From Caldimonas caldifontis (GTDB lineage Bacteria; Pseudomonadota; Gammaproteobacteria; Burkholderiales; Burkholderiaceae_C), in NCBI RefSeq assembly GCF_002930615.1, contig NZ_PSNX01000014.1:1-64000 (forward strand): a DNA stretch of 64,000 nucleotides. Reading direction: 5' to 3'. The position numbers were made by a program, and so were the translations under genes. The notes beneath the pieces were generated by a model. The model made no database searches and was not told the origin of the DNA. It was given only the letters and a program-made list of their open reading frames with translations. Below are positions 1-64,000 of the stretch, piece by piece (position 1 is the first letter of the stretch; every line of letters begins with the position of its first letter).

Positions 1-28
1 CAGCGAATTGCTCGGGCGTGATTTCCAT
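1..28 (-). CDS. Transposase N-terminus (partial, runs off window)
   Basis: ATG at 28 on the minus strand reads MEITPEQFA before the window ends. The start is preceded by a G-rich stretch (TTGGGGGC) that could act as a ribosome binding site. The nine residues match my memory of IS5-family transposases (DDE type, which cut and join the element's ends). This is thin evidence alone. The IS-like DNA end about 50 bases upstream and the interrupted neighbour support it. Confidence 0.4.
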
Positions 29-83
29 GCCCCCAAGTGTCCAATGCCCCGACCATCATCGCAATTAGTGTGAACACGCCCTA
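1..83 (-). mobile_element. End of an IS5-like insertion sequence (partial)
   Basis: The first 80 bases are unrelated to the HD-GYP gene that follows and resemble an IS5-family end. Read on the minus strand from 80 the end begins GGGCGTGTTCACAC, and a small start MEITPEQFA lies inside at 28-1, which I recall as the N-terminus of IS5-type transposases. The HD-GYP reading frame starts exactly at CTAG (81-84), a target sequence often duplicated by this group. Only one end is in the window, so the element's length and its other repeat are unseen. The family call rests on recall. Confidence 0.6.
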
Positions 84-1298
84 GACGCGGTGATCCGCCT
101 CATGGCCGATGCCATCGACGCCAAGAGCCCCTACACCGGCGGCCACTGCGAGCGCGTGCCGCAGCTGGCCACCCTGCTGGCCGATCGCATGATGGCCGAC
201 ACGAGCGGGCCCTATGCCAGCTTCTCGATGACCGCGGACGAACGCTACGAGTTTCACCTCGGAGCCTGGCTGCACGACTGCGGCAAGGTCACCAGCCCCG
301 AGCACATCGTTGACAAGGCCACCAAGCTCGAGACGATCTACAACCGCCTGCATGAGATCCGCATGCGCTTCGAAGTGCTGTGGCGCGACGCCGAGATCGA
401 GCACCTCCAGCGTCTGGCCCGCGGCGAGGCGGCTGAGCCCTCGAAGCGCCTGCGCGACGAACGCCAGCGCGGCCTGCAGGACGATTTCGCCTTCATCGCC
501 CAGTGCAACATCGGGGGCGAATTCATGGCCGATGACGCCATCGAGCGACTGCATGGCATTGGCCGCCAGACCTGGTTGCGGCACTTCGACAACCGCATCG
601 GCGTGTCGGCCGAGGAACTCGAACGCCTGCGCCACACCGCTCCCGAGGCGCCCCCGCTGCCCGTGGCCGAGCCGCTGCTGGCGGACCGGGCCGAGCACCT
701 CGTGCCCTGGACCGGCCCACGACCACCGGTCGAAAAGCACGATCCGGCCAACCGCTACGGCTTCGACATGGTCCTGCCCGCGCACAAGCAGCACCTCGGC
801 GAATTGCACAACCTCAGCATCCGCCGCGGCACCCTCACCGACGAGGACCGCTTCCGCATCAACGACCACATCGTGCAGACCTACATCATGCTCAAGGGCC
901 TGCCCTGGCCGCGACACCTGGCGCGTGTGCCGGAGATCGCCGCCACTCACCACGAAAAGCTGAACGGTCAGGGCTACCCGCGCCGCCTGGCGGCCCCCCA
1001 GCTCACCGTGGTCGACCGCATCATGGCGCTGGCCGACATCTTCGAAGCCCTCACCGCCGGCGACCGCCCCTACAAGGCCGCCAAGACCCTGTCGGAATCC
1101 TTGCGCATCATGGCCTTCATGTGCAAGGACCAGCACCTCGACACCGACCTCTTCCGCTACTTCCTGCGCAGCGGCGTCTGGCGCGACTTTGCACAGCGCC
1201 ACATGCAGCCCGCACAGATCGACGCGGTGGACATCGCGGCGATCGAGCGTCTCCTCCCTGAAGGATCCATCGCCCGGGCTTCTGTCACCGGAGCCTGA
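81..1298 (+). pseudogene. HD-GYP cyclic-di-GMP phosphodiesterase, 5' end cut off by the IS
   Basis: HD-GYP proteins hydrolyse cyclic di-GMP. Counting from a GTG at 90, the domain is complete: metal-binding HD at residues 62-63 in HDCGKV, and the GYP motif HHEKLNGQGYP at 287-297. The coding frame begins abruptly at CTA GAC (81) and reads LDAVIRLMADAID, the usual entry helix of this domain in long sensor proteins, so the N-terminal sensor region is missing. Upstream the frame hits a TAG (66-68) inside the insertion sequence. No ribosome binding site precedes the GTG at 90. The catalytic half could be expressed only if a start or promoter is supplied by the IS. An insert of about 130 residues separates the HD and GYP parts. 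Confidence 0.8.
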
Positions 1299-1330
1299 GT
1301 CTGCAGGTTAGGGGGTTTTCGTTCATTGCA

Positions 1331-1711
1331 TCATCCTGTCGGGATGGCGAAAGACCGCAGCCAGGGATCGAGGTGGGCGATATCAAAGGTGCCCGACTCG
1401 AACATCTGCATCATCTCCGCATGGATCTGCATCGGCACACGCCGCAAGCGCCAGCCATTGATGCGCAGGAACACATCGGCAGCCGCAAAGGCTATGCGCT
1501 TGTTGCCATCCACAAACGGATGGTTGATCGCAAGGCTTTCCATCAGGGCCGCCGCCTCGGCCACGATGTCATCGTAGTAGCCGGTCTGTGGTCGGAACAG
1601 TGCGGCCTCCAGTGCCCCGGGATCGCGTACGCCGGGCGCGCCGCCAAACCTTTGCATCAGCACCGTGTGCATGCCGAGCACATCGGCCACGGTCAGGTGA
1701 TCGTGAGCCAC
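1331..1711 (-). CDS. doc: Doc-family death-on-curing toxin
   Basis: A 126-residue Fic/Doc protein. The hallmark HPFVDGNKR (residues 64-72) matches the Fic motif HPFx(D/E)GN(G/K)R; the lysine in the seventh motif position is typical of Doc, which phosphorylates elongation factor Tu and stops translation. The start is GTG (1711), 3 nt after the stop of the antitoxin gene 1715-1945, so the two are probably one transcript. Length agrees with phage P1 Doc (126 aa). It lies just outside the left ssrA-like repeat, beside the IS-cut HD-GYP gene. Confidence 0.88.
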   Translation of the reverse strand: MAHDHLTVADVLGMHTVLMQRFGGAPGVRDPGALEAALFRPQTGYYDDIVAEAAALMESLAINHPFVDGNKRIAFAAADVFLRINGWRLRRVPMQIHAEMMQMFESGTFDIAHLDPWLRSFAIPTG

Positions 1712-1714
1712 GGG

Positions 1715-1945
1715 TTACTTGGCCAACTCTCGGTAGAGGCTGTCGAACTCATCCAGGCTGGATGCGAACGAGGCCATCACGTGCCGGCGGGGACGCTCCT
1801 TTTGCTGCCGGTCGATGTAGTCGCGCAGGGCGTCATCGAGCACCGCCTGGAACTGGCGGCCTTGGCTTTCTGCGATCTGGCGCAGCGCTGCCAATACATC
1901 AGGCGCGGCCTGGGAAGAAAACTTTTCACGGACAACAGTCGTCAT
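1715..1945 (-). CDS. Antitoxin paired with Doc
   Basis: A 76-residue protein directly upstream of the Doc toxin, in the position and size of an antitoxin. The first half (TTVVREKFSSQAAPDVLAAL) fits a ribbon-helix-helix or Phd-like DNA-binding start. The end (SLDEFDSLYRELAK) is an acidic helix of the kind that covers a Doc active site. I chose ATG 1945 because GGAGGT lies 4 nt ahead of it; the in-frame ATG at 1957 has no such site. Its exact family is uncertain, and the call depends mostly on context. Confidence 0.7.
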   Translation of the reverse strand: MTTVVREKFSSQAAPDVLAALRQIAESQGRQFQAVLDDALRDYIDRQQKERPRRHVMASFASSLDEFDSLYRELAK

Positions 1946-2127
1946 GGCCACCTCCATCAGGATGCATCATGACATTTCATGATAGAGCAAGATGGAGATG
2001 TTTGCCACCGCCTGAACTGCGTTCGACGCCTGATCGCTGGCCATGTCTGGCGATGAACCAGCGCACACAAGTTGTTGATTTTTCTGAATTTTTGTCAGAT
2101 GACCACCCGCAGCGCAGGTGGCTGCAC

Positions 2128-2230
2128 CCCCGCGTGGCGCGGGGATCGCACGCAAGAAAAAGGGCCCGGAGACTATCCAGGCCCTTGATGTTGGTGGCGG
2201 AACACGGAACCGAACCCGCGTCCGTTTGCC
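2128..2230. repeat. Left ssrA-like direct repeat (attachment-site remnant)
   Basis: This 103-bp stretch aligns without gaps to 17704-17806 (about 79 identical positions by hand count). It holds a copy of the tmRNA terminator hairpin (AGGGCCCGGAGACT...) and then a decayed tmRNA 3' end: TGGTGGCGG, GAACCCGCGTCCG and TTTGCC correspond to CCA end, T-arm and the stretch before it. The shared block is what integration into the ssrA 3' end would leave. The rest of the gene-free stretch 1946-2286 shows no other feature I recognise. Confidence 0.72.
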
Positions 2231-2286
2231 GAGCCAGATCGTAACGCCTCGGCCTTGAGGACGTGATTTCGATCGGTTGGGTGTGA

Positions 2287-2790
2287 TCAGCTGCCCGATG
2301 AATGCGACGCTACCGTCTCGCCGGACAGCGCAGCAGTCGTGAGTTCCGCCAGCCCTTCACGCAGCGCCTGGCCTGCGCCGGGTGGGAGCTGGGCCTCCAA
2401 CAGGGCGTGACTCTGGCGCCAGATCCCGACAGCTTCTCGCATCAACGCCACGCCCGAAGACGAGATGCGCAGCCGCTTCGAGCGGCCATCTATCGGGTCG
2501 CGTTCCATTGTGATGAGCCCACGTCGCTCCAGCACCTTCGCGGCCGCGCTCAGCGTCGAGGGCTCCATCGCCAGGAACTCGGCCAGTTGCCCCATCGGCG
2601 GCGGATCGGGCTGGTTCAGTGCCATCAGCAGCGAGAACTGACCGTTGGTCAGCCCCGTCGGCTTGAGCGCCTGGTCGAAGTGCCGCGCCAGCCGGCGCGC
2701 CGCGCGTTGCGCGGCCAGGCACAGGCAGGTGTCGCGCACGTGAAGCACCGTCTCGCGCGGCAGCAGCTTGACAGTTCCCTTTTTTGCCAC
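2287..2790 (-). CDS. MarR-family transcriptional regulator
   Basis: About 167 residues with the winged-helix fold of MarR. LTNGQFSLLMALN leads into the DNA-binding region, MGQLAEFLAMEPSTLSAAAKVLERRGLI is the helix-turn-helix, and MERDPIDGRSKRLRIS is the wing with its usual D-x-R-S-K-R motif. It is divergent from the VOC gene at 2847 and probably controls it. I prefer GTG 2790; the open frame runs back to 2856, but that would overlap the start of the divergent gene. The ligand is unknown. The N-terminal VRDTCLCLAAQRAARRLA is a common beginning among proteobacterial MarR proteins beside glyoxalase-like genes. Confidence 0.85.
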   Translation of the reverse strand: MAKKGTVKLLPRETVLHVRDTCLCLAAQRAARRLARHFDQALKPTGLTNGQFSLLMALNQPDPPPMGQLAEFLAMEPSTLSAAAKVLERRGLITMERDPIDGRSKRLRISSSGVALMREAVGIWRQSHALLEAQLPPGAGQALREGLAELTTAALSGETVASHSSGS

Positions 2791-2795
2791 AATAG

Positions 2796-2807
2796 TTTGA
2801 TATCGAA
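2796..2807. promoter_or_regulatory. Possible MarR operator between divergent genes
   Basis: TTTGATATCGAA is a palindrome with one mismatch (core GATATC) in the AT-rich gap between the MarR and VOC genes. MarR proteins usually bind such near-palindromes in their own divergent promoter. No binding data; judged by position and symmetry only. Confidence 0.35.
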
Positions 2808-2846
2808 GTTTAGTGATGACTTTACTCTGTCCGAAAGGTGCCATCA

Positions 2847-3275
2847 ATGACCTCACCCAACCCGATGCAGGGCGTGCTGCCTTACCTCTTCATGGCCGGC
2901 CGCACGGCCGAGGCCATGGACTTCTACGCACGCGCGTTCGGTGCCGAAGACATCGGCCGCATGCCCTTCGACGACGGAACCGTACGCCTGATGCACGGAC
3001 AGGTGCTGATCAACGGCGGTGCACTGATGATGACCGACAACGGCATGAACCCAGGCGGCGCGGACAACGCGCACATCGAGACCAACTTCGGGCATCTGCA
3101 GCTGGTGGTCGATGATGGTCGCAGGTGGTGGGAACGTGCCACGGCTGCCGGCTGCACCGTGCTTGCGCCCTACGAGCGCCAACCGTGGGGCGATGACTGG
3201 GGGCTGCTGCAGGATCCCTTCGGAATCAGGTGGGGAATCATGCAGGACGGCTCGGTTGAACCGCGGACGACCTGA
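2847..3275 (+). CDS. VOC-family protein (PhnB-like)
   Basis: A 142-residue vicinal-oxygen-chelate protein of the PhnB-like group. PYLFMAGRTAEAMDFYARAFGAED is the first beta-alpha unit, and LLQDPFGIRWGIM near the end matches the DPFGxxWGI ending of this family. Members are glyoxalase relatives, often of unknown substrate. ATG 2847 is preceded 8 nt upstream by GAAAGG, better than the in-frame GTG at 2838. It is the first gene of a run (VOC, VOC, YCII, methyltransferase, SRPBCC) that looks like one transcription unit under the divergent MarR gene. Substrate not inferable. Confidence 0.85.
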   Translation: MTSPNPMQGVLPYLFMAGRTAEAMDFYARAFGAEDIGRMPFDDGTVRLMHGQVLINGGALMMTDNGMNPGGADNAHIETNFGHLQLVVDDGRRWWERATAAGCTVLAPYERQPWGDDWGLLQDPFGIRWGIMQDGSVEPRTT

Positions 3276-3353
3276 GGAGTCCGCGTAAACCCATTGCGTC
3301 CCGTGTCAGAAGGGGCACGGCGGATCGATCACTCACTGAAGAGGAGAGAACCT

Positions 3354-3830
3354 GTGATCCCCAAGAACACCATCTGCGTCTGGTACGACACTGAAGCTGA
3401 AGCCGCAGCGCGTTTCTATGCCTCGGTCTTCCCCGACAGCGAAGTGCAGCAGGTGATCCGTTCACCGATGGACAACCCCAGCAACAAGGCGGGCGAGGTG
3501 CTGGTGGTGCGCTTCACGGTCTGCGGCATCCCCTGCATCGGGCTCAATGGCGGGCCGATCTTTCCGCACACCGAGGCGTTCTCGTTCCAGATCGCCACCG
3601 ATACGCAAGAGGAAACCGATCGCTACTGGAACGCCATCGTTGGCAACGGTGGGCAGGAAAGCGAATGCGGCTGGTGCAAGGACCGATGGGGCGTGAACTG
3701 GCAGATCACCCCGCGCACCCTGACCGAGGCACTGGCCGCCGGTGGCGCGGAGGCCGAGCGCGCCTTCGCGGCAATGATGACCATGCGCAAGATCGATTTG
3801 GCGGCGATCGATGCCGCGAGGCGGGGGTGA
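3354..3830 (+). CDS. VOC-family protein (PhnB / DUF3106-3-demethylubiquinone-type)
   Basis: A 158-residue second VOC protein. NTICVWYDTEAEAAARFYASVFPDSEV and CGIPCIGLNGGPIFPHTEAFSFQI match the group often mislabelled 3-demethylubiquinone-9 3-methyltransferase, and CGWCKDRWGVNWQITPR is its typical end motif. GTG 3354 follows GAGGAGAGAACCT, a good ribosome binding site. The 3' neighbour starts 3 nt after its stop, so the two are probably translated from one message. Function in the cell is unknown; a methyltransferase role is not supported because no AdoMet-binding motif is visible. Confidence 0.83.
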   Translation: MIPKNTICVWYDTEAEAAARFYASVFPDSEVQQVIRSPMDNPSNKAGEVLVVRFTVCGIPCIGLNGGPIFPHTEAFSFQIATDTQEETDRYWNAIVGNGGQESECGWCKDRWGVNWQITPRTLTEALAAGGAEAERAFAAMMTMRKIDLAAIDAARRG

Positions 3831-3833
3831 TCA

Positions 3834-4175
3834 ATGACCAAGTTTCTGATCGCGTTTCCGGCGGCGGCTATGGTGGTGCCTGCGGAAGAAATGGCCGCAG
3901 TCGATTGCGATGCGCATGCCGTGATCGCCCAGACCAAGGCCGAAGGCGTTTATGTGTTCGCAGCCCGGATCGATGGCGGCTTGCCGCCGGTGCGGGTTTC
4001 AGCCGACGGCACGGTCACGCAGGGCGGCTACCCAGCGGCGCGCCCGCTCGACGGTGGATTCGCGGTGCTCGAGCGTCCATCGCATGAAGCCGCCCTGTCC
4101 TGGGCGGCGCGTTTTGCTCGGGCATGCCGCTGCGACCAGGAAGTGCGGGCCTTCGGGTTCGATCCGCAGTCCTGA
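3834..4175 (+). CDS. YCII-domain (DGPF-type) small protein
   Basis: A 113-residue protein starting MTKFLIAFPAAAM. The middle GYPAARPLDGGFAVLERPSHEAALSWAARFA has the pattern of YCII/DGPF proteins, where a DGPF-like turn precedes a helix, here PLDGGFAVLE. YCII proteins are small ferredoxin-like folds of largely unknown function, often next to sigma factors, VOC proteins or SRPBCC proteins, as here. ATG follows the stop of the previous gene after 3 nt. The C-terminus EVRAFGFDPQS is usual for the group. Confidence 0.75.
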   Translation: MTKFLIAFPAAAMVVPAEEMAAVDCDAHAVIAQTKAEGVYVFAARIDGGLPPVRVSADGTVTQGGYPAARPLDGGFAVLERPSHEAALSWAARFARACRCDQEVRAFGFDPQS

Positions 4176-4210
4176 TCTAGGTGAGTTGCGAGCTGACTTC
4201 CGGGCGATGT

Positions 4211-4663
4211 GTGAGCAAAACGATGGCGGCCCTGTCTTCACGTCTGAAGTCGATCCTCGATGCGCTGCCCCTTCGCCCCGGCTTGCGCGTGCTCGAGGTT
4301 GGCTGCGGCCCTGGCGCGCTCGCCCGTGCGATCGCGGCGCGGGTTGCGCCGGTCGGACACGTGCTCGGCCTCGACCGTTCGGAACGTGCCATCGCTCAGG
4401 CCATTGCCGGCTCTGCCGCGGAACTTGCTGCCGGTATGGTGTCATTTCGGCGAGGGGCGATCGAGGAGTTCGCGCTGGCTGCTGGCGAAGCGCCGTTCGA
4501 CCTGATCATTGCCGTCCGAGTCGGCGCGCTGGACGGCCGCCACCCCGATGCGCAAGCCCAGGCTTGGCCACGCATTCGTGCCGCTCTCGCCCCGGGCGGC
4601 TGCATTTTCGTGGATGGGGTCGAACTCACGCACGCTGCCATCCCCGACGCCGCATCTCGATAG
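4211..4663 (+). CDS. Class I SAM-dependent methyltransferase
   Basis: A short (about 150-residue) Rossmann methyltransferase. LRVLEVGCGPGALARAIA is motif I that binds AdoMet, HVLGLDRSERAI the acidic loop after beta-2, PFDLIIAVRVGAL motif IV, and LAPGGCIFVDG the strand before the substrate region. The fold is near the minimal size for such enzymes, so substrate-recognition elements are few. The start is uncertain: GTG 4211 or ATG 4223 are more likely than the farthest GTG at 4181. The substrate cannot be guessed. It sits in the MarR/VOC cluster. Confidence 0.78.
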   Translation: MSKTMAALSSRLKSILDALPLRPGLRVLEVGCGPGALARAIAARVAPVGHVLGLDRSERAIAQAIAGSAAELAAGMVSFRRGAIEEFALAAGEAPFDLIIAVRVGALDGRHPDAQAQAWPRIRAALAPGGCIFVDGVELTHAAIPDAASR

Positions 4664-4740
4664 TCGGAGTGCCGGCGAAGCGCCTGGCAAATGAACGGGA
4701 AGATCCAGACGCATAACCATCGATCACTTTGGAGTCACAC

Positions 4741-5199
4741 ATGGCCCTCTCGACCCCTCCGATCGCACGCGCGACCATGCTCATTCGCCGGCCGGTGGCC
4801 GAAGTCTTCAATGCCTTCGTCGATCCGGCCGTCACCACCAGGTTCTGGTTCTCGCGCGCCAGCGGCCGCCTCGAGCCCGGTACTACCGTGACCTGGTACT
4901 GGGATCACTACGGCGTCTCGGGCGAGGTGACCGTCACGGCGCTGGAGCCCAACCGCCGCCTTGCCATCGCATGGCCGACGCCGGTGGAGTGGACCTTCAC
5001 GCCCCGAGAGGATGGCACCTTCGTGTCCATCGTCGCCTCGGGCTTCACCGGCACGGACGATGAACAGGTGGCACAGGCGCTGGATTCAACCGAGGGGTTC
5101 AACCTCGTCATCTCCGCCTGCAAGGCCTGGCTGGAGCATGGCATCGAGCTGCGGCTGGTCACTGACAAACACCCAGACGAAATGCCTGGCGGCGAATGA
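4741..5199 (+). CDS. SRPBCC (AHSA1-type) domain protein
   Basis: A 152-residue START/AHSA1-like protein with the usual order: ARATMLIRRPVAEVFNAFVDPAVTTRFWF (first strand and helix), then several strands, and ALDSTEGFNLVISACKAWLEHGIELRLV as the long C-terminal helix. Such proteins bind hydrophobic ligands, and many lie beside small regulators and VOC proteins. ATG 4741 is preceded by GGAG six bases upstream. The coding frame stays open past its stop into remains of another gene (see 5245-5358), so the downstream junction is a rearrangement. Confidence 0.85.
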   Translation: MALSTPPIARATMLIRRPVAEVFNAFVDPAVTTRFWFSRASGRLEPGTTVTWYWDHYGVSGEVTVTALEPNRRLAIAWPTPVEWTFTPREDGTFVSIVASGFTGTDDEQVAQALDSTEGFNLVISACKAWLEHGIELRLVTDKHPDEMPGGE

Positions 5200-5244
5200 T
5201 CAATACGGCTCGGTGACGGCGCGCACAACCCTTGCGCTCACCCC

Positions 5245-5358
5245 CGGCGCACGTTACGCAATGACCTCGAGGGGCGACTGCGCGCCAACGACATCGAACG
5301 CCTGGTGCTTGAGCTGCGTCCCGAGCCGGCCGAACAACAAGCGGAGGCCATCGCATGA
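5245..5358 (+). pseudogene. 3' remnant of a truncated gene (cassette-type)
   Basis: In the frame ending at TGA 5356-5358 the sequence reads RTLRNDLEGRLRANDIERL, VLELRPEPAEQQAEAIA and stop. This looks like the C-terminus of a larger protein, but no start or upstream part is present; the frame runs directly out of the SRPBCC gene's stop at 5199. Its TGA overlaps the ATG of the next gene (ATGA), the usual coupling inside an operon, so the pair came as a unit and lost its 5' part. I do not recognise the parent family with confidence. Confidence 0.5.
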
Positions 5359-5786
5359 GCGACATTCACATCCAGAAAATCGGTGAACCGGACATCCTTC
5401 AGACGAGCGATGGCAGACTGACACTGTCCGTGCCGATCCAGATCAAGCGTCGCAGTGGCCGCGAGCTGGTCCCCTTGCCAAATGGCGAAACCGCCCCGGT
5501 CAGGCCGTGGGACGTTGCACCGACCTCCATTCAATTGGCGCTTGCCAGGGGGCACCGCTGGCTGGCGATGCTGGAATCGGGGGAAGCGAAGTCTTTGAAG
5601 GAGATCGCCGCACGGGAAGGCATCGACAACAGCTATGTCAGCCGGATGGTGAATCTGACCACGCTAGCCCCCGATATCGTGGCGGCCATCCTGGACGGCG
5701 CACTGCCGAACCACATCGCGTTGTTCGATCTGGCGGTTGATCCGCCGGCACTGTGGGATGAGCAGCGAGCACGGGTCGGGCTTTGA
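5355..5786 (+). CDS. Helix-turn-helix protein of a recombinase-type cassette
   Basis: A 143-residue protein. The C-terminal half has a clear helix-turn-helix of the ParB/KorB kind: SLKEIAAREGIDNSYVSRMV, followed by LTTLAPDIVAAILDGALP. The N-terminal half (IPIQIKRRSGRELVPLPNG-like) is small and basic. I recall near-identical proteins beside serine recombinase and DUF2924 genes in mobile cassettes, which would explain the broken gene that precedes and overlaps it by 4 nt. That link is from memory. The start is ATG 5355. With its partners gone it may have no function now. Confidence 0.68.
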   Translation: MSDIHIQKIGEPDILQTSDGRLTLSVPIQIKRRSGRELVPLPNGETAPVRPWDVAPTSIQLALARGHRWLAMLESGEAKSLKEIAAREGIDNSYVSRMVNLTTLAPDIVAAILDGALPNHIALFDLAVDPPALWDEQRARVGL

Positions 5787-5792
5787 CCCGTT

Positions 5793-6707
5793 TCACCCCA
5801 CCACTGATGACCAGGGTCCACCAGCGGGCCAGTGTTGCGGGTAGTCGGCTTCAGCGTTCGCTGCCGCGATGACTGGAAGCAGGAAATCTCGAAGCGATGC
5901 CACGACGTCCTCCAGACGCAGCGCTTCGAGTCTGTTTTTTCCCAGAAACGCCTGCCACTGCGTCTGCTTTTGCGCGTCCTGAGCAAAAGCGTCGGTAAGC
6001 CCCAAGGGTGCATCCGAGGCCAACTTCGTTTTCCGGCGATCGAAGGTTGCCTGGATGGCGCGGCGTAGAGTGTCGCCGTCAAATTCGGTGTGCCGCGACA
6101 AGATCCAAAGGTCGAAGTAATCCTTCATCCGGCTGTTGGCTATACCCAACGAGGCCAACGCCTCCAGCTTTTCTGCCACCACGGTGTAGCGCGGATAGAC
6201 GCGCAGTCTCGGCGCCGCGAACTCCGACAGCATCACGGGGTACTGGACATCTTCCGGCCCTGGTGTGACGGCATCGCCGAAACCGATGTCGACCTGAATC
6301 GGGCAGCGTGCTCCATCGATCAGTCCGAGCAAGGTGACGCGCACGCCGGCGTAGTTGGCCTCCTTGCGGATCTCCGCCGCTTGAACGGTGTCCGGTCGAA
6401 ACGTAACACCGTCGTCAGTCTCCATCGCGCAGATGTCCTTGAAGACGGCCTCCAGGTGCGGCAACTCGGCCGAACCAAAACCCAGAAAATCCGCATCCCG
6501 CGTCGGCCGGTGCGGGATGTCGAACCACAAGTCGAACAGCAGCGCGCCTTCCAGCAGGAACTGGTCAGCATGGGGCGAGATGCTGAGTCGGTACAGCAGC
6601 CGCTCAAGGGCGTAGCGGGTCAAGACCAGATTGAAGTCTTGTCGGGTCTCGCGGGCACGGGTGAGCAGACGAGCCCGCACCGAAGCGGCCGTGTTGCGCT
6701 GGTTCAT
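5793..6707 (-). CDS. abiEii: AbiEii/AbiGii-family nucleotidyltransferase toxin
   Basis: A 304-residue member of the AbiEii toxin family (DUF1814). AbiEii is a nucleotidyltransferase that blocks growth when phage infection upsets its antitoxin. FLLEGALLFDLWF followed by PTRDADFLGFG carries the nucleotidyltransferase-type G-x-L and D-x-D pair; YTVVAEKLEAL and SRMKDYFDLWIL are the later conserved blocks (K-D-x-x-D). ATG 6707 overlaps the AbiEi stop (ATGA), the standard order antitoxin then toxin. A longer frame reaching 6752 lies inside abiEi and is not needed. Confidence 0.9.
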   Translation of the reverse strand: MNQRNTAASVRARLLTRARETRQDFNLVLTRYALERLLYRLSISPHADQFLLEGALLFDLWFDIPHRPTRDADFLGFGSAELPHLEAVFKDICAMETDDGVTFRPDTVQAAEIRKEANYAGVRVTLLGLIDGARCPIQVDIGFGDAVTPGPEDVQYPVMLSEFAAPRLRVYPRYTVVAEKLEALASLGIANSRMKDYFDLWILSRHTEFDGDTLRRAIQATFDRRKTKLASDAPLGLTDAFAQDAQKQTQWQAFLGKNRLEALRLEDVVASLRDFLLPVIAAANAEADYPQHWPAGGPWSSVVG

Positions 6708-7303
6708 GACAGGCTTTCCATGTAGGGGCGCATCACATTGGCCACTCGGCACAGCGCGGCATAGCGCCAGAGTTCGTCCATGCTCACGCGCTTGGCTCGC
6801 CAGGCTTCCTGCAGGGCTTCCATCGCGACATCGAGGCCGATCTTGTTGCGGAACTTGAAGCAGTCGGCCACGGTGCGGGCGACGTTGGTCACGCGCACGG
6901 TCACGCCATCGATCTGGTGCTCTTCAATCCCATCGGTCAGCGCAGCACCGGAGAAGCGCACGATGCGCAGCGGCGGATAGTCCATCTTCGGCGCACGCGC
7001 CTTGTTGGGAATGGCGAGCCAGACCTCGAATGGCGACTGCGTGGTGAGGTCGTGCACCCGCAGTGCTGACAGCAGGCAGACGATGGCTTGCGGATGTTTG
7101 CGGGCCACCTCGGCCAGCGTGCCATGCTCGGATACGCTGCGATCGGGACAGGCATACAGACCGCGACCCACTCGAACAAGCAGGCCCCGCCGAACCAGCC
7201 GAGTGAGGGCGACACTGGGCAGTCCCAGCGCATCAAGATCGCGCGGGCGTATCAGGCCGTGCTGGGCGGCGAGATCCAGAATGGTCTGATGCGTAGTTTC
7301 CAT
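6704..7303 (-). CDS. abiEi: AbiEi-type antitoxin / repressor
   Basis: About 199 residues. The N-terminus (TILDLAAQHGLIRPRDLDALGL, then LTRLVRRGLLVRVGRGLYACP) is the winged-helix AbiEi_4 domain that binds the operon's own promoter. The C-terminal part (VRVTNVARTVADCFKFRNKIGLDVAMEAL) is the AbiEi C-terminal domain that goes with the toxin. Overlap of 4 nt with abiEii means coupled translation. The start is uncertain among 7339, 7321 and 7303; I take ATG 7303, which begins METTHQTILDLA as in relatives. An inverted repeat upstream (7325-7350) is a likely self-repression site. Confidence 0.88.
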   Translation of the reverse strand: METTHQTILDLAAQHGLIRPRDLDALGLPSVALTRLVRRGLLVRVGRGLYACPDRSVSEHGTLAEVARKHPQAIVCLLSALRVHDLTTQSPFEVWLAIPNKARAPKMDYPPLRIVRFSGAALTDGIEEHQIDGVTVRVTNVARTVADCFKFRNKIGLDVAMEALQEAWRAKRVSMDELWRYAALCRVANVMRPYMESLS

Positions 7304-7324
7304 GCCGCCATGGTGTTGCATTAC

Positions 7325-7350
7325 GTCGGTAGTTGTCAATTTTTACCGAC
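7325..7350. promoter_or_regulatory. Inverted repeat at the abiE promoter
   Basis: GTCGGTA (7325-7331) and TACCGAC (7344-7350) are perfect 7-bp arms 12 bp apart, just upstream of abiEi. On the minus strand a TTGACA hexamer lies between them, so a bound protein would block a -35 box. AbiEi proteins are known to repress their operon by binding inverted repeats. Confidence 0.6.
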
Positions 7351-7745
7351 AAAACACAACACAAGCGGTTTCCTTTGCTATCCGATGCCGCAATCCAACC
7401 GCTTGATTCGTCCGTGCGTAACCCTTTGATCTCTATAGCGCTGACTTGTGACCTTTGCGGACTTCGGGCCGGTTTCAGGGAGCGAGGAATGGCCAGGAGA
7501 GCGTGAAATGTGGACCAGAACGGGCTGGAAGGCTGACCGGCGAAGTCCGCAGGCTTCCGCAGGAACCCCCAAGAACACGCGGGAACCGGCGCGATCGGGC
7601 AAGAAAAAAACCCCAACCGAGAACGGTTGGGGTTTCGTTATTGGTGGCGGGTGGTTGTCGGACGCAAACCGCGCCCTTTGAGCTTACGAGTCATGCCGAG
7701 GGCATCCGCGGACTTGCGCGTAGAGGGCCGACGGATGCCCTCCCA
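7351..7745. other. Gene-free stretch between AbiE and the toxin remnant
   Basis: About 395 bp with no convincing gene on either strand; the long open frames here lack start sites and family features. It holds a terminator-like hairpin at 7608-7635 followed by ATTGGTGGCGGG (7640-7651), an arrangement like the two ssrA-derived repeats (terminator and then TTGGTGG), so it may be a third, much decayed attachment site. Confidence 0.5.
7608..7635. terminator. Rho-independent terminator-like hairpin
   Basis: CCCCAACCG (7611-7619) pairs perfectly with CGGTTGGGG (7624-7632) around loop AGAA, with A-rich and T-rich flanks on the two sides, so it could work in either direction. Confidence 0.7.
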
Positions 7746-7886
7746 TCAAGGCCGGAGGGGCGGCCACAGATGAGCGGTGTGCACCAGAGCCAGGACACAC
7801 ATGGCAGCGTGCGGGTTGTCCTGGGCGATGAAGTCGACGATGTCGGCGCGGTCCTGCTCGGCGGCGAGGGTCCACAGAACCCTCAT
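7746..7886 (-). pseudogene. Truncated ParE/RelE-type toxin
   Basis: ATG 7886 overlaps the stop of the antitoxin gene 7883-8176 (ATGA), the position of a toxin gene. The first 29 codons read MRVLWTLAAEQDRADIVDFI and AQDNPHAAM, typical of the first strand and helix of ParE toxins (RxDIxxFI). It then runs into 17 unrelated residues and stops at codon 47, instead of the usual 90-100. The conserved C-terminal strands are missing, so this is most likely a dead toxin. Confidence 0.6.
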
Positions 7887-8176
7887 GCGTCAGTGCCGCC
7901 GGCCTCGGCCCGCAGCGCGGCGCGGCGGGCGGCAAAGCGCGCTTGGACGTCGGCGTTGCTCACAACCAGGCCGGAGGCGATTTGCGCGCGCGCCGTCTCG
8001 ACCTTGGCGCGCAGGAGGGCGTTGTACTCGCGGGCCTGCCGTTGACGCTCGACGAACTCGCGCATCAGATCCCGAACGATCTGTGACGCCGGGCGGTGGC
8101 TGGCCTCGGCCTCGGCCATGAAGGCCTCGCGCAGTTCAGGCTCCAGCTTCATGGTGAACACGGCTTCTTTGGGCAT
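7883..8176 (-). CDS. ParD-like ribbon-helix-helix antitoxin
   Basis: A 97-residue protein. FTMKLEPELREAFMAEAEAS and RPASQIVRDLMREFVERQR have the strand-helix-helix order of MetJ/Arc antitoxins; the remainder (ALLRAKVETARAQIASGL) is a charged toxin-binding tail. ATG 8176 has AGGAG 7 nt upstream, so it is favoured over the more upstream GTG-type starts. Its partner toxin (7746-7886) is truncated, leaving this antitoxin without an obvious target in the window unless it acts on other ParE proteins. Confidence 0.78.
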   Translation of the reverse strand: MPKEAVFTMKLEPELREAFMAEAEASHRPASQIVRDLMREFVERQRQAREYNALLRAKVETARAQIASGLVVSNADVQARFAARRAALRAEAGGTDA

Positions 8177-8240
8177 GACCGGCTCCTGGAGGGATGATGA
8201 TGACGAAGGATAGACAACATCGGTACGAGCTAGCACGCAA

Positions 8241-8256
8241 CCCCGGTCAACCGGGG
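8241..8256 (-). terminator. Hairpin after the RelE-type toxin gene
   Basis: CCCCGG-TCAA-CCGGGG is a perfect 6-bp stem lying 40 bp after the toxin stop (8296, minus strand). There is no U-run, so termination is only possible, not certain. Confidence 0.4.
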
Positions 8257-8295
8257 CCGGGCCGCTCGGCTCGATTCAAGCCCGTTGACTGCCCA

Positions 8296-8637
8296 CTAAG
8301 CGCCCAGGAGCCGGCGCGCCAGCACCGACTGCATGTCCCGGCGGCCATCGACGATCAGGTAGATCACGACCCGGCTGTCCAGGACGCGATAGATCACCCG
8401 GTAGGGCTTGAACGCCGTCTGGCGGTAGTCCTTGATGCCCAGCGCGACGAGTTCCCTGGGGTAGCTGCCACGCTCGGGGAACTGGGCGAGCCCGTCCACG
8501 ACTTCCATCAAGCGGTCGAGAACGTGGTTGGCGTTGGCCACATTGTCGAACTCGGCGATGTGGTCGTAGAGCGCCTCCAAGTCCTGCTCTGCACCTTCGG
8601 TCAGCAGGACCTCGTAACGCGTCGGCCTGCCGACCAT
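8296..8637 (-). CDS. RelE/ParE-family toxin
   Basis: A 113-residue toxin. RYEVLLTEGAEQDLEALYDHIAEF is the RelE/ParE start, followed by GLAQFPERGSYPRELVALGI and the RVIYRVLDSRVVIYLIVDGRRDMQSVL core strands. RelE cuts ribosome-bound mRNA; ParE inhibits gyrase. The sequence does not decide between them. ATG 8637 overlaps the antitoxin's stop (TGATG), so expression is coupled. The GRRDMQ.L end is close to the ParE/RelE plasmid-stabilisation group. Confidence 0.88.
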   Translation of the reverse strand: MVGRPTRYEVLLTEGAEQDLEALYDHIAEFDNVANANHVLDRLMEVVDGLAQFPERGSYPRELVALGIKDYRQTAFKPYRVIYRVLDSRVVIYLIVDGRRDMQSVLARRLLGA

Positions 8638-8912
8638 CAGGCCGTGGCCCGCTTCGCGCGCAGGCGCGCCACGACATCGGCGACCGGCTTGACGCGACCG
8701 GCCCCCACGTCCTGCTGCCCCAGCGCCAGGATCTTCAGCAGGGCCAAAGTCTCTTGCGTTTCCTCGAAGGACGCAACGTCCTGCAGCACGGCCTTGGCTT
8801 CGCCGTTCTGAGTGATGACCAGGGGCTCGCGCTGTTCGGCAAGCCGGGTGAGCACCTCGGCGGCGTTGGCCTTCAGGTAGCTGATGGGCTTGACTTGGGA
8901 TGAGTAGCGCAT
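8637..8912 (-). CDS. Phd/YefM-family antitoxin
   Basis: A 91-residue antitoxin. ISYLKANAAEVLTRLAEQREPLVITQNGEAKAVL is the Phd/YefM DNA-binding domain with the usual PLVITQNGxxxAVL segment. The C-terminus (FEETQETLALLKILALGQQD) binds the toxin. It precedes and overlaps the toxin gene. No clear ribosome binding site is visible before ATG 8912. A TATATT box (8946-8941, minus strand) flanked by GACCG (8936-8940) and CGGTC (8956-8960) may be the self-regulated promoter. Confidence 0.88.
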   Translation of the reverse strand: MRYSSQVKPISYLKANAAEVLTRLAEQREPLVITQNGEAKAVLQDVASFEETQETLALLKILALGQQDVGAGRVKPVADVVARLRAKRATA

Positions 8913-9100
8913 GGTCGTTTTGTTGCGATCGACAAGACCGAATATAGTCTTTTAACGGTCCTTGCGCAATCTGTGCCCGTGTGTATGCGATCGGGAAGTT
9001 CAACCAACGGCGTTCAAGGCACCCTACGGCATACAGGCGATCCACAATGCCGCCCTGTGCTCCAAGGGCAAAGTCACTTCAATGCCCAAGCAAACATGGG

Positions 9101-10714
9101 CTACACCAGCCGAAAGTGCGCTTCCAGCGCTGTAACAAGCTTTTCCTTGAGATCTAGCGTGTCGTCGAAGCGCACTTGCTGCCAGTGGCGCAGGTTGAAT
9201 CCGATGGCAGCGTCGCTCTGTATCTGCTTGTTGTCCGCTAACAGGATGAAGTTATCCTGCTCTGCAGTGCGGCCCTGGTTCAGGCCCATCAGGAAGCCGA
9301 CCTCGTGGTACACGTTCTTGTTGCCCTGCGTCAGGTCGGCGATCAGCAAGCCGCAGCCGTTGACAACCTTCAGAATCTCGTCGGCGATGGTGTAACTGTG
9401 GCCCTTGTTCACGTGGTCGATGCGCACAGGGGTCAGGGCCAGATCGGCCTGGAGCCCGTGCTTGGCATTGACCGCATCGATGGCTTCCTTGATGGCCTTG
9501 TAGACCGGCTCCTCACCGGCCGGCGTGCCGAACTGCATCGAGACGAACACCTCGCGGCTGCGTGCCGAGAGCACGCTCTCGAACACATCCACCAGGCTGG
9601 CGGCATCCACCGCCTGGGTGCGCCCCAGGTGGTAGTGGTAGCCCAGGCCGCGCGTGGTGGTGGCCGGGCTCAGGCGGTCGATGCGGTTGGCCTCGATCCA
9701 GCGGGCAAAAGCCGGTAGCTGGCGCCCCTGGTTCTTGAGCGCGAAATAGACGAAGGCGGTCAGCACGCCATGACAACCGGCACCGCGCAGGGCGTGGCAG
9801 TCCGGCTTGGCATAGTGCGTGTTGACGTCGATCAGGGCCCCCCGAATGCGCCCCACTTCGCCCTGCAAGCCCTGGGCATCGGCCTGGCTGGCCACCAGCT
9901 GCTTGGCCTGGAGAAACTGCGCCAGCGCAAGGGCCAGCGTGTGCCGGTTCTTGAAATGCTCCGACAACCCGCCCAGAAAATCGGTATTGAACTGCGGCAG
10001 CAGGTGCCGCGCCAGCCAATAGGCCGGGCCGAAGCTCGGTTTGGTGAGCAGCTCCTCGTCGGTGAACAGCGCGCCCTCGCCCGCCTGCAAAATGAGCCGG
10101 AGATTCTCCTCGGAGGTCAGCGGGATCTGCTTGGCGTTGATGTTGTGGAACACGACCTTCTCGAAGCGCTGCTTCTCGGTGGGGTCTTCGTGCAGCACCA
10201 CGCAAAACGGTGTCTCCAGCTGATAGGTGGCATCACCCGGTTTGAGGTCGCGCGCCGCGCTCAGGCGATGGTTGCCGTCGATGCGAAAAAGCCGCAAGCC
10301 GTCCTCTCGCGTCAACTGATCTTCGGGGATTTCCAGATAAGCCAGCGTGGGCGCTGCGTTGCCGCCCACGATCTCCAGACCCTTGGGCAATTTGGTTTTG
10401 AGCACCCGCACCGACAGGCCATCGACATTGGACTTGAAGGCTTTGCCGGCGTGCAGGTCGGCCAGGGGCTGCACGGACTTGCCGCGAGCCTTGTCGAAAT
10501 TGAAGCTCAAGGACGCCGACAGCACCACCTCGGGGAAAAACAGAAATTGCCGGTCGGCCAGGAACTGCTTGATCTCGCTGCGGTGAGTCTCGATGAGGTT
10601 GCGCTGATAAGCCGCATCAAAACGCGAGCAACGCGCCAGCTCGCCCAGCGGCGCCACGCCGCGGATGACGGTAAAGCCACCCAGCGAGGTGTGCAGAAGG
10701 CCCGAAAGCATCAT
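9101..10714 (-). CDS. DGQHR/ParB-like domain fused to a TIR/deoxyribosyltransferase-like domain
   Basis: A 537-residue protein. Residues about 20-375 form a DndB-like DGQHR region: FRIDGNHR (143-150) is the DGQHR motif, related to the ParB/sulfiredoxin active-site loop. Residues 387-537 form a separate Rossmann-like domain: EVFVSMQFG starts it, LLIADLTQGNKNVYHEVGF (456-474) is the signature. That pattern is shared by nucleoside 2-deoxyribosyltransferases and some TIR-like NAD hydrolases; Glu 471 would be the catalytic residue. ATG overlaps the stop of the specificity gene (ATGA), so it belongs to the operon 12102-14195 / 10711-12066 / this gene. Inference: a sensor or modifier half joined to an effector half. 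Enzyme activity is unproven and the domain naming needs a profile search. Confidence 0.72.
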   Translation of the reverse strand: MMLSGLLHTSLGGFTVIRGVAPLGELARCSRFDAAYQRNLIETHRSEIKQFLADRQFLFFPEVVLSASLSFNFDKARGKSVQPLADLHAGKAFKSNVDGLSVRVLKTKLPKGLEIVGGNAAPTLAYLEIPEDQLTREDGLRLFRIDGNHRLSAARDLKPGDATYQLETPFCVVLHEDPTEKQRFEKVVFHNINAKQIPLTSEENLRLILQAGEGALFTDEELLTKPSFGPAYWLARHLLPQFNTDFLGGLSEHFKNRHTLALALAQFLQAKQLVASQADAQGLQGEVGRIRGALIDVNTHYAKPDCHALRGAGCHGVLTAFVYFALKNQGRQLPAFARWIEANRIDRLSPATTTRGLGYHYHLGRTQAVDAASLVDVFESVLSARSREVFVSMQFGTPAGEEPVYKAIKEAIDAVNAKHGLQADLALTPVRIDHVNKGHSYTIADEILKVVNGCGLLIADLTQGNKNVYHEVGFLMGLNQGRTAEQDNFILLADNKQIQSDAAIGFNLRHWQQVRFDDTLDLKEKLVTALEAHFRLV

Positions 10715-12066
10715 GGGTGCACTCCTTGCAAGAGTTGTTGTTCGAAGCGTTCGCGGGCGTTGCGCCAGACAATTTCGGCGTGGGCGTGCAAACGCAGCGC
10801 TTGCGCCTGTCGGGATGCCACCTCATCCACGATGGTTTGCTGTGTTGAGGGATCGGCCAGCGGTATCAGCAGATTGACCACGTCTTCATTGGCCAGCCTG
10901 GGATGGGTGTTGCCGGTCATCATGTGCTTGGTCTGCGCCACGATGAGTTTCGTGCGCAGCACCACGGCTAGATATGCCGGCAGCAACTTGCTGCCGTCGC
11001 GCACCCGCATCACGTGAAACTCGGTCGAGCACACACCGCCAAAAGTGGCTAACCAAACCTTGTTCAAGTACGGGCGCAGGCGGCCATACAGCACGTCGTC
11101 GGCTTGGAAGGCAAAGCATGCGCCGGTCGCAGTTTCCGCCGCTTCGGTCAATTGCCCGGTGTGACTGGCCACTGAAGCCAGGCCGATATAGCGCGCCGTC
11201 CCTGGGCTGGCAACCAACAGCCGCTCGAAGTTCACGAGTGCGCCAAGCGGTGCGTGCGGCAGTGACTGGATGGACCGGAGCGCCAACGTTCGTTCAGGGT
11301 GAAAGTAGTCGGCCGAAATGGATGCGCCGCGCCGGGCATCACCCAGGCGTATGGCGTAGCCCACGTGCGCCGGCCCCAGCCTCGGCGCAGCGGGCAATCT
11401 CAGTGCGGATTGAACGAGATCGTCAACCGAGGCGAGCAAGTCTTCGGCCTGCTGCAGCGCCTGGTCGCGCTCGGCGCGGGCGGCGTCGAGTTCGGCGACG
11501 AGGCGGCATTGCACATTGAGCGGCGGGAGGGGGATTTCGAGCTGTTCAAGAAATGAGGCGGGTACGCGTTGATGCCCCGATGATCCCGTGAATGCCGCTT
11601 GTGCCGCGTAGAGCAGCCTGGGCATGGAGAGCACGGCCCAAAGAAACCGTGGAAGTGCTCTTTCCCCCGCACGAATGACATGAAACTCAGTCGAGCCAAA
11701 CCCAACGCCATTTTTCAGTCCACACACGACGGCAGATTTTCCGTTCTGCATGCAGGGGGTGATCTTTGCCCAGAGAAGGTCGTTATCCCGGAAGCAGCTG
11801 TATCCCTTTCGCACATCGGCAAGCGTGCGCACGGCGTGAGTAAAAGTATTTGTTCGCTCTGCAACCGACTCCATAGGTATGAAAGAAACAGGATCATCCC
11901 CAGTCAGGCCGTCTAAATCCGTTTTTGGATTGATCACAGATACCGCTGGGTCGCCCAGCCGAACCGGAGGCCAGCAGGATGTGCGCAATTCATCCCTCAG
12001 CTGCTGTAAGGCAACCGTCTGAGGGCTAACGGACAAAGCGCGATCTGCCACATCCCCCCGCCGCAC
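10711..12066 (-). CDS. hsdS: Type I-like restriction-modification specificity subunit
   Basis: About 451 residues with two target-recognition halves. Each half ends in the typical stretch for this family: EQLEIPLPPLNVQCRLVAELDAARAER (first half, followed by a spacer helix) and VVNLLIPLADPSTQQTIVDEVASRQA (second half). In each half GSTEFHVIR and CSTEFHVMR are matching strands. HsdS picks the DNA site and brings the methyltransferase there. It follows the methyltransferase gene by 35 bp and overlaps the DGQHR-TIR gene by 4 nt. The start GTG 12066 is uncertain; no clear ribosome binding site is visible and a shorter GTG start at 12051 is possible. Confidence 0.88.
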   Translation of the reverse strand: MRRGDVADRALSVSPQTVALQQLRDELRTSCWPPVRLGDPAVSVINPKTDLDGLTGDDPVSFIPMESVAERTNTFTHAVRTLADVRKGYSCFRDNDLLWAKITPCMQNGKSAVVCGLKNGVGFGSTEFHVIRAGERALPRFLWAVLSMPRLLYAAQAAFTGSSGHQRVPASFLEQLEIPLPPLNVQCRLVAELDAARAERDQALQQAEDLLASVDDLVQSALRLPAAPRLGPAHVGYAIRLGDARRGASISADYFHPERTLALRSIQSLPHAPLGALVNFERLLVASPGTARYIGLASVASHTGQLTEAAETATGACFAFQADDVLYGRLRPYLNKVWLATFGGVCSTEFHVMRVRDGSKLLPAYLAVVLRTKLIVAQTKHMMTGNTHPRLANEDVVNLLIPLADPSTQQTIVDEVASRQAQALRLHAHAEIVWRNARERFEQQLLQGVHP

Positions 12067-12101
12067 CGCAAAGCAAATCGCTTGCCCTGCAGGGACGGGG
12101 G

Positions 12102-14195
12102 TCAGACGAAAAAAGGTTCGGGGTTGGCTTTGAACGCCGCGTACTGGCCGAGCAAGCCGCTACCAGCGACCACCTCGCGGTGGCGCTCGCTCCAGTGGCC
12201 GGGCTTCTTGCCTTCGCCAGGCACCCAGTCGAGGCGAACCTCCCAGTCGAACAGGTCGCAGCGCTGGCGTTCCACGCGGGTCTGCTGCGGCACTTCTTCC
12301 AGCACCTCCACCTGGTAGGTGGTGCGGCCGGTGGCGTCGTAGCCAATGTTCTCGGCCATGGCCATGAAGATGGCTTCATCGTCATGGGCCGGTTCGCTGG
12401 GCTGGCGCTTCTCCAGGAACACGACGCTGGATTTGACGCCTGCGCCGAAGTGCGCAAAGGCAAACTGCGGCAAGCTCACCACCGCCAGCACCTTGAAGCG
12501 CTCGAGCAGCCAGTCGCGCACGCCTTGCAGGCTGGCGTTGGTGAGCAAGCCATCAGGTAGCACCACGGCGGCCTGACCGCCGGGCTTGAGCAGTTGCCAG
12601 ATGCGTTCGCAGTAGATGACCTCGGTCTTGACGCTGGCGCGCTGCTTGACGGCTTTCTTGCCTTTGCTCGGGTCGCTGTCTTCGAACGCGCTTTCGTCCT
12701 GCTCGGTTTGGCTTTTCCCGACGTAGCGCGAGAGCTCGTAGCTCTTGAGGTAGGCGTGCAGTTCTTCCTTGATGACCGCGCCAAACGGCGGGTTGGTGGG
12801 TATTTTGGAAAAGCCCTTGCGCTCGTCGCGGCGCACCACCTCTTCGATGCGGCCGGTCTCGGGGTTGAACTCGCTTTCGCGGTAGATGCCCATGACTTTG
12901 GCAAAGGCCGCGTTCTTCAGGGCGATGGCGCCAAGCGGTTCCAGCGCGTCGTGGCCGATGACGTTGGTGTGCCCGTCGTCGTGCACGATCATGTTCATCT
13001 TGGCCACGCGGGCGATTTCTTCGTTGATCTCGATGCCAAAGAGGCGCTTTTCGGCGAAGCTGTGCCAGTAGTTGAAGTGCTCGCGGCTGTCCTCGTCGTA
13101 GTACTGGCTGGCCTGCTTACGCACATGGTCGAGCGCGTGCAACAAGAACCCGCCGGAGCCGCACGCCGGGTCCATCACGTCGTCGTCGGCCTTGATGTCG
13201 AGCATCTGAATGGCAAAGGCGATGATATTGCGCGGCGTGAAGTACTGGCCGAAGTCGCCTTTGAAAAAGCCGTCCATGAACTGCTCGAAGGCCACGCCCT
13301 TGGTGTCTAGGTCGGTGGCCGTCAGGTTCACGCCCTCTAAGTGCAGCACGACGTTTTTGAGGGTGACGTCGTCGATCTTGATGTCTTCGTTGAAGACATC
13401 GGGCTCTTTCTGCCGTTCGATGGCATACAAGGCTTTGATGCGTTCGGCCAGTCGCTTGGGCGTCTCGAAGGTTTTGACCTGGAAGGCGTAGGGCTCGCCC
13501 TTCTTGCGTGGCGTTTTCTCGTCTCGGGTTTTGAGGAAGATGAGCTTGGTCAGTTCGCCAAAAGCCATGGGCGGTGAAAGCCGCCCGCCACCCCATAGGG
13601 TTTGGTGGCATTTTCGGATGGTCTTGATGAGGTCATCGCGGCTGACGGCGGCAATGTCTGGTTTGCCTGGTGCCTTGTGGTAGTACTTGTATTCCTCGGG
13701 CTTGCCGTATTGCGCAGGCAGGTCGGCAATGATGTTGGCCTCGCGTTCCAGAACGCCGAATTGGTCGGAACAATCAAAAAAGGCTCGCGTTTGCCCGGCG
13801 ATCACGCCAACATATTCGGCACGAAATTTGTGGGCGTGGCCGTTTCCGAAGGCCTGCTCGATGGCCTGTTTGAACTCGGTGTCGGTGACACCGTCGCGCT
13901 TGCATTCGACGACGGCAAAGGGCTTGGTGCGCGCGGCGTCGCGAAAGACCACCAAGTCGGCACGGTCAACCGGGGTGCGGTCGGGCACGGTCACTTCCAC
14001 GCCGATGCACTCGGGCGCGTAGCCTTTTTCATAAATCAGTTCAGCGTAATACGCGGCGCGGACCTTTTCCTCCGGGTCGGACCATTTTTCCGCGTGGTTG
14101 ACCGCCACGTAGCGGATTTTTTCGGTCTTGCCACTCGTGATGAGCTGCAGGTGACCATCAGCAATGGCGCGCTGAATGAGTTCAGTAGGTTCCAT
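12102..14195 (-). CDS. hsdM: N6-adenine methyltransferase fused to an N-terminal HsdR-like nuclease domain
   Basis: A 697-residue protein. Residues 40-135 are an HSDR_N-type PD-(D/E)xK nuclease: Asp 80 in RADLVVF, then Glu 97 and Lys 99 in VVECK. Residues 200-640 are the HsdM-type adenine methyltransferase with motif I DPACGSGGF (342-350) and catalytic NPPF (468-471). This is larger than a plain HsdM (about 500). A full HsdR would add helicase motor domains; no helicase gene exists in the island, so cleavage, if any, would not use a DNA-translocating motor. It resembles type IIB/IIG designs with a separate S subunit. First gene of the three-gene operon; base composition is visibly more AT-rich than the core. 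Confidence 0.85.
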   Translation of the reverse strand: MEPTELIQRAIADGHLQLITSGKTEKIRYVAVNHAEKWSDPEEKVRAAYYAELIYEKGYAPECIGVEVTVPDRTPVDRADLVVFRDAARTKPFAVVECKRDGVTDTEFKQAIEQAFGNGHAHKFRAEYVGVIAGQTRAFFDCSDQFGVLEREANIIADLPAQYGKPEEYKYYHKAPGKPDIAAVSRDDLIKTIRKCHQTLWGGGRLSPPMAFGELTKLIFLKTRDEKTPRKKGEPYAFQVKTFETPKRLAERIKALYAIERQKEPDVFNEDIKIDDVTLKNVVLHLEGVNLTATDLDTKGVAFEQFMDGFFKGDFGQYFTPRNIIAFAIQMLDIKADDDVMDPACGSGGFLLHALDHVRKQASQYYDEDSREHFNYWHSFAEKRLFGIEINEEIARVAKMNMIVHDDGHTNVIGHDALEPLGAIALKNAAFAKVMGIYRESEFNPETGRIEEVVRRDERKGFSKIPTNPPFGAVIKEELHAYLKSYELSRYVGKSQTEQDESAFEDSDPSKGKKAVKQRASVKTEVIYCERIWQLLKPGGQAAVVLPDGLLTNASLQGVRDWLLERFKVLAVVSLPQFAFAHFGAGVKSSVVFLEKRQPSEPAHDDEAIFMAMAENIGYDATGRTTYQVEVLEEVPQQTRVERQRCDLFDWEVRLDWVPGEGKKPGHWSERHREVVAGSGLLGQYAAFKANPEPFFV

Positions 14196-14336
14196 AATGG
14201 TTGCGACCTTCAGTTTTTGTGTTGTCAGGTGCCGGTGCTTTCGTTTTCGCCGCCAGCATATACCGGAGCTGGGGCAGCCTCTTGCTGTGCGGAACCAGGG
14301 CGATGCAGTGGCGGCAGCGGTCTGCCGCGCTCCTGC

Positions 14337-15806
14337 TCATGCGCCGGCTCCAGACGTTTCGCTCGCCGACTGCTCCGCCGCCCCCATCCAGTAGCACAGC
14401 AGCGGCGCCGGAACGCGCATGATGCGCGTCGGCACATCGGCATCTTCGGCCAGCGGCAGGCCCTGCATCGGCCCGAAGTCGTCCAGCGCTTTGGTCACTA
14501 CGTAGCCGCGCGCGATGCGCTTGGCCTGGCACAACTCGATCAGACCCTTGAGTTCACGTGCGCCGGTGTGCTGGGCGCGGTACTTCACCTCGAACGGAAT
14601 GAGCTCGCCACCCACTTCAGCGACGAGATCGACTTCGTGCTCGCGCTTGCCGCGCCAGTAGGAGAAGCGCACGTTCTGCGCGTAGTAGCGGGCGAACAGG
14701 TGCTTGAACACGGCCGTCTCGGTGGCCACGCCCAGCGCCGCCGCATCCTCCAGGATGGCCTTGCCCTTGAGCATCACCGCCGGTGCGATGGCCGCGTCGG
14801 CCAAGTAGATCTTGAAGCGCGCGCGCAGCACGTCCTTGCCGTAGCCATAAGGCGCCAGGCGGTAGATCAGGTGGGTGGCCTCCAGCAGCTCGATGAAGTG
14901 CTGTGCCGTCGGGCGCTTGACTTCCAGGTTGCTGCACAGGTCCACCATGTCCAGCAGGCCGCCGTCGTGCAGGCACAGGTAGAGGAAGGTGTGTTCCAGG
15001 TCCAGCACGCGGCGCACGCCAAAGAGCGCGGTCATGTCGCGCTTCAAGACCTTGTCGATGATGTCCTCGCGCAGCAGGCGCTGCGCCTGCGTGACGCTGT
15101 CGACCTGCGCGGTCTGCGGAAAGCCGCCCCGCAGCAGGTATTCGTGAAAGTGGCCGACGTAGTCCTGCCCCAGCTCGGTGGCGCGGTAGAAGTCTGCCGG
15201 GGCCCAGTCGAACAGATCGCGCAGGCTGCGCAGCTTGGGCAACTCGGGCAGTTGCAGGCGCTTGATCTGCAGGTACTCGTAGAAGGACAGCGTGGTCAGC
15301 CGGATCGTGTGCCAGCGACCGACGCCGGATTCGGGGGCGGCCTCCACCAGCGGCATGGCCGATCCGGTGAAGGCGATGCGCCGGTCCTTGCGGAAGTCGA
15401 CCTGGTGCTTGACCCACGTTCCCCAGTCCCGGATGAACTGGGCTTCGTCGAGCAGCAGGTATTCCGGCCCCTCGGCGCGCGGCTCGCGCTCGCGCCAGGC
15501 GTCGAGCACGGCGTCGATGCCGGCGAGCTTGAGGATCGGGTGGTCGAAGGTGGCATAAAGGATGTTGGCAGCGGGCACGCCGGCGCCCAGCAGCGCCTCC
15601 GCAGCCTGCAGCATCAGCGTGGTCTTGCCGATCTGCCGCGCGCCGGAGAGCATCACCGCCCGGGGCGCGGGCGGCGCGGCCAGCCAGGTGTGCAGCTCGC
15701 GGAAGGCCGCACGCCGCCATCTGGGCAGATCCGCAATGGACTCACCGCGCCACCAGGGGTTGAACTGGGCGAGGACGGCGACGAGCTCTTCTTTAGAAAC
15801 TCTCAT
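14337..15806 (-). CDS. ATP-binding protein (AAA_14 with DUF4143)
   Basis: A 489-residue ATPase of the AAA_14/DUF4143 type. Walker A GARQIGKT at 55-62, Walker B YLLLDEAQ around 116-123, and FTGSAMPLVEAA near sensor 1. The C-terminal DUF4143 part carries HEVDLVAE...PFEVKYRA, a PD-(D/E)xK-like pattern (E-VDLV and E-V-K) common in these proteins. The function of this family is unknown; many lie in defence islands. It is 140 bp upstream of the restriction-type operon on the same strand, and might share its transcript. Nothing in the intervening 140 bp is recognisable. Confidence 0.85.
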   Translation of the reverse strand: MRVSKEELVAVLAQFNPWWRGESIADLPRWRRAAFRELHTWLAAPPAPRAVMLSGARQIGKTTLMLQAAEALLGAGVPAANILYATFDHPILKLAGIDAVLDAWREREPRAEGPEYLLLDEAQFIRDWGTWVKHQVDFRKDRRIAFTGSAMPLVEAAPESGVGRWHTIRLTTLSFYEYLQIKRLQLPELPKLRSLRDLFDWAPADFYRATELGQDYVGHFHEYLLRGGFPQTAQVDSVTQAQRLLREDIIDKVLKRDMTALFGVRRVLDLEHTFLYLCLHDGGLLDMVDLCSNLEVKRPTAQHFIELLEATHLIYRLAPYGYGKDVLRARFKIYLADAAIAPAVMLKGKAILEDAAALGVATETAVFKHLFARYYAQNVRFSYWRGKREHEVDLVAEVGGELIPFEVKYRAQHTGARELKGLIELCQAKRIARGYVVTKALDDFGPMQGLPLAEDADVPTRIMRVPAPLLCYWMGAAEQSASETSGAGA

Positions 15807-15952
15807 GCGGAAATTCTACCTGTCATCTGGATTTAGTTAAATCGTAGTTGTATTGTTTTGTCATATCAAGAAGAATTTCTTGTCGTCCGGGCGCTTGGCT
15901 TCCGCCCTCCGCAGCGCGTCAATCGCATCGTCGCGATCACCCGGAGATGCCG

Positions 15953-16432
15953 ATGGAAACTTGCCCCAAGCTCACCCCGACCCAGGCCCTGCTGCTGCAT
16001 GCCGCCGCTCGCCGCGCCGATGGGCGCGTGATCCCACCCGACACCCTGCGCGGCGGCGCGTGGGCCAAGGTGATGACCTCACTGCTGCAGCGTGGCTGGG
16101 TCGAGCCGGCAGGCCGTGGCCACGCGCTGACCGACGCCGGCTACGCCGTGGCCGGGCACAAGCGACCCGCACCCGCGGAGGATGGCCAGCCGGTCAACGC
16201 GTCTGACGCCCTCCAACTTCTGAAGAGCATCCCACTTCGCCCCGGCAGCAAGCTCGCCGCGCTGGTGGCGGGGCTGGGCCACCCGAATGGGGCCAGGTCA
16301 GAGCCCGCCATCATCCAGGCCATCCTGCCGGGCAAGCAGCCGCGCTGCATGAGCCTGCTGTGGCTCCAGCGCAACCCGTTGCCTATCGACTGGGCCGCGC
16401 AGCGGGAGATGGTGGCGCGGTTTGATACCTGA
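15953..16432 (+). CDS. DUF3489-like small protein
   Basis: A 159-residue protein. The first half (KLTPTQALLLHAAARRADGRV, LRGGAWAKVMTSLLQRGWV, LTDAGYAVAG) has the pattern of the DUF3489 N-terminus, which looks like a winged helix. The second half does not match what I know of that family. ATG 15953 with CCCGGAG upstream is chosen over ATG 15947, which would be too close to it. Divergent from the AAA/DUF4143 gene; the 146-bp gap between them is AT-rich and probably carries both promoters. Confidence 0.62.
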   Translation: METCPKLTPTQALLLHAAARRADGRVIPPDTLRGGAWAKVMTSLLQRGWVEPAGRGHALTDAGYAVAGHKRPAPAEDGQPVNASDALQLLKSIPLRPGSKLAALVAGLGHPNGARSEPAIIQAILPGKQPRCMSLLWLQRNPLPIDWAAQREMVARFDT

Positions 16433-16437
16433 CCGGG

Positions 16438-16665
16438 TTATGAGCCCTCGATCACCCGTGCCACATCACCGTGGCAGGCAGTGCACTGGCCCACCAGCAG
16501 CAAGTCGCCACCTTTGATGGCGCCGCTGAAATGCGTGATCGCGGTCTCGTGACGGCAGTGGCCGCACCAGACGTTGGACAGCAGCCGCTTGCGGGTGTCG
16601 GCAGGGATGGACTCCCAGCGCTGGCGGGCGGGTTTGGTGAAAGTCGGCAGTGATTCGATGGGCAT
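16438..16665 (-). CDS. Small zinc-ribbon-like protein
   Basis: A 75-residue protein with two CxxC-type pairs: CGHC (34-37) and CTACH (61-65), separated by about 23 residues, so one Zn-binding ribbon is likely. Start ATG 16665 is 3 nt after the TacT-type acetyltransferase stop (16669), so it may be the third gene of the TacA-TacT transcript. Family unknown to me. Confidence 0.6.
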   Translation of the reverse strand: MPIESLPTFTKPARQRWESIPADTRKRLLSNVWCGHCRHETAITHFSGAIKGGDLLLVGQCTACHGDVARVIEGS

Positions 16666-16668
16666 GGT

Positions 16669-17169
16669 TCAACGGACCCAGCGACGGGCGTCCTTCAAGA
16701 GCAGCAACAATTGCTGTTCGCGCAGCGGTGACGCGATGAACCCGAACCGGGTGTAGAACCTCGCCGCTTCTTCATCGATGGGATGGGTCAGCATGGCACG
16801 GATGCCGGCCTGCTCGGCAATCAGCATCGTGCGACGAATCGCATCCTGAAGCATCCCGACGCCGATCCCGAGGCCCTGGTGCTCGCGTGACACGGCAAGC
16901 CGGGCCAGAATCACCACCGGCACCGGGTACTGTCCCATCCCTTTGCGAATGCGCTCCGGCGCCTCCAGCGTGTCGACCTGGCCCACGGTCAGGCTGAAGT
17001 AGCCCGCCACGCGGCCATCGTCCTCGGCAACGACAAAGGTCTTGGCGGAGCCACTGCCCTGCGCCTGGCGGGCGTGGCGCAACAGCCAGTCATTCAGCGC
17101 GGGCTTGCCGCAATCAAAACCCTCCAGCCGATGCTGCGCGGCCAGCGGCTCCGGTGCGCGCAACGTCAC
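16669..17169 (-). CDS. tacT: TacT-type GNAT acetyltransferase toxin
   Basis: A 166-residue GNAT protein. HRLEGFDCGKPALNDWLLRHARQAQGSGSAKTFVV is the TacT/AtaT opening (CG.P.LD.WL). The acetyl-CoA loop lies at REHQGLGIGVGMLQDAI (Q-x-x-G-x-G), and FYTRFGFIASP is the final motif. Such toxins acetylate the amino acid on charged tRNA and stop translation. GTG 17169 overlaps the antitoxin stop (GTGA). It is paired with the DUF1778 antitoxin 17166-17459, which is the standard arrangement. Confidence 0.9.
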   Translation of the reverse strand: MTLRAPEPLAAQHRLEGFDCGKPALNDWLLRHARQAQGSGSAKTFVVAEDDGRVAGYFSLTVGQVDTLEAPERIRKGMGQYPVPVVILARLAVSREHQGLGIGVGMLQDAIRRTMLIAEQAGIRAMLTHPIDEEAARFYTRFGFIASPLREQQLLLLLKDARRWVR

Positions 17170-17459
17170 TTCGTGTCCCAGGGCGCCTTGCGAGCGAAGA
17201 GGTCACGCAAGCCGTCGTTAGCCTGCTCGGGGCGCTCCAGCAGATCCATCAGGGCCTGGTACTGGCTGCCCGAAACCATGAACAATCGTTGGTCCAGCAG
17301 GGTCTGCTCGGCGGCCAGGCACGCGCTATCGAGGATGAAGTCGGTCAGCGATTTGTGGGCCACCTCGGCGGCACGGCGCAGCACCGCCTCCTGTTCGGGG
17401 GTAGCGCGCAGCCCAAGTCGGGCGGAGCGAGCGGAAGGCGACGATGCAACGGCAGTCAT
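17166..17459 (-). CDS. tacA: TacA-type DUF1778 antitoxin
   Basis: A 97-residue ribbon-helix-helix antitoxin. RLGLRATPEQEAVLRRAAEVAHKSLTDFILDSA is the DUF1778 core; the C-terminus LERPEQANDGLRDLFARKAPWD occupies the toxin. ATG 17459 follows AGAGGTG, a good ribosome binding site. A palindrome about 40 bp upstream (17499-17528) is a likely operator, as this family autorepresses with its toxin. Confidence 0.9.
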   Translation of the reverse strand: MTAVASSPSARSARLGLRATPEQEAVLRRAAEVAHKSLTDFILDSACLAAEQTLLDQRLFMVSGSQYQALMDLLERPEQANDGLRDLFARKAPWDTK

Positions 17460-17498
17460 GAAAGCACCTCTTTTGTTAGATCAACTGCCGCAATGTTA

Positions 17499-17528
17499 GT
17501 ACAAATGACGCACGTCATCTAGTTGTAC
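17499..17528. promoter_or_regulatory. Nested palindromes upstream of tacA
   Basis: GTACAA (17499-17504) and TTGTAC (17523-17528) surround ATGACG-CA-CGTCAT (17505-17518). Two inverted repeats nested 40-70 bp before the antitoxin start suggest the site bound by the TacA/TacT complex. Confidence 0.6.
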
Positions 17529-17703
17529 TGGTGACCGGCGGCCTTGGTTGACGATGAAACGCCGCGCGTAAGCCATTGATTTTGAAGGATCGGGTGCTGC
17601 GGCTACCCGCAGGCCAGACAGAGAACAGAGACGGCTCTGGCCGAGAAAGTGGCCGATTTCAGGCGTTTCGGCAGCAGGCCACCCGCAGGACGGATTGCCG
17701 GAA

Positions 17704-17806
17704 CCCCGCGTGGCGTGGGAATTTCAGGCAAGAATAAGGGCCCGGAGACTTTCCGGGCCCTGGTGATTGGTGGAGCCGGGGGGAATCGAACCCCCGTCCG
17801 CAAGCC
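17704..17806. repeat. Right ssrA repeat (tmRNA 3' end and terminator)
   Basis: The intact partner of 2128-2230. It covers the tmRNA terminator, the CCA end and the T-arm of ssrA. The aligned pair lies 15,576 bp apart in the same orientation, which is the arrangement expected of an element integrated at the ssrA 3' end. Confidence 0.75.
17738..17760 (-). terminator. ssrA terminator
   Basis: GGGCCCGG-AGACTTT-CCGGGCCC is a hairpin 8 bp beyond the tmRNA 3' end, and on the minus strand it is followed by TTATTCTT. It is the natural end of the tmRNA transcript. Confidence 0.85.
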
Positions 17807-18127
17807 ATCAACGGACAGTTCTACATGCTTAGCTGGCTGATTTGAGTCTCACGGCAGGGATCGCGCAGCAGCACGCTACCCCCATCGCCAGTCACTGGAT
17901 CTCATCCTGCGGTGAGTGACCCACCACCGGACCAGCCGATATGAATGACCTCTCAGCCCTTGCGGGCCCGGCCTATCGGCCAACCGTTGAGAGGCTCACC
18001 GGTGTTAAGCGGCGAGGGCGAAACGTTCGTCGTTCGCAGTTACTTTGTTCCAGTGGATTTACGAGCGAACTGGTGCTCGGCATGCCCTGTTCCGAATCCG
18101 CACCCACGTCGAAACCAGGTCGGCCCC
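17768..18127 (-). ncRNA. ssrA: Transfer-messenger RNA
   Basis: A 360-nt tmRNA, which rescues stalled ribosomes. 5' GGGGCCG (18127 down) pairs with CGGCTCC before the encoded ACCA end at 17768. The T-arm GGGGGTTCGATTCCCCCC is present, and GGTTTCGACGTGGG near the 5' end is the D-loop-like signature. The tag frame at 18037-18005 (GCG AAC GAC GAA ... TAA) encodes ANDERFALAA, the Burkholderiales form. The mature ends are assigned by pairing, not by experiment. Its partner SmpB is outside the window. Confidence 0.95.
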
Positions 18128-18171
18128 GGGAATCGGGAGTCGGATTGTATGTCGGGGCAAAGCAGACCGCT

Positions 18172-18852
18172 TCAAGCCCCCTTCAACCCCAACAGCGGCA
18201 GCAGATCCAGAGGTCGGGGAACGACATGGTCTGCCGCCCACGATGAGACGTCCGCATGTTCGCCCAGATAGCCATAGGCCGCAGCCACACAGGGCATGCC
18301 GGCCGCGCGTGCAGCCTGGATGTCGCGCAGGTCGTCGCCGACGTAAACGGCCTGCGTGGCCGCGGTCAGCAACCGCCGACAGGCTTCGAGCAGCGGTTCC
18401 GGGTGCGGCTTGGCATGCGGCGTGGTGTCGCCCGCGATCACCACCGCCGCGCGCTGCGACAGCCCCAAGGCTTCGAGCACCGGGCCTGTGAACCGCATGG
18501 CCTTGTTGGTGACCACACCCCAGCGCACCCCCGCGTGCTCCAGGCCGTCGAGCAGTTCAGGCACCCCTTCGAAAAGACGGGACTTCACGTCCAGGGCGGC
18601 AGCGTACTCGGCCAGAAATTCCTCGCGCAGGGCGTCGAACTCGGCATCGGCGGGCCCCTTGCCCAACGCCACACCGATCATCCCGCGGGCCCCGGCCGAC
18701 GCCACCGGCCGCAGGCGATCCACGGACAGTGCCGGCAGCCCGCGTCGCTCGCGCATGCGGTTGGCAGCCCCGGCGAGGTCCGGTGCGGTGTCGGCCAGGG
18801 TCCCATCCAGGTCAAACAGCACCACCTGGGGAAGGCTCAGAAAGGCGCTCAT
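18172..18852 (-). CDS. gph: Phosphoglycolate phosphatase (HAD family)
   Basis: A 226-residue HAD phosphatase that clears 2-phosphoglycolate from DNA repair. [20 protein letters not shown] has the nucleophile (DxDGT, motif I), GVVTNKAM is motif [16 protein letters not shown] has the motif III lysine, and [17 protein letters not shown] is motif IV. ATG 18852 overlaps the ubiG stop (ATGA), the usual ubiG-gph pair in Burkholderiales. Its order (ubiG first, then gph on the minus strand) implies shared transcription. Confidence 0.93.
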
Positions 18853-19559
18853 GGCTTGCGACACGCGGTCATGTAGTTGACGCTGAGGTTGTCCGAAAGC
18901 CAGTACCGACCCGTGAACGGGTTGTACTCGAGCCCTCGACTGGCGCTCGGCTCGAGGTCGGCATCCCGGCACCACTGGGCCAGTTCCCTCGGCCGGATGA
19001 AGCGCGCGTATTCATGGGTGCCCCTCGGCAGCAACTTGAGCACGTATTCGGCCCCCACGATCGCAAAAAGAAAGGACTTGGGATTGCGGTTGAGCGTGGA
19101 GAAGAAGACCCACCCCCCGGGTTTCACCAGGGTGCTGGCCGAGCGGATCACCGACGCAGGGTCCGGCACGTGCTCGAGCATCTCCATGCAGGTGACGACG
19201 TCGAACTGAGCAGGCTGTTCTGCGGCCAGGGCCTCGGCAGAAACCTCCCGGTAGCTCACGTTGGGCGTGCTGGCCTCCAGGGCATGAAGCTGGGCCACCT
19301 TGAGGGGCTTGGCGGCCAGGTCGATGCCCAGCACATGGGCGCCTCGCCGCGCCATCGCATCGCTGAGGATGCCCCCTCCACAGCCGATGTCCACCACCCG
19401 CTTGCCGCTCAGGCCGGCCAGGGCATCGATCCAGTCCAGGCGCAGGGGATTGATCTGGTGCAGCGGCTTGAACTCACTCTCAGGGTCCCACCACCGGTGG
19501 GCGAGCTCGCTGAACTTGGCCAGTTCCTGAGGATCGGCATTGAGGGTGGTCTGTGTCAT
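18849..19559 (-). CDS. ubiG: UbiG: bifunctional ubiquinone O-methyltransferase
   Basis: A 236-residue AdoMet O-methyltransferase for both O-methylations in ubiquinone synthesis. [30 protein letters not shown] is the UbiG-specific N-terminus, [19 protein letters not shown] motif [11 protein letters not shown] motif [22 protein letters not shown] the later block. The start at 19559 ([10 protein letters not shown]) agrees with family beginnings; two earlier in-frame starts (19577, 19568) add little. Sits between gph and the ompA-type gene, separated from it by a two-way terminator. Confidence 0.95.
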
Positions 19560-19591
19560 GGGCGCCATTGTGCACAAGGGCCAGGGGCAAG

Positions 19592-19617
19592 AAAAAACCC
19601 CGCCGAAGCGGGGTTTT
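19592..19617. terminator. Two-way terminator between ubiG and ompA
   Basis: AAAACCCCGC (19594-19603) and GCGGGGTTTT (19608-19617) form a perfect 10-bp stem around CGAA. On the minus strand a T-run follows, ending the ompA transcript; the A-rich other side makes it symmetric. Confidence 0.9.
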
Positions 19618-19634
19618 GTGCGGGGTGCGCGAAA

Positions 19635-20291
19635 TCAGCGGACGGCGCGCGTACCCACCACTTCGATCTCCACGCGACGGTTCTTCGCACGGCCCTCGCG
19701 GGTGCTGTTGTCAGCCACGGGCTGCTTCTCACCCTTGCCCTCGGTGTACACGCGGTTCTGTTCCACGCCCTTGGACACGAGGTAGTTCTTCACCGCTTCA
19801 GCACGGCGCACCGACAGGCGCTGGTTGTAGGCATCGTTGCCGACGGAGTCCGTGTGACCCACGGCGATGATCACTTCCAGGTTGATGCCCTTGATCTTGT
19901 CCACCAGGTCATCCAGGCGGGCACGGCCTTCCGGCTTGAGCTCGGCCTTGTCGAAATCGAAGAAGGCATCAGCGGCGAAGGTGACCTTCTCGCTGGTCGG
20001 AGCCGGAGCCGGAGCGGGGGCCGGTGCCGGGGCGGGCGCCGGAGCGGGGGCCGGTGCCGGGGCGGGCGCCGGAGCGGGTGCCGGGGCCGGAGCGGCCGGC
20101 TTCAGCGCACCGTCGCAAGCCTGGGCGGCCGTGGCGGGCGTCCAGGTGGCGTCACGCCAGCACAGCTCGTTGGTGCCGTTCTTCCAGAGCGTGCCGTCGG
20201 TTGCACGCCAGTTGTCCACCGTCTGGGCCAGCGCACCGGAGGCCAGAGCGGCCGAAGCAAACAGCGCCGCCACTTTGTTCAGTTTGTTCAT
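19635..20291 (-). CDS. OmpA-family outer-membrane protein
   Basis: A 218-residue secreted protein. An N-terminal signal peptide (MNKLNKVAALFASAALASGALA) is cut after ALA. Residues 24-62 have an unusual segment with two Cys. An Ala-Pro linker of about 36 residues follows. The C-terminal OmpA domain (FFDFDKAELKPEGRARLDDL, HTDSVGNDAYNQRLSVRRAEAV, REGRAKNRRVEIEV) binds peptidoglycan. The start ATG 20291 is preceded by AGGAG. No beta-barrel is present, so the protein is more likely a periplasmic peptidoglycan-associated protein or lipid-free anchor. The linker is encoded by tandem repeats (20011-20090). Confidence 0.92.
   Translation of the reverse strand: MNKLNKVAALFASAALASGALAQTVDNWRATDGTLWKNGTNELCWRDATWTPATAAQACDGALKPAAPAPAPAPAPAPAPAPAPAPAPAPAPAPAPAPTSEKVTFAADAFFDFDKAELKPEGRARLDDLVDKIKGINLEVIIAVGHTDSVGNDAYNQRLSVRRAEAVKNYLVSKGVEQNRVYTEGKGEKQPVADNSTREGRAKNRRVEIEVVGTRAVR
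20011..20090. repeat. 30-bp tandem repeat coding the Ala-Pro linker
   Basis: Bases 20011-20040 are repeated exactly at 20041-20070, and a partial third unit follows. Each unit encodes five Ala-Pro pairs on the minus strand. Such repeats can change length by slippage. Confidence 0.85.
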
Positions 20292-20569
20292 GTTTCTCCT
20301 CGCAAGAAAAGCCGCAGACTGGCTGCGAAAAGTCCACCAAAAATGGGACGGATCAAGGAAACGCGCCGTAACGGCCGGGTTTCACTACCGACAAATCATT
20401 GTGCCATAGCGTGTCACTTGGACAAGTTTTTGTCCCTAGGCCCACTTTCGGCGGGGGCCCCTGTTGCTCTCGCACGACAACCCGCGCCGCTTAGAATGCC
20501 CGCTTGTCAGACATCGGCTGACACCGTCCTCGCACAGCCGCCCGGTTGTGCCGCCATCCCAGGGATCGC
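20292..20569. promoter_or_regulatory. Divergent ompA-gyrA promoter region
   Basis: A 278-bp gap without genes. GGACAA-GTTT-TTGTCC (20420-20435) is a perfect 6-bp palindrome, perhaps a protein site. TTAGAATG (20490-20497) upstream of gyrA resembles a -10 box. The stretch has no other feature I can support. Confidence 0.4.
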
Positions 20570-23200
20570 ATGACTCAGTTCGCCAAAGAAACCCTTCCCG
20601 TCAGCCTCGAAGAGGAAATGCGGCGCTCCTATCTCGATTACGCGATGAGCGTGATCGTTGGCCGCGCCTTGCCCGACGCCCGAGATGGCCTCAAGCCCGT
20701 CCATCGGCGCGTGCTGTTTGCCATGCACGAGCTGAACAACGACTGGAACCGGCCTTACAAGAAGTCGGCCCGTATCGTCGGCGACGTGATCGGTAAGTAC
20801 CACCCGCATGGCGACTCGGCGGTGTACGACACCATCGTGCGCATGGCCCAGGATTTCTCGTTGCGCCACATGCTGGTGGACGGCCAGGGCAACTTCGGTT
20901 CGGTCGATGGCGACAACGCCGCGGCGATGCGCTACACCGAAATCCGCCTGGCCAAGATCGCCCACGAGATGCTGGCCGACATCGACAAGGAGACCGTCGA
21001 CTACGGCCCCAACTATGACGGCTCCGAGAAGGAGCCGCTGGTGCTCCCCACGCGGCTGCCCAACCTGCTGGTCAACGGCTCGGCCGGCATCGCGGTGGGC
21101 ATGGCCACGAACATTCCGCCCCACAACCTCAACGAGGTGGTCGACGCCTGCCAGCATCTGCTGAAGAACCCGCAGGCCACGGTCGATGAGCTGATGGAGA
21201 TCATCCCGGCGCCCGACTTCCCGACGGCGGGCATCATCTACGGCCTGTCGGGCGTGCGCGATGGCTACCGAACCGGCCGCGGCAAGGTGGTGATGCGCGC
21301 GCGCTGCCACTTCGAGGACATCGACAAGGGAGCGCGCCAGGCCATCATCGTCGACGAGATCCCCTACCAGGTGAACAAGAAGAACCTGCTCGAGCGCATT
21401 GCCGAGCTGGTTCACGAGAAGAAGATCGAAGGCATCAGCCACATCCAGGACGAGTCCGACAAGTCGGGCATGCGGGTGGTGATCGAGCTCAAGCGCGGCG
21501 AAGTGCCCGAGGTGGTGCTGAACAACCTGTACAAGCAGACGCAGCTGCAGGACACCTTCGGCATGAACATGGTGGCGCTGATCGACGGTCAGCCCAAGCT
21601 GTGCAACCTCAAGGACCTGCTGGCGATCTTCCTCGAACACCGCCGCGAGGTGGTCACCCGCCGCACGGTGTTCGAGCTGCGCAAGGCCCGCGAACGTGGC
21701 CATGTGCTCGAAGGCCTGGCCGTGGCGCTGGCCAACATCGACGAGTTCATCACCATCATCAAGAACTCACCGACGCCGCCGATCGCCAAGCAGGAGCTGA
21801 TGGCACGCTCCTGGGACTCCTCGCTGGTGCGCGAAATGCTGGCCCGCGCCGAGGGCGAGACGGTCGGTGGCCGCGCGGCCTACCGCCCCGAGGGCCTGCC
21901 GCTGCACTACGGCCTGCAGGCCGACGGCCTGTACCGCCTGTCCGACGACCAGGCCGGCGAAATCCTGCAGATGCGCCTGCAACGCCTCACGGGCCTGGAG
22001 CAGGACAAGATCATCGGCGAGTACAAGGACGTGATGGCCCAGATCGCCGACCTGCTCGACATCCTGGCCAAGCCCGAGCGGGTGACCTTCATCATCGGCG
22101 AGGAACTCACGGCGCTGAAGCAGGAGTTCGGCCAGACGAAGGTGGGCGCGCGGCGCAGCCAGATCGAGCACAACGCCCAGGAACTCGACACCGAGGACCT
22201 GATCACCCCGCAGGACATGGTGGTGACGCTCAGCCACAGCGGCTACATCAAGAGCCAGCCGCTGGCCGAGTACCGCGCCCAGCGCCGCGGCGGCCGCGGA
22301 AAGCAGGCGACAGCCACCAAGGAAGACGACTGGATCGACCAGCTCTTCATCGCCAACACGCACGACTACATCCTGTGCTTCTCCAACCGTGGCCGGGTGT
22401 ACTGGCTCAAGGTGTGGGAAGTGCCCCAGGGCGGCCGGGCCTCGCGCGGCAAGCCCATCGTGAACATGTTCCCGCTGCAGCCGGGCGAGAAAATCAACGT
22501 CGTGCTGCCGCTCACCGGCGAGTTCCGCAGTTTCCCGGCCGATCACTACGTCTTCATGGCCACCGCCCAGGGCACGGTCAAGAAGACGGCACTGGACGAA
22601 TTCAGCAACCCGCGCAAGGCCGGCATCATCGCCGTGGATCTGGACGAAGGCGACTTTCTCATCGGTGCAGCGCTGACCGACGGTCACCACGATGTCATGC
22701 TCTTCAGCGACGGCGGCAAGGCCGTGCGCTTCGACGAGAACGACGTGCGCGCGATGGGCCGCCAGGCCCGCGGCGTGCGCGGCATGATGCTGGAGGACGG
22801 CCAGAGCGTGATCGCCATGCTGGTGGCCGAGGACGAGACGCAAAGCGTGCTCACCGCCACTGAGAACGGCTACGGCAAGCGCACCTCCATCGTCGAGTAC
22901 ACCCGCCACGGACGCGGCACCAAGGGCATGATCGCCATCCAGCAGAGCGAGCGCAACGGCAAGGTCGTCGCCGCCACGCTGGTGCGTGCCGAGGACGAGA
23001 TCATGCTGATCACCGACAAGGGCGTGCTGGTGCGCACCCGCGTGGCCGAGATCCGCGAACTGGGCCGCGCCACCCAGGGCGTGACCCTGATCGCACTGGA
23101 TGACGGCGCCAAGCTTTCCGGCCTGCAGCGCATCGTCGAAAACGACGCCGCCGAGCGCGAAGGCGACGCGCAGGCAGGAGAGGGCGAAGCTTCCGACTGA
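20570..23200 (+). CDS. gyrA: DNA gyrase subunit A
   Basis: An 876-residue gyrase A, which cuts and rejoins DNA to introduce negative supercoils. Catalytic Tyr 122 lies in [14 protein letters not shown]. The quinolone-determining region keeps wild-type Ser 83 and Asp 87 ([12 protein letters not shown]). The C-terminal beta-pinwheel holds the GyrA box QRRGGRG. The start ATG 20570 has AGGG just upstream. It heads the cluster gyrA-serC-pheA-tyrA-aroA/cmk, a standard order. No resistance mutation is seen at the two main positions. Confidence 0.98.
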
Positions 23201-23269
23201 TCCGCCACGGACCCTCAGGGGCTGCGCCATCGGCAAGCCTCTGTGCCTTGAACCTGCCGCCGCGCCACC

Positions 23270-24361
23270 ATGAAACGCCCCTACAACTTCTCTGCCGGCC
23301 CTGCCGCCCTGCCGCAACCGGTCCTCGAGCAAGCTGCCGCCGAGATGCTGGATTGGCACGGCAGCGGCATGAGCGTGATGGAGATGAGCCATCGCGGACG
23401 CGAGTTCGGCGAAATCCTCGACCAGGCCGAAGCCGACCTGCGCGAACTCCTGGCCGTGCCAGCGCACTTCAAGGTGCTGTTCATGCAAGGCGGTGGACTG
23501 GGTGAAAACGCCATCGTGCCGCTGAACCTCTCGCGTGGCGGGCTGGTGGATTTCGTGGTGACGGGGTCGTGGTCGGGCAAGTCCTACAAAGAGGCGGCAC
23601 GCTACTGCAATCCCGCACTGGCCGCCAGCAGCGAGGCCAGCGGCTACACCAGCCTGCCCCCGCCGGCCACCTGGCGCCTTCGTGGCGGCGCCTCGTACGT
23701 GCATGTGTGCACCAATGAAACCATTCATGGGGTGGAGTTCCAGCAGCTGCCCGATCTGCGGGCGCTGGGCTGCGACGCCCCGCTGGTGATCGACTGTTCC
23801 TCTCACATTGCCTCGCGACCCATCGACTGGTCGCGCGTGGGCCTGGCCTTTGCAGGCGCACAGAAGAACATCGGCCCGGCCGGCGTGACCCTGGTCATCG
23901 TGCGAGACGACCTCCTGGGCCACGCCCTTCCGGTGTGCCCGAGCGCCTTCGATTACCGCATCGTGGCCGACAACCGTTCGATGTACAACACCCCGCCCAC
24001 CTACGGCATCTACCTCGCGGGGCTGGTGTTTCAATGGCTCAAGCGGGAAGGCGGCGTGGCCGAGATGGAGCGCCGCGCCATCGAGCGCTCGACCCTGGTG
24101 TACGACTTCATCGACGGCTCGGGCTGGTACGTCAACCGCGTGGACCGCTCGTGTCGCTCGCGCATGAATCTGCCCTTCTTCCTGCCCGATGACCGGCTCA
24201 ACGAACCCTTCCTGGCGGGTGCACGCGAGCGAGGCCTGTTGCAGCTGAAGGGCCACAAGAGCGTGGGTGGCATGCGCGCCAGCCTCTACAACGCGATGCC
24301 CCTGGACGGCGCACGGGCGCTGGTGGACTACATGCGAGAATTCGCAGCTTCCCATGGCTGA
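23270..24361 (+). CDS. serC: Phosphoserine aminotransferase
   Basis: A 363-residue class V aminotransferase making phosphoserine from 3-phosphohydroxypyruvate, and also acting in pyridoxal phosphate synthesis. [21 protein letters not shown] is the family start, [15 protein letters not shown] holds the PLP lysine, and [17 protein letters not shown] is the conserved later block. Its stop overlaps the pheA start by 8 nt, so serC, pheA and tyrA are translated in sequence. Confidence 0.97.
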
Positions 24362-25454
24362 GACCCCTACCCCCGACGAACTGCTGGCGTTACGCAATCA
24401 GATCGACACCGTCGATCGGGAACTGCTGGCGCTGCTCAACCGCCGTGCCGGTCTGGCGCAGGCGGTGGGTGAGCTCAAGAAGAAGGAAGGCTCGGTGGTG
24501 TTCCGCCCCGAGCGTGAAGCCCAGGTCATCGACGGTCTGAAGGCCGTGAACCAGGGGCCACTGAAATCCGAATCGGTGGCGCCGATCTGGCGCGAGATCA
24601 TGTCGGCCTGCCGTGCCCTGGAAACGCCCACCCGCGTGGCCTACCTGGGTCCGGCCGGCACCTTCAGCGAACTGGCGGCACTGGGCTTTTTCGGGTCGTC
24701 CATCGTGCGCGTGCCTTGCGCCAGCATCGACGAGGTCTTCCGCACCACCACGGCCGGCGCCGCCGATTTCGGCGTGGTGCCCGTGGAGAACTCCACCGAA
24801 GGCGTGGTGGCCCGCTCGCTCGACCTCTTCCTGACCACCCCGCTGTTCATCATCGGCGAGACCAGCCTCTTCGTGCAGCACAACCTGCTGCGCAAGGAGA
24901 ACTCCCTCCATGACATCGAGGCCGTGTGCGCCCACCCCCAGGCCCTGGCGCAATGCCATCTGTGGCTGAGCAACCACCTGCCCAACGTCGAGCGCCGCCC
25001 GGTGGCCAGCAATGCCGAAGGAGCCCGGCTGGCCAGCGAGAACCCGCGCCTGGCCGGCATCGCCAGCGAACGCGCGGCCAGCGAGTACGGCCTGCACGTG
25101 GTGGCGCCGGCCATCCAGGACGACCCGCACAACCGCACCCGCTTTGCCATCGTCACCCACCCCGATCGCCACCCCCAACCCAAGGCCTCGGGCCATGACT
25201 GCACCAGCCTCGTGGTGTCGGTGACCAACCGCCCCGGCGCCGTGCATGACATGCTGGTGCCCCTCAAGCACTACGGCGTGTCGATGAGCCGCTTCGAGTC
25301 GCGCCCGGCGCGCTCGGGCCAGTGGGAGTATTACTTCTACATCGATGTCCAGGGCCATCCCGACCAGGCCCACGTGGCGCAGGCCTTGAAGGAACTGCGC
25401 GACGTGTGTGCCTTCTTCAAGCTGCTGGGGACCTACCCCATCGACGTGCACTGA
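24354..25454 (+). CDS. pheA: PheA: chorismate mutase / prephenate dehydratase
   Basis: A 366-residue bifunctional enzyme of phenylalanine synthesis. Residues 5-90 are chorismate mutase ([30 protein letters not shown]), about 97-275 prephenate dehydratase ([27 protein letters not shown]), and the end is the ACT domain with [18 protein letters not shown] for feedback by phenylalanine. ATG 24354 overlaps serC by 8 nt; no earlier start has better support. The ESRP motif is that of Phe-sensitive enzymes. Confidence 0.97.
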
Positions 25455-25476
25455 TTCCGCCGGGAGTTGCAGGGAG

Positions 25477-26361
25477 ATGTTCAACCAACTCGGCGTGATC
25501 GGCTGCGGCCTGATGGGCGGTTCCTTCGCCCTGGCGCTCAAGCGTGCCGGCCTGGTCAAGCGGGTCATCGGCTACAGCAAGTCGCCCTCGACCACCGACA
25601 AGGCCAAGCGCCTGGGCGTGATCGACATCGCGGCCGAATCGGCCCTGCTGGCCGTTTCGGGCTCGGACATCGTGCTCATGGCCGTGCCCGTGGCCGCCTC
25701 GGAAGCCACCTTCAAGGCCATCCGTCATCTGGTCGAGCCGGGTGTGCTCTTCATGGACGTGGGCTCGACCAAGCGCGACGTGGTCGATGCCGCACGCCGT
25801 GTGCTCAAGGACCGGGTTGCCTCCTTCGTGCCCGCCCACCCCATCGCGGGCAAGGAAGTCTCCGGCGTGGACCATGCCGATGCCCTGCTCTACAGCGGCC
25901 GCCAGGTCATCCTCACGCCGCTGAAGCAGACCGATGCCACCCTCGTGCAGAAGGCCACGGATGTGTGGTCCGCCATCGGAGCTCAGGTGCTCAAGATGAC
26001 GCCCGAGAACCACGACGCCGCCTTCGCTGCCGTGAGCCACCTGCCCCACCTGCTGGCCTTCGCCTATTTCAGCGCGGTGCACAAGCAGCCAGCCGGTGCC
26101 GACTTCCTCTCGCTGGCCGGCCCGGGCTTCCGCGACTTCACCCGCATCGCCGCCAGCGATCCGGCCGTGTGGCGCGACATCCTCCTGGCCAACCGCGAGG
26201 AAGTGATGAAGCAGTCACTGCGCTTCCGGCACACGCTCGATGCACTCGAGCACGTCATGAAGACCGGCAACGCCGAAGCGCTGGAGGACCTGATCCGCAG
26301 TGCCTCGGAGGCCCGCGCCAGCTGGCAGATGTCCACCCCCAAACCCACCGGCTCGCGCTGA
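25477..26361 (+). CDS. tyrA: Prephenate dehydrogenase
   Basis: A 294-residue enzyme making 4-hydroxyphenylpyruvate on the way to tyrosine. LGVIGCGLMGGSFALALK is the dinucleotide-binding loop, VGSTKRDVVDAA and PAHPIAGKEVSGVDHADA the prephenate-binding parts, and SHLPHLLAFAYFSAV the helical dimer part. ATG 25477 follows AGGGAG. A single-domain dehydrogenase without chorismate mutase, as expected since PheA carries the mutase. Confidence 0.96.
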   Translation: MFNQLGVIGCGLMGGSFALALKRAGLVKRVIGYSKSPSTTDKAKRLGVIDIAAESALLAVSGSDIVLMAVPVAASEATFKAIRHLVEPGVLFMDVGSTKRDVVDAARRVLKDRVASFVPAHPIAGKEVSGVDHADALLYSGRQVILTPLKQTDATLVQKATDVWSAIGAQVLKMTPENHDAAFAAVSHLPHLLAFAYFSAVHKQPAGADFLSLAGPGFRDFTRIAASDPAVWRDILLANREEVMKQSLRFRHTLDALEHVMKTGNAEALEDLIRSASEARASWQMSTPKPTGSR

Positions 26362-26389
26362 CGCGCCGTGACCCAGAGCGCATCGGCGC

Positions 26390-28396
26390 ATGTACACCAC
26401 CGCCTTCCTCGACCTCCCGCCCCTGCGTTCGGCCGCAGGCAGCGTCCGCCTGCCCGGCTCCAAGAGCATCTCCAACCGCGTGCTGCTGCTGGCAGGCCTG
26501 AGCGCCGGCCGCACCCGGGTGCATGACCTGCTCGATTCCGACGACACGCGGGTGATGATCGAGGCGCTGCGGCAGCTGGGCTGCGGCATCGAACACGAAG
26601 GCCGTGCGCTGGTGGTCACCGGCCTGGGGGGGCGCCTCGTCACCCGGCAGGCGCAGCTCTTCCTCGGCAATGCCGGCACCGCCATGCGGCCGCTGGTTGC
26701 CGCACTCGCCGTGCTCAGTGGCCTGCAGGGCGGCCGCTTCGAACTGAGCGGCGTGCCACGCATGCACGAGCGGCCCATTGGCGATCTGGTCGACGCACTG
26801 CGCGGCCTGGGTTGCCAGATCGACTACCTGGGCCAGGACGGTTACCCGCCGCTGCGCCTGGCGGGTGGCACGCCGCGCGTGGATGCACCGATCCGCGTGC
26901 GCGGCGACGTCTCCAGCCAGTTCCTCACGGCCCTGCTGATGGCCGCGCCGATGCTGTCGTCACAAAGCCCGGTGCGCATCGAGGTGGTGGGCGAGCTGAT
27001 CTCCAAACCCTACATCGAGATCACCCTGCGGCTGCTCGAGCGCTTCGGCATCCACGTGCAGCGCGACGGCTGGCAGGCCTTCACCGTGCCCGCGGGCTCG
27101 GCCTATCGATCCCCCGGCGACATCCATGTCGAGGCCGACGCCTCCTCGGCCTCCTACTTCGTCGCGCTCGGGGCCATCGCGTCCGACGCAACGGCCCCGC
27201 TGCGCATCGAGGGCGTGGGCGCCGACTCCATCCAGGGGGACATCCGCTTCGTGGACGCAGCCCAGGCCATGGGGGCCGTGGTCCGCTCGGGCCCCAACTG
27301 GCTGGAAGTGCATCGTGGCGCCTGGCCGCTGCGGGCCCTCGACCTCGACTGCAACCACATCCCCGATGCGGCGATGACCCTGGCCGTGATGGCGCTCTAC
27401 GCCGACGGCCCCACCACGCTGCGCAACATCGCGAGCTGGCGCGTCAAGGAAACCGATCGCATCGCCGCGATGGCCACCGAGCTGCGCAAGCTCGGCGCCG
27501 AGGTGGTCGAGGGCGCAGACTTCATCACCGTCCACCCGCTTCGCGAGGTGCGTGCGGCAGCCATCCACACCTATGACGACCATCGCGTCGCCATGTGCTT
27601 CTCGCTGGCCGCCTTCCACGGGCTCGTCGCCGGCCTGGAGCCGCAGCCCCTGCGCATCCTCGACCCGCGCTGCGTGGCCAAGACCTTCCCCGACTACTTC
27701 GAGACCCTCTTTGCGGTGGCCCGCGCCGCCACGGCCGACATTCCGGTGCTGACCATCGACGGCCCCACGGCCTCCGGCAAGGGCACGCTCGCCGCCGAGG
27801 TGGCCCGGGCCCTCGGCTACCACCTGCTGGATTCGGGCGCGCTCTACCGTGCCACGGCGCTGGCCGCCCTGGAGGCTGGCGTCGATGCTGACGACGAAGC
27901 AGGGCTGGCGGCGCTGGCCGCCGGGCTGCCACTGCGTTTCGAGCCCGATCACGTCTGGCTGGCAGCACGCGATGTGAGCGACGACTTGCGCCGGGAGGAC
28001 GTGGGCGCCATGGCCTCGCGCATCTCGGCCTTCCCGGCCGTACGAGAGGCCCTGCGGCAGCGCCAGCTCGACTTCCGCCGCCTGCCGGGCCTGGTGGCCG
28101 ATGGTCGCGACATGGGCACGGTCATTTTCCCCGATGCCACCCTGAAGGTCTTCCTCACCGCCAGCGCCGAAACGCGGGCGGATCGGCGACATAAGCAATT
28201 GATTTCCAAGGGAATTTCTGCTAATCTTGCGACCCTTTTGCAGGATTTGCAGGCGCGCGACGCCCGGGATCGCTCCCGCAGCACCGCCCCCTTGAAGCCT
28301 GCCGAGGACGCGCAGTTGCTCGACAACTCGGCCCTGACCATCGAAGCCTCGGTGGCCCAGGTGCTGGAGTGGTGGGCGCAGCGCCGGCCGTTCTGA
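26390..28396 (+). CDS. aroA: AroA-Cmk fusion: EPSP synthase and cytidylate kinase
   Basis: A 668-residue fusion. Residues 1-443 are EPSP synthase of the shikimate pathway: [16 protein letters not shown] (phosphate-binding), [14 protein letters not shown], and [15 protein letters not shown]. From about 447 the sequence is CMP kinase: [16 protein letters not shown] is the P-loop, [20 protein letters not shown] and [19 protein letters not shown] the later nucleotide sites. In most bacteria these are separate genes in this order; here no stop separates them. Bifunctional aroA-cmk proteins occur in some Burkholderiales. It lies 28 bp after tyrA and is followed by rpsA. Confidence 0.95.
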
Positions 28397-28576
28397 AGCC
28401 CCCTGAAGAACGGCCACAACCCTGACCGGACCTGCGGACCGGCACCAGGGTGGTGGGCCCGGTTTTCTCCCTCCTGCGCCTCAGGGGCGCGCTGGAAGGC
28501 CGGATTCGTCAACATAACCCGCAACCGACCCCGGTTGCGCACCGCCTGCCGCAGGCTGGCACCAGGAAATCTCTTC

Positions 28577-30292
28577 ATGTCTCAAACCGCTGCCGCTGCC
28601 TCCCAAGGCATGGAATCGTTTGCCGCCCTGTTCGAAGAATCGCTGAAGCGCTCCGAAATGCGCGCCGGCGAGGTGATCACCGCCGAAGTCGTCCGCGTGG
28701 ACTACAACTTCGTCGTCGTGAACGCCGGACTCAAGTCCGAGGCCTATGTGCCCATCGAGGAGTTCAAGAACGACCAGGGCGAACTCGAGGTCCAGGTCGG
28801 CGACTTCGTTTCGGTGGCCATCGATGCCATCGAAAACGGCTACGGCGACACCATCCTGTCGCGCGACAAGGCCAAGCGCCTGGCCTCGTGGCTGTCCCTC
28901 GAGCGCGCGCTCGAATCCGGCGACTTCGTCACGGGCACCGTCTCCGGCAAGGTCAAGGGTGGCCTGACCGTGCTGGTCAACGGCATCCGCGCCTTCCTGC
29001 CTGGGTCGCTGATCGACACCCGACCGGTGAAGGACATGAGCCCGTACGAGGGCAAGACCATGGAGTTCAAGGTCATCAAGCTCGACCGCAAGCGCAACAA
29101 CGTGGTGCTGAGCCGCCGTGCCGTGATCGAAGCCTCCATGGGTGAAGAACGCGCCAAGCTGCTGGAAACCCTGCACGAAGGCGCCATCGTCGACGGCGTG
29201 GTCAAGAACATCACCGAATACGGGGCCTTCGTGGACCTGGGCGGGATCGATGGCCTGCTGCACATCACCGACATGGCCTGGCGCCGCGTGCGTCACCCCT
29301 CCGAGGTGGTGACGGTCGGCCAGGAACTGAAGGCGAAGGTCCTGAAGTTCGACGCCGAGAAGAACCGCGTCTCGCTGGGCCTGAAGCAGCTGGGCGACGA
29401 CCCCTGGGTGGGCGTGTCGCGCCGCTATCCCAACGGCACCCGCCTGTTCGGCAAGATCACCAACATCGCCGACTACGGTGCCTTCGTCGAGATCGAGCCC
29501 GGCATCGAAGGCCTGGTGCACGTCTCCGAAATGGACTGGACCAACAAGAACGTCGCTCCCAGCAAGATCGTCTCGCTGGGCGACGAGGTCGAAGTCATGG
29601 TCCTGGAGATCGACGAGGACAAGCGCCGCATCTCCCTGGGCATGAAGCAGTGCAAGCCCAACCCCTGGGACGAATTCGCCCAGAACTACAAGCGCGGCGA
29701 CAAGGTCAAGGGCCCCGTCAAGTCGATCACCGACTTCGGCGTGTTCGTGGGTCTGGCCGCTGGCATCGACGGCCTGGTGCACCTGTCCGACCTGTCCTGG
29801 AACGAGCCGGGCGAATCCGCCGTGCGCAACTACAAGAAGGGCCAGGAAGTCGAAGCCGTCGTGCTGGCCATCGACGTGGAACGCGAGCGCATCTCTCTGG
29901 GCATCAAGCAGCTCGACGCCGACCCGTTCACCAACTTCACGGCCGTCAATGACCGTGGCGCCACCGTCACCGGTGTGGTGAAGTCGGTCGATGCCCGCGG
30001 CGCCGAGATCCAGCTGGCCGACGATGTGATCGGCTACCTGCGCGCCTCGGAAATCTCCCGCGATCGCGTGGAAGATGCTCGCAACGTGCTCAAGGAAGGC
30101 GACGAAGTCACCGCGCTGATCATCAACGTGGACCGCAAGACCCGCGGCCTGCAGCTGTCGATCAAGGCCAAGGACAGCGCCGAGCAGCAAGAAGCCATGC
30201 AGCGCCTGTCGGCCGAAAGCGCTGGTAACGCCGGCACGACCAGCCTGGGCGCCCTGCTCAAGGCCAAGCTGGACAACCAGAACAACGGCTGA
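28577..30292 (+). CDS. rpsA: 30S ribosomal protein S1
   Basis: A 571-residue S1, which holds mRNA on the 30S subunit. Six S1 (OB-fold) repeats are visible, the last four with [72 protein letters not shown] and the final [23 protein letters not shown] 28577 follows AGGAAAT. The 180-bp leader from 28397 may hold the promoter and hairpins (CCGGACCTGCGGACCGG); S1 is known to control its own translation, but I see no proof here. Followed by ihfB. Confidence 0.97.
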
Positions 30293-30302
30293 TGCCGTCC
30301 CC

Positions 30303-30350
30303 GCACGCCGGCGAGCCGGCGTGCCCTCGCAACCCTTCGCGGGGTTGCGA
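30303..30350. terminator. Two hairpins between rpsA and ihfB
   Basis: GCACGCCGG/CCGGCGTGC (30303-30324, loop CGAG) and TCGCAACCC/GGGTTGCGA (30327-30350, loop TTCGCG) are both perfect stems of 9 bp. No U-run follows on the plus strand, so they may weaken rather than stop transcription from rpsA into ihfB. Confidence 0.45.
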
Positions 30351-30413
30351 TGAAGGCCTGGCCACGGTCCTTCATCCCAGCCCCGCGCACTTTCTACTCC
30401 AACCGAGCGCGCC

Positions 30414-30743
30414 ATGACCCGATCCGACCTCGTGAACCAGCTGGCCGAACGCTTCGGCCAGCTCACCCATCGCGACACCGAGTTTGCGGTCAAGACCATG
30501 CTTGACGCCATGGCCGACGCATTGGCCCGTGGCCATCGCATCGAGATCCGCGGCTTCGGAAGCTTCTCGATCAACCGCCGTCCGCCCCGCATGGGCCGCA
30601 ACCCTCGCTCGGGCGAACAGGTCCTCATTCCTGAAAAGCTCGTGCCCCACTTCAAGCCTGGCAAGGCATTGCGCGAAGCCGTGGACCAGCGTCCGGTGGA
30701 TGACGAACCCGCCGCCCGGCCGTCATCGGCCCCGGCCGAGTGA
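30414..30743 (+). CDS. ihfB: Integration host factor beta subunit
   Basis: A 109-residue HU/IHF protein that bends [38 protein letters not shown] is the dimer part; [35 protein letters not shown] carries the DNA-intercalating arm with its proline. The last ten residues are an extension beyond the usual IHF-beta end. Standing order rpsA-ihfB-lapA-lapB is the canonical one. Confidence 0.97.
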
Positions 30744-30784
30744 CGCAGCCCGGCGAAGCCTCGAAAACGGCTTCGAGGGCCCGA

Positions 30785-30790
30785 TAGAAT
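30785..30790 (+). promoter_or_regulatory. -10-like box just before lapA
   Basis: TAGAAT lies 7 nt before ATG 30798 with no ribosome binding site between. If used as a promoter, the lapA message would be nearly leaderless. No clear -35 box. Confidence 0.45.
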
Positions 30791-30797
30791 CCCGCGC

Positions 30798-31121
30798 ATG
30801 CGAGCCCTCACCTGGCTGTTTCGAGCCTTCCTCTTTTTCGTGCTGTTCGCCTTCGCGCTGAACAACCAGCACGAGGTCAGCCTGAAGTGGTTCTTCGGCT
30901 ACGAAACCATCGCCCCGATGGTCTTTGTCGTCCTGGCGGCCTTCGTCCTGGGCTGTGCATGCGGCGTGCTTGCGATGGTGCCCAGTTGGTGGCGCCAGCG
31001 CCGCGCGGCACGTGCGCCGCAAGCGCCCGCGCCCGCCCCTGCAGCACCCCCTGCCGCCCAGCCACCGTTGGGCGGGGCCGAGGCCTACGCGCTCAACCAT
31101 CCCCCGCGCGATGGAGTTTGA
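30798..31121 (+). CDS. lapA: LapA-domain inner-membrane protein
   Basis: A 107-residue protein (YciS). Two transmembrane helices (residues about 5-22 and 40-60) with a short stretch between and a proline-rich cytoplasmic tail. Known to work with LapB in lipopolysaccharide assembly control. Overlaps lapB by 11 nt, meaning coupled translation. RTYPE: LFRAFLFFVLFAFALNNQHEVSL matches the LapA start. Confidence 0.9.
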   Translation: MRALTWLFRAFLFFVLFAFALNNQHEVSLKWFFGYETIAPMVFVVLAAFVLGCACGVLAMVPSWWRQRRAARAPQAPAPAPAAPPAAQPPLGGAEAYALNHPPRDGV

Positions 31122-32268
31122 CTTCCAGTGGCTCCTGCTGGGCCTGCCCCTGGCCTTCGGGCTGGGCTGGCTGGCCTCGCGCCTGGACCTGCGCCAGTGG
31201 CGGCGCGAGCAGCAGTCCTCTCCCAAGGCCTACTTCAAGGGCCTGAACCTGCTGCTCAACGAGCAGCAGGACAAGGCCATCGACGCCTTCATCGAAGCCG
31301 TCCAGCACGACCCCGACACTTCGGACCTGCACTTCGCCCTGGGCAACCTCTTCCGGCGTCGCGGCGAGTACGAGCGGGCCGTGCGCGTGCACGAACACCT
31401 GCTGGGCCGCGGCGACCTGCCCCGTGCCGAGCGTGAGCGCGCCCAGTACGCCCTGGCGCAAGACTTCCTGAAGGCAGGCCTCTTCGACCGCGCCGAGGCG
31501 GCCTATCGGTCGCTCGAATCCACGGCCTTCGCCACCGAAGCCAGATTGGCCCTGCTGACACTTTATGAGCGCTCGCGCGACTGGCCTGCGGCGATCGAGA
31601 CAGCCACACGGCTGGAAGCGACCGGTGCGGGCTCCTTCGCCCAACGCATCGCCCACTACCATTGCGAACTGGCCCAGGAAGCAGAGGCGCGCGGTGACAC
31701 TGATGCGGCCGAGCAGGCCTTGACCCGCGCGCGGCAGGCCGCCCCCCAGGCCGCACGCCCCATCGTGATGATCGGCGAACGGCTGGCCCGCCAGGGCCGC
31801 CACGACGAGGCCCTGGCGGCCTGGGCCGAACTGATGGCGGTCCAGCCGGCGGCGTTCGGGCTGGTCGCCCCCAGCTATGCCATCAGCGCGCGCGCCGCCG
31901 GCCTGGTGGACGAAGCCCGCACCCGCCTGGAGTCCCTTTACGCCCAGGCACCCAGCGCCGAGTTGCTGAAGGCGCGCCTGGAGCTGGCGTCAGACGGCAT
32001 TGAGCGACGACGGCTCCTGGTGGAACACCTCGAACGGCTCGCCTCCATCACCGCCGCGGCCAGCCTCGTGGATGAAAGCCTGCGCCAGGACTCAGTCCTG
32101 GAGCGGGCCGAACTGCTGTCGGTCCAGAAGGCGATCGCCGCTGCCGCCCGCCCGCTGCAGCGCTACCGTTGCGCCGCCTGCGGCTTCGAGGCCCAGCACT
32201 ACTTCTGGCAATGCCCTGGCTGCCAGGGCTGGGACAGCTACCCGCCGCGTCACATCGACGAGCTGTAG
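31111..32268 (+). CDS. lapB: LapB: lipopolysaccharide assembly regulator
   Basis: A 385-residue protein (YciM). One N-terminal membrane helix (FDFQWLLLGLPLAFGLGWLA), then tetratricopeptide repeats (KAIDAFIEAVQHDPDTSDLHFALGNLFRRRGEYERAVRVHEHLL), and a C-terminal rubredoxin-like metal knob: RCAACGFEAQHYFWQCPGCQGW with two CxxC pairs. LapB brings FtsH to LpxC to adjust lipid A synthesis. The start overlaps lapA. The later in-frame open region before 31111 is in another gene. Confidence 0.93.
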   Translation: MEFDFQWLLLGLPLAFGLGWLASRLDLRQWRREQQSSPKAYFKGLNLLLNEQQDKAIDAFIEAVQHDPDTSDLHFALGNLFRRRGEYERAVRVHEHLLGRGDLPRAERERAQYALAQDFLKAGLFDRAEAAYRSLESTAFATEARLALLTLYERSRDWPAAIETATRLEATGAGSFAQRIAHYHCELAQEAEARGDTDAAEQALTRARQAAPQAARPIVMIGERLARQGRHDEALAAWAELMAVQPAAFGLVAPSYAISARAAGLVDEARTRLESLYAQAPSAELLKARLELASDGIERRRLLVEHLERLASITAAASLVDESLRQDSVLERAELLSVQKAIAAAARPLQRYRCAACGFEAQHYFWQCPGCQGWDSYPPRHIDEL

Positions 32269-32282
32269 CCACCCCTGAGGCC

Positions 32283-33017
32283 TTACTCCCGCCAGTGCTC
32301 GGCCAACCAAGGCGCCGGCAGAGCCCGGCGCCACCCGTGCGTGGAACGGCCCGTGATGGCGTCGGGCGGATTGATCACACCGTGGAAGATGAGGATGCGC
32401 GCACCCGGTGGGATGGCGGGCATGCGCAGGTAGTTCATCGGCCAGTGCGGGATGCAGTGGTACTTCCAGCTCACGCACCATGCTGCGGGCCAGTAGGCGA
32501 GCTTGCCCTGCTCATGCAGCACCTCTGACAACCAGGCCTGCTCGTTGCGCAGCCGCGCGCGGATGGATTCGTGCTCGGTGCGGAAGCGCTCCAGCACCTC
32601 GGGGTGGGCCCCGATGCGAAAGCGGTAGACGGAGGAATTGCCGGTGATGCGCCAGGGGCGCTTCCAGTCGTGGATGATCAGGAAATCACCGGGCTGCTCG
32701 AAGAAGGGCGTGATGTCGTCGACGATCACCACGTCAAGGTCGAGGAAGAGGGCCGTGCCTTGCAGGCCGTGCAGATCGGCCGCCAGAGTGGTGAGCTTTT
32801 TCCAGCCCCGCTCGGGAATGCCCTCGGGCAGGGCGAGATCGGGAATAGGCAGGCACGACACCTCGGGCCGGATGCCCTCGCGGCGGTCGGTGAGGCACAC
32901 GAAACGGAAATCGCCACGCAAATGGCGGCGCACCATGCCGTACAGACGATTGACGTATTCGGGGCCGTACTTGGTGCCCCACTTCATGCACAGCACAACC
33001 CGTTCCGCAGCGCTCAC
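32283..33017 (-). CDS. Glycosyltransferase-like protein
   Basis: A 244-residue protein. FRFVCLTDRREGI early and TALFLDLDVVIVDDITPFFEQ in the middle are the nucleotide-sugar and DxD metal-binding patterns of GT8-like glycosyltransferases; ILIFHGVINPPDAI is near the end. The acceptor is unknown; surface polysaccharide is plausible. I chose GTG 33017 since GGAGG lies 4 nt upstream, rather than ATG 33035. Convergent with lapB, 14 bp apart. Confidence 0.72.
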   Translation of the reverse strand: MSAAERVVLCMKWGTKYGPEYVNRLYGMVRRHLRGDFRFVCLTDRREGIRPEVSCLPIPDLALPEGIPERGWKKLTTLAADLHGLQGTALFLDLDVVIVDDITPFFEQPGDFLIIHDWKRPWRITGNSSVYRFRIGAHPEVLERFRTEHESIRARLRNEQAWLSEVLHEQGKLAYWPAAWCVSWKYHCIPHWPMNYLRMPAIPPGARILIFHGVINPPDAITGRSTHGWRRALPAPWLAEHWRE

Positions 33018-33206
33018 ACATCCTCCATCCAGCATGGTCCCGGCGGATTGTCTCTCATGCCGCCAGAGGCTCTAGTTACGCCTGTTCACCAAGTCAGTCG
33101 CCTCATCCCTCGCACGGGGGGCGGGCGACCCCACGAGGTCTTCCTACACTGCAGATCCTGGCCATCTCAGCCGGCCATGGGCGAAACAAAATTCAGGAGG
33201 AATTTC

Positions 33207-33584
33207 ATGAATCTATGCGTCAAACTGCTGTTCGCCTGGGTGGTGGCCCTGTGCGCCACACCTGCCTGGGCCGTCGGCGACGTCAACCGCCTCGAACCCG
33301 GCCGCCTGCAGGCCGTCAAGGGCATCGGGCCCAAGCTGTCGCAACGCATCGTCGAAGAGCGTCAGCGCTCGCCCTTCCGGGATTGGGACGACTTCATCGA
33401 CCGCATGCCGGGCGTGGGCGAGCGCACGGCCCAGAAGTTTTCGGCCCAGGGCCTCACGGTGAACGGACAGTCCTTCGGCTCCGCGCCCGCCAACGCCCGC
33501 ACACCGGCGCGCAACAGCGTCACGGCTTACGCGCCGCGCACGCCACCCGCGCCTGCACCGGAGTCAGCCACCTTGCGGCGCTGA
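33207..33584 (+). CDS. ComEA-like helix-hairpin-helix DNA-binding protein
   Basis: A 125-residue exported protein. Signal peptide MNLCVKLLFAWVVALCATPAWA, then a double helix-hairpin-helix: RLQAVKGIGPKLSQRIVEERQ and FIDRMPGVGERTAQKFSAQG. These bind DNA in the periplasm, as in ComEA of natural transformation; helicases and repair proteins share the fold. The last 40 residues are Ala/Pro-rich and unstructured. A strong AGGAGG precedes ATG 33207. No other competence gene is near it. Confidence 0.85.
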   Translation: MNLCVKLLFAWVVALCATPAWAVGDVNRLEPGRLQAVKGIGPKLSQRIVEERQRSPFRDWDDFIDRMPGVGERTAQKFSAQGLTVNGQSFGSAPANARTPARNSVTAYAPRTPPAPAPESATLRR

Positions 33585-33593
33585 CGCTCTGCT

Positions 33594-34004
33594 TCAGTGC
33601 TTCGGTCCCTTGCCGGGGTGATCGTCACGGCCGCGGTGCGGCGGCCCGCCTTTGCCATGCTTCTTCTTTTCTTCCCAGTACTGGCGCTCACGGTCCTCGT
33701 CGTACTTGACGAAATAGACGGGCCGTGAACAGGCGTTGTACTTGTGGCAATGCTTGCCCCAGTTCTTCGCATGCCCGGGGGGCACGCGCATGTAGACCGG
33801 CGTCTGGTGCACGATCACGGCCGGCGGCGCGATGATGACCGGCTGCGGGTAGATCACCGCCGGCGGCGGGGCGTGGCCGATGTCGATGCGCCCGTAGAAG
33901 CCCGGCTGGTTGACGCTGACCGACACGCCCACGCTGGTGTTGGCGGCGGCCAGGAAGGGTGCGCCGGCAAGCGCGGCTGCAAGAAGGATCTGACCTGCTT
34001 TCAT
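33594..34004 (-). CDS. Secreted protein of unknown function
   Basis: A 136-residue protein. N-terminal signal peptide (MKAGQILLAAALAGAPFLAAA, cut near AAANT). The middle is rich in Pro and Val (APPPAVIYPQPVIIAPPAV), followed by a segment with two Cys (CHKYNACSRPVYFVKYDEDRER) and a basic, His/Gly-rich tail ending GKGPKH. I do not recognise a domain, though the middle-to-cysteine pattern appears in many Burkholderiales periplasmic proteins. Convergent with the ComEA-like gene. Confidence 0.65.
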   Translation of the reverse strand: MKAGQILLAAALAGAPFLAAANTSVGVSVSVNQPGFYGRIDIGHAPPPAVIYPQPVIIAPPAVIVHQTPVYMRVPPGHAKNWGKHCHKYNACSRPVYFVKYDEDRERQYWEEKKKHGKGGPPHRGRDDHPGKGPKH

Positions 34005-34103
34005 GAGAACGGCTCCTTGGAGCCCGGCGGATGGCCAGGAGCTCCTGTGGTGGTACGTGGACAGGATGCTAGCGGGAATCTGCCCTGAAAAATGGGAGAA
34101 CTC

Positions 34104-34134
34104 CCCACCTGTCCGGCACTGTCTGACAGGTGGG
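34104..34134 (-). terminator. Hairpin downstream of dnaE
   Basis: CCCACCTGTC (34104-34113) pairs perfectly with GACAGGTGGG (34125-34134). It lies 60 bp after the dnaE stop on the minus strand; CATTTTTC follows after 8-10 nt, so termination is plausible. The same stem could also stop the secreted-protein gene region from the other side. Confidence 0.55.
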
Positions 34135-34192
34135 TGGGATTTGTGTGGCGACCTGCCCTCGAAACGTAAACTCTCGTTACAGAAATGAGCGG

Positions 34193-37100
34193 TTACTCGT
34201 AGACGATGCTGGCCTGGCCTTCGTGGGCATCGCGCCGCCATACGTTCAGCGCCTCGTCGCTGGGGTAAAAACGCGCCGCCTCGCCCAGATCCACCTCGCC
34301 GTAGGCTTGGGCGCGCTGAACCGCCAGGCGCACGGTGAGGCCCTGGACGAGTTCGCCCTGCTCGGTCTGCACTCGGCGGGGCGGATGGGCCTGCAGCAAC
34401 TCGCGCACCGCAATGGCCTGGCCGTTGACGGCCACGCGCAGGTAACGACCGAAACGGCAGCGCGCCGCGGCCAGGTCCCAGACCTGCTGCACGTTCAGGC
34501 GCAGGCCGCCTGAAAAGCGATCGGGCTGGACCTTGCCCTGCACGATGAGGAGTTCATCGTCCCTGAGCCAGTCGCGGTGAGCGTCGAGCAGGTCTTCGTT
34601 GGCCACGGCCTCGATGACTTCGGTCTTGTCGTCGAGCTTGAAGATCGCCACGCGGCCGCGCTGGCCGTTGACCACGCGCAGATCGCTGACGATGCCCGCG
34701 AGCAGTTGCGGCTCGCGGCTGTCGACCAGGTCGGCGATGCGCAGCCGCGCGAAGCGGCGCACTTCGGGGGCGTATTCGTCGAAGAGGTGGCCCGAGAGGT
34801 AGAAGCCGATGGCCGGCTTCTCGTGCATCAGGCGGGCCTTGATGCTCCAGGGTTCGGCGGCGACCAGCTCGGGCTCCTGGGTGGACGAGCCGTGGGCGTC
34901 GCCGAAGTCGAACAGGCCGCCCTGGTCGGCATGCGCGGCCTGGGTGTCGGCGTATTCGAAGCCCAGCGAGACGCTGGCCAGCAGGGCAGCGCGGTTGGGC
35001 TCCAGCCCATCGAAGGCACCGGCTTTGATGAGCGCCTCGACCACCCGCTTGTTGATGCGCGAGCGGTCCACACGGGCGCAGAAGTCGAAGAAGCTCTTGA
35101 ATCGTCCGCCGGCCTCGCGCGCCTGCACGATGGCCTCGATGGCGCCCTGGCCCGTGCCCTTGATGGCGCCCAGACCGTAGCGCACCGTACGCTCGCCAGT
35201 GGGCTCGAAACGGTAGGTGCCGGTGTTGACATCCGGCATCTCGAAGCGGATGCCGAAGTTCTGCACCGCGTCATCGAAGAAGATCTTGAGCTTGTCGGTG
35301 TCGTCGATCGACACGCTCATGTTGGCTGCAAAGAACTCGGCCGGGTAATGCACCTTGAGCCAGGCGGTGTGGTAGGCCAGCAGGGCATAGGCGGCGGCAT
35401 GCGACTTGTTGAAGCCATAGCCCGCGAACTTCTCCATCAGGTCGAAGATCTCGTTGGCCTTGCCGGCATCGATGCCATTCTTCGCCGCGCCCTCGGCAAA
35501 GATGACGCGGTGCTTGGCCATCTCCTCGGGCTTCTTTTTGCCCATGGCACGGCGCAGCAGGTCGGCACCACCGAGCGAGTAGCCGCCGACGATCTGGGCC
35601 ACCTGCATCACCTGCTCCTGGTAGACCATGATGCCGTAGGTCTCTTTGAGCACGCCCTCCATCAACGGATGGGGATACTCCACCGGCTCGCGCCCATGCT
35701 TGCGGGCGCAGAAGGATGGGATCAGGTCCATGGGCCCGGGGCGGTACAGCGCCACCAGCGCGATGATGTCCTCGAAGACGCTGGGCTTGGCGTCGCGCAG
35801 CATGCCCTGCATGCCGCGGGATTCCAGCTGGAACACGGCCACCGTCTTGCCTTCGGAGAGCAGCTCGTAGGAAGCCTTGTCGTCCAGCGGGATCCTGGCG
35901 AAGTCGAAGTCCTTCTGGTCAGGGTACCGCGCGACGATGAACTCCTTGGCCATCTCCAGGATGGTCAAGGTGGCCAGGCCGAGGAAGTCGAACTTCACCA
36001 GGCCGATGGCCTCGACGTCATCCTTGTCGTACTGGGAGACGGCCGAGTCGCTGCCGGGCTGCATGTACAGCGGGCAGAAGTCGGTGATCTTGCCCGGCGC
36101 AATCAGCACGCCACCGGCATGCATGCCGATGTTGCGCACCATGCCTTCGACGCGCTCGGCCAGGGCCAGCAGCTCGGCCACCTCCTCCTCGTTCTTCTCG
36201 CGCTCCTCGATCTCGGGGGCTTCCTTGCGTGCGTAGATGACCCCGCCATCGGGGTTGTCGCCGGGGCGCTTGAGCGTGACCGTCTTGCCCGGCGGCGCGG
36301 GCACGAGCTTGGCGATGCCGTCCACATGGCCATAGCCCATGCCCAGCACGCGACCCACGTCGCGCAGCGCGGCCTTGGCCGCCATGGTGCCGAAGGTGGC
36401 GATCTGAGACACGGCCTCGCGGCCGTAGCGTTCCTTCACGTAGTCGATGACACGGTCGCGGTTGGCCTGGCAGAAGTCGATGTCGAAGTCGGGCATTGAC
36501 ACCCGCTCGGGGTTGAGGAAACGCTCGAACAGCAGGTTGTAGCGCAGCGGGTCGAGATCGGTGATCTTGAGGGCGTAGGCCACGAGCGACCCCGCCCCCG
36601 AACCACGCCCCGGGCCCACCGGACAGCCATTGTTCTTGGCCCAGTTGATGAAGTCGGCCACGATAAGGAAGTAGCCCGGGAAACCCATCTTCAGGATGGT
36701 GTTGATCTCGAAGTCGAGCCGTTCCACGTAGGTGGGCCGCTGCCGATCGCGCTCGGCCCCATCGGGATAGAGATGTCGCAGACGCTCCTCCAGGCCTTCG
36801 AGCGAGACCTGGCGGAAGTACTGCTCCATCGTCAGTCCGCCCGGGATCGGGAAGTTGGGCAGCTGAGGCTTGCCCAGCACCAGGCTGAGGTTGCAGCGCT
36901 TTGCGATCTCGACCGAATTGGCCAGAGCCGAGGGAATGTCAGCAAACAGGGCCTCCATCTCGGCCTGGGTCTTGAAGTACTGCTCGCGGGTGAACCGCTT
37001 GATGCGCCGCGGGTTGGTGAGGGTCTCGCCCTCGGCGATGCACACGCGGGCTTCATGGGCCTCGAAGTCCTCCGGCGTCTGGAACTGCACCGGGTGGGTG

Positions 37101-37693
37101 GCCACCACCGGCAGCCCAAGTTCGGCCGCGAGCGGCACGGCGGCGCGCACGTGGGCCTCGTGCGTGGCGAGGCCGGCGCGCTGCAGTTCAAGGTAGAAGC
37201 GCTGTGGGAAGAGCGCCGCCAGCCGCTGCGCCGCCGCCTTGGCGCGCGGCAAGTCGCCCGCCAGCAGCGCCTGGCCGACCAGGCCCTGGTCGGCGCCCGA
37301 CAACGCGATCAGGCCGTCGCCCAGGGTCTCGAGCCACTCCCACTTCAGCCAGGCCTGGGCGCGTTGCACGTTCTGCGTCCAGCCCCGGGCCAGCAACTCG
37401 CACAGGTTCAGGTAACCCCGCGTGTCCTGGATCAGCAGCAACAGACGGCTGGGCTGGCGCTCTGCGCCACTGGCCGTGGCGGGCTCCATCCACACGTCGG
37501 CGCCAATGATCGGCTTCACCCCCGCACCGCGGGCTGCGCTGTAGAACTTGATCGCGCCAAAGAGGTTGGACAGGTCGGTGATGGCCAGGGCCGGCTGGGT
37601 GTCGGCGGCAGCGGCATCGACCAGGTCGTCGATGCGCAGGGTGCCGTCGACGACGGAAAACTCGGTGTGGGTGCGCAGGTGGATGAAGGCCAT
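34193..37693 (-). CDS. dnaE: DNA polymerase III alpha subunit
   Basis: A replicative polymerase of 1166 residues. The N-terminal PHP domain ([21 protein letters not shown]) and the polymerase core with [19 protein letters not shown] (catalytic Asp residues), [14 protein letters not shown] and [18 protein letters not shown]; the C-terminal helix-hairpin-helix and OB parts follow. ATG 37693 is preferred over 37702 because a TACAAT box (37706-37701, minus strand) overlaps the latter. It is divergent from trhO across a palindromic 27-bp spacer. Confidence 0.97.
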
Positions 37694-37700
37694 GCGGATC

Positions 37701-37727
37701 ATTGTAGGCAGCCGCCCTGCCTACAAT
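37701..37727. promoter_or_regulatory. Palindrome with two facing -10-like boxes (dnaE/trhO)
   Basis: ATTGTAGGCAG (37701-37711) and CTGCCTACAAT (37717-37727) are perfect 11-bp arms around CCGCC. Each strand reads TACAAT 7-9 nt before the start codon of the gene it serves (dnaE minus, trhO plus). Confidence 0.6.
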
Positions 37728-37736
37728 CACGGTCCC

Positions 37737-38474
37737 GTGAGCCCGTATCTGAACATCTCGGCGTATCTTTTCGTCTCGATCAGCGACTGCGAGCGCCTGC
37801 GCGAGAGCATCCGCTCACGTGCCGACGCGCTGGGCTTGCGCGGCACCGTGTTGCTGGCCGAGGAAGGTCTCAACCTCTTTCTCGCCGGAGAGGCACACGC
37901 CGTGCGCGGCTTCGTCGGCTGGCTGCGCACCGACCCCCGCTTCGCCGCGCTGGAGCCCAAGGAAAGCTGGTCGGACGCCGTGCCCTTCCAGCGGCTGAAG
38001 GTGAAGGTCAAGCGCGAGATCATCCGCATGAACCACCCGGCCATCCGGCCGCAGCAAGGCCGCGCGCCGGCGGTGGATGCCGTCACCCTCGCGCGCTGGC
38101 TGGACGAGGGTCAGGATGACGAGGGCCGCCCGGTGGTGATGCTGGACACGCGCAATGCCTTCGAGGTGGACCATGGCAGTTTCGACGGAGCCATCGACTG
38201 GCGGCTGGAGAAGTTCAGCGACTTTCCCGCCGCGGTCCAGACTCATCGGGACGAGCTTGCCGGCAAGACGGTGGTGAGCTTCTGCACCGGCGGCATCCGC
38301 TGCGAGAAGGCGGCGATCTACCTGCGCGAGGCCGGGCTCGATCACGTCTACCAGCTCGACGGCGGCATCCTGAAGTACTTCGAGCTCACCGGCGCTCGTC
38401 ACTATCGCGGCGGCTGCTTCGTCTTCGACGAGCGCGAGGTCCTGACGCCCGATCTGGCGCCGCTCAGGACCTGA
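37737..38474 (+). CDS. trhO: TrhO: rhodanese-type tRNA uridine hydroxylase
   Basis: A 245-residue protein of the YceA/TrhO family, which hydroxylates U34 in tRNA using oxygen. [17 protein letters not shown] is the family beginning, [13 protein letters not shown] follows, and the C-terminal rhodanese domain has [19 protein letters not shown] with the Cys of the active loop. Start is GTG 37737, 9 nt after TACAAT and without a ribosome binding site. The gene's end overlaps the DUF599 gene by 11 nt (convergent). Confidence 0.9.
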
Positions 38475-39171
38475 GCACCTCCAGGACTTCCGAGCGGAAC
38501 TCTCGCGTGTAGAGCACCCAGATCACACCCGCGGTCAGCACCGCGAACGCCAGCGGCGAGAAGAACCACCCGATCAGCGCGAAGGCCATGTAGTAGGCAC
38601 GCAGGCCATCGTTGAAGGTCTCGGCCGCCAGACCGACGACGCGTCCGGCCCGCTCGGCAAAGTCATCGCGTGAGGCCTCACCCCGTTCGAACACGCGAAA
38701 GTCCGGTGCCGAGGCGATCATCAGCGCCCCGAAGGTGTATTGCCGCAGCGACCAGGTGAAGCGGAAGAAGGCGAACACGAAGACGCCGGTGAGCACCAGC
38801 ACCTTGAGGTCGAAGACCAGCACCGAGGTGCGCGCGGCAAAGGGGATCTCGGCCACCAGCTCGGTGGCCTTCTCGCTGGTGCCGAGCACCGCCAGCAGAC
38901 CCCCGATGATCAGGATGGTCGTGGACGCAAAGAAGGAAGGGCTGCTGGACAGGCTCTGGATCACGATGCCATCGATCACGCGTACGTCGCGGTGTGTGGT
39001 CTGCAGCATCCACTGCCGGCGCAGCTGGTTGGTCACGCCGAGCACCGTCATCTCGGTCTGGCCGCGGTGGCGAGCAAACAGGGCGTAGGCCACCCAGGCC
39101 GCGAAGAACCAGCTGAGGGCCAGCCAGTCGGTCCAGGGCAGCAGGGTGATGATCTTGAGTGCGGCGTCCAT
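38464..39171 (-). CDS. DUF599 membrane protein
   Basis: A 235-residue inner-membrane protein with about four transmembrane helices ([76 protein letters not shown]). The [14 protein letters not shown] stretch and the central [13 protein letters not shown] are seen in the DUF599 family. Function unknown. ATG 39171; the longer open frame to 39426 lies in the pirin gene. Confidence 0.8.
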
Positions 39172-39208
39172 GGGCGGCACTGTAGCCCAGGGGCGCCGTC
39201 CGCCCCAC

Positions 39209-39910
39209 TCAGGGCGCCAGATCGAAGACGATGACCTCGGCCTGCCGGCCCTGCTCGACCACAAGCCGCGGCTCGGCCGCCAGCTTGGCAGCATCACCGG
39301 CCACCAGGCGCTGGCCGTTGACCTGCACCTCGCCGCGCGCCACGTGCACATAGGCCAGGCGCTTCGGGTCGAGCGCCAGCTCGGCGCGCTCCTCGCCGTC
39401 GAAGAGGCCCACGTACATCGCCGCATCGGCGTTCAGCTTCACCGAACCCTCGCGTGCGTCGGGCGAGGCCACCAGGCGCAGCCGGCCGCGCTTGTCCTCG
39501 GCCGGGAACATCTTCTGCTCGTAGCCCGGGTCGATGCCGCGCTCGTCGGGCAGGATCCAGATCTGCAGGAAATGAGTGGTGGCGGCTGGGGCGTGGTTGT
39601 ATTCGCTGTGCAGGATGCCGCGGCCGGCACTCATGCGCTGCACCTCGCCCGGGCGGATGGCCGCGCCGTTGCCGATGCTGTCCTTGTGGGCGAGCTCACC
39701 TTCGAGCACATAGGAGATGATCTCCATGTCACGGTGCCCATGGGTGGCGAAGCCCGTGCCCGGCGCGATGCGGTCTTCATTGATCACGCGCAGGTTGCCA
39801 AACCCCATGTGGGCGGGGTCGTAGTAGTCGGCAAACGAGAAGCTGTGATAGCTGTTGAGCCAGCCGTGGTCGGCATGGCCGCGCTCGGCCGACTTGCGCA
39901 GAGTGATCAT
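39209..39910 (-). CDS. Pirin-family protein (quercetin dioxygenase-like)
   Basis: A 233-residue bicupin of the pirin/YhhW type. FATHGHRDMEIISYVLEGELAHKDS holds the metal-binding His residues and Glu, then MSAGRGILHSEYN is the next conserved block. The C-terminal half carries the second cupin fold without full metal motif. Divergent from a LysR-type regulator, as is often seen for pirin genes in Burkholderiales. Relatives oxidise quercetin, but substrate here is unknown. Confidence 0.9.
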   Translation of the reverse strand: MITLRKSAERGHADHGWLNSYHSFSFADYYDPAHMGFGNLRVINEDRIAPGTGFATHGHRDMEIISYVLEGELAHKDSIGNGAAIRPGEVQRMSAGRGILHSEYNHAPAATTHFLQIWILPDERGIDPGYEQKMFPAEDKRGRLRLVASPDAREGSVKLNADAAMYVGLFDGEERAELALDPKRLAYVHVARGEVQVNGQRLVAGDAAKLAAEPRLVVEQGRQAEVIVFDLAP

Positions 39911-40021
39911 GGAGAACTCCTTTCTTCACTGCCGGTGTTTCTGAATTGTGGGGACGGGCCACGCCTCATCGAGCGCCCGGCCTTGATGGCATCATTCGAA
40001 GCATTTGAACCCCTCCTGCCC

Positions 40022-41011
40022 ATGAGCGAACGCCGCAACGTCCTCACCCCCGAAGCGCTGGCCATGGTCGATGTGATCGCACGCACCGGCAGCTTTGCTG
40101 CGGCGGCGCGCGAGCTGGGCAAGGTGCCCTCGGCGCTGACGTACAGCGTGCGCCAGCTGGAGGAGGCACTGGATGTGCTGCTCTTCGACCGCCGCTCGCG
40201 CCAGGCCCAGCTCACCGCCGCGGGCCAGGAGCTGCTCACCGAAGGCCGGCGCTTGCTGCAGGAGATGGACGCCGTGGCCAACCGCGTGCGCCGCGTCGCC
40301 TCGGGGTGGGAGACGCAGCTGAGCATCGCCGTGGACAGCATCCTGTCCAGCCTCACGGTCTTCGAGTTGTGCGAAGCCTTCTATGCCTTGAATCCGCCCG
40401 GCGGGCCCGGCACGCGCCTGCGCCTGCGCAGCGAGGTGCTGGCGGGCACCTGGGAAGCCCTGGTTCACGGCCAGGCCGACCTGGCGCTGGGCGTGGCGGG
40501 CGAGCCCTCGCCGGTAGCCGGCATCGCCATCCAGCCTCTGGGCGAACTGATGATGGACTTCGTCGTGGCGCCGCACCACCCCCTGGCACGCGAAACCGAA
40601 CCCCTCAGCGACACCGTGCTGGAGCGCCATCGCGCGGTGGCCGTGGCCGACACGGCCCAGCGGCTGGCCCCCATCACGATGAACCTGCTGCCCGGCCAGG
40701 ACGTGCTCACCGTGCCCAGCGTGCCTGCCAAGCTCGAGGCCATCCTGCGGGGCCTGGGCTGCGGCTTCCTGCCGCGCGGCCTGGTGCGCCCCCATGCCGA
40801 GGTGGGCCGCCTGGTGGTGAAGGCCGTGGCGCGGCCGCGTTCGGCCGGGCGCATGCACTACGCCTGGCGCTGCCCGCCCGGCAACGGCAGCAACCCTGCC
40901 AACCGCCAGGGCCTGGGCCAGGCGCTGCAATGGTGGCTGGAGCAGATCGACCGGCCCGCCACGCGCAACGCCCTGCTGGAGCGCCACAGCGGCGGGCCGA
41001 CGCTGGCATGA
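40022..41011 (+). CDS. LysR-family transcriptional regulator
   Basis: A 329-residue LysR regulator. [50 protein letters not shown] is the winged-helix DNA-binding domain; the rest is the periplasmic-binding-protein-like effector part. The beginning is close to the regulators next to pirin genes; control of the divergent pirin at 39910 is likely. ATG 40022 ([14 protein letters not shown]) is preferred to the ATG 39986; both are in frame. The last TGA overlaps the gluQ start. Confidence 0.9.
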
Positions 41012-41895
41012 GCGCCCCCTATGTCGGGCGCTTCGCGCCCTCCCCCACCGGCCCCTTGCATGCCGGGTCCCTGGTGGCCGCCCTGGCCAGCTGGCTCGAT
41101 GCCCGTGCCCAAGGCGGACGCTGGCTGGTGCGCATTGAGGACGTCGACCCCCCCCGCTGTGTGCCCGGCGCCGACCGGCTCATCCTCGATCAACTGGCCC
41201 GCTGCGGCCTCGTGCCCGACGAGCCCCCGGTGTGGCAATCGCAGCGTGCAGCCTTGTACGCCCAGGCACTGGAGCGGCTGAAGGCCGCAGGCTGGGCCTA
41301 TCCCTGCGCTTGCAGCCGCAAGGACATCGACGCCGCGCTGGCCGCCCGAGGGATCGTACACGAGCGCCATGGCGAGCGGGTCTACCCCGGCACCTGCCGC
41401 GCCGGCCTCGCCGGCAGGCCCGCACGCGCCTGGCGGGTGCGCACGGTCGACGCCGACCACCACCTGATTGCAATCGACTGGACCGACCGCCGCCTGGGCC
41501 GGCAGCACCAGGACCTGAGCGCCACCGTGGGCGACTTCGTGCTCAAGCGCGCCGACGGTCTGTGGGCCTACCAGCTGGCCGTCGTGGTGGACGATGGCGA
41601 ACAGGGCATCACCGACATCGTGCGCGGCGAAGACCTGGCGGACAACACTGCGCGCCAGATCCATCTGCAGCGCCTGCTGGGGCTGCCCACGCCGCGCTAC
41701 CTGCACACGCCTCTGGTGCTCGACGCCCAGGGCGAGAAGCTTTCGAAGCAGACCGGCGCACCGGCGCTGGACACGCGTGATCCAGCGGCCGCCGTGCGCG
41801 CGGCCGCCTCGGTGCTGGGCCTGCAGGCCGACGCTGGCGACCTTGGCGATGTGCTGGCCGCGCTGGTGGCGGGCTGGCGCGCGCGCTGGCTGTGA
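41008..41895 (+). CDS. gluQ: Glutamyl-Q tRNA(Asp) synthetase
   Basis: A 295-residue GluQ-RS, which puts glutamate on the queuosine of tRNA-Asp. [28 protein letters not shown] has the HIGH-type motif, [11 protein letters not shown] the zinc Cys residues with CR of YPGTCR, and EKLSKQTG the KMSKS-like loop. It lacks the anticodon-binding domain of full GluRS, and is the right size. ATG 41008 overlaps the LysR stop (ATGA). Confidence 0.93.
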
Positions 41896-41921
41896 CACAC
41901 TCCCGCGCAGGAGACAAGAGC

Positions 41922-42623
41922 ATGCGCATCCTGCTGGTGGAGGACGAGCCCGAACTGGCCCGCTGGCTGGCCAAGACCCTGGCGCGGCACGCCGGCATCG
42001 TGGTGGACTGGGCCGACGACGGCGCGCTGGCCGACCGGCGCCTGGCCACCGAAGACTTCGATGCGGTGGTGCTCGACCTGGGCCTGCCGGGCCTGGATGG
42101 CCACGGCGTGATCGCCCGCATGCGCGAGCGCGACGACCGCACCCCGGTGCTGGTGCTTACCGCGCGCGATTCGCTCACCGAACGCGTGGGCACCCTGCAC
42201 GAAGGCGCCGACGATTTCCTGCCCAAGCCCTTCATGGTGGAGGAACTCGAAGCCCGCCTGCTGGCCCTGGTGCGCCGCGCTCGCGGCAAGGAACACCCAC
42301 GCCTGGCCTGTGGCCCGCTGCAGTTCGACACCGCCAGCCAGCGCTTCACCGTGGGCGGCGAGCCGCTGACCCTGTCGCCACGCGAGCACGCGGTGCTGCG
42401 CGCGCTGATCCAGAAGAGCGGCGAGCCGATGAACAAACAGCAGATCCTCGACCGCGTCTTTCCGGGCGAGGCCGATGTCAACCTCGAAGCCATCGAGGTC
42501 TATGTGCACCGCCTGCGCAAGAAGCTCGGCGGCACCGGCGTGCAGATCGTCACCCTGCGCGGCCTGGGCTATTGCCTCGAAGCCATCGAACCGGGTGACT
42601 CGATGGCCTCCCCCATCGCATGA
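41922..42623 (+). CDS. tctD: TctD-type response regulator
   Basis: A 233-residue OmpR-family regulator. MRILLVEDEPELARWLAKTL starts the receiver domain; Asp 52 in VVLDLGLPGLDG is the phosphorylation site; LTARDS and LPKPFMVEEL complete it. The C-terminal winged helix (LTLSPREHAVLRALI; VYVHRLRKKL) binds DNA. AGGAG precedes ATG 41922 by 9 nt. The kinase gene follows with a 4-nt overlap, then tctCBA, so control of tricarboxylate transport is likely. Confidence 0.92.
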   Translation: MRILLVEDEPELARWLAKTLARHAGIVVDWADDGALADRRLATEDFDAVVLDLGLPGLDGHGVIARMRERDDRTPVLVLTARDSLTERVGTLHEGADDFLPKPFMVEELEARLLALVRRARGKEHPRLACGPLQFDTASQRFTVGGEPLTLSPREHAVLRALIQKSGEPMNKQQILDRVFPGEADVNLEAIEVYVHRLRKKLGGTGVQIVTLRGLGYCLEAIEPGDSMASPIA

Positions 42624-44062
42624 AGCGCGTGCGCAGCCTCAAGTCGGCCCTGCTGTGGTGGCTGCTGCCGGGTCTGGTGCTGATCATGGGTGGCACGCTA
42701 TGGTTTTCCAACCAGCTGCTGCGCGACCAGGTCGATCTGGCCTATGACCGCGCGCTCGCGGGGGCCCTGCGGGCGATCGATCTCAACACCTCCACGATCA
42801 GCGGCGGTCTGTCGGTGGAGCAGCCCTTCCTGCTGCTGGAGTTCTTCGAGCTGACCACCAACGCGCGCGTCTACTTCCGCGTGTCCACCGAAGACGGCCT
42901 GGCCGAGATCGGCAGCCCCTTCCTGCCCCTGCCGTCGCAGCCCCTGGTGTCGGGGCAGCCCCAGTTCTACTACGCTCAGCACGAGGAAACCCCCGTGCGT
43001 GTGGCGGCCCTGGCCCGGCCGGCCGATCCGCCGCTGCCCAGCGATCCACACGGCCGCATCGTCGTGCAAGTGGCGGAGAGCCTGGGCACACGCGAGGTCT
43101 TCCTCGACCAGGTGCTGCGCCGCTCCATCGAACGCGATGCCCTGGGCATCGTCATGAGCGTGGTGCTGCTCGTCACGGGCATCGTGATCACGCTGCGCCC
43201 GCTCACACGCCTGCGCGATGAGCTCGAATCGCGCCCCGCCGACGACCTGCGCCCCATCGACGACACCGATCTGCCCTCGGAGGTGCGTCCGCTGGTGGCT
43301 GCGGTGAACCGGCACATGGCCCGCTATGCCGAGATGGCGCGCACCCAGCGCCAGTTCCTCGACGATGCCTCTCACCAGTTGCGCACCCCCCTGAGCGTGC
43401 TGCGCACGCAGGTGGACTTTGCCCTGCGCGAGACCGAACCCGCCGAGGTGCGCCGCGCTCTGCAGGCCATGCACGAGGGCCTGGACCGTGCCGTGCGCAT
43501 GGCCAACCAGATGCTCGCCCTCGCACGCGCCCGCGACGCCTCGCTGGCCGAAGGTGGGCTGGTGACCGAGCCCGTGGACCTGGTGGAGCTGGCCCAGGGC
43601 GTGGCCCGCCAGCTCCTGCCCAACGCACGCGCCAAGCGGCTCGACTTCGGCGTGGAGGCCCCCTCGTCGCCCCTGCCACTGCAAGGCAGCGAGTGGCTGC
43701 TGCGCGAGGCGCTGCTCAACCTGGTGGACAACGCGATCCGCTACACGCCCGCCGGCGGCGCCGTGACGGTACGGGTGCTGAGCGACGAGCGCCACGCCCT
43801 GCTGCAGGTGGAAGACCAGGGGCCCGGCATGAGTGCCCACGACATCGAGCGCGCCGGCGTGCGCTTCCGGCGCGGCGAGGCCGGTAAGCAGCAGGCCGGC
43901 GCCGGGCTGGGCCTGGCCATCGTGCACACCATCGCGCAGATGCACGGCGCGGCGCTGCGGCTGGAAACGCGTGACCCGCCCCCCGGTCTGTGCGCGACCC
44001 TGGTGTTTCCCCTAGGCCCTGCCCCGCGAGCTGAAAGCCAGCCGAAAGCCGGGGCTTCGTAG
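42620..44062 (+). CDS. tctE: TctE-type sensor histidine kinase
   Basis: A 480-residue kinase. Transmembrane helices at about 12-30 and 173-192 enclose a periplasmic sensor (about 140 aa, DUF-like, TctE group). His 252 in DDASHQLRTPLSVL is the phosphorylation site; NLVDNAIRYTP, DQGPGMS and AGLGLAIVHT are the ATP-binding N, G1 and G2 boxes. ATG overlaps the regulator stop (ATGA). TctE senses tricarboxylates in relatives; here this is inferred from the next operon. Confidence 0.93.
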   Translation: MKRVRSLKSALLWWLLPGLVLIMGGTLWFSNQLLRDQVDLAYDRALAGALRAIDLNTSTISGGLSVEQPFLLLEFFELTTNARVYFRVSTEDGLAEIGSPFLPLPSQPLVSGQPQFYYAQHEETPVRVAALARPADPPLPSDPHGRIVVQVAESLGTREVFLDQVLRRSIERDALGIVMSVVLLVTGIVITLRPLTRLRDELESRPADDLRPIDDTDLPSEVRPLVAAVNRHMARYAEMARTQRQFLDDASHQLRTPLSVLRTQVDFALRETEPAEVRRALQAMHEGLDRAVRMANQMLALARARDASLAEGGLVTEPVDLVELAQGVARQLLPNARAKRLDFGVEAPSSPLPLQGSEWLLREALLNLVDNAIRYTPAGGAVTVRVLSDERHALLQVEDQGPGMSAHDIERAGVRFRRGEAGKQQAGAGLGLAIVHTIAQMHGAALRLETRDPPPGLCATLVFPLGPAPRAESQPKAGAS

Positions 44063-44123
44063 CCTTGGTCTGTCCGCCGCGGCCTGTGCCGGCCGCACCA
44101 TCCACACTCACAGGAGACAGACC

Positions 44124-45110
44124 ATGACCTCTCGCCTTCGACTGGCTGCAGCAGCCATGCTGGCCACCACCGCCCTGAGCTTTGGCCCTGCCGCCCTGGC
44201 CGAACCTGCCCGCCCCGAGTGCGTGGCCCCGGCCCAGCCCGGCGGCGGCTTCGACCTGACCTGTCGGCTGGCCCAGACGGCCCTCACTGACAGCGGCGCG
44301 CTCAAGGCCCCCCTGCGCATCTCGTACATGCCCGGGGGCGTGGGTGCCGTGGCCTACAACAACATCATCACCCAGCGCCCGGGAGAAGCCGGCACCATCG
44401 TGGCTTTCTCAGGCGGCTCGCTGCTGAACCTGGCCCAAGGCAAGTTCGGGAAGTACAGCGTGGACGATGTGCGCTGGCTGGCCGCTGTGGGCGCCGATTA
44501 CGGCGTGGCCATGGTGCGTGAAGACTCGCCCTACAAAGACCTCAAGGGTCTGATGGCCGCCTTGAAGGAAGACCCCAGCAAGATCGTGCTGGGCGGGGGC
44601 GGCTCCGTGGGCAGCCAGGACTGGATGAAGGCCGCCCTCACGGCCAAGGCTGCGGGCGTGGACTACAAGCGCATGCGCTATGTGGCCTTCGAAGGCGGCG
44701 GCGAAGTGCTCACCGCCTTGCGCGGCGGACACATCCAGGTCCAGATGGGCGATGCCTCGGAAGCTGCTCAAGCCCTCGAAAGCGGTGCGCCCGTGCGCGT
44801 GCTCGCGGTGTACAGCAAGAAGCGCCTGCCCGGACGACTGTCGAGCGCTCCCACGGCCATCGAGCAGGGCTTCGAGATCGACTGGCCCATCATCCGCGGC
44901 TTCTACGTCGGGCCGAAGGTGTCAGACGCCGACTACCAGTGGTGGGTGAGTGCCTTCAGCAAGGCCATGTCGGCACCGGGCTATGCCGCACTCCAGCAGC
45001 AACGCGGACTCTTCCCCTTCGACATGGTGGGCGCCGAGCTCGACCGCTTCGTGAAGGAGCGCACCAAAGCCTACGGTGAACTGGTCACCGCCTTCGGGTT
45101 GGTCAAGTAA
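44124..45110 (+). CDS. tctC: Tripartite tricarboxylate transporter, periplasmic-binding protein (Bug/TctC)
   Basis: A 328-residue solute-binding protein with signal peptide (MTSRLRLAAAAMLATTALSFGPAALA). The Bug fold signature PGGGFDLTCRLAQTAL and MPGGVGAVAYNNII are present, and RGFYVGPKVSDADYQWWV is near the end. It catches a carboxylate such as citrate in the periplasm and delivers it to TctA/TctB. AGGAGACAGACC precedes ATG 44124. Followed by tctB and tctA. Confidence 0.92.
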   Translation: MTSRLRLAAAAMLATTALSFGPAALAEPARPECVAPAQPGGGFDLTCRLAQTALTDSGALKAPLRISYMPGGVGAVAYNNIITQRPGEAGTIVAFSGGSLLNLAQGKFGKYSVDDVRWLAAVGADYGVAMVREDSPYKDLKGLMAALKEDPSKIVLGGGGSVGSQDWMKAALTAKAAGVDYKRMRYVAFEGGGEVLTALRGGHIQVQMGDASEAAQALESGAPVRVLAVYSKKRLPGRLSSAPTAIEQGFEIDWPIIRGFYVGPKVSDADYQWWVSAFSKAMSAPGYAALQQQRGLFPFDMVGAELDRFVKERTKAYGELVTAFGLVK

Positions 45111-45182
45111 GCCACCCCACCTGACGCCGAGCCCGCCCGCGCGGGATCGGCGCACGTCCCCCTGTCGTCACGGGAGCCTTCC

Positions 45183-45626
45183 ATGACCCTCAATGACCGT
45201 GTGCTGGGCGCCTTCGCCCTGCTGTTTGCCGCCTTGCTCGCGTGGCAGGGCTGGGGCCTGGAAGCCCCGTTCTCGTATGAACCTGTGGGCCCGCGAGCCT
45301 TTCCGCTGCTGCTGGCTGGTGTGATCGCGCTGTGCGGGCTGTGGCTGATGGTTCGCGGGCGCGAGCAGGCCGAGCCCAACCCACCGGGCGCCAACGTGCG
45401 CATCACGTGGATGGTGGTCCTGGTCGCCGCTTACGCCCTCATCTTCGCCAGCCTGGGCTTCATCGTGGCCACGGCCTTGATGGCGGTCTTCGTCGGGCGG
45501 CTCTTCGGCGGGCGCTGGCGCGACTGCCTCCTGGGAGGACTTGGCCTGGGCGTGGGGTTCTACCTGCTGTTCGACAAAGTCTTCGATGTCGTCCTGCCCA
45601 TGGGTCTTCTCACCGTCGGAGGCTGA
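45183..45626 (+). CDS. tctB: Tripartite tricarboxylate transporter, small membrane subunit TctB
   Basis: A 147-residue membrane protein with four helices (VLGAFALLFAALLAWQGW; FPLLLAGVIALCGLWLMV; TWMVVLVAAYALIFASLGF; CLLGGLGLGVGFYLLF). EPVGPRAFPLLLAGV is the typical TctB stretch. It pairs with TctA in the inner membrane. Next gene starts 1-2 bp after its stop. Confidence 0.92.
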   Translation: MTLNDRVLGAFALLFAALLAWQGWGLEAPFSYEPVGPRAFPLLLAGVIALCGLWLMVRGREQAEPNPPGANVRITWMVVLVAAYALIFASLGFIVATALMAVFVGRLFGGRWRDCLLGGLGLGVGFYLLFDKVFDVVLPMGLLTVGG

Positions 45627-45627
45627 C

Positions 45628-47142
45628 ATGGATGTCCTTCAACACCTCGGCCTCGGCTTCAGCGTGGCCTTTTCGCCGGTCAACCTGCTGGTGGCCGCCA
45701 TCGGCGCCTTCCTGGGCACCATCGTCGGCGTGCTGCCGGGCCTCGGTCCCATCAACGGCGTGGCCATGCTCGTGCCCATCGCCTTCGCGATGAACCTGCC
45801 GCCGGAAACCGCCCTCATCCTGCTGGCAGCCGTCTACGTGGGCGCCGAATACGGCGGGCGCATCACCTCCATCCTCATCAACGTGCCCGGCGAAGCCGCG
45901 TCGGTGATGACCACGCTGGACGGCTACCCGCTCGCCCGCCAGGGCCTGGCCAGCGTGGCGCTGTCGCTGTCCGCCTGGGCCTCGTTCATCGGCTCCACCG
46001 TGGCCATCCTGGGCATCGCCGCCTTCGCGCCGCTGGTGGCCAAATGGGCCCTGGCCTTCGGGCCGGCCGAGTACTTCGTGCTGATGATCTTCGCCTTCTG
46101 CGCCCTGAGCAGCCTGCTGGGCGACAAGCCCGTCAAGGGGGCCCTGGCAGCGGCCATCGGCCTGGCGATTGCCAGCGTGGGCGTGGATGCCAACTCGGGC
46201 GTCTACCGCTACACCTTCGACCTGCCCGAACTCGCCGACGGCATCGACTTCGTCGTGGTGGTGATCGGCCTGTTTGCCATCGCCGAGATGCTGCAGATGC
46301 TGGAGAACCTGCTGACCGGCCAGAAGGTCGAGGTGCCGCCGAGCGCGCGCAAGCTCTTCAACTTCAAGGAACTGCGCTTCACCTGGTGGACCACCCTGCG
46401 CTCCTCCCTGATGGGCTTCGGCATCGGCGTGCTGCCCGGCGCAGGCGCCAGCGTGGCCTCGGCCGTGGCCTATGCCAACGAGAAGCGCCTGCACGAAGGC
46501 AAGGACCCGGACGCGAAGTTCGGCAAGGGCGACCTGCGCGGACTGGCCGCGCCCGAGGCAGCCAACAACAGCGCGGCCACCGGCTCGTTCATTCCCATGC
46601 TCACGCTGGGTGTGCCCGGCTCGGGCACCACGGCGGTGATGATGGGGGCGCTCACCCTCTACAACATCACACCCGGCCCGGTGCTCTTCGACGCCCAGCC
46701 CGCCCTCGTGTGGGGCCTGATCGCTTCGCTCTTCATCGCCAACGTGATGCTCTTCGTGATGAACGTGCCCATGGTGCGGGTCTTCGCCTCGATGCTGGCG
46801 ATTCCCGGCTGGCTGCTGGTGCCGGGCATCCTGGCGATCAGCTTCATCGGCGTGTACGCACTGAGCTCCAGCACCTTCGATCTGCTGCTCATGGTGGGCA
46901 TCGGCGTCATCGGCTACTTCCTGCGCAAGATGGGCATGCCCATGGCGCCCATGGTGCTGGGTGTGGTGCTGGGCAACCTGATGGAGCAGAACCTGCGCCG
47001 CGCGCTGTCGATCACCAACGGCGAACTGCACATCCTGTGGTCCAGCCCGGTGACGGTGTCGCTGTGGATCCTGGCCGCCGCCGTGCTGGTGGTGCCGCCC
47101 CTGCTGCGCAAGCGCCGCGCGCTGAGCTTGCAGCACGCCTGA
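45628..47142 (+). CDS. tctA: Tripartite tricarboxylate transporter, large membrane subunit TctA
   Basis: A 504-residue membrane protein with about 12 helices. NLLVAAIGAFLGTIVGVLPGLGPINGVAMLVP is the TctA signature loop, RITSILINVPGEAASVMT and the second inverted repeat GFGIGVLPGAGASVASAVAY with PEAANNSAATGSFIPMLTLGVPGSGTTAVMMGAL complete the substrate gate. ATG 45628 has CGGAGG upstream. Last gene of the tct operon. Confidence 0.95.
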   Translation: MDVLQHLGLGFSVAFSPVNLLVAAIGAFLGTIVGVLPGLGPINGVAMLVPIAFAMNLPPETALILLAAVYVGAEYGGRITSILINVPGEAASVMTTLDGYPLARQGLASVALSLSAWASFIGSTVAILGIAAFAPLVAKWALAFGPAEYFVLMIFAFCALSSLLGDKPVKGALAAAIGLAIASVGVDANSGVYRYTFDLPELADGIDFVVVVIGLFAIAEMLQMLENLLTGQKVEVPPSARKLFNFKELRFTWWTTLRSSLMGFGIGVLPGAGASVASAVAYANEKRLHEGKDPDAKFGKGDLRGLAAPEAANNSAATGSFIPMLTLGVPGSGTTAVMMGALTLYNITPGPVLFDAQPALVWGLIASLFIANVMLFVMNVPMVRVFASMLAIPGWLLVPGILAISFIGVYALSSSTFDLLLMVGIGVIGYFLRKMGMPMAPMVLGVVLGNLMEQNLRRALSITNGELHILWSSPVTVSLWILAAAVLVVPPLLRKRRALSLQHA

Positions 47143-47280
47143 CGTGGCCACGGGGTGCCGCCGGACGCATCCGGCGGCATCACCCCCCGATACCGGGGCC
47201 CGGGCCTGCCCCGTTCACACACGGGCCCTCCCTACAATGCCCGCGCACCCGCACACAATGCAAAGCACGGGGAGGGATGG

Positions 47281-50088
47281 ATGTCCTGGATCGGATTGAT
47301 CATTGGCCTGGTGGCGGCCTGGTTCCTGGCCGACACCCTGGGTGGCGAAGCCGGCCTGGTGGCCCTGGGGGCCTTGATGGGGGTCCTGCTCGCGCGGCTG
47401 TACCGCCGGATCGACCTGCTGGAGCAGCGGCTCAAGCTCCTGCAGCCCGCTCCAGCCCCCGAGGCAGCGCCTCCCATGGCCCAAGCGACGCCCACGCCGG
47501 CCGCGGTGCGGCCCCCCGTGCCGCCGCCCAAGGCGACCACGACCGAAGACGGTTTCGAGGACTGGGCCGCAACGCTGCCGCCCACGCTGCCGCCCACCCC
47601 GTCTCCCCCGCGGGTCGCCGACGCACCGCCCGCACCGGCCCCGCCCCTCGAACCCGACGAACGCAGCGCGGCCGTCACCACCTCGCTCGCCCAGACCGCG
47701 CTGGCGTGGCTGCGCGGCGGCAACACCATTGTGCGCGTGGGCGTGCTGATCCTCTTCCTCGGCGTGGCCTTCCTGCTGCGCTATGCGGCCGAACATGCCC
47801 TGCTGCCCATCGAGCTGCGCCTGGCCGGGGTAGCCCTCGGTGGCGTGGTCCTCACCGTCATCGGATGGCGGCTGCGCGAGCGTCGCCGCGGCTACGGCCT
47901 GAGCCTGCAGGGCGCGGGCATCGGCGTGCTCTACCTCACCATCTTCGCCGCCTTCCGGCTCTACGGCCTGGTGCCTGCAGGGCTCGCGTTTGCGCTGCTG
48001 GCGGCCCTGTCGGCCGCGGGTGCGGTGATGGCCGTGGTGCAGCAGGCGCTGCCACTGGCGGTGCTGGGCTTTGCCGGCGGTTTCCTCGCGCCCATCTTCG
48101 CCTCCACCGGCCAGGGCAGCCACGTGGCGCTGTTCAGCTACTACCTGGTGCTCAACCTCGCCATCGCCTGGATCGCCTCGCGCCAGGCCTGGAAGCTGCT
48201 CAACCTGGTGGGCTTCGTGCTCACCTTCGGCATTGCCAGCCTCTGGGGCTGGCGCTCGTGGCAGCCCGAGCACTTCGCCACCACCGAACCCTTCCTGATC
48301 GCGCATTTCGCGCTCTACCTCTACATCTGCGTGCAGTACAGCCGACAGTTGCTGCGGCCCGATGCACCACGCGGACTGCCGGTGGTGGATGGCGGCCTGC
48401 TGTTCGGCCTGCCCATCGTCACCTTTGGCCTGCAGGCCGGCCTGGTGAGGCACCTGCCCTATGGCCTGGCGGTGTCCGCCGCGGTGCTCTCGGCCGTCTA
48501 CCTCGTGCTGGGCCGCTGGCTGTGGAAGCGCAGCGGGGGGCAGCTCCTGCTGCTCATCGAGGGCCTGCTCGCGCTGGGCGTGGTCTTCCTGCTGCTGGTC
48601 ACACCGCTGGCCCTGGACGAGCGCTGGACCGGCGCAGCCTGGGCCGTGCAGGGCGCCGGCATCGTCTGGATCGGCCTGCGCCAGCGGCGCTGGTGGGCCA
48701 CTGGCCTGGGCCTGCTGTTGCAACTCGTGGCCGCAGCCCTGTTCTGGGACCACCACGTGCGCCCCGCCGATGCCCGGCTTTTCGCCCATGCGGCGTGGCT
48801 GTCCACGCTGATGCTGGGGGGTGCGGCCCTGGTGTCTGCCTGGCTGCTGCATCGGCTGGCGCCGAACCGGCCCTCGGACAGCGCCTCGACACCCGTGTGG
48901 AACCGCACCCCGCCCGCCGCGCTGTGGCAGGCTGTGCATTGGGGCATGCTGGCGCTTGGGCTGCTGCAGCTGCTCTCAGGGTTGTGGGCCGAGGTGTGGC
49001 ACGCACGGTGGACGTGGCCGAGGCAGAACACGCAGCTCGTGCTGCTGTGGCTCGCCTCGGCAGTTGTGCTGGAACTGACGCAGCGCCGCCTGGCCTGGCC
49101 GGCGCTGCGCCTGCCGGCGAGGGTGCTCTGGGTGGGCGCCACGCTGGCGGCCGCAGGCGGCCTGCTCGACCACCTGGTCAGCCCTGCTCACCAGTGGGAG
49201 CAGTTCACGCGCTCGGGTGGCTGGCTGGCCGTGGTGGCCGTGCTGGCAACGGGCCTGTGGCTGCTGCGTCGCCTGAAGGGCAGCCCAGGCGACAGCCATT
49301 GGCTGGACCGCGCCACCGGCGCCGAGCGGCTGCTGCTGGCCTGGTTTGCGATGCTGCAGGGTGGGGTGCTGCTGCATGCGCTGGCCCACACGCAGATCGG
49401 CTCGCACCTGGCCTGGACGGCGCTGGCCCCCATCGTGGTGCCCACGGCCCTGGCCTGGGTCCTGTTGAACCGCACCGGCCCCACATCACCGTGGCTGCGC
49501 GGGCTGCACGCACCGTGGCTGGTGCTGCTGGTGCTGTGGAGCGGGCTCGTCAACCTGGGCCACTCGGCCGCAATGACCCCCCTGCCTTACCTGCCCCTAC
49601 TCAATCCGGTGGACCTCGGTCACGTGCTGGCGCTGCTCTATGCCCTGCGGCTGTGGCGCACGGCCGGTCCGCTGCCCTCGTTCTGGCAAGGCCCTGCGGC
49701 CGGTCTGGCCGCCGCCGTGGCCTTCGCCTGGGTGAACGCGGTGCTGGTGCGCAGCCTGCATCACTGGAGCGGCACACCGATGTGGCTGGAGGGCGCGCTG
49801 CGCAGCGACACCGTGCAGATGGCGCTCACCATCCTGTGGACGCTGCTGGCGCTTGCCGCGATGCTCTGGGCCACGCGCAAGGCCGGGCCTGCGATGGCGC
49901 GCGCCGTCTGGCTGGCCGGCGCTGCGCTGCTGGCCGTGGTGGTCCTCAAGCTCTTCTTTGTCGATCTCGCCAGCCTCGATACGCTGCGTCGCACCGTCAC
50001 CTTCCTCGGCGTGGGCGTGCTGATGCTGGTGATTGGCTACGTGTCTCCGCTGCCGCCGGCAGCATCGGCCCGGGAGGCCCGCCCATGA
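47281..50088 (+). CDS. DUF2339 large membrane protein
   Basis: A 935-residue membrane protein with over 20 hydrophobic helices. The N-terminus is one helix (WIGLIIGLVAAWFLADTL), a coiled stretch (RRIDLLEQRLKLL), and a Pro/Ala-rich linker to residue 150. The rest has repeats of the DUF2339 type (GGNTIVRVGVLILFLGVAFLLRYAAEH; GLSLQGAGIGVLYLTIFAA; KSMG FVLTFG...). Function unknown; often found with DUF3999, as here. GGAGG before ATG 47281. Its stop overlaps the next gene by 4 nt. A TACAAT box lies 40 bp upstream (47233-47238). Confidence 0.87.
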   Translation: MSWIGLIIGLVAAWFLADTLGGEAGLVALGALMGVLLARLYRRIDLLEQRLKLLQPAPAPEAAPPMAQATPTPAAVRPPVPPPKATTTEDGFEDWAATLPPTLPPTPSPPRVADAPPAPAPPLEPDERSAAVTTSLAQTALAWLRGGNTIVRVGVLILFLGVAFLLRYAAEHALLPIELRLAGVALGGVVLTVIGWRLRERRRGYGLSLQGAGIGVLYLTIFAAFRLYGLVPAGLAFALLAALSAAGAVMAVVQQALPLAVLGFAGGFLAPIFASTGQGSHVALFSYYLVLNLAIAWIASRQAWKLLNLVGFVLTFGIASLWGWRSWQPEHFATTEPFLIAHFALYLYICVQYSRQLLRPDAPRGLPVVDGGLLFGLPIVTFGLQAGLVRHLPYGLAVSAAVLSAVYLVLGRWLWKRSGGQLLLLIEGLLALGVVFLLLVTPLALDERWTGAAWAVQGAGIVWIGLRQRRWWATGLGLLLQLVAAALFWDHHVRPADARLFAHAAWLSTLMLGGAALVSAWLLHRLAPNRPSDSASTPVWNRTPPAALWQAVHWGMLALGLLQLLSGLWAEVWHARWTWPRQNTQLVLLWLASAVVLELTQRRLAWPALRLPARVLWVGATLAAAGGLLDHLVSPAHQWEQFTRSGGWLAVVAVLATGLWLLRRLKGSPGDSHWLDRATGAERLLLAWFAMLQGGVLLHALAHTQIGSHLAWTALAPIVVPTALAWVLLNRTGPTSPWLRGLHAPWLVLLVLWSGLVNLGHSAAMTPLPYLPLLNPVDLGHVLALLYALRLWRTAGPLPSFWQGPAAGLAAAVAFAWVNAVLVRSLHHWSGTPMWLEGALRSDTVQMALTILWTLLALAAMLWATRKAGPAMARAVWLAGAALLAVVVLKLFFVDLASLDTLRRTVTFLGVGVLMLVIGYVSPLPPAASAREARP

Positions 50089-51479
50089 CGCTGTTTCAAC
50101 GCTGGACCCTGGCCACCGCGGCCTGGGCCTGGGCCCTGGCGGCCTGCGCAGCCCCCACCGCCCAGGCGCCGCTGAGCCTGACCGCTGGCGAAGGCCTGCA
50201 AAGGGTGGAGATCCCGCTCGAGCTGCTGCGCGCCTCGACCCGGGACGGCTGGGCCGATCTCCAGGTGCTCAATGCCCAGGGCGAGGTCGTCCCCCAGGCC
50301 TGGGCCTTGCCACCCCCCATCCAGGAGCGCGAGCGCAGCGCCCCGCTGCCCCGCTTTGCCTGGCCCGATGCGAGCCCCGGCGATCGAGGCGACGCGGGCG
50401 TGCAGGTGCAGGTGGATGCCCAGGGCGCCATCGTGCGCATCCAGGGCCCGTCGACGACCGCCGCCGAAGGCCCCGCCTCCGGGCGCTGGTTGCTCGACCT
50501 CGGCCCGGATGCCCATCGAAGCGCCGAATGGCTCGCCGCACTCGAGCTGGCCTGGGAGGCCCCCCGCGAGGGCAGCCACTTGCGCGCCCGCGTGGAATCC
50601 AGCGCCGACCTGAAGCAGTGGCAGCCTGTCACCGACGCCGCGCTGCTCGACGTTCCCGGCGTGGGCGGGGCCCCGGGCGAGCGCCTGGTCCAGCGACGCA
50701 TCGAGTGGCCGTCATCGGCCCCGGCGCTTCGCTACCTGCGCCTGAGCCTGCAGCCGCCGGCCCCGCTGAGCGGTGTGCAGGCCCTGTGGCGCACCCGCGA
50801 GGCCAGCCCGGCCACCGCGACCACGCCCCTGCGCTTCGAGCCCGAGGCGGGCACGACCCCACCCCGCGCCTGGTCGCTGGATCTTGGCGGCGCCGTCCCG
50901 CTGCAGGAACTGCGGCTGATGCTGCCGCAGCGCAACAGCGTGGCCAGCCTGGTGCTCGAACAGCGCACCGATGACAAGACACCATGGCGGGCGGTGGCGC
51001 GCTTCACGGCCTACCGGCTGGACCGCGATGGCCAGGAATGGCGTTCACCCCCCGTGCGCTGGACCGCCCCACCCGCGCGCCACTGGCGACTGCGCCTGGA
51101 CGAACGCAGTCCGGCCCTCGGCACCGACGCCCTGGAAGCCACCGCCGTCTGGACCCCGCCGCAGCGGGTGTTCGCTGCACGTGGCGAGCCGCCCTTCCGG
51201 CTGGTGGCCGGGGGGCCTGTCGTCGAACCGCTTGCGCTCCCGCAACTCCTGCCGGCCTATGAAGCGGGCCTCGAGTACCGCCTGCCCCAGGCCGTTGCCG
51301 GCGAGGTGAGCCTCACCCCGGCCGTGCCGCTGGGGTGGCGCGAGCGCCTGGTCCAGGCCACCGCCGCCGACTGGCGGCGCTGGGCCCTGTGGGCCGTGCT
51401 GGCCCTGGCCGTGATCGTGCTGGCGGTGCTGGCGCGTCGGCTGATGCGCGACATCCAGCCGCCCTCGCAGGGGTCCTAG
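50085..51479 (+). CDS. DUF3999 secreted/membrane-anchored protein
   Basis: A 464-residue envelope protein of the DUF3999 family. Signal peptide at the N-terminus ([21 protein letters not shown]), a mostly beta-rich body ([47 protein letters not shown]), and a C-terminal transmembrane helix ([21 protein letters not shown]) with a short basic tail. It probably sits in the periplasm, tied to the inner membrane, and forms a pair with the DUF2339 protein. Function unknown. ATGA overlap with the previous gene. Confidence 0.85.
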
Positions 51480-51862
51480 AAAGGATCCGGCAGCGGTGGC
51501 AGTCCATGCTGCCTGCGTGCGCGGTTGCACCGCTCGTTCGGCTCGCCCTGCTCGCCATGCCAGTTGAATTCCCGGCACGGCGAAGGTCGCAGCGCATAGA
51601 TGCGGCACGACACCGCCCGGCCGATCTCGCCGTCCAGGGCGATGCAGCGCGGCGCAGTACGATCGGTGCCCCGCATGGCCACACGCATCGGCGTCACTGC
51701 CGTCGTCAGCGCCGAGGGGACGGTACCGCCCGGATGGTCGTCCGCCTCACCCCAATAGAAGGACACGCGAAAGGCAGCGCAGCAGGCCCCGCAGTCCAGG
51801 CAGGGCGATGGCGCCGCGGCCTCAGACCTTGAGCAAGTGCTCCCGGTAGTAAAGCAGCTCAT
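51476..51862 (-). CDS. YkgJ-family cysteine-cluster protein
   Basis: A 128-residue protein with the YkgJ zinc/iron-chelating pattern: [17 protein letters not shown] (CxxCxxCC), then [27 protein letters not shown]. Metal-binding is likely, the role unknown. No other start is available, so ATG 51862 is taken; this gives a 41-nt overlap with the orn gene upstream on the same strand, which is long but usual for some pairs. Confidence 0.82.
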
Positions 51863-52415
51863 CGATCGACTCGTGGATGTCCGCCAGTGCCGTGTGCTTC
51901 TGCGCCTTCTTGAAACCTCCCAGCACCTCGGGCTTCCAGCGGCGCGCCAGCTCCTTGAGCGTGCTCACGTCCAGGTTGCGGTAGTGGAAGAAGGCCTCCA
52001 GCTGCGGCATGTAGTTGGCCAGGAAGCGGCGGTCCTGGCAGATGGAGTTGCCACACATCGGTGAGGTGTTCTTGGGCACATAGCGCTTCAGGAACTCGAT
52101 CACGTCGTGCTGGGCCTGTGCCTCGTCCACGGTGGACGCCTTGACGCGATCGATCAGGCCCGACTTGCCGTGCGTGCCCTTGTTCCAGGCATCCATCGCG
52201 TCGAGCACCGCATCGCTCTGGTGGATCGCAAAGACCGGCCCTTCCACCCGTTGCTGCAACTGCGCGTCGGTGACCACCACCGCCACCTCGAGGATGCGGT
52301 CGCGGTCGGGGTAGAGGCCCGTCATTTCCAGGTCGATCCAGACCAGGTTGGTGTCGCTCAAGGCCAGAGGGGCGGCATCGGTGGGGGTGGCGGCAGGGGT
52401 GGCGTCGTCGTTCAT
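51822..52415 (-). CDS. orn: Oligoribonuclease
   Basis: A 197-residue DEDDh 3'-5' exonuclease that degrades short [30 protein letters not shown] has the DxE pair, [19 protein letters not shown] the next Asp, and [19 protein letters not shown] the final His and Asp. The first 22 residues are an extension rich in Ala/Thr. AGGAG lies before ATG 52415. Essential in many proteobacteria. Confidence 0.97.
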
Positions 52416-52488
52416 GCAGGCTCCTGTGTTGGGGCGCGATTTTCGGTGATCCGTCCAAGGTCTTGCCGGAAGCCTACACTTTCACCCC

Positions 52489-53760
52489 ATGCATTCCGAC
52501 ACCCTGGCCTCGCTTTTTGCGGCCTTTCTCATCGCCACCCTGGTGGTGAAGTTCTGGCTCGCTTCCCGACAGATCCGCCACGTGGCCCGCCACCGCGATG
52601 CCGTACCCGCCGGCTTTGCGCAGACCATCACCTCGGCGGCCCACCAGCGTGCGGCCGACTACACCATCGCCAAGACCCGCTTCGGCCTGCTCACGACCGC
52701 CTTCGGCGCCGCCGTGCTGCTGGGCTGGACGCTGCTGGGCGGCCTGGATGCGCTGAACCTCGCCGTGCGCGATGCCGTGCAACCGGCCTTCGGTGACCTG
52801 GCCTACCAGCTCGCCCTGCTGGCGGCGGTGGCCGTGATCGGCTCGCTGCTCGACCTGCCCTTCGACGCCTGGGCCACCTTTCGCATCGAGCAGCGCTTCG
52901 GCTTCAACCGCATGAGCTGGGGCCTGTTCCTGGGCGACCTCGCCAAGGGCGCCCTGGTGGGCACCCTGCTCGGCCTGCCCCTGGCCGCGCTCGTGCTGTG
53001 GCTGATGGGTGCCGCCGGCCCCAGCTGGTGGCTGTGGGCCTGGGCCGTGTGGGTGGGCTTCAACCTGCTGATGCTGGTGCTCTATCCCACGCTCATCGCC
53101 CCTTTGTTCAACAAGTTCGAACCGCTGGCCGACGAGGGCCTGCGCCAGCGTGTGGAAGGCCTGATGGCGCGCTGCGGTTTTGCCGCGAAGGGCCTGTTCG
53201 TGATGGACGGCTCCAAGCGCAGCGCCCACGCCAATGCCTATTTCACGGGCTTCGGCGCCGCCAAGCGCGTGGTGTTCTTTGACACCCTGCTGAACAAGCT
53301 TTCGCCCGGCGAGGTCGAAGCCGTGCTCGCGCATGAGCTGGGCCATTTCAAGCGCCGCCATGTGCTCAAGCGCATGGTGGGCCTCTTCGGTGTCAGCCTG
53401 CTGGGCTTTGCGCTGCTGGGCTGGCTGTCGAACCAGGCCTGGTTCTACACCGGGCTGGGCGTGCAACCCAACCTTGCCGCCCCCAACGACGCGCTGGCCC
53501 TGCTGCTCTTCATGATGGCCGGCCCGGTGTTCGGCTACTTCGTCTCGCCGCTGATGGCGGCCGTCTCGCGCCGCCACGAGTACGAAGCCGACGCCTACGC
53601 CTGCGCCCAGGCCAACGGGCACGACCTGTCGAATGCGCTGCTCAAGCTTTACGAGGACAATGCGGCCACGCTGACGCCCGACCCCTGGTACGTGCGCTTC
53701 TACTACTCTCACCCGCCGGCCGTGCAACGCCTGGCCGCCATGAAAGCCCTCACCCCATGA
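52489..53760 (+). CDS. M48-family metalloprotease (Ste24-like)
   Basis: A 423-residue membrane zinc protease. Several helices surround VEAVLAHELGHFKRRH, whose HExxH binds zinc, with EYEADAYA holding the third ligand. FIEQRFGFNRMSWGLFLGD-like and GLFVMDGSKRSAHANAYFTGFG are Ste24 blocks. It is thought to remove damaged membrane proteins. TACACT lies 8 nt before ATG 52489. ATGA overlap with phhB. Confidence 0.92.
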   Translation: MHSDTLASLFAAFLIATLVVKFWLASRQIRHVARHRDAVPAGFAQTITSAAHQRAADYTIAKTRFGLLTTAFGAAVLLGWTLLGGLDALNLAVRDAVQPAFGDLAYQLALLAAVAVIGSLLDLPFDAWATFRIEQRFGFNRMSWGLFLGDLAKGALVGTLLGLPLAALVLWLMGAAGPSWWLWAWAVWVGFNLLMLVLYPTLIAPLFNKFEPLADEGLRQRVEGLMARCGFAAKGLFVMDGSKRSAHANAYFTGFGAAKRVVFFDTLLNKLSPGEVEAVLAHELGHFKRRHVLKRMVGLFGVSLLGFALLGWLSNQAWFYTGLGVQPNLAAPNDALALLLFMMAGPVFGYFVSPLMAAVSRRHEYEADAYACAQANGHDLSNALLKLYEDNAATLTPDPWYVRFYYSHPPAVQRLAAMKALTP

Positions 53761-54080
53761 ACCCCCTGTTGACGCAAAAATGCAAGCCGCTCGAAGGCGG
53801 CCAGCCCATGGGCCCGAGCGAGATCGAGGCTCACCTGCGCCAGTCCGATGGCTGGACCCTGAAGGACGGCGCCATCGAGAAGACCTACACGTTCAGGAAC
53901 TACCACGAGACCATGGCCTTCGTGAATGCCCTGGCCTGGATCGCCCACGCCGAGGATCATCACCCCGACCTGCTCGTCAAGTACAGCAGCTGCCAGGTGC
54001 GCTTCAACACGCACTCGGTGGGCGGCATCTCGATCAACGACTTCATCTGCGCGGCCAAGGCCGACGCCTTGCTGGGCTGA
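53757..54080 (+). CDS. phhB: Pterin-4a-carbinolamine dehydratase
   Basis: A 107-residue enzyme that regenerates tetrahydrobiopterin for aromatic hydroxylases. FRNYHETMAFVNALAWIAHAEDHHPDLLVKYSSCQVRFNTHSVGGISINDF has the E-x-x-H-H-P-D motif and the H of the substrate. ATG 53757 overlaps the M48 stop (ATGA). No phenylalanine hydroxylase is seen in the window, so it may serve a wider pterin role. Confidence 0.93.
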   Translation: MNPLLTQKCKPLEGGQPMGPSEIEAHLRQSDGWTLKDGAIEKTYTFRNYHETMAFVNALAWIAHAEDHHPDLLVKYSSCQVRFNTHSVGGISINDFICAAKADALLG

Positions 54081-54087
54081 GCCGCGC

Positions 54088-55005
54088 TTGGGCAAGCCGG
54101 TCGAACTGGATGTGGGGTTGGTGGTGGCCGGTCATGGCCGCCACTACATCGTCGAAACGCCGGAGGGCCGGCGGCTGACCTGCCACCCGCGCGGCAAGAA
54201 GAGCGAGTGCGTGGTGGGCGACCGCGTGCGCTGGCAGGCTGCGCAGTCGAACACCGGCGATGAAGGCGTGATCGAGGCCCTGGAGCCGCGGCGCAACCTG
54301 CTGTACCGCCAGGACGAATGGAAGACCAAATCCTTCGCCGCCAACCTCGACCAGATCCTCGTGCTGGTGGCCAGCGAGCCGGTGTTCAGCGAATCACAGC
54401 TCAGCCGCTCGCTCATCGCCGCCGAACATGCCGGCATCCCGGCCACGGTGGTGTTCAACAAGACCGACCTGCCCCAGGCCGCCCAGGCCCGTGAGCGCCT
54501 GGCGCCCTACCGCGCCATGGGCTACGAGGTGCTGGAGGTGGCGCTGAAGGCCCGCCCCGACGAGGCCCGCACGCTGCTGGCACCGCGCCTGCAGGGCCGC
54601 ACCAGCTTCGTGCTGGGCCCCTCGGGCACCGGCAAGAGCACGCTCATCAACCTGATGGTCCCCCAGGCCCAGGCCCAGGTGGGTGAGATCTCGCAGGCCC
54701 TGAACTCCGGCCGCCACACCACCACCACCACGCAGTGGTACTGGCTCGACGACAGTCGCGAGAGCGCCCTCATCGACTCGCCCGGCTTCCAGGAGTTCGG
54801 CCTGCGCCAGATCGATGCGGCCCAGCTGCCCGCCTACATGCCCGACCTGCGTGAGCACGTGGCCGGCTGCCGCTTCTACAACTGCACCCACCTGCACGAA
54901 CCCGGCTGCGGCGTGCGCGCGGCCGTGCAAGCCGGTCAGATCACCGAGAGCCGGTACCGGATCTACACCGAGATCCACGAGGAACTGTCCCGGCAGCGCT
55001 GGTAG
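54088..55005 (+). CDS. rsgA: RsgA: ribosome small subunit GTPase
   Basis: About 305 residues. N-terminal OB fold (RHYIVETPEGRRLTCHPRGKKSECVVGDRV), circularly permuted GTPase motifs (NKTDLP, then GPSGTGKSTLINLM, then DSPGFQEFGL), and a zinc finger (CRFYNCTHLHEPGCGV). RsgA helps mature the 30S subunit. The start is uncertain: TTG 54088 is taken, but GTG 54112 or 54121 are possible; none has a good ribosome binding site. It lies 7 bp after phhB. Confidence 0.9.
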   Translation: MGKPVELDVGLVVAGHGRHYIVETPEGRRLTCHPRGKKSECVVGDRVRWQAAQSNTGDEGVIEALEPRRNLLYRQDEWKTKSFAANLDQILVLVASEPVFSESQLSRSLIAAEHAGIPATVVFNKTDLPQAAQARERLAPYRAMGYEVLEVALKARPDEARTLLAPRLQGRTSFVLGPSGTGKSTLINLMVPQAQAQVGEISQALNSGRHTTTTTQWYWLDDSRESALIDSPGFQEFGLRQIDAAQLPAYMPDLREHVAGCRFYNCTHLHEPGCGVRAAVQAGQITESRYRIYTEIHEELSRQRW

Positions 55006-55029
55006 CCACGAGCGCGAAGTTCCTCCCCT

Positions 55030-56019
55030 TCAGCCGGTCAGATTCGCCAGAGTCAGCAGGGCCAGCAACAGCATCCACAGCACCACCGAGCGCCACACCA
55101 GCCCGACGATGCTGCGCAGATGACCCAGGGTGGGCGGCAGGCCGCCGGTGTGGCCCTCGGCGTCGGTGGCACCGACGGGAGCACCGGCCTCGAAGGTCTT
55201 GGTGCGGTCCACGCTCAGGCCGGGCGCGCTGCTGCCGCCCAGACGCACGCCCACGGCCCCGGCGGCGGCGGCCAGGATGATGCCGTCGCTGGCGTGCTGC
55301 CACAGCACGGCATGGCGCCGCCAGCTGTCGATGGCATCCTCGAAATTGCCCACCACCGCAAAGCCAAAGGCGGTGAGGCGCGACGGCAGGTGGTCCAGGC
55401 CATTGAACAGCCGCTGGGCCAGCCCCATCAGACTGGGGTTGGTGGGCACGCCCACGGTGTGGCTGCGGTAGGTCCAGTAGCGGCTCGAGAACTCGGCCAT
55501 GCGGTAGAGCACCGCACCCGCCGGCCCCAGGCCCACCGCGGCCAGCACGATGAACCAGAAGAACACCCCGAACACATGGCGGTGGGCGGCCAGCAGGGAA
55601 TGCTCGATCACATGGCGCAGCAGCTCGGTGCGGGGCAGCTCGCTGGCATCCATGTGGCGCCACTCGGCAAAGAGCTGGCGGGCCCGCAGTTCGTCGCCCC
55701 GTTCGAGGGCATCGCGGATGTCGGTGAAGTAGTGGCTGAACTGCCGGAAGCCCAGCGTGAGGTAGAGCACCACCACGTTCCACCCCAGGGCCACGAGCAG
55801 GCTGTGCCGGGCGATGGAGAGGTAGATGCCGAAGGCCAGCAAGGCCGGCACGAGCACGGTGATGCACCACACGACCCAGGCATGCACCGGCCGGCCCGCG
55901 TCGAAGTTGCGGCCCGCCCAATGGACCCAGCCCACCAGCGTGTCGTGAATGAGATTGCCGCCGCGCAGGGGTTTCAGTTGCTCCAGCAGCAGGGCCAGCA
56001 GGACGGAGAAGAAACTCAT
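55030..56019 (-). CDS. CobD/CbiB-family membrane protein
   Basis: A 329-residue membrane protein. FFSVLLALLLEQLKPLRGGN is the family opening, and EWRHMDASELPRTELLRHVIEHSLLAAHRHVFGVFFWFIVLAAVGLGPAGAVLYRM the centre. It resembles AmpE/CobD proteins; no other cobalamin gene is near, so a cobalamin role is doubtful. The start MSFFSV (56019) is preferred to 56040. Convergent with rsgA. Confidence 0.82.
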   Translation of the reverse strand: MSFFSVLLALLLEQLKPLRGGNLIHDTLVGWVHWAGRNFDAGRPVHAWVVWCITVLVPALLAFGIYLSIARHSLLVALGWNVVVLYLTLGFRQFSHYFTDIRDALERGDELRARQLFAEWRHMDASELPRTELLRHVIEHSLLAAHRHVFGVFFWFIVLAAVGLGPAGAVLYRMAEFSSRYWTYRSHTVGVPTNPSLMGLAQRLFNGLDHLPSRLTAFGFAVVGNFEDAIDSWRRHAVLWQHASDGIILAAAAGAVGVRLGGSSAPGLSVDRTKTFEAGAPVGATDAEGHTGGLPPTLGHLRSIVGLVWRSVVLWMLLLALLTLANLTG

Positions 56020-56049
56020 GGCCGGCATGATAGCGGCCACACACTCTCT

Positions 56050-56727
<678 letters not shown>

Positions 56728-56742
56728 GGATCGGGGCGAAAA

Positions 56743-56780
56743 ACGAAAAAGCCGCCTGGGCGGACATGCGCGCAGGCGGC
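56743..56780 (-). terminator. Terminator of the rpsP-rplS operon
   Basis: GCCGCCTG (56751-56758) and CAGGCGGC (56773-56780) form a hairpin; on the minus strand it is followed by TTTTTCG. It lies 28 bp after the rplS stop. Confidence 0.88.
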
Positions 56781-56808
56781 TTCAGAGGCGTTGCAGCAAC
56801 GCGCCGGA

Positions 56809-57162
56809 TCAGGACAGCTTTTCCTTGATGCGGGCCGACTTGCCGCTGCGCTGGCGCAGGTAGTACAGCTTGGCACGGCGCACGTCGCCGCGGCGCTTGA
56901 CCTCGATGGAGGCGATCAGCGGGCTGTAGAGCTGGAACGTCCGCTCCACGCCTTCGCCGCTGGAGATCTTGCGCACGATGAAGCTGGAATTCAGGCCGCG
57001 GTTGCGCTTGGCAATCACGACGCCTTCGTAAGCCTGCACGCGCTTGCGGTTGCCTTCGACGACGTTGACGTTCACGATGACGGTGTCGCCAGGGGCAAAC
57101 GCCGGGATGGTCTTGTTCAGGCGAGCGATCTCTTCCTGTTCAAGGGTCTGGATGAGGTTCAT
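56809..57162 (-). CDS. rplS: 50S ribosomal protein L19
   Basis: A 117-residue L19. [30 protein letters not shown] and [33 protein letters not shown] with [24 protein letters not shown] match the family closely. Start ATG 57162; the 97-bp gap to trmD contains TATAAT on the minus strand, perhaps an additional promoter. Last gene of the operon before the terminator. Confidence 0.98.
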
Positions 57163-57257
57163 GGTCACTCCAAGGATCGTGCGCGGGGGTGGTTGGAAGG
57201 TCTTGGTGCCCCACCTCAGTGAAGGGCTCACCCGGCAGAGGATCGGGAAAACATTGA

Positions 57258-57263
57258 ATTATA
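57258..57263 (-). promoter_or_regulatory. TATAAT box for rplS
   Basis: ATTATA on the plus strand reads TATAAT toward rplS, overlapping the trmD stop. Spacing to ATG 57162 is about 95 nt. No clear -35. Confidence 0.4.
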
Positions 57264-58035
57264 GCCCAAGCGAGGCCAGATAGCGCTCATCGTCGCGGCT
57301 CAGCCGCCCGGCCAAGCGCGCCGCGACGATCAGGTCGGGTCGGCGCTGGGCGGTGAGGCGCAGCGACTGCTCACGCCGCCAGCGGGCAATCTGGGCATGG
57401 TGGCCCGAGAGCAGCACCGCCGGGACGGGCACGGGGCCCTCGGGAGTGTCCAGCACCTCGGGGCGGCTGTAGTGGGGGCAGTCGAGCAGGCCATCGCTGA
57501 AGCTGTCCTGCTCGTGCGAGGCCGGATCGTTCAGCACACCCGGCTGCAGGCGGGCCACCCCGTCGAGCAAGGCCAGGGCCGGGATCTCGCCCCCCGAGAG
57601 CACGAAGTCGCCCAGGCTGAGTTCGATGTCGACGTGACGGTCGATGAAGCGCTGGTCCACACCCTCGTAGCGGCCGCACACCAGGATGGCACCGGGGCCG
57701 GCCGACCAATCGACGAGCAAGGCCTGGTCGATGCGCCGGCCGGTGGGCGAAAACCACACCACCGGGCCCTGAGGGGCGCCGGCTTCATCCCGGGCGGCGC
57801 GCGCGGCGGCCAGTGCGCGCTCCAGCGGTTCGGCCAGCATCACCATGCCCGGACCGCCGCCGTAGGCGCGGTCGTCCACCCGGCGGTAGGCATCTTCGGC
57901 AAAGTCGCGCAGGGCCCACAGGCGCACATCCACCTGGCGCGACTCGTAGGCGCGACGCGTCACGCCCTGGCTCAGGAAGGGCTGGAACAGGTCCGGGAAG
58001 AGCGTGACGACGTCGAAGCGCATGGACTGGCTCAC
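57259..58035 (-). CDS. trmD: tRNA (guanine-N1) methyltransferase
   Basis: A 258-residue SPOUT methyltransferase for G37 of t[28 protein letters not shown] is the start, [18 protein letters not shown] and [32 protein letters not shown] hold the AdoMet knot, and the C-terminal basic domain follows. GTG 58035 is taken; ATG 58023 (MRFDVV) is an equally good start. Two bp after rimM. Confidence 0.97.
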
Positions 58036-58037
58036 GC

Positions 58038-58613
58038 TCAGTAGTCCAGGCCCCAGTCGACAAGGATGCGGCCGGCCGCCGTCTCGACCTGATCGATGTA
58101 GGCCGCCACGAAGGGGATCAGCCGCTCGGTGGGCGGATCGGTGGTGTCGTCCACCACGCGCAGCACACTGTGGGCGCCGGTGTCCATCAGATCGGCCACA
58201 CGGCCCAGGGCCTCGCCCTGGCGGTTCACCACGGCCAGGCCGAGGAGGTCGACCCAGTAGTACTCACCCTCGCCGGCCGTCGGGAAGCTGGCACGCGACA
58301 CGAAGATGCGAGCCCCCTTGAGCGCCTCGGCCGCATTGCGGTCGGAGACTTCCTGGGCCTGGGCGACCACGACATCGCCGTGGTCGCGCGTCGCCGTGAT
58401 GCGCAGCAGGCGCGGCGTCGGCCGGGCCGCAGGACGGGGGACATCAGGGGGCTGGAGGAACCAGCGCCGGGAAGAAAACAGCGCCTGGGGGTCGGTGGCG
58501 TAGGGCTGGACCTTGATCCAGCCCTTGATACCCCAGGCGTCGATCACGCGGCCGACCTCGACGGCGTCTGCGGGCCAGGCGACGTGCTCGTCAGCGGGGG
58601 CCAGGGCGCTCAT
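58038..58613 (-). CDS. rimM: 16S rRNA processing protein RimM
   Basis: A 191-residue RimM, a 30S assembly factor. [25 protein letters not shown] is the N-terminal barrel and [38 protein letters not shown] the PRC-barrel. The insert [16 protein letters not shown] is Pro-rich and variable. ATG 58613; 34 bp after rpsP. Co-transcribed with rpsP and trmD. Confidence 0.96.
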
Positions 58614-58647
58614 CGGGTCGGCTGCCGGCCTTGCGGCCGTGCGGGGC

Positions 58648-58896
58648 TCAGGCGGCAGCCTTGGCCTGCTTGATCAGGCGAGCGACGGTGGGAGACACCT
58701 GGGCGCCATGGCTGACCCAGTAGTCCACGCGGTCATGCGCCACGCGCAGGCTTTCGGCGGCGCCGGAGGCCACGGGGTTGTAGAAGCCCACGCGCTCCAG
58801 GAACCGGCCGTCACGGCGGTTGCGGGCGTCGGCGGCCACGATGTTGAAGAAGGGGCGCTTCTTGGAGCCGCCACGGGAAAGACGAATCACGACCAT
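58648..58896 (-). CDS. rpsP: 30S ribosomal protein S16
   Basis: An 82-residue S16: [40 protein letters not shown] is the family core, and [12 protein letters not shown] a short tail. First gene of the operon rpsP-rimM-trmD-rplS. Start ATG 58896; the longer open frame upstream to 59166 is not coding. A TATAAT box lies 145 bp upstream. Confidence 0.98.
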
Positions 58897-59040
58897 GCTG
58901 TGTCCTTGTGCCCACCCGCGGCACCCCTTGCCACTGGAGACACTCAGGGCAGTCAGGAATAGCGCCGGCAGGCGATGAATATCCGTCTCGACACCGTAGA
59001 TACGCCTGCCACCCGGCTCGGCCAGCGTCGAGAACCCTAA

Positions 59041-59046
59041 ATTATA
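59041..59046 (-). promoter_or_regulatory. TATAAT promoter of the rpsP operon
   Basis: ATTATA reads TATAAT on the minus strand, with TCGACC at 59070-59065 as a weak -35 (18-bp gap). The transcript would have a leader near 138 nt before rpsP. Confidence 0.55.
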
Positions 59047-59146
59047 GCGACTCCGGGACTCGGTGGTCGAGACCGGGCCAGGGCGACGCCGGGAGACCGG
59101 CTGCAAGACCGTCACACGGGCCGGCAGCACGCTACAGTCGCGGCCC

Positions 59147-59614
59147 ATGACCACGACGTCCGACACCCCCGCGGGGCCCTACAAGTCCAAGACCCTGGCC
59201 ACCTGGATTGCCTTGATTGCGGGTTCGCTCGGCCTGCACCGCTTTTATCTGCATGGGCTGAAGGACTGGCTGGGCTGGCTGCATCCGCTGCCCACGGCGT
59301 TGGGCGTGATCGGCTTGCAGCGCATGCTCGAGTTCGGCCAGGACGACCGCCTGGCCTGGGCCCTGATCCCCTTGCTGGGCCTGATGCTCTCGCAGGCCAT
59401 GCTGATGGCCATTCTCTACGGGCTCACGCCGGACGAGAAGTGGAACGCCCGCTTCAACCCTCGGGGCCCCAAGCACCAGACCGGCTGGGCCGCCATCATC
59501 GGGGTGATCGCGGCACTGATGATCGGCGCCGCCGTGCTGATGGCCACGCTGGCCTTCGGCTTCCAGCGCTACTTCGAGACCCAGGTGGAAGCGGCGCGGC
59601 AGATCAGCCAGTGA
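59147..59614 (+). CDS. TM2-domain (NINE-family) membrane protein
   Basis: A 155-residue protein with about four hydrophobic helices. [31 protein letters not shown] carries the TM2/NINE motif (GxxGxHRFYLG). The middle helix pair [21 protein letters not shown] and the last [25 protein letters not shown] follow. Function unknown. TACAGT lies 8 nt before ATG 59147. Confidence 0.82.
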
Positions 59615-59617
59615 GCG

Positions 59618-59980
59618 TCAGCTGCGGAAGATGAAGTAGACGGCGCCCACCAGGCACAGCCCTGCCCAGACGAAATCCCACTTGAAGGGCACCTTCATGT
59701 AGAGCATCGCGAACGGCACGAAGACCGTGAGCGTGATGACCTCCTGCATGATCTTGAGCTGGGGCAGCGTGAACACGCCGCTGCTGTAGCCGATGCGGTT
59801 GGCTGGCACCTGCAAGAGGTATTCGAACAGGGCGATGCCCCAGCTGATCAGGGCCGCGATGTACCAGGGCTTGGCGGCCAGTCCCTTCAGGTGGCCATAC
59901 CAGGCAAAGGTCATGAAGATGTTGGACGCCGTCAGCAGGGCGATGGTCTGCAACGAGACCGGCAGGGCGTGGGCACTCAT
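59618..59980 (-). CDS. DUF486 (DMT-like) membrane protein
   Basis: A 120-residue protein with four membrane helices, of the DUF486 group that is related to small multidrug-type transporters. ASNIFMTFAWYGHLKGL and FEYLLQVPANRIGYSSGVFTLPQLKIMQEVITL are diagnostic. Function is unproven. Convergent with the TM2 gene, 3 bp apart. Confidence 0.9.
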   Translation of the reverse strand: MSAHALPVSLQTIALLTASNIFMTFAWYGHLKGLAAKPWYIAALISWGIALFEYLLQVPANRIGYSSGVFTLPQLKIMQEVITLTVFVPFAMLYMKVPFKWDFVWAGLCLVGAVYFIFRS

Positions 59981-59989
59981 GGTGGCTTC

Positions 59990-60475
59990 CTAGAGAGGGT
60001 CGGGCAGGCGCTCGATGCCCTGATCGGGCAGCGCATCCAGCATGGTACGCAGGTCAGGCCGACCAGGAATGACAAGTCCAGGTGCCAGGTCCGCCAGCGG
60101 CGCCAGCACGAAGGCGCGCTCATGCAAACGCGGATGGGGCAGTTGCAGCGATGGCGTGTCCAGGCACAGATCCCCCAGCAGCAACAGGTCGAGGTCGAGG
60201 GTGCGCGGGGCGTTGCGGTAGGGACGTTCCCGCCCCTGGGCTTGCTCCAGCGCCTGCAAGACGCTCAGCAGCGCGTGGGCGCTCTCGTCCGTGTCGAACG
60301 CAACGACCGCATTGAGGTAGTCGGGGCCGCTGGACTCGAGAGGGCGGGTCCGGTACAGGGGAGACGCCGCCCACGCCGACACCCGAGGACGCGCGCGCAG
60401 GGCATCCGCGGCCCAGCGCAGCGTCTGCAGCGGATCGCCCAGGTTGGCGCCCAGGCCGACGTAGGCGCGCGTCAT
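59990..60475 (-). CDS. folK: HPPK: hydroxymethyl-dihydropterin pyrophosphokinase
   Basis: A 161-residue enzyme of folate synthesis. [45 protein letters not shown], and [16 protein letters not shown], with [21 protein letters not shown] complete the family signature (R-x-x-D-x-D-L-L). The DUF486 gene starts 10 bp after it; pcnB precedes it by 20 bp, so they may share a message. Confidence 0.95.
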
Positions 60476-60495
60476 GGGGTGGCCCGTCGGTGGGT

Positions 60496-62088
60496 TCAGT
60501 CGGCGCTGCCGCCTGTGGCCGGTGCAGCACCCGCGGGCTTGCGGCGACGGCGACGGCGCTTGCGGGGCGCAGAGGGCGGGCCCTCTTCACTGGGGGTGGT
60601 CATCGGGCCATGGCCCTCGCCCAGCGCAAGGTCCACCGCGCCGTGCACGGCGGACGCACTGGCCGGGGACGCCTTGCGGCGCGTGTTCACGCGGCGTGCA
60701 CCCTGCTGTTCGCGGGCCGCGTCCATCAGACTGCGTCGACCGGCTTCATCGGCCTGGGAGAATTCCTCCCACCAGCGCGCCAGGGCCGCATCGACCTCGC
60801 CGGCATCGGCACGCAGGCGCAGGAAGTCAAACCCGGCGCGAAAGCGCGGCTGCTCCACCAGCGTGAAGGGGCCGTTACCGATGCGGCGCTCGAAGCGCGG
60901 CTGCATCATCCAGATCTCGCGCATGTCGGCGGCCAGCTTGCCACGGCCCGAGATGTCGCCGATGCGGGCATTGAACACTTCATCGATCGCCACGCCCAGG
61001 GCCTGGAAGGCCGGTTCGCCCCGGGCCTGGTGGCGCTGCCAGCCGTCGAGCACGTCATGCCAGAGCATGCAGGCGAGCATGAAGCTGGGCGCCACCGGTT
61101 TGTCTTCGGCCACGCGGCGGTCGGTGTCGGCCAGGGCCAGCTGCACGAACTTCTCGCGCCCGTCGTGCTTCTGCTGCTCGTCGAGCACCACGTCGAGGAT
61201 GGGGAAGACGCCGCGGTGCAGGCCCTGCTTGCGCAGCTCCTGCATGCTGGCCAGGGCATGACCGGTCTGCAGCAGCTTGATCATCTCATCGAACAGGCGC
61301 GAGGCCGGCACGTTGTCGAGCAAGTGGGCCATGCGCCGGATGGGCTCGCGCGTCCTGGGCTCGATCTCGAAGCCCAGCTTGGCCGCAAAACGAACCACGC
61401 GGATGATGCGCACCGGGTCCTCTCGGTAGCGGGTCTGCGGGTCACCGATCATGCGCAGCAGGCGCTTCTTCGCGTCGGCGATACCGCCGTGGTAGTCGAC
61501 CACGATCTCGCGCTGCGGGTCGTAGTACATCGCATTGATGGTGAAGTCGCGGCGTGCGGCATCCTCGATCTGAGGGCCCCAGACGTTGTCGCGCAGCACC
61601 CGGCCGCTCGCGTCCACCACATGCGACTTGTCAGCGATCTGGGATTTCGAGGTCTTCTCGTTGCCCTGGACCTGCTCGGCCGCCGCCGCATCCAGGTAGG
61701 CACGGAAAGTGGACACCTCGATCACCTCGTGATCGCGCCCACGACCGAACACCACGTGCACGATGCGAAAGCGCCGGCCGATGATGAAAGCACGGCGAAA
61801 CAGGGCCTTGACCTGCTCGGGCGTGGCGTTGGTGGCCACGTCGAAGTCCTTCGGGCGCAGGCCCAGCAGCAGATCGCGCACCGCCCCGCCGACGATGTAG
61901 GCCTCGTAGCCGGCATCGGTGAGGGTGCGCACCACCTTCACCGCACGCTCGTCCACCAGCGAGGGATCGATGCCGTGTTCGGACTTCGGCACTTCGGTGC
62001 GACGGCCCTTGGCCGGGCCGGCGGCCTTGGCCCCGGTCTTGGCTGCGCCGGTCTTGCCCAGCAGCTTGTCGATGAACTTCTTGATCAT
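60496..62088 (-). CDS. pcnB: Poly(A) polymerase I
   Basis: A 530-residue enzyme that adds poly(A) to RNA and promotes decay. [37 protein letters not shown] is the nucleotidyltransferase core with its DxD. The domain continues to [22 protein letters not shown]. The last 40 residues are basic ([10 protein letters not shown]), an extension longer than in the E. coli enzyme. ATG 62088 overlaps the HAD gene stop. Confidence 0.95.
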
Positions 62089-62765
62089 TCAAAGAGTTTG
62101 AGTATGCGCCAGCCCCGCTCCCGGGCCAGGCTTTCCAGCGCGGGCGACGGATTGGTCGCCACGGGGTCGCTGGCTCGCTCCAGCAGCGGAAGGTCGTTGG
62201 GTGAGTCGCTGTAGAAGCTCGTGCGCTCGAACTGCGACCACCCGGCACCCAGGCCGGCCAGCCATTGGTCGACGCGGGTCACCTTGCCCTCACGGTAAGA
62301 CGGCACACCGTGGATGCGGCCCGTGATGGTACCGCTTGCGTCCCGTTCGAGCTGAACGGCCAGCAGATGGTCCACGCCGAAGGCCTTGGCGATGGGGGCC
62401 GTGACGAACTCGTTGGTGGCCGTGACGATGGCCACCAGGTCGCCGCGCGCCTGATGTTCGCGCACGAGGTCCAGCGCCTGGGGAAGAAGCACCGGGCGCA
62501 CCACTTCGTCCAGGAAGCGCTGCTGCACGGCGCGCTGCTCGTCAGGGGAGCGGTGCCGCCAAGGCGCCGTGCTGAAGTCGATGTACTCGCCCAGGTCGAG
62601 GCGGCCGGCCTGGTATTGCGCGTAATAGAGGTCGTTCCCGCGCCGGAAGGCGTCGCCATCGGCCCACCCGATGCGTACCATGAAGTCGCCAAAGGCGTGG
62701 TCGGAATCGATGGGCAGCAGGGTGTGGTCGAGGTCGAACAGGCAGAGATTGCGGGTCGTCGTCAC
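62085..62765 (-). CDS. HAD-IB family hydrolase (SerB-like)
   Basis: A 226-residue HAD phosphatase. [22 protein letters not shown] has motif [15 protein letters not shown] motif [16 protein letters not shown] with the Lys of motif III, and [23 protein letters not shown] motif IV. The HAD-IB type is near phosphoserine phosphatase and CicA; substrate unknown. GTG 62765 overlaps the hda stop (GTGA), so the gene is expressed with hda and pcnB. Confidence 0.9.
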
Positions 62766-63439
62766 AGGGCCTCCTCGGCCAGCATGCGTTTGAGCAAGGG
62801 AACAGTCACGCCACGCTGCTGCGCCAGCGCAAAGCGGTCCAGGCGATCGAGCAGTCCCATGAGGCTGCCCAGGTCGCGCTCGAAGCGCGTCATCAGATAG
62901 CCCATCACCTCGTCGGACAGGAAGATGCCGCGACGGTCAGCCTCGCGGCGCAGGGCCGCGCGGCAGTGCTCCTCGGGCAGGGGCAACAGATGAAAGACCG
63001 GCCCCCAGCCCAGTCGGGTGCGCAGGTCTTCCCGCACGGCCAGATCCACGGGTGGCACGGAACCGGCGGCCAGGACCTGCTGGCCCAGCGCTGCGGCCTG
63101 CGCGAACAAGGCGAAGGCGGCGTGCTGTCGCCCGGCATCGAAGGCCTGCACGCCGTCGAAGACGATGCCGCGCCATCCCTCATCATGCTCCCACGGCAGC
63201 GGGGTGCTGGCCTCGAACCAGCCCACCCTTGCGCCCGGCGCCTGCACCGCCTCCGTCCAGGCGCGCAGCAAGTGGGTCTTGCCCACACCCCGGTCGCCCC
63301 AAAGATACACAGGAGCGAGAGCCCCTGGCGATTGCGCAAGGCTGCGCAGGTGCGCCACGGCCGCCTCGTTGCCGGGGGCATGGAAGTTGTCGAAGCTGCA
63401 GGGGTCGGCGGGCCCCAGGCCCAGGGGCAACTGCCTCAT
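62762..63439 (-). CDS. hda: Hda: DnaA inactivator
   Basis: A 225-residue DnaA-related AAA protein that promotes ATP hydrolysis by DnaA after initiation. The clamp-binding QLPLGL lies at the N-terminus, [17 protein letters not shown] is the Walker A, and [35 protein letters not shown] the C-terminal helix part. ATG 63439 (MRQLPLGL) fits the clamp motif best; two earlier in-frame starts exist at 63451 and 63460. Divergent from purM. Confidence 0.93.
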
Positions 63440-63562
63440 GGGCGGCGCCATGGTGGGCAAGGACGGAAGGTCATCTTGGCGTCAGCGGGAACCGGGCCAT
63501 GTCGGCCGGCCGGTAAAATGTCCCAAATTCTATCGGGCCGGCACAAGCCGCCTGCGCACACC

Positions 63563-64000
63563 ATGTCCCAGACCCCCCTCTCCTACCGTGATGCCGGCGT
63601 CGACATCGATGCGGGCGATGCCCTGGTCGAACGTATCAAGCCCCTGGCCAAGCGCACGATGCGCGAAGGCGTGCTGGGCGGCATTGGCGGCTTCGGCGCC
63701 CTGTTCGAGATCCCGAAGCGCTACAAGGAACCCGTGCTCGTTTCGGGCACCGACGGCGTGGGCACCAAGCTCAAGCTGGCCTTCGAATGGGGCTTGCATG
63801 ACACGGTCGGCATCGACCTGGTGGCCATGAGCGTGAACGACGTGCTGGTGCAAGGCGCCGAACCGCTCTTCTTCCTCGACTACTTCGCCTGCGGCAAGCT
63901 GGACGTGGACACCGCTGCCCGCGTGGTGGGCGGCATCGCCCGTGGCTGCGAGGAGTCGGGCTGCGCGCTGATCGGCGGCGAGACCGCCGAGATGCCGGGC
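63563..64000 (+). CDS. purM: Phosphoribosylformylglycinamidine cyclo-ligase (partial)
   Basis: First 146 residues of PurM, which closes the imidazole ring in purine synthesis. [56 protein letters not shown], and [32 protein letters not shown] match the family; [12 protein letters not shown] ends the visible part. ATG 63563 follows a possible box TAAAAT (63513). The rest lies beyond the window. Confidence 0.96.

Follow-up and report, generated by a model that had tools for sequence, protein, structure and literature searches.

Back-to-back -10-like motifs form a palindrome between the divergent genes dnaE and trhO of Caldimonas caldifontis, where dnaE is predicted to be leaderless

Within the window analysed here, a stretch of 64,000 nt from Caldimonas caldifontis (contig NZ_PSNX01000014.1, positions 1 to 64,000), two genes are transcribed away from each other across a very short spacer. 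The gene dnaE, encoding the DNA polymerase III alpha subunit, occupies positions 34193-37693 on the minus strand, and trhO, encoding a rhodanese-type tRNA uridine-34 hydroxylase, runs on the plus strand from a GTG start codon at 37737 to 38474. Both products score above the respective NCBIfam cutoffs (DnaE: 1461.7 bits, cutoff 1002; TrhO: 215.7 bits, cutoff 170), and the best-scoring model for the trhO product is 'sulfurtransferase' PRK05320 (407.4, cutoff 331). The spacer holds an inverted repeat with two 11-nt arms (37701-37711 and 37717-37727) that are 100% complementary and flank a centre of 5 nt, so that the 27-bp palindrome at 37701-37727 reads ATTGTAGGCAG-CCGCC-CTGCCTACAAT. An outward-facing TACAAT is present on each strand, and the two hexamers are 15 nt apart: the predicted -10 box of dnaE (37701-37706, minus strand) ends 7 nt before the ATG (A at 37693), the predicted -10 box of trhO (37722-37727, plus strand) 9 nt before the GTG. 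The initial annotation had described the palindrome, its arm length and both box distances in the same way, and the coordinates confirm it. Each hexamer is preceded by CTGCC (37707-37711, minus strand; 37717-37721, plus strand), i.e. by a motif CTnCC; in relatives, the bases before the dnaE box occur in similar proportions with and without a neighbouring trhO, and for trhO the motif was read from the column counts of the box pairs. An additional in-frame ATG of dnaE (37700-37702, minus strand, A at 37702) overlaps the -10 hexamer and lies upstream of the predicted transcript start; such an ATG over the box is also seen in some relatives (e.g. L087 and L088) and is absent from most. An optimum distance of 7 bp between -10 box and transcription start is quoted in PMC12825309, and counting 7 nt from each box we infer transcription starts at 37694 (+/- 2 nt, minus strand) for dnaE, 1 nt before the ATG, and at 37734 (+/- 2 nt, plus strand) for trhO, 3 nt before the GTG. 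Neither gene has a Shine-Dalgarno sequence between the -10 box and the start codon. A sigma-70 promoter scan of positions 37500-37900 returned 0 promoters.

The two boxes match what has been mapped in other Burkholderiales. Promoter mapping in B. cenocepacia J2315 (PMC4603805) and C. metallidurans CH34 (PMC7563307) gave TAnAAT as the -10 consensus, in both species with a weak or variable -35 element and with documented leaderless mRNAs; in the window, TACAAT conforms to this consensus on both strands. A -35 element (weak TTGCC or TTGACA-like) is not recognisable at the dnaE/trhO spacer, and the -35 region of 57 dnaE promoters of the family without trhO has no base preference. As the published -35 element is itself weak, its absence weakens the assignment to housekeeping promoters only little. 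The boxes also resemble the signal that Zheng et al. (2011, PMC3160421) describe for leaderless genes, a TANNNT some 12 bp ahead of the start codon, with a -10-like box at the leaderless distance and no Shine-Dalgarno sequence in between: the first T lies 13 nt before the start codon of dnaE and 15 nt before that of trhO. The gap of 9 nt after the trhO box exceeds the usual 6-7 nt, which counts against the explanation we favour below.

The outward arrangement exceeds what chance would give. The window contains the pattern ATTGTA-N5-30-TACAAT once, compared with none of 100 dinucleotide shuffles; in the 3.64-Mb genome it is found at 2 places, and the reversed control pattern has no match. Single TACAAT hexamers, on the other hand, are not enriched (4 in the window versus 2.5 expected). 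The arm CTGCCTACAAT itself has 7 exact copies in the genome (reversed control: 0). All of them precede open start codons in promoter orientation, and 2 of them make up the palindrome. The other five lie 6-51 nt before an open frame, depending on the start chosen: the gap is 10 nt for an ABC transporter ATPase, 6 nt for a TldD-like protein, 7 nt for a methionine synthase, 29 nt for a frame that starts with MKLATYKDG, and 12 to 51 nt for a frame in which several codons could be the start. In 464 kb of the genome, 42 of 47 TAnAAT hexamers are not wholly within predicted genes, which cover 82% of this sample; the underlying gene prediction (399 genes) was crude and missed the start of trhO. CC precedes the hexamer in 14 of the 23 cases near and upstream of a gene start, compared with 6 of the 19 other non-coding ones. 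Likewise, the bases before the hexamer in the dnaE promoters of the family favour C-T-Y-C-C, and similarly so with (65) and without (57) trhO within 150 nt. Since copies of the arm are found at promoters, and the bases at dnaE are alike with or without trhO, the arm appears to be a -10 promoter motif. Most likely, then, the palindrome would consist of two copies of the -10 motif usual in this genome, approximately CTnCCTAnAAT, facing outward and placed back to back.

A genome-wide search for outward pairs, in which one half was ATTGTA, ATTTTA or ATTCTA (TAnAAT with C, A or G) and the other half any TAnAAT, added one place, and all three outward pairs found in the genome sit between divergent genes. 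Besides dnaE/trhO, these are a small TIGR02449-like protein (31.7 bits, below the cutoff of 55.4) facing away from cobU (178.5 bits, cutoff 161), and rsmD (145.9 bits, cutoff 117.5) facing away from ftsY (26.5 bits, below the cutoff, with only the first 128 codons available). The latter pair, ATTTTAGGCGGGCTCCTAGAAT (L244:19559-19616; G000:C1, the window's own genome), has the GTG of rsmD 7 nt past its box and the ATG of ftsY 23 nt past its box; with a box at this distance, rsmD is also predicted to be leaderless. In the 464-kb sample (L236, L242), a leaderless mRNA is also predicted for a RibB-type gene (box 9 nt before the ATG), for mutL (8 nt) and for a QueG-like gene (6 nt).

To follow the boxes through relatives, we took the start of each gene as the in-frame start codon closest to the conserved N-terminus, a choice made here that does not depend on annotation. 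Relatives came from a TrhO search (the best 80 of at least 569 relatives), a genus search (9 genomes) and a family search (399 genomes, 381 matches), from which 26 new loci and 60 hand-picked ones, about one per genus and favouring window-like DnaE, were used. Among the resulting 177 loci, with L001 and L002 excluded, 138 had a dnaE start, and these represent 131 distinct upstream regions. The TAnAAT box ends 6 nt before the dnaE start in 78 regions, 7 nt in 41, 8 nt in 1 and 9 nt in 2. Thus 119 of 131 regions have a gap of 6-7 nt, which places the first T 12 or 13 nt before the start; the background for this count is 4 hexamers in 26,200 sites. The gap of 6 or 7 nt is found in 41/43 loci drawn by TrhO and in 78/88 drawn by dnaE. 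Nine of the 131 regions have no TAnAAT within 40 nt, and some of these keep a degenerate box in the same place. For trhO divergent from a nearby dnaE, TAnAAT lies 6-9 nt before the start in 63 of 72 cases; among the 9 dnaE-adjacent trhO genes without it, one (L079) lacks it only because the start anchor missed the box. Where trhO is located elsewhere, not beside dnaE, the box is found at 6-10 nt in 22/47 cases. This conservation of distance supports the reading of both TACAAT hexamers as -10 elements, and it backs the dnaE start given above. The near-leaderless transcripts proposed in the initial annotation are likewise supported, as a prediction, for both genes.

Beyond the family, we sampled 58 places from 50 families of the order, chosen from 146 matching genomes, of which 57 were usable. 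TAnAAT at 6-7 nt before dnaE is present in at least one genome of 22 of the 50 families (the window's own included), and 2 further families have TANNNT at this distance (background: 11 in 17,100 sites). In the class beyond the order, we took the 20 top-scoring genomes among 51 further matching ones, and 2 of these have a dnaE box at that distance. From the conserved box-to-start distance we predict a leaderless dnaE for the whole family and a part of the order, and seldom outside it. In five loci from other families of the order (L190, L204, L211, L212 and L223) ATTATA, i.e. TATAAT reversed, occurs no more than about 10 nt from the start codon of dnaE, as if the -10 box of a divergent neighbour sat inside the dnaE leader.

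The pairing of dnaE with trhO is less constant than the dnaE box. At 95 dnaE-drawn loci, trhO is within 150 nt in 37 cases and farther away in 9, and 49 have no trhO in the stretch examined. A dnaE box together with a trhO gene no more than 150 nt away was present at 65 distinct loci; the trhO box could be resolved in 55 of them, and in these pairs the spacing from hexamer to hexamer ranges from 7 to 63 nt, with 13-17 nt in 23 of the 55. The exact geometry is therefore not a fixed property of the dnaE/trhO pair. Within the genus, the two genes diverge from boxes 14-17 nt apart in 8 of 9 genomes. In the exception (G007, L086; G007:C2, ~1610979-1611183) the dnaE ATG lies about 167 nt downstream of two outward boxes that are 25 nt apart, and a degenerate TAGATT is found 6 nt before this ATG. 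The junction sequence in two of the nine genus genomes is the same as in Caldimonas mangrovi (L004) and Aquabacterium sp. A7-Y (L003). As a separate observation, a similar outward pair, 23 bp long and near-perfect (ATTGTAAGAGCGCGTTCTACAAT or a close variant), is present at another locus in three congeners (L257, L261 and L267 in G002, G007 and G004, respectively).

Our preferred reading, to which we assign a probability of roughly 85%, is that the spacer contains a pair of separate housekeeping-type (sigma-70-like) promoters pointing away from each other, each of which would give a leaderless or nearly leaderless mRNA. Each promoter would consist of a -10 element with a pyrimidine-rich extension (approximately CTnCCTAnAAT) and no recognisable -35 element. 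With the boxes 7 and 9 nt from the start codons, transcription would begin at the start codon or at most about 3 nt from it, and the resulting dnaE and trhO mRNAs would be leaderless or nearly so, lacking a Shine-Dalgarno sequence. The promoters would overlap because both boxes are kept near the starts and the start codons are just 43 bp apart; the palindrome would be the appearance that two such motifs take on when they abut. RNA polymerase covers roughly positions -55 to +20 of a promoter. With predicted starts about 40 bp apart, two polymerases should not both occupy the site, and it is plausible, as the initial annotation proposed, that use of one promoter precludes simultaneous use of the other.

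A perfect palindrome also calls to mind an operator, at which a dimeric transcription factor would control dnaE and trhO jointly, either hindering or assisting polymerase at the two promoters. The two perfect 11-nt arms around a 5-nt centre, and the similar spacing of 13-17 nt seen in part of the pairs, are in line with this proposal. We asked whether the symmetry is kept in relatives, using 54 pairs with boxes at least 10 nt apart (the pair with a 7-nt gap was excluded). The five bases adjoining the boxes agree between the dnaE and trhO arms at 2.72 of 5 positions, compared with 2.38 for shuffled partners, a value reached in 28 of 5000 shuffles. When the comparison is made with the five closest relatives whose trhO arm differs, however, the agreement is 2.72 versus 2.57 and the difference not clear (893 of 5000 sign flips). 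A clearer excess is confined to the three bases next to the box (1.94 within a genome versus 1.56 in relatives; 0/5000 sign flips), and this likeness of the two arms partly speaks against fully independent promoters. Yet it is clearer at long spacing (31 pairs; 0/5000) than at short spacing (23 pairs; 287/5000); as it is not stronger where the boxes are close, it would fit a genome-wide promoter preference better than an operator. In 28 of 54 pairs, dnaE and trhO have the same hexamer variant. Perfect inner arms, 5 of 5 bases, occur in just 2 of 54 (the window and the congener L087), near the 1.2 predicted from independent columns. Thus, conservation of the palindrome, which had been named as a check, gives a divided answer: the perfect symmetry is not kept in relatives and the two boxes are. 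Moreover, half-sites at a fixed spacing, as expected among orthologous operators, are not observed, given the range of 7-63 nt, and the arm stands singly at five other promoters, its bases being present also at dnaE promoters without trhO. The protein-binding site offered as an alternative in the initial annotation is thus not supported, its arm bases being those of the ordinary pre-box motif, and we regard an operator as very unlikely.

The same geometry could be taken as a regulatory switch, in which polymerase on one promoter silences the other and the overlap was selected to couple dnaE and trhO inversely. The short distance between the predicted starts and the spacing kept in most genomes of the genus would suit such a switch, but in most dnaE-drawn loci trhO is not within 150 nt, the spacing of the boxes extends to 63 nt, and the overlap follows more simply from both genes having their box near the start codon. 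In addition, five bidirectional promoters of E. coli showed no competition at basal activity, being too weak at this level to compete, although activating one direction could repress the other (PMC12825309). A selected switch is accordingly, in our judgement, highly improbable. Still more remote is an RNA hairpin or terminator, or a palindrome that arose by chance and has no function. An inverted repeat with a short loop is there, but it lies upstream of both predicted transcription starts, no terminator-like site was detected in positions 37500-37900, an Rfam search of 37000-38500 gave no match up to E = 1, and both boxes are conserved.

The bidirectional promoters described by Warman et al. 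(2026, PMC12825309) resemble the dnaE/trhO spacer in their symmetric DNA, their divergent transcription and the inability of two polymerases to bind together. They differ in that the two directions share one -10 element and the starts are mostly 18, 10 or 23 bp apart, and the authors exclude separate divergent promoters from the term 'bidirectional'. We considered a shared -10 element for the window and rejected it, the geometry being that of two hexamers 15 nt apart with predicted starts about 40 bp apart. Overlapping back-to-back divergent promoters were not found in the open-access literature searched, nor did a search of this literature by title and the beginning of the abstract retrieve a leaderless dnaE in this group. 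In C. metallidurans, leaderless mRNAs make up 4.67% of primary starts, with transcription and with replication, recombination and repair over-represented among them (PMC7563307); the word dnaE is absent from the main texts of this study and of the one on B. cenocepacia (PMC4603805). The survey of Zheng et al. places leaderless genes in only 9 of 71 beta-proteobacterial genomes, and the word dnaE is absent from its main text (PMC3160421).

Returning to the two abutting promoters, we regard the palindrome as a real feature with ordinary parts, and the noteworthy generalisation is the predicted leaderless dnaE in the family and in part of the order. An essential replication gene would thus be leaderless throughout a whole family, and dnaE offers a testable model for why some essential genes remain leaderless where most mapped leaders are longer. 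The case also shows that a striking palindrome can come from two ordinary promoter motifs, which calls for caution with divergent spacers in GC-rich genomes. More speculatively, a leaderless dnaE could be a selected trait, in this family and in some other Burkholderiales, that ties polymerase output to conditions favouring leaderless translation, i.e. the state of the ribosome or the balance of initiation factors; where trhO abuts, a double promoter serving one polymerase at a time would then link replication capacity to tRNA wobble modification. We hold this to be unlikely.

Two minor observations may be added. Two further loci of congeners (L264 in G008 and L265 in G004) contain 29-bp palindrome-like strings with an extra inner TTGTA repeat, e.g. 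ATTGTAGATACAACTGTTGTAGATACAAT, which look more like operators than like promoter pairs. Within the window, a tmRNA gene is located at 17768-18190 on the minus strand, with the tag ANDERFALAA.
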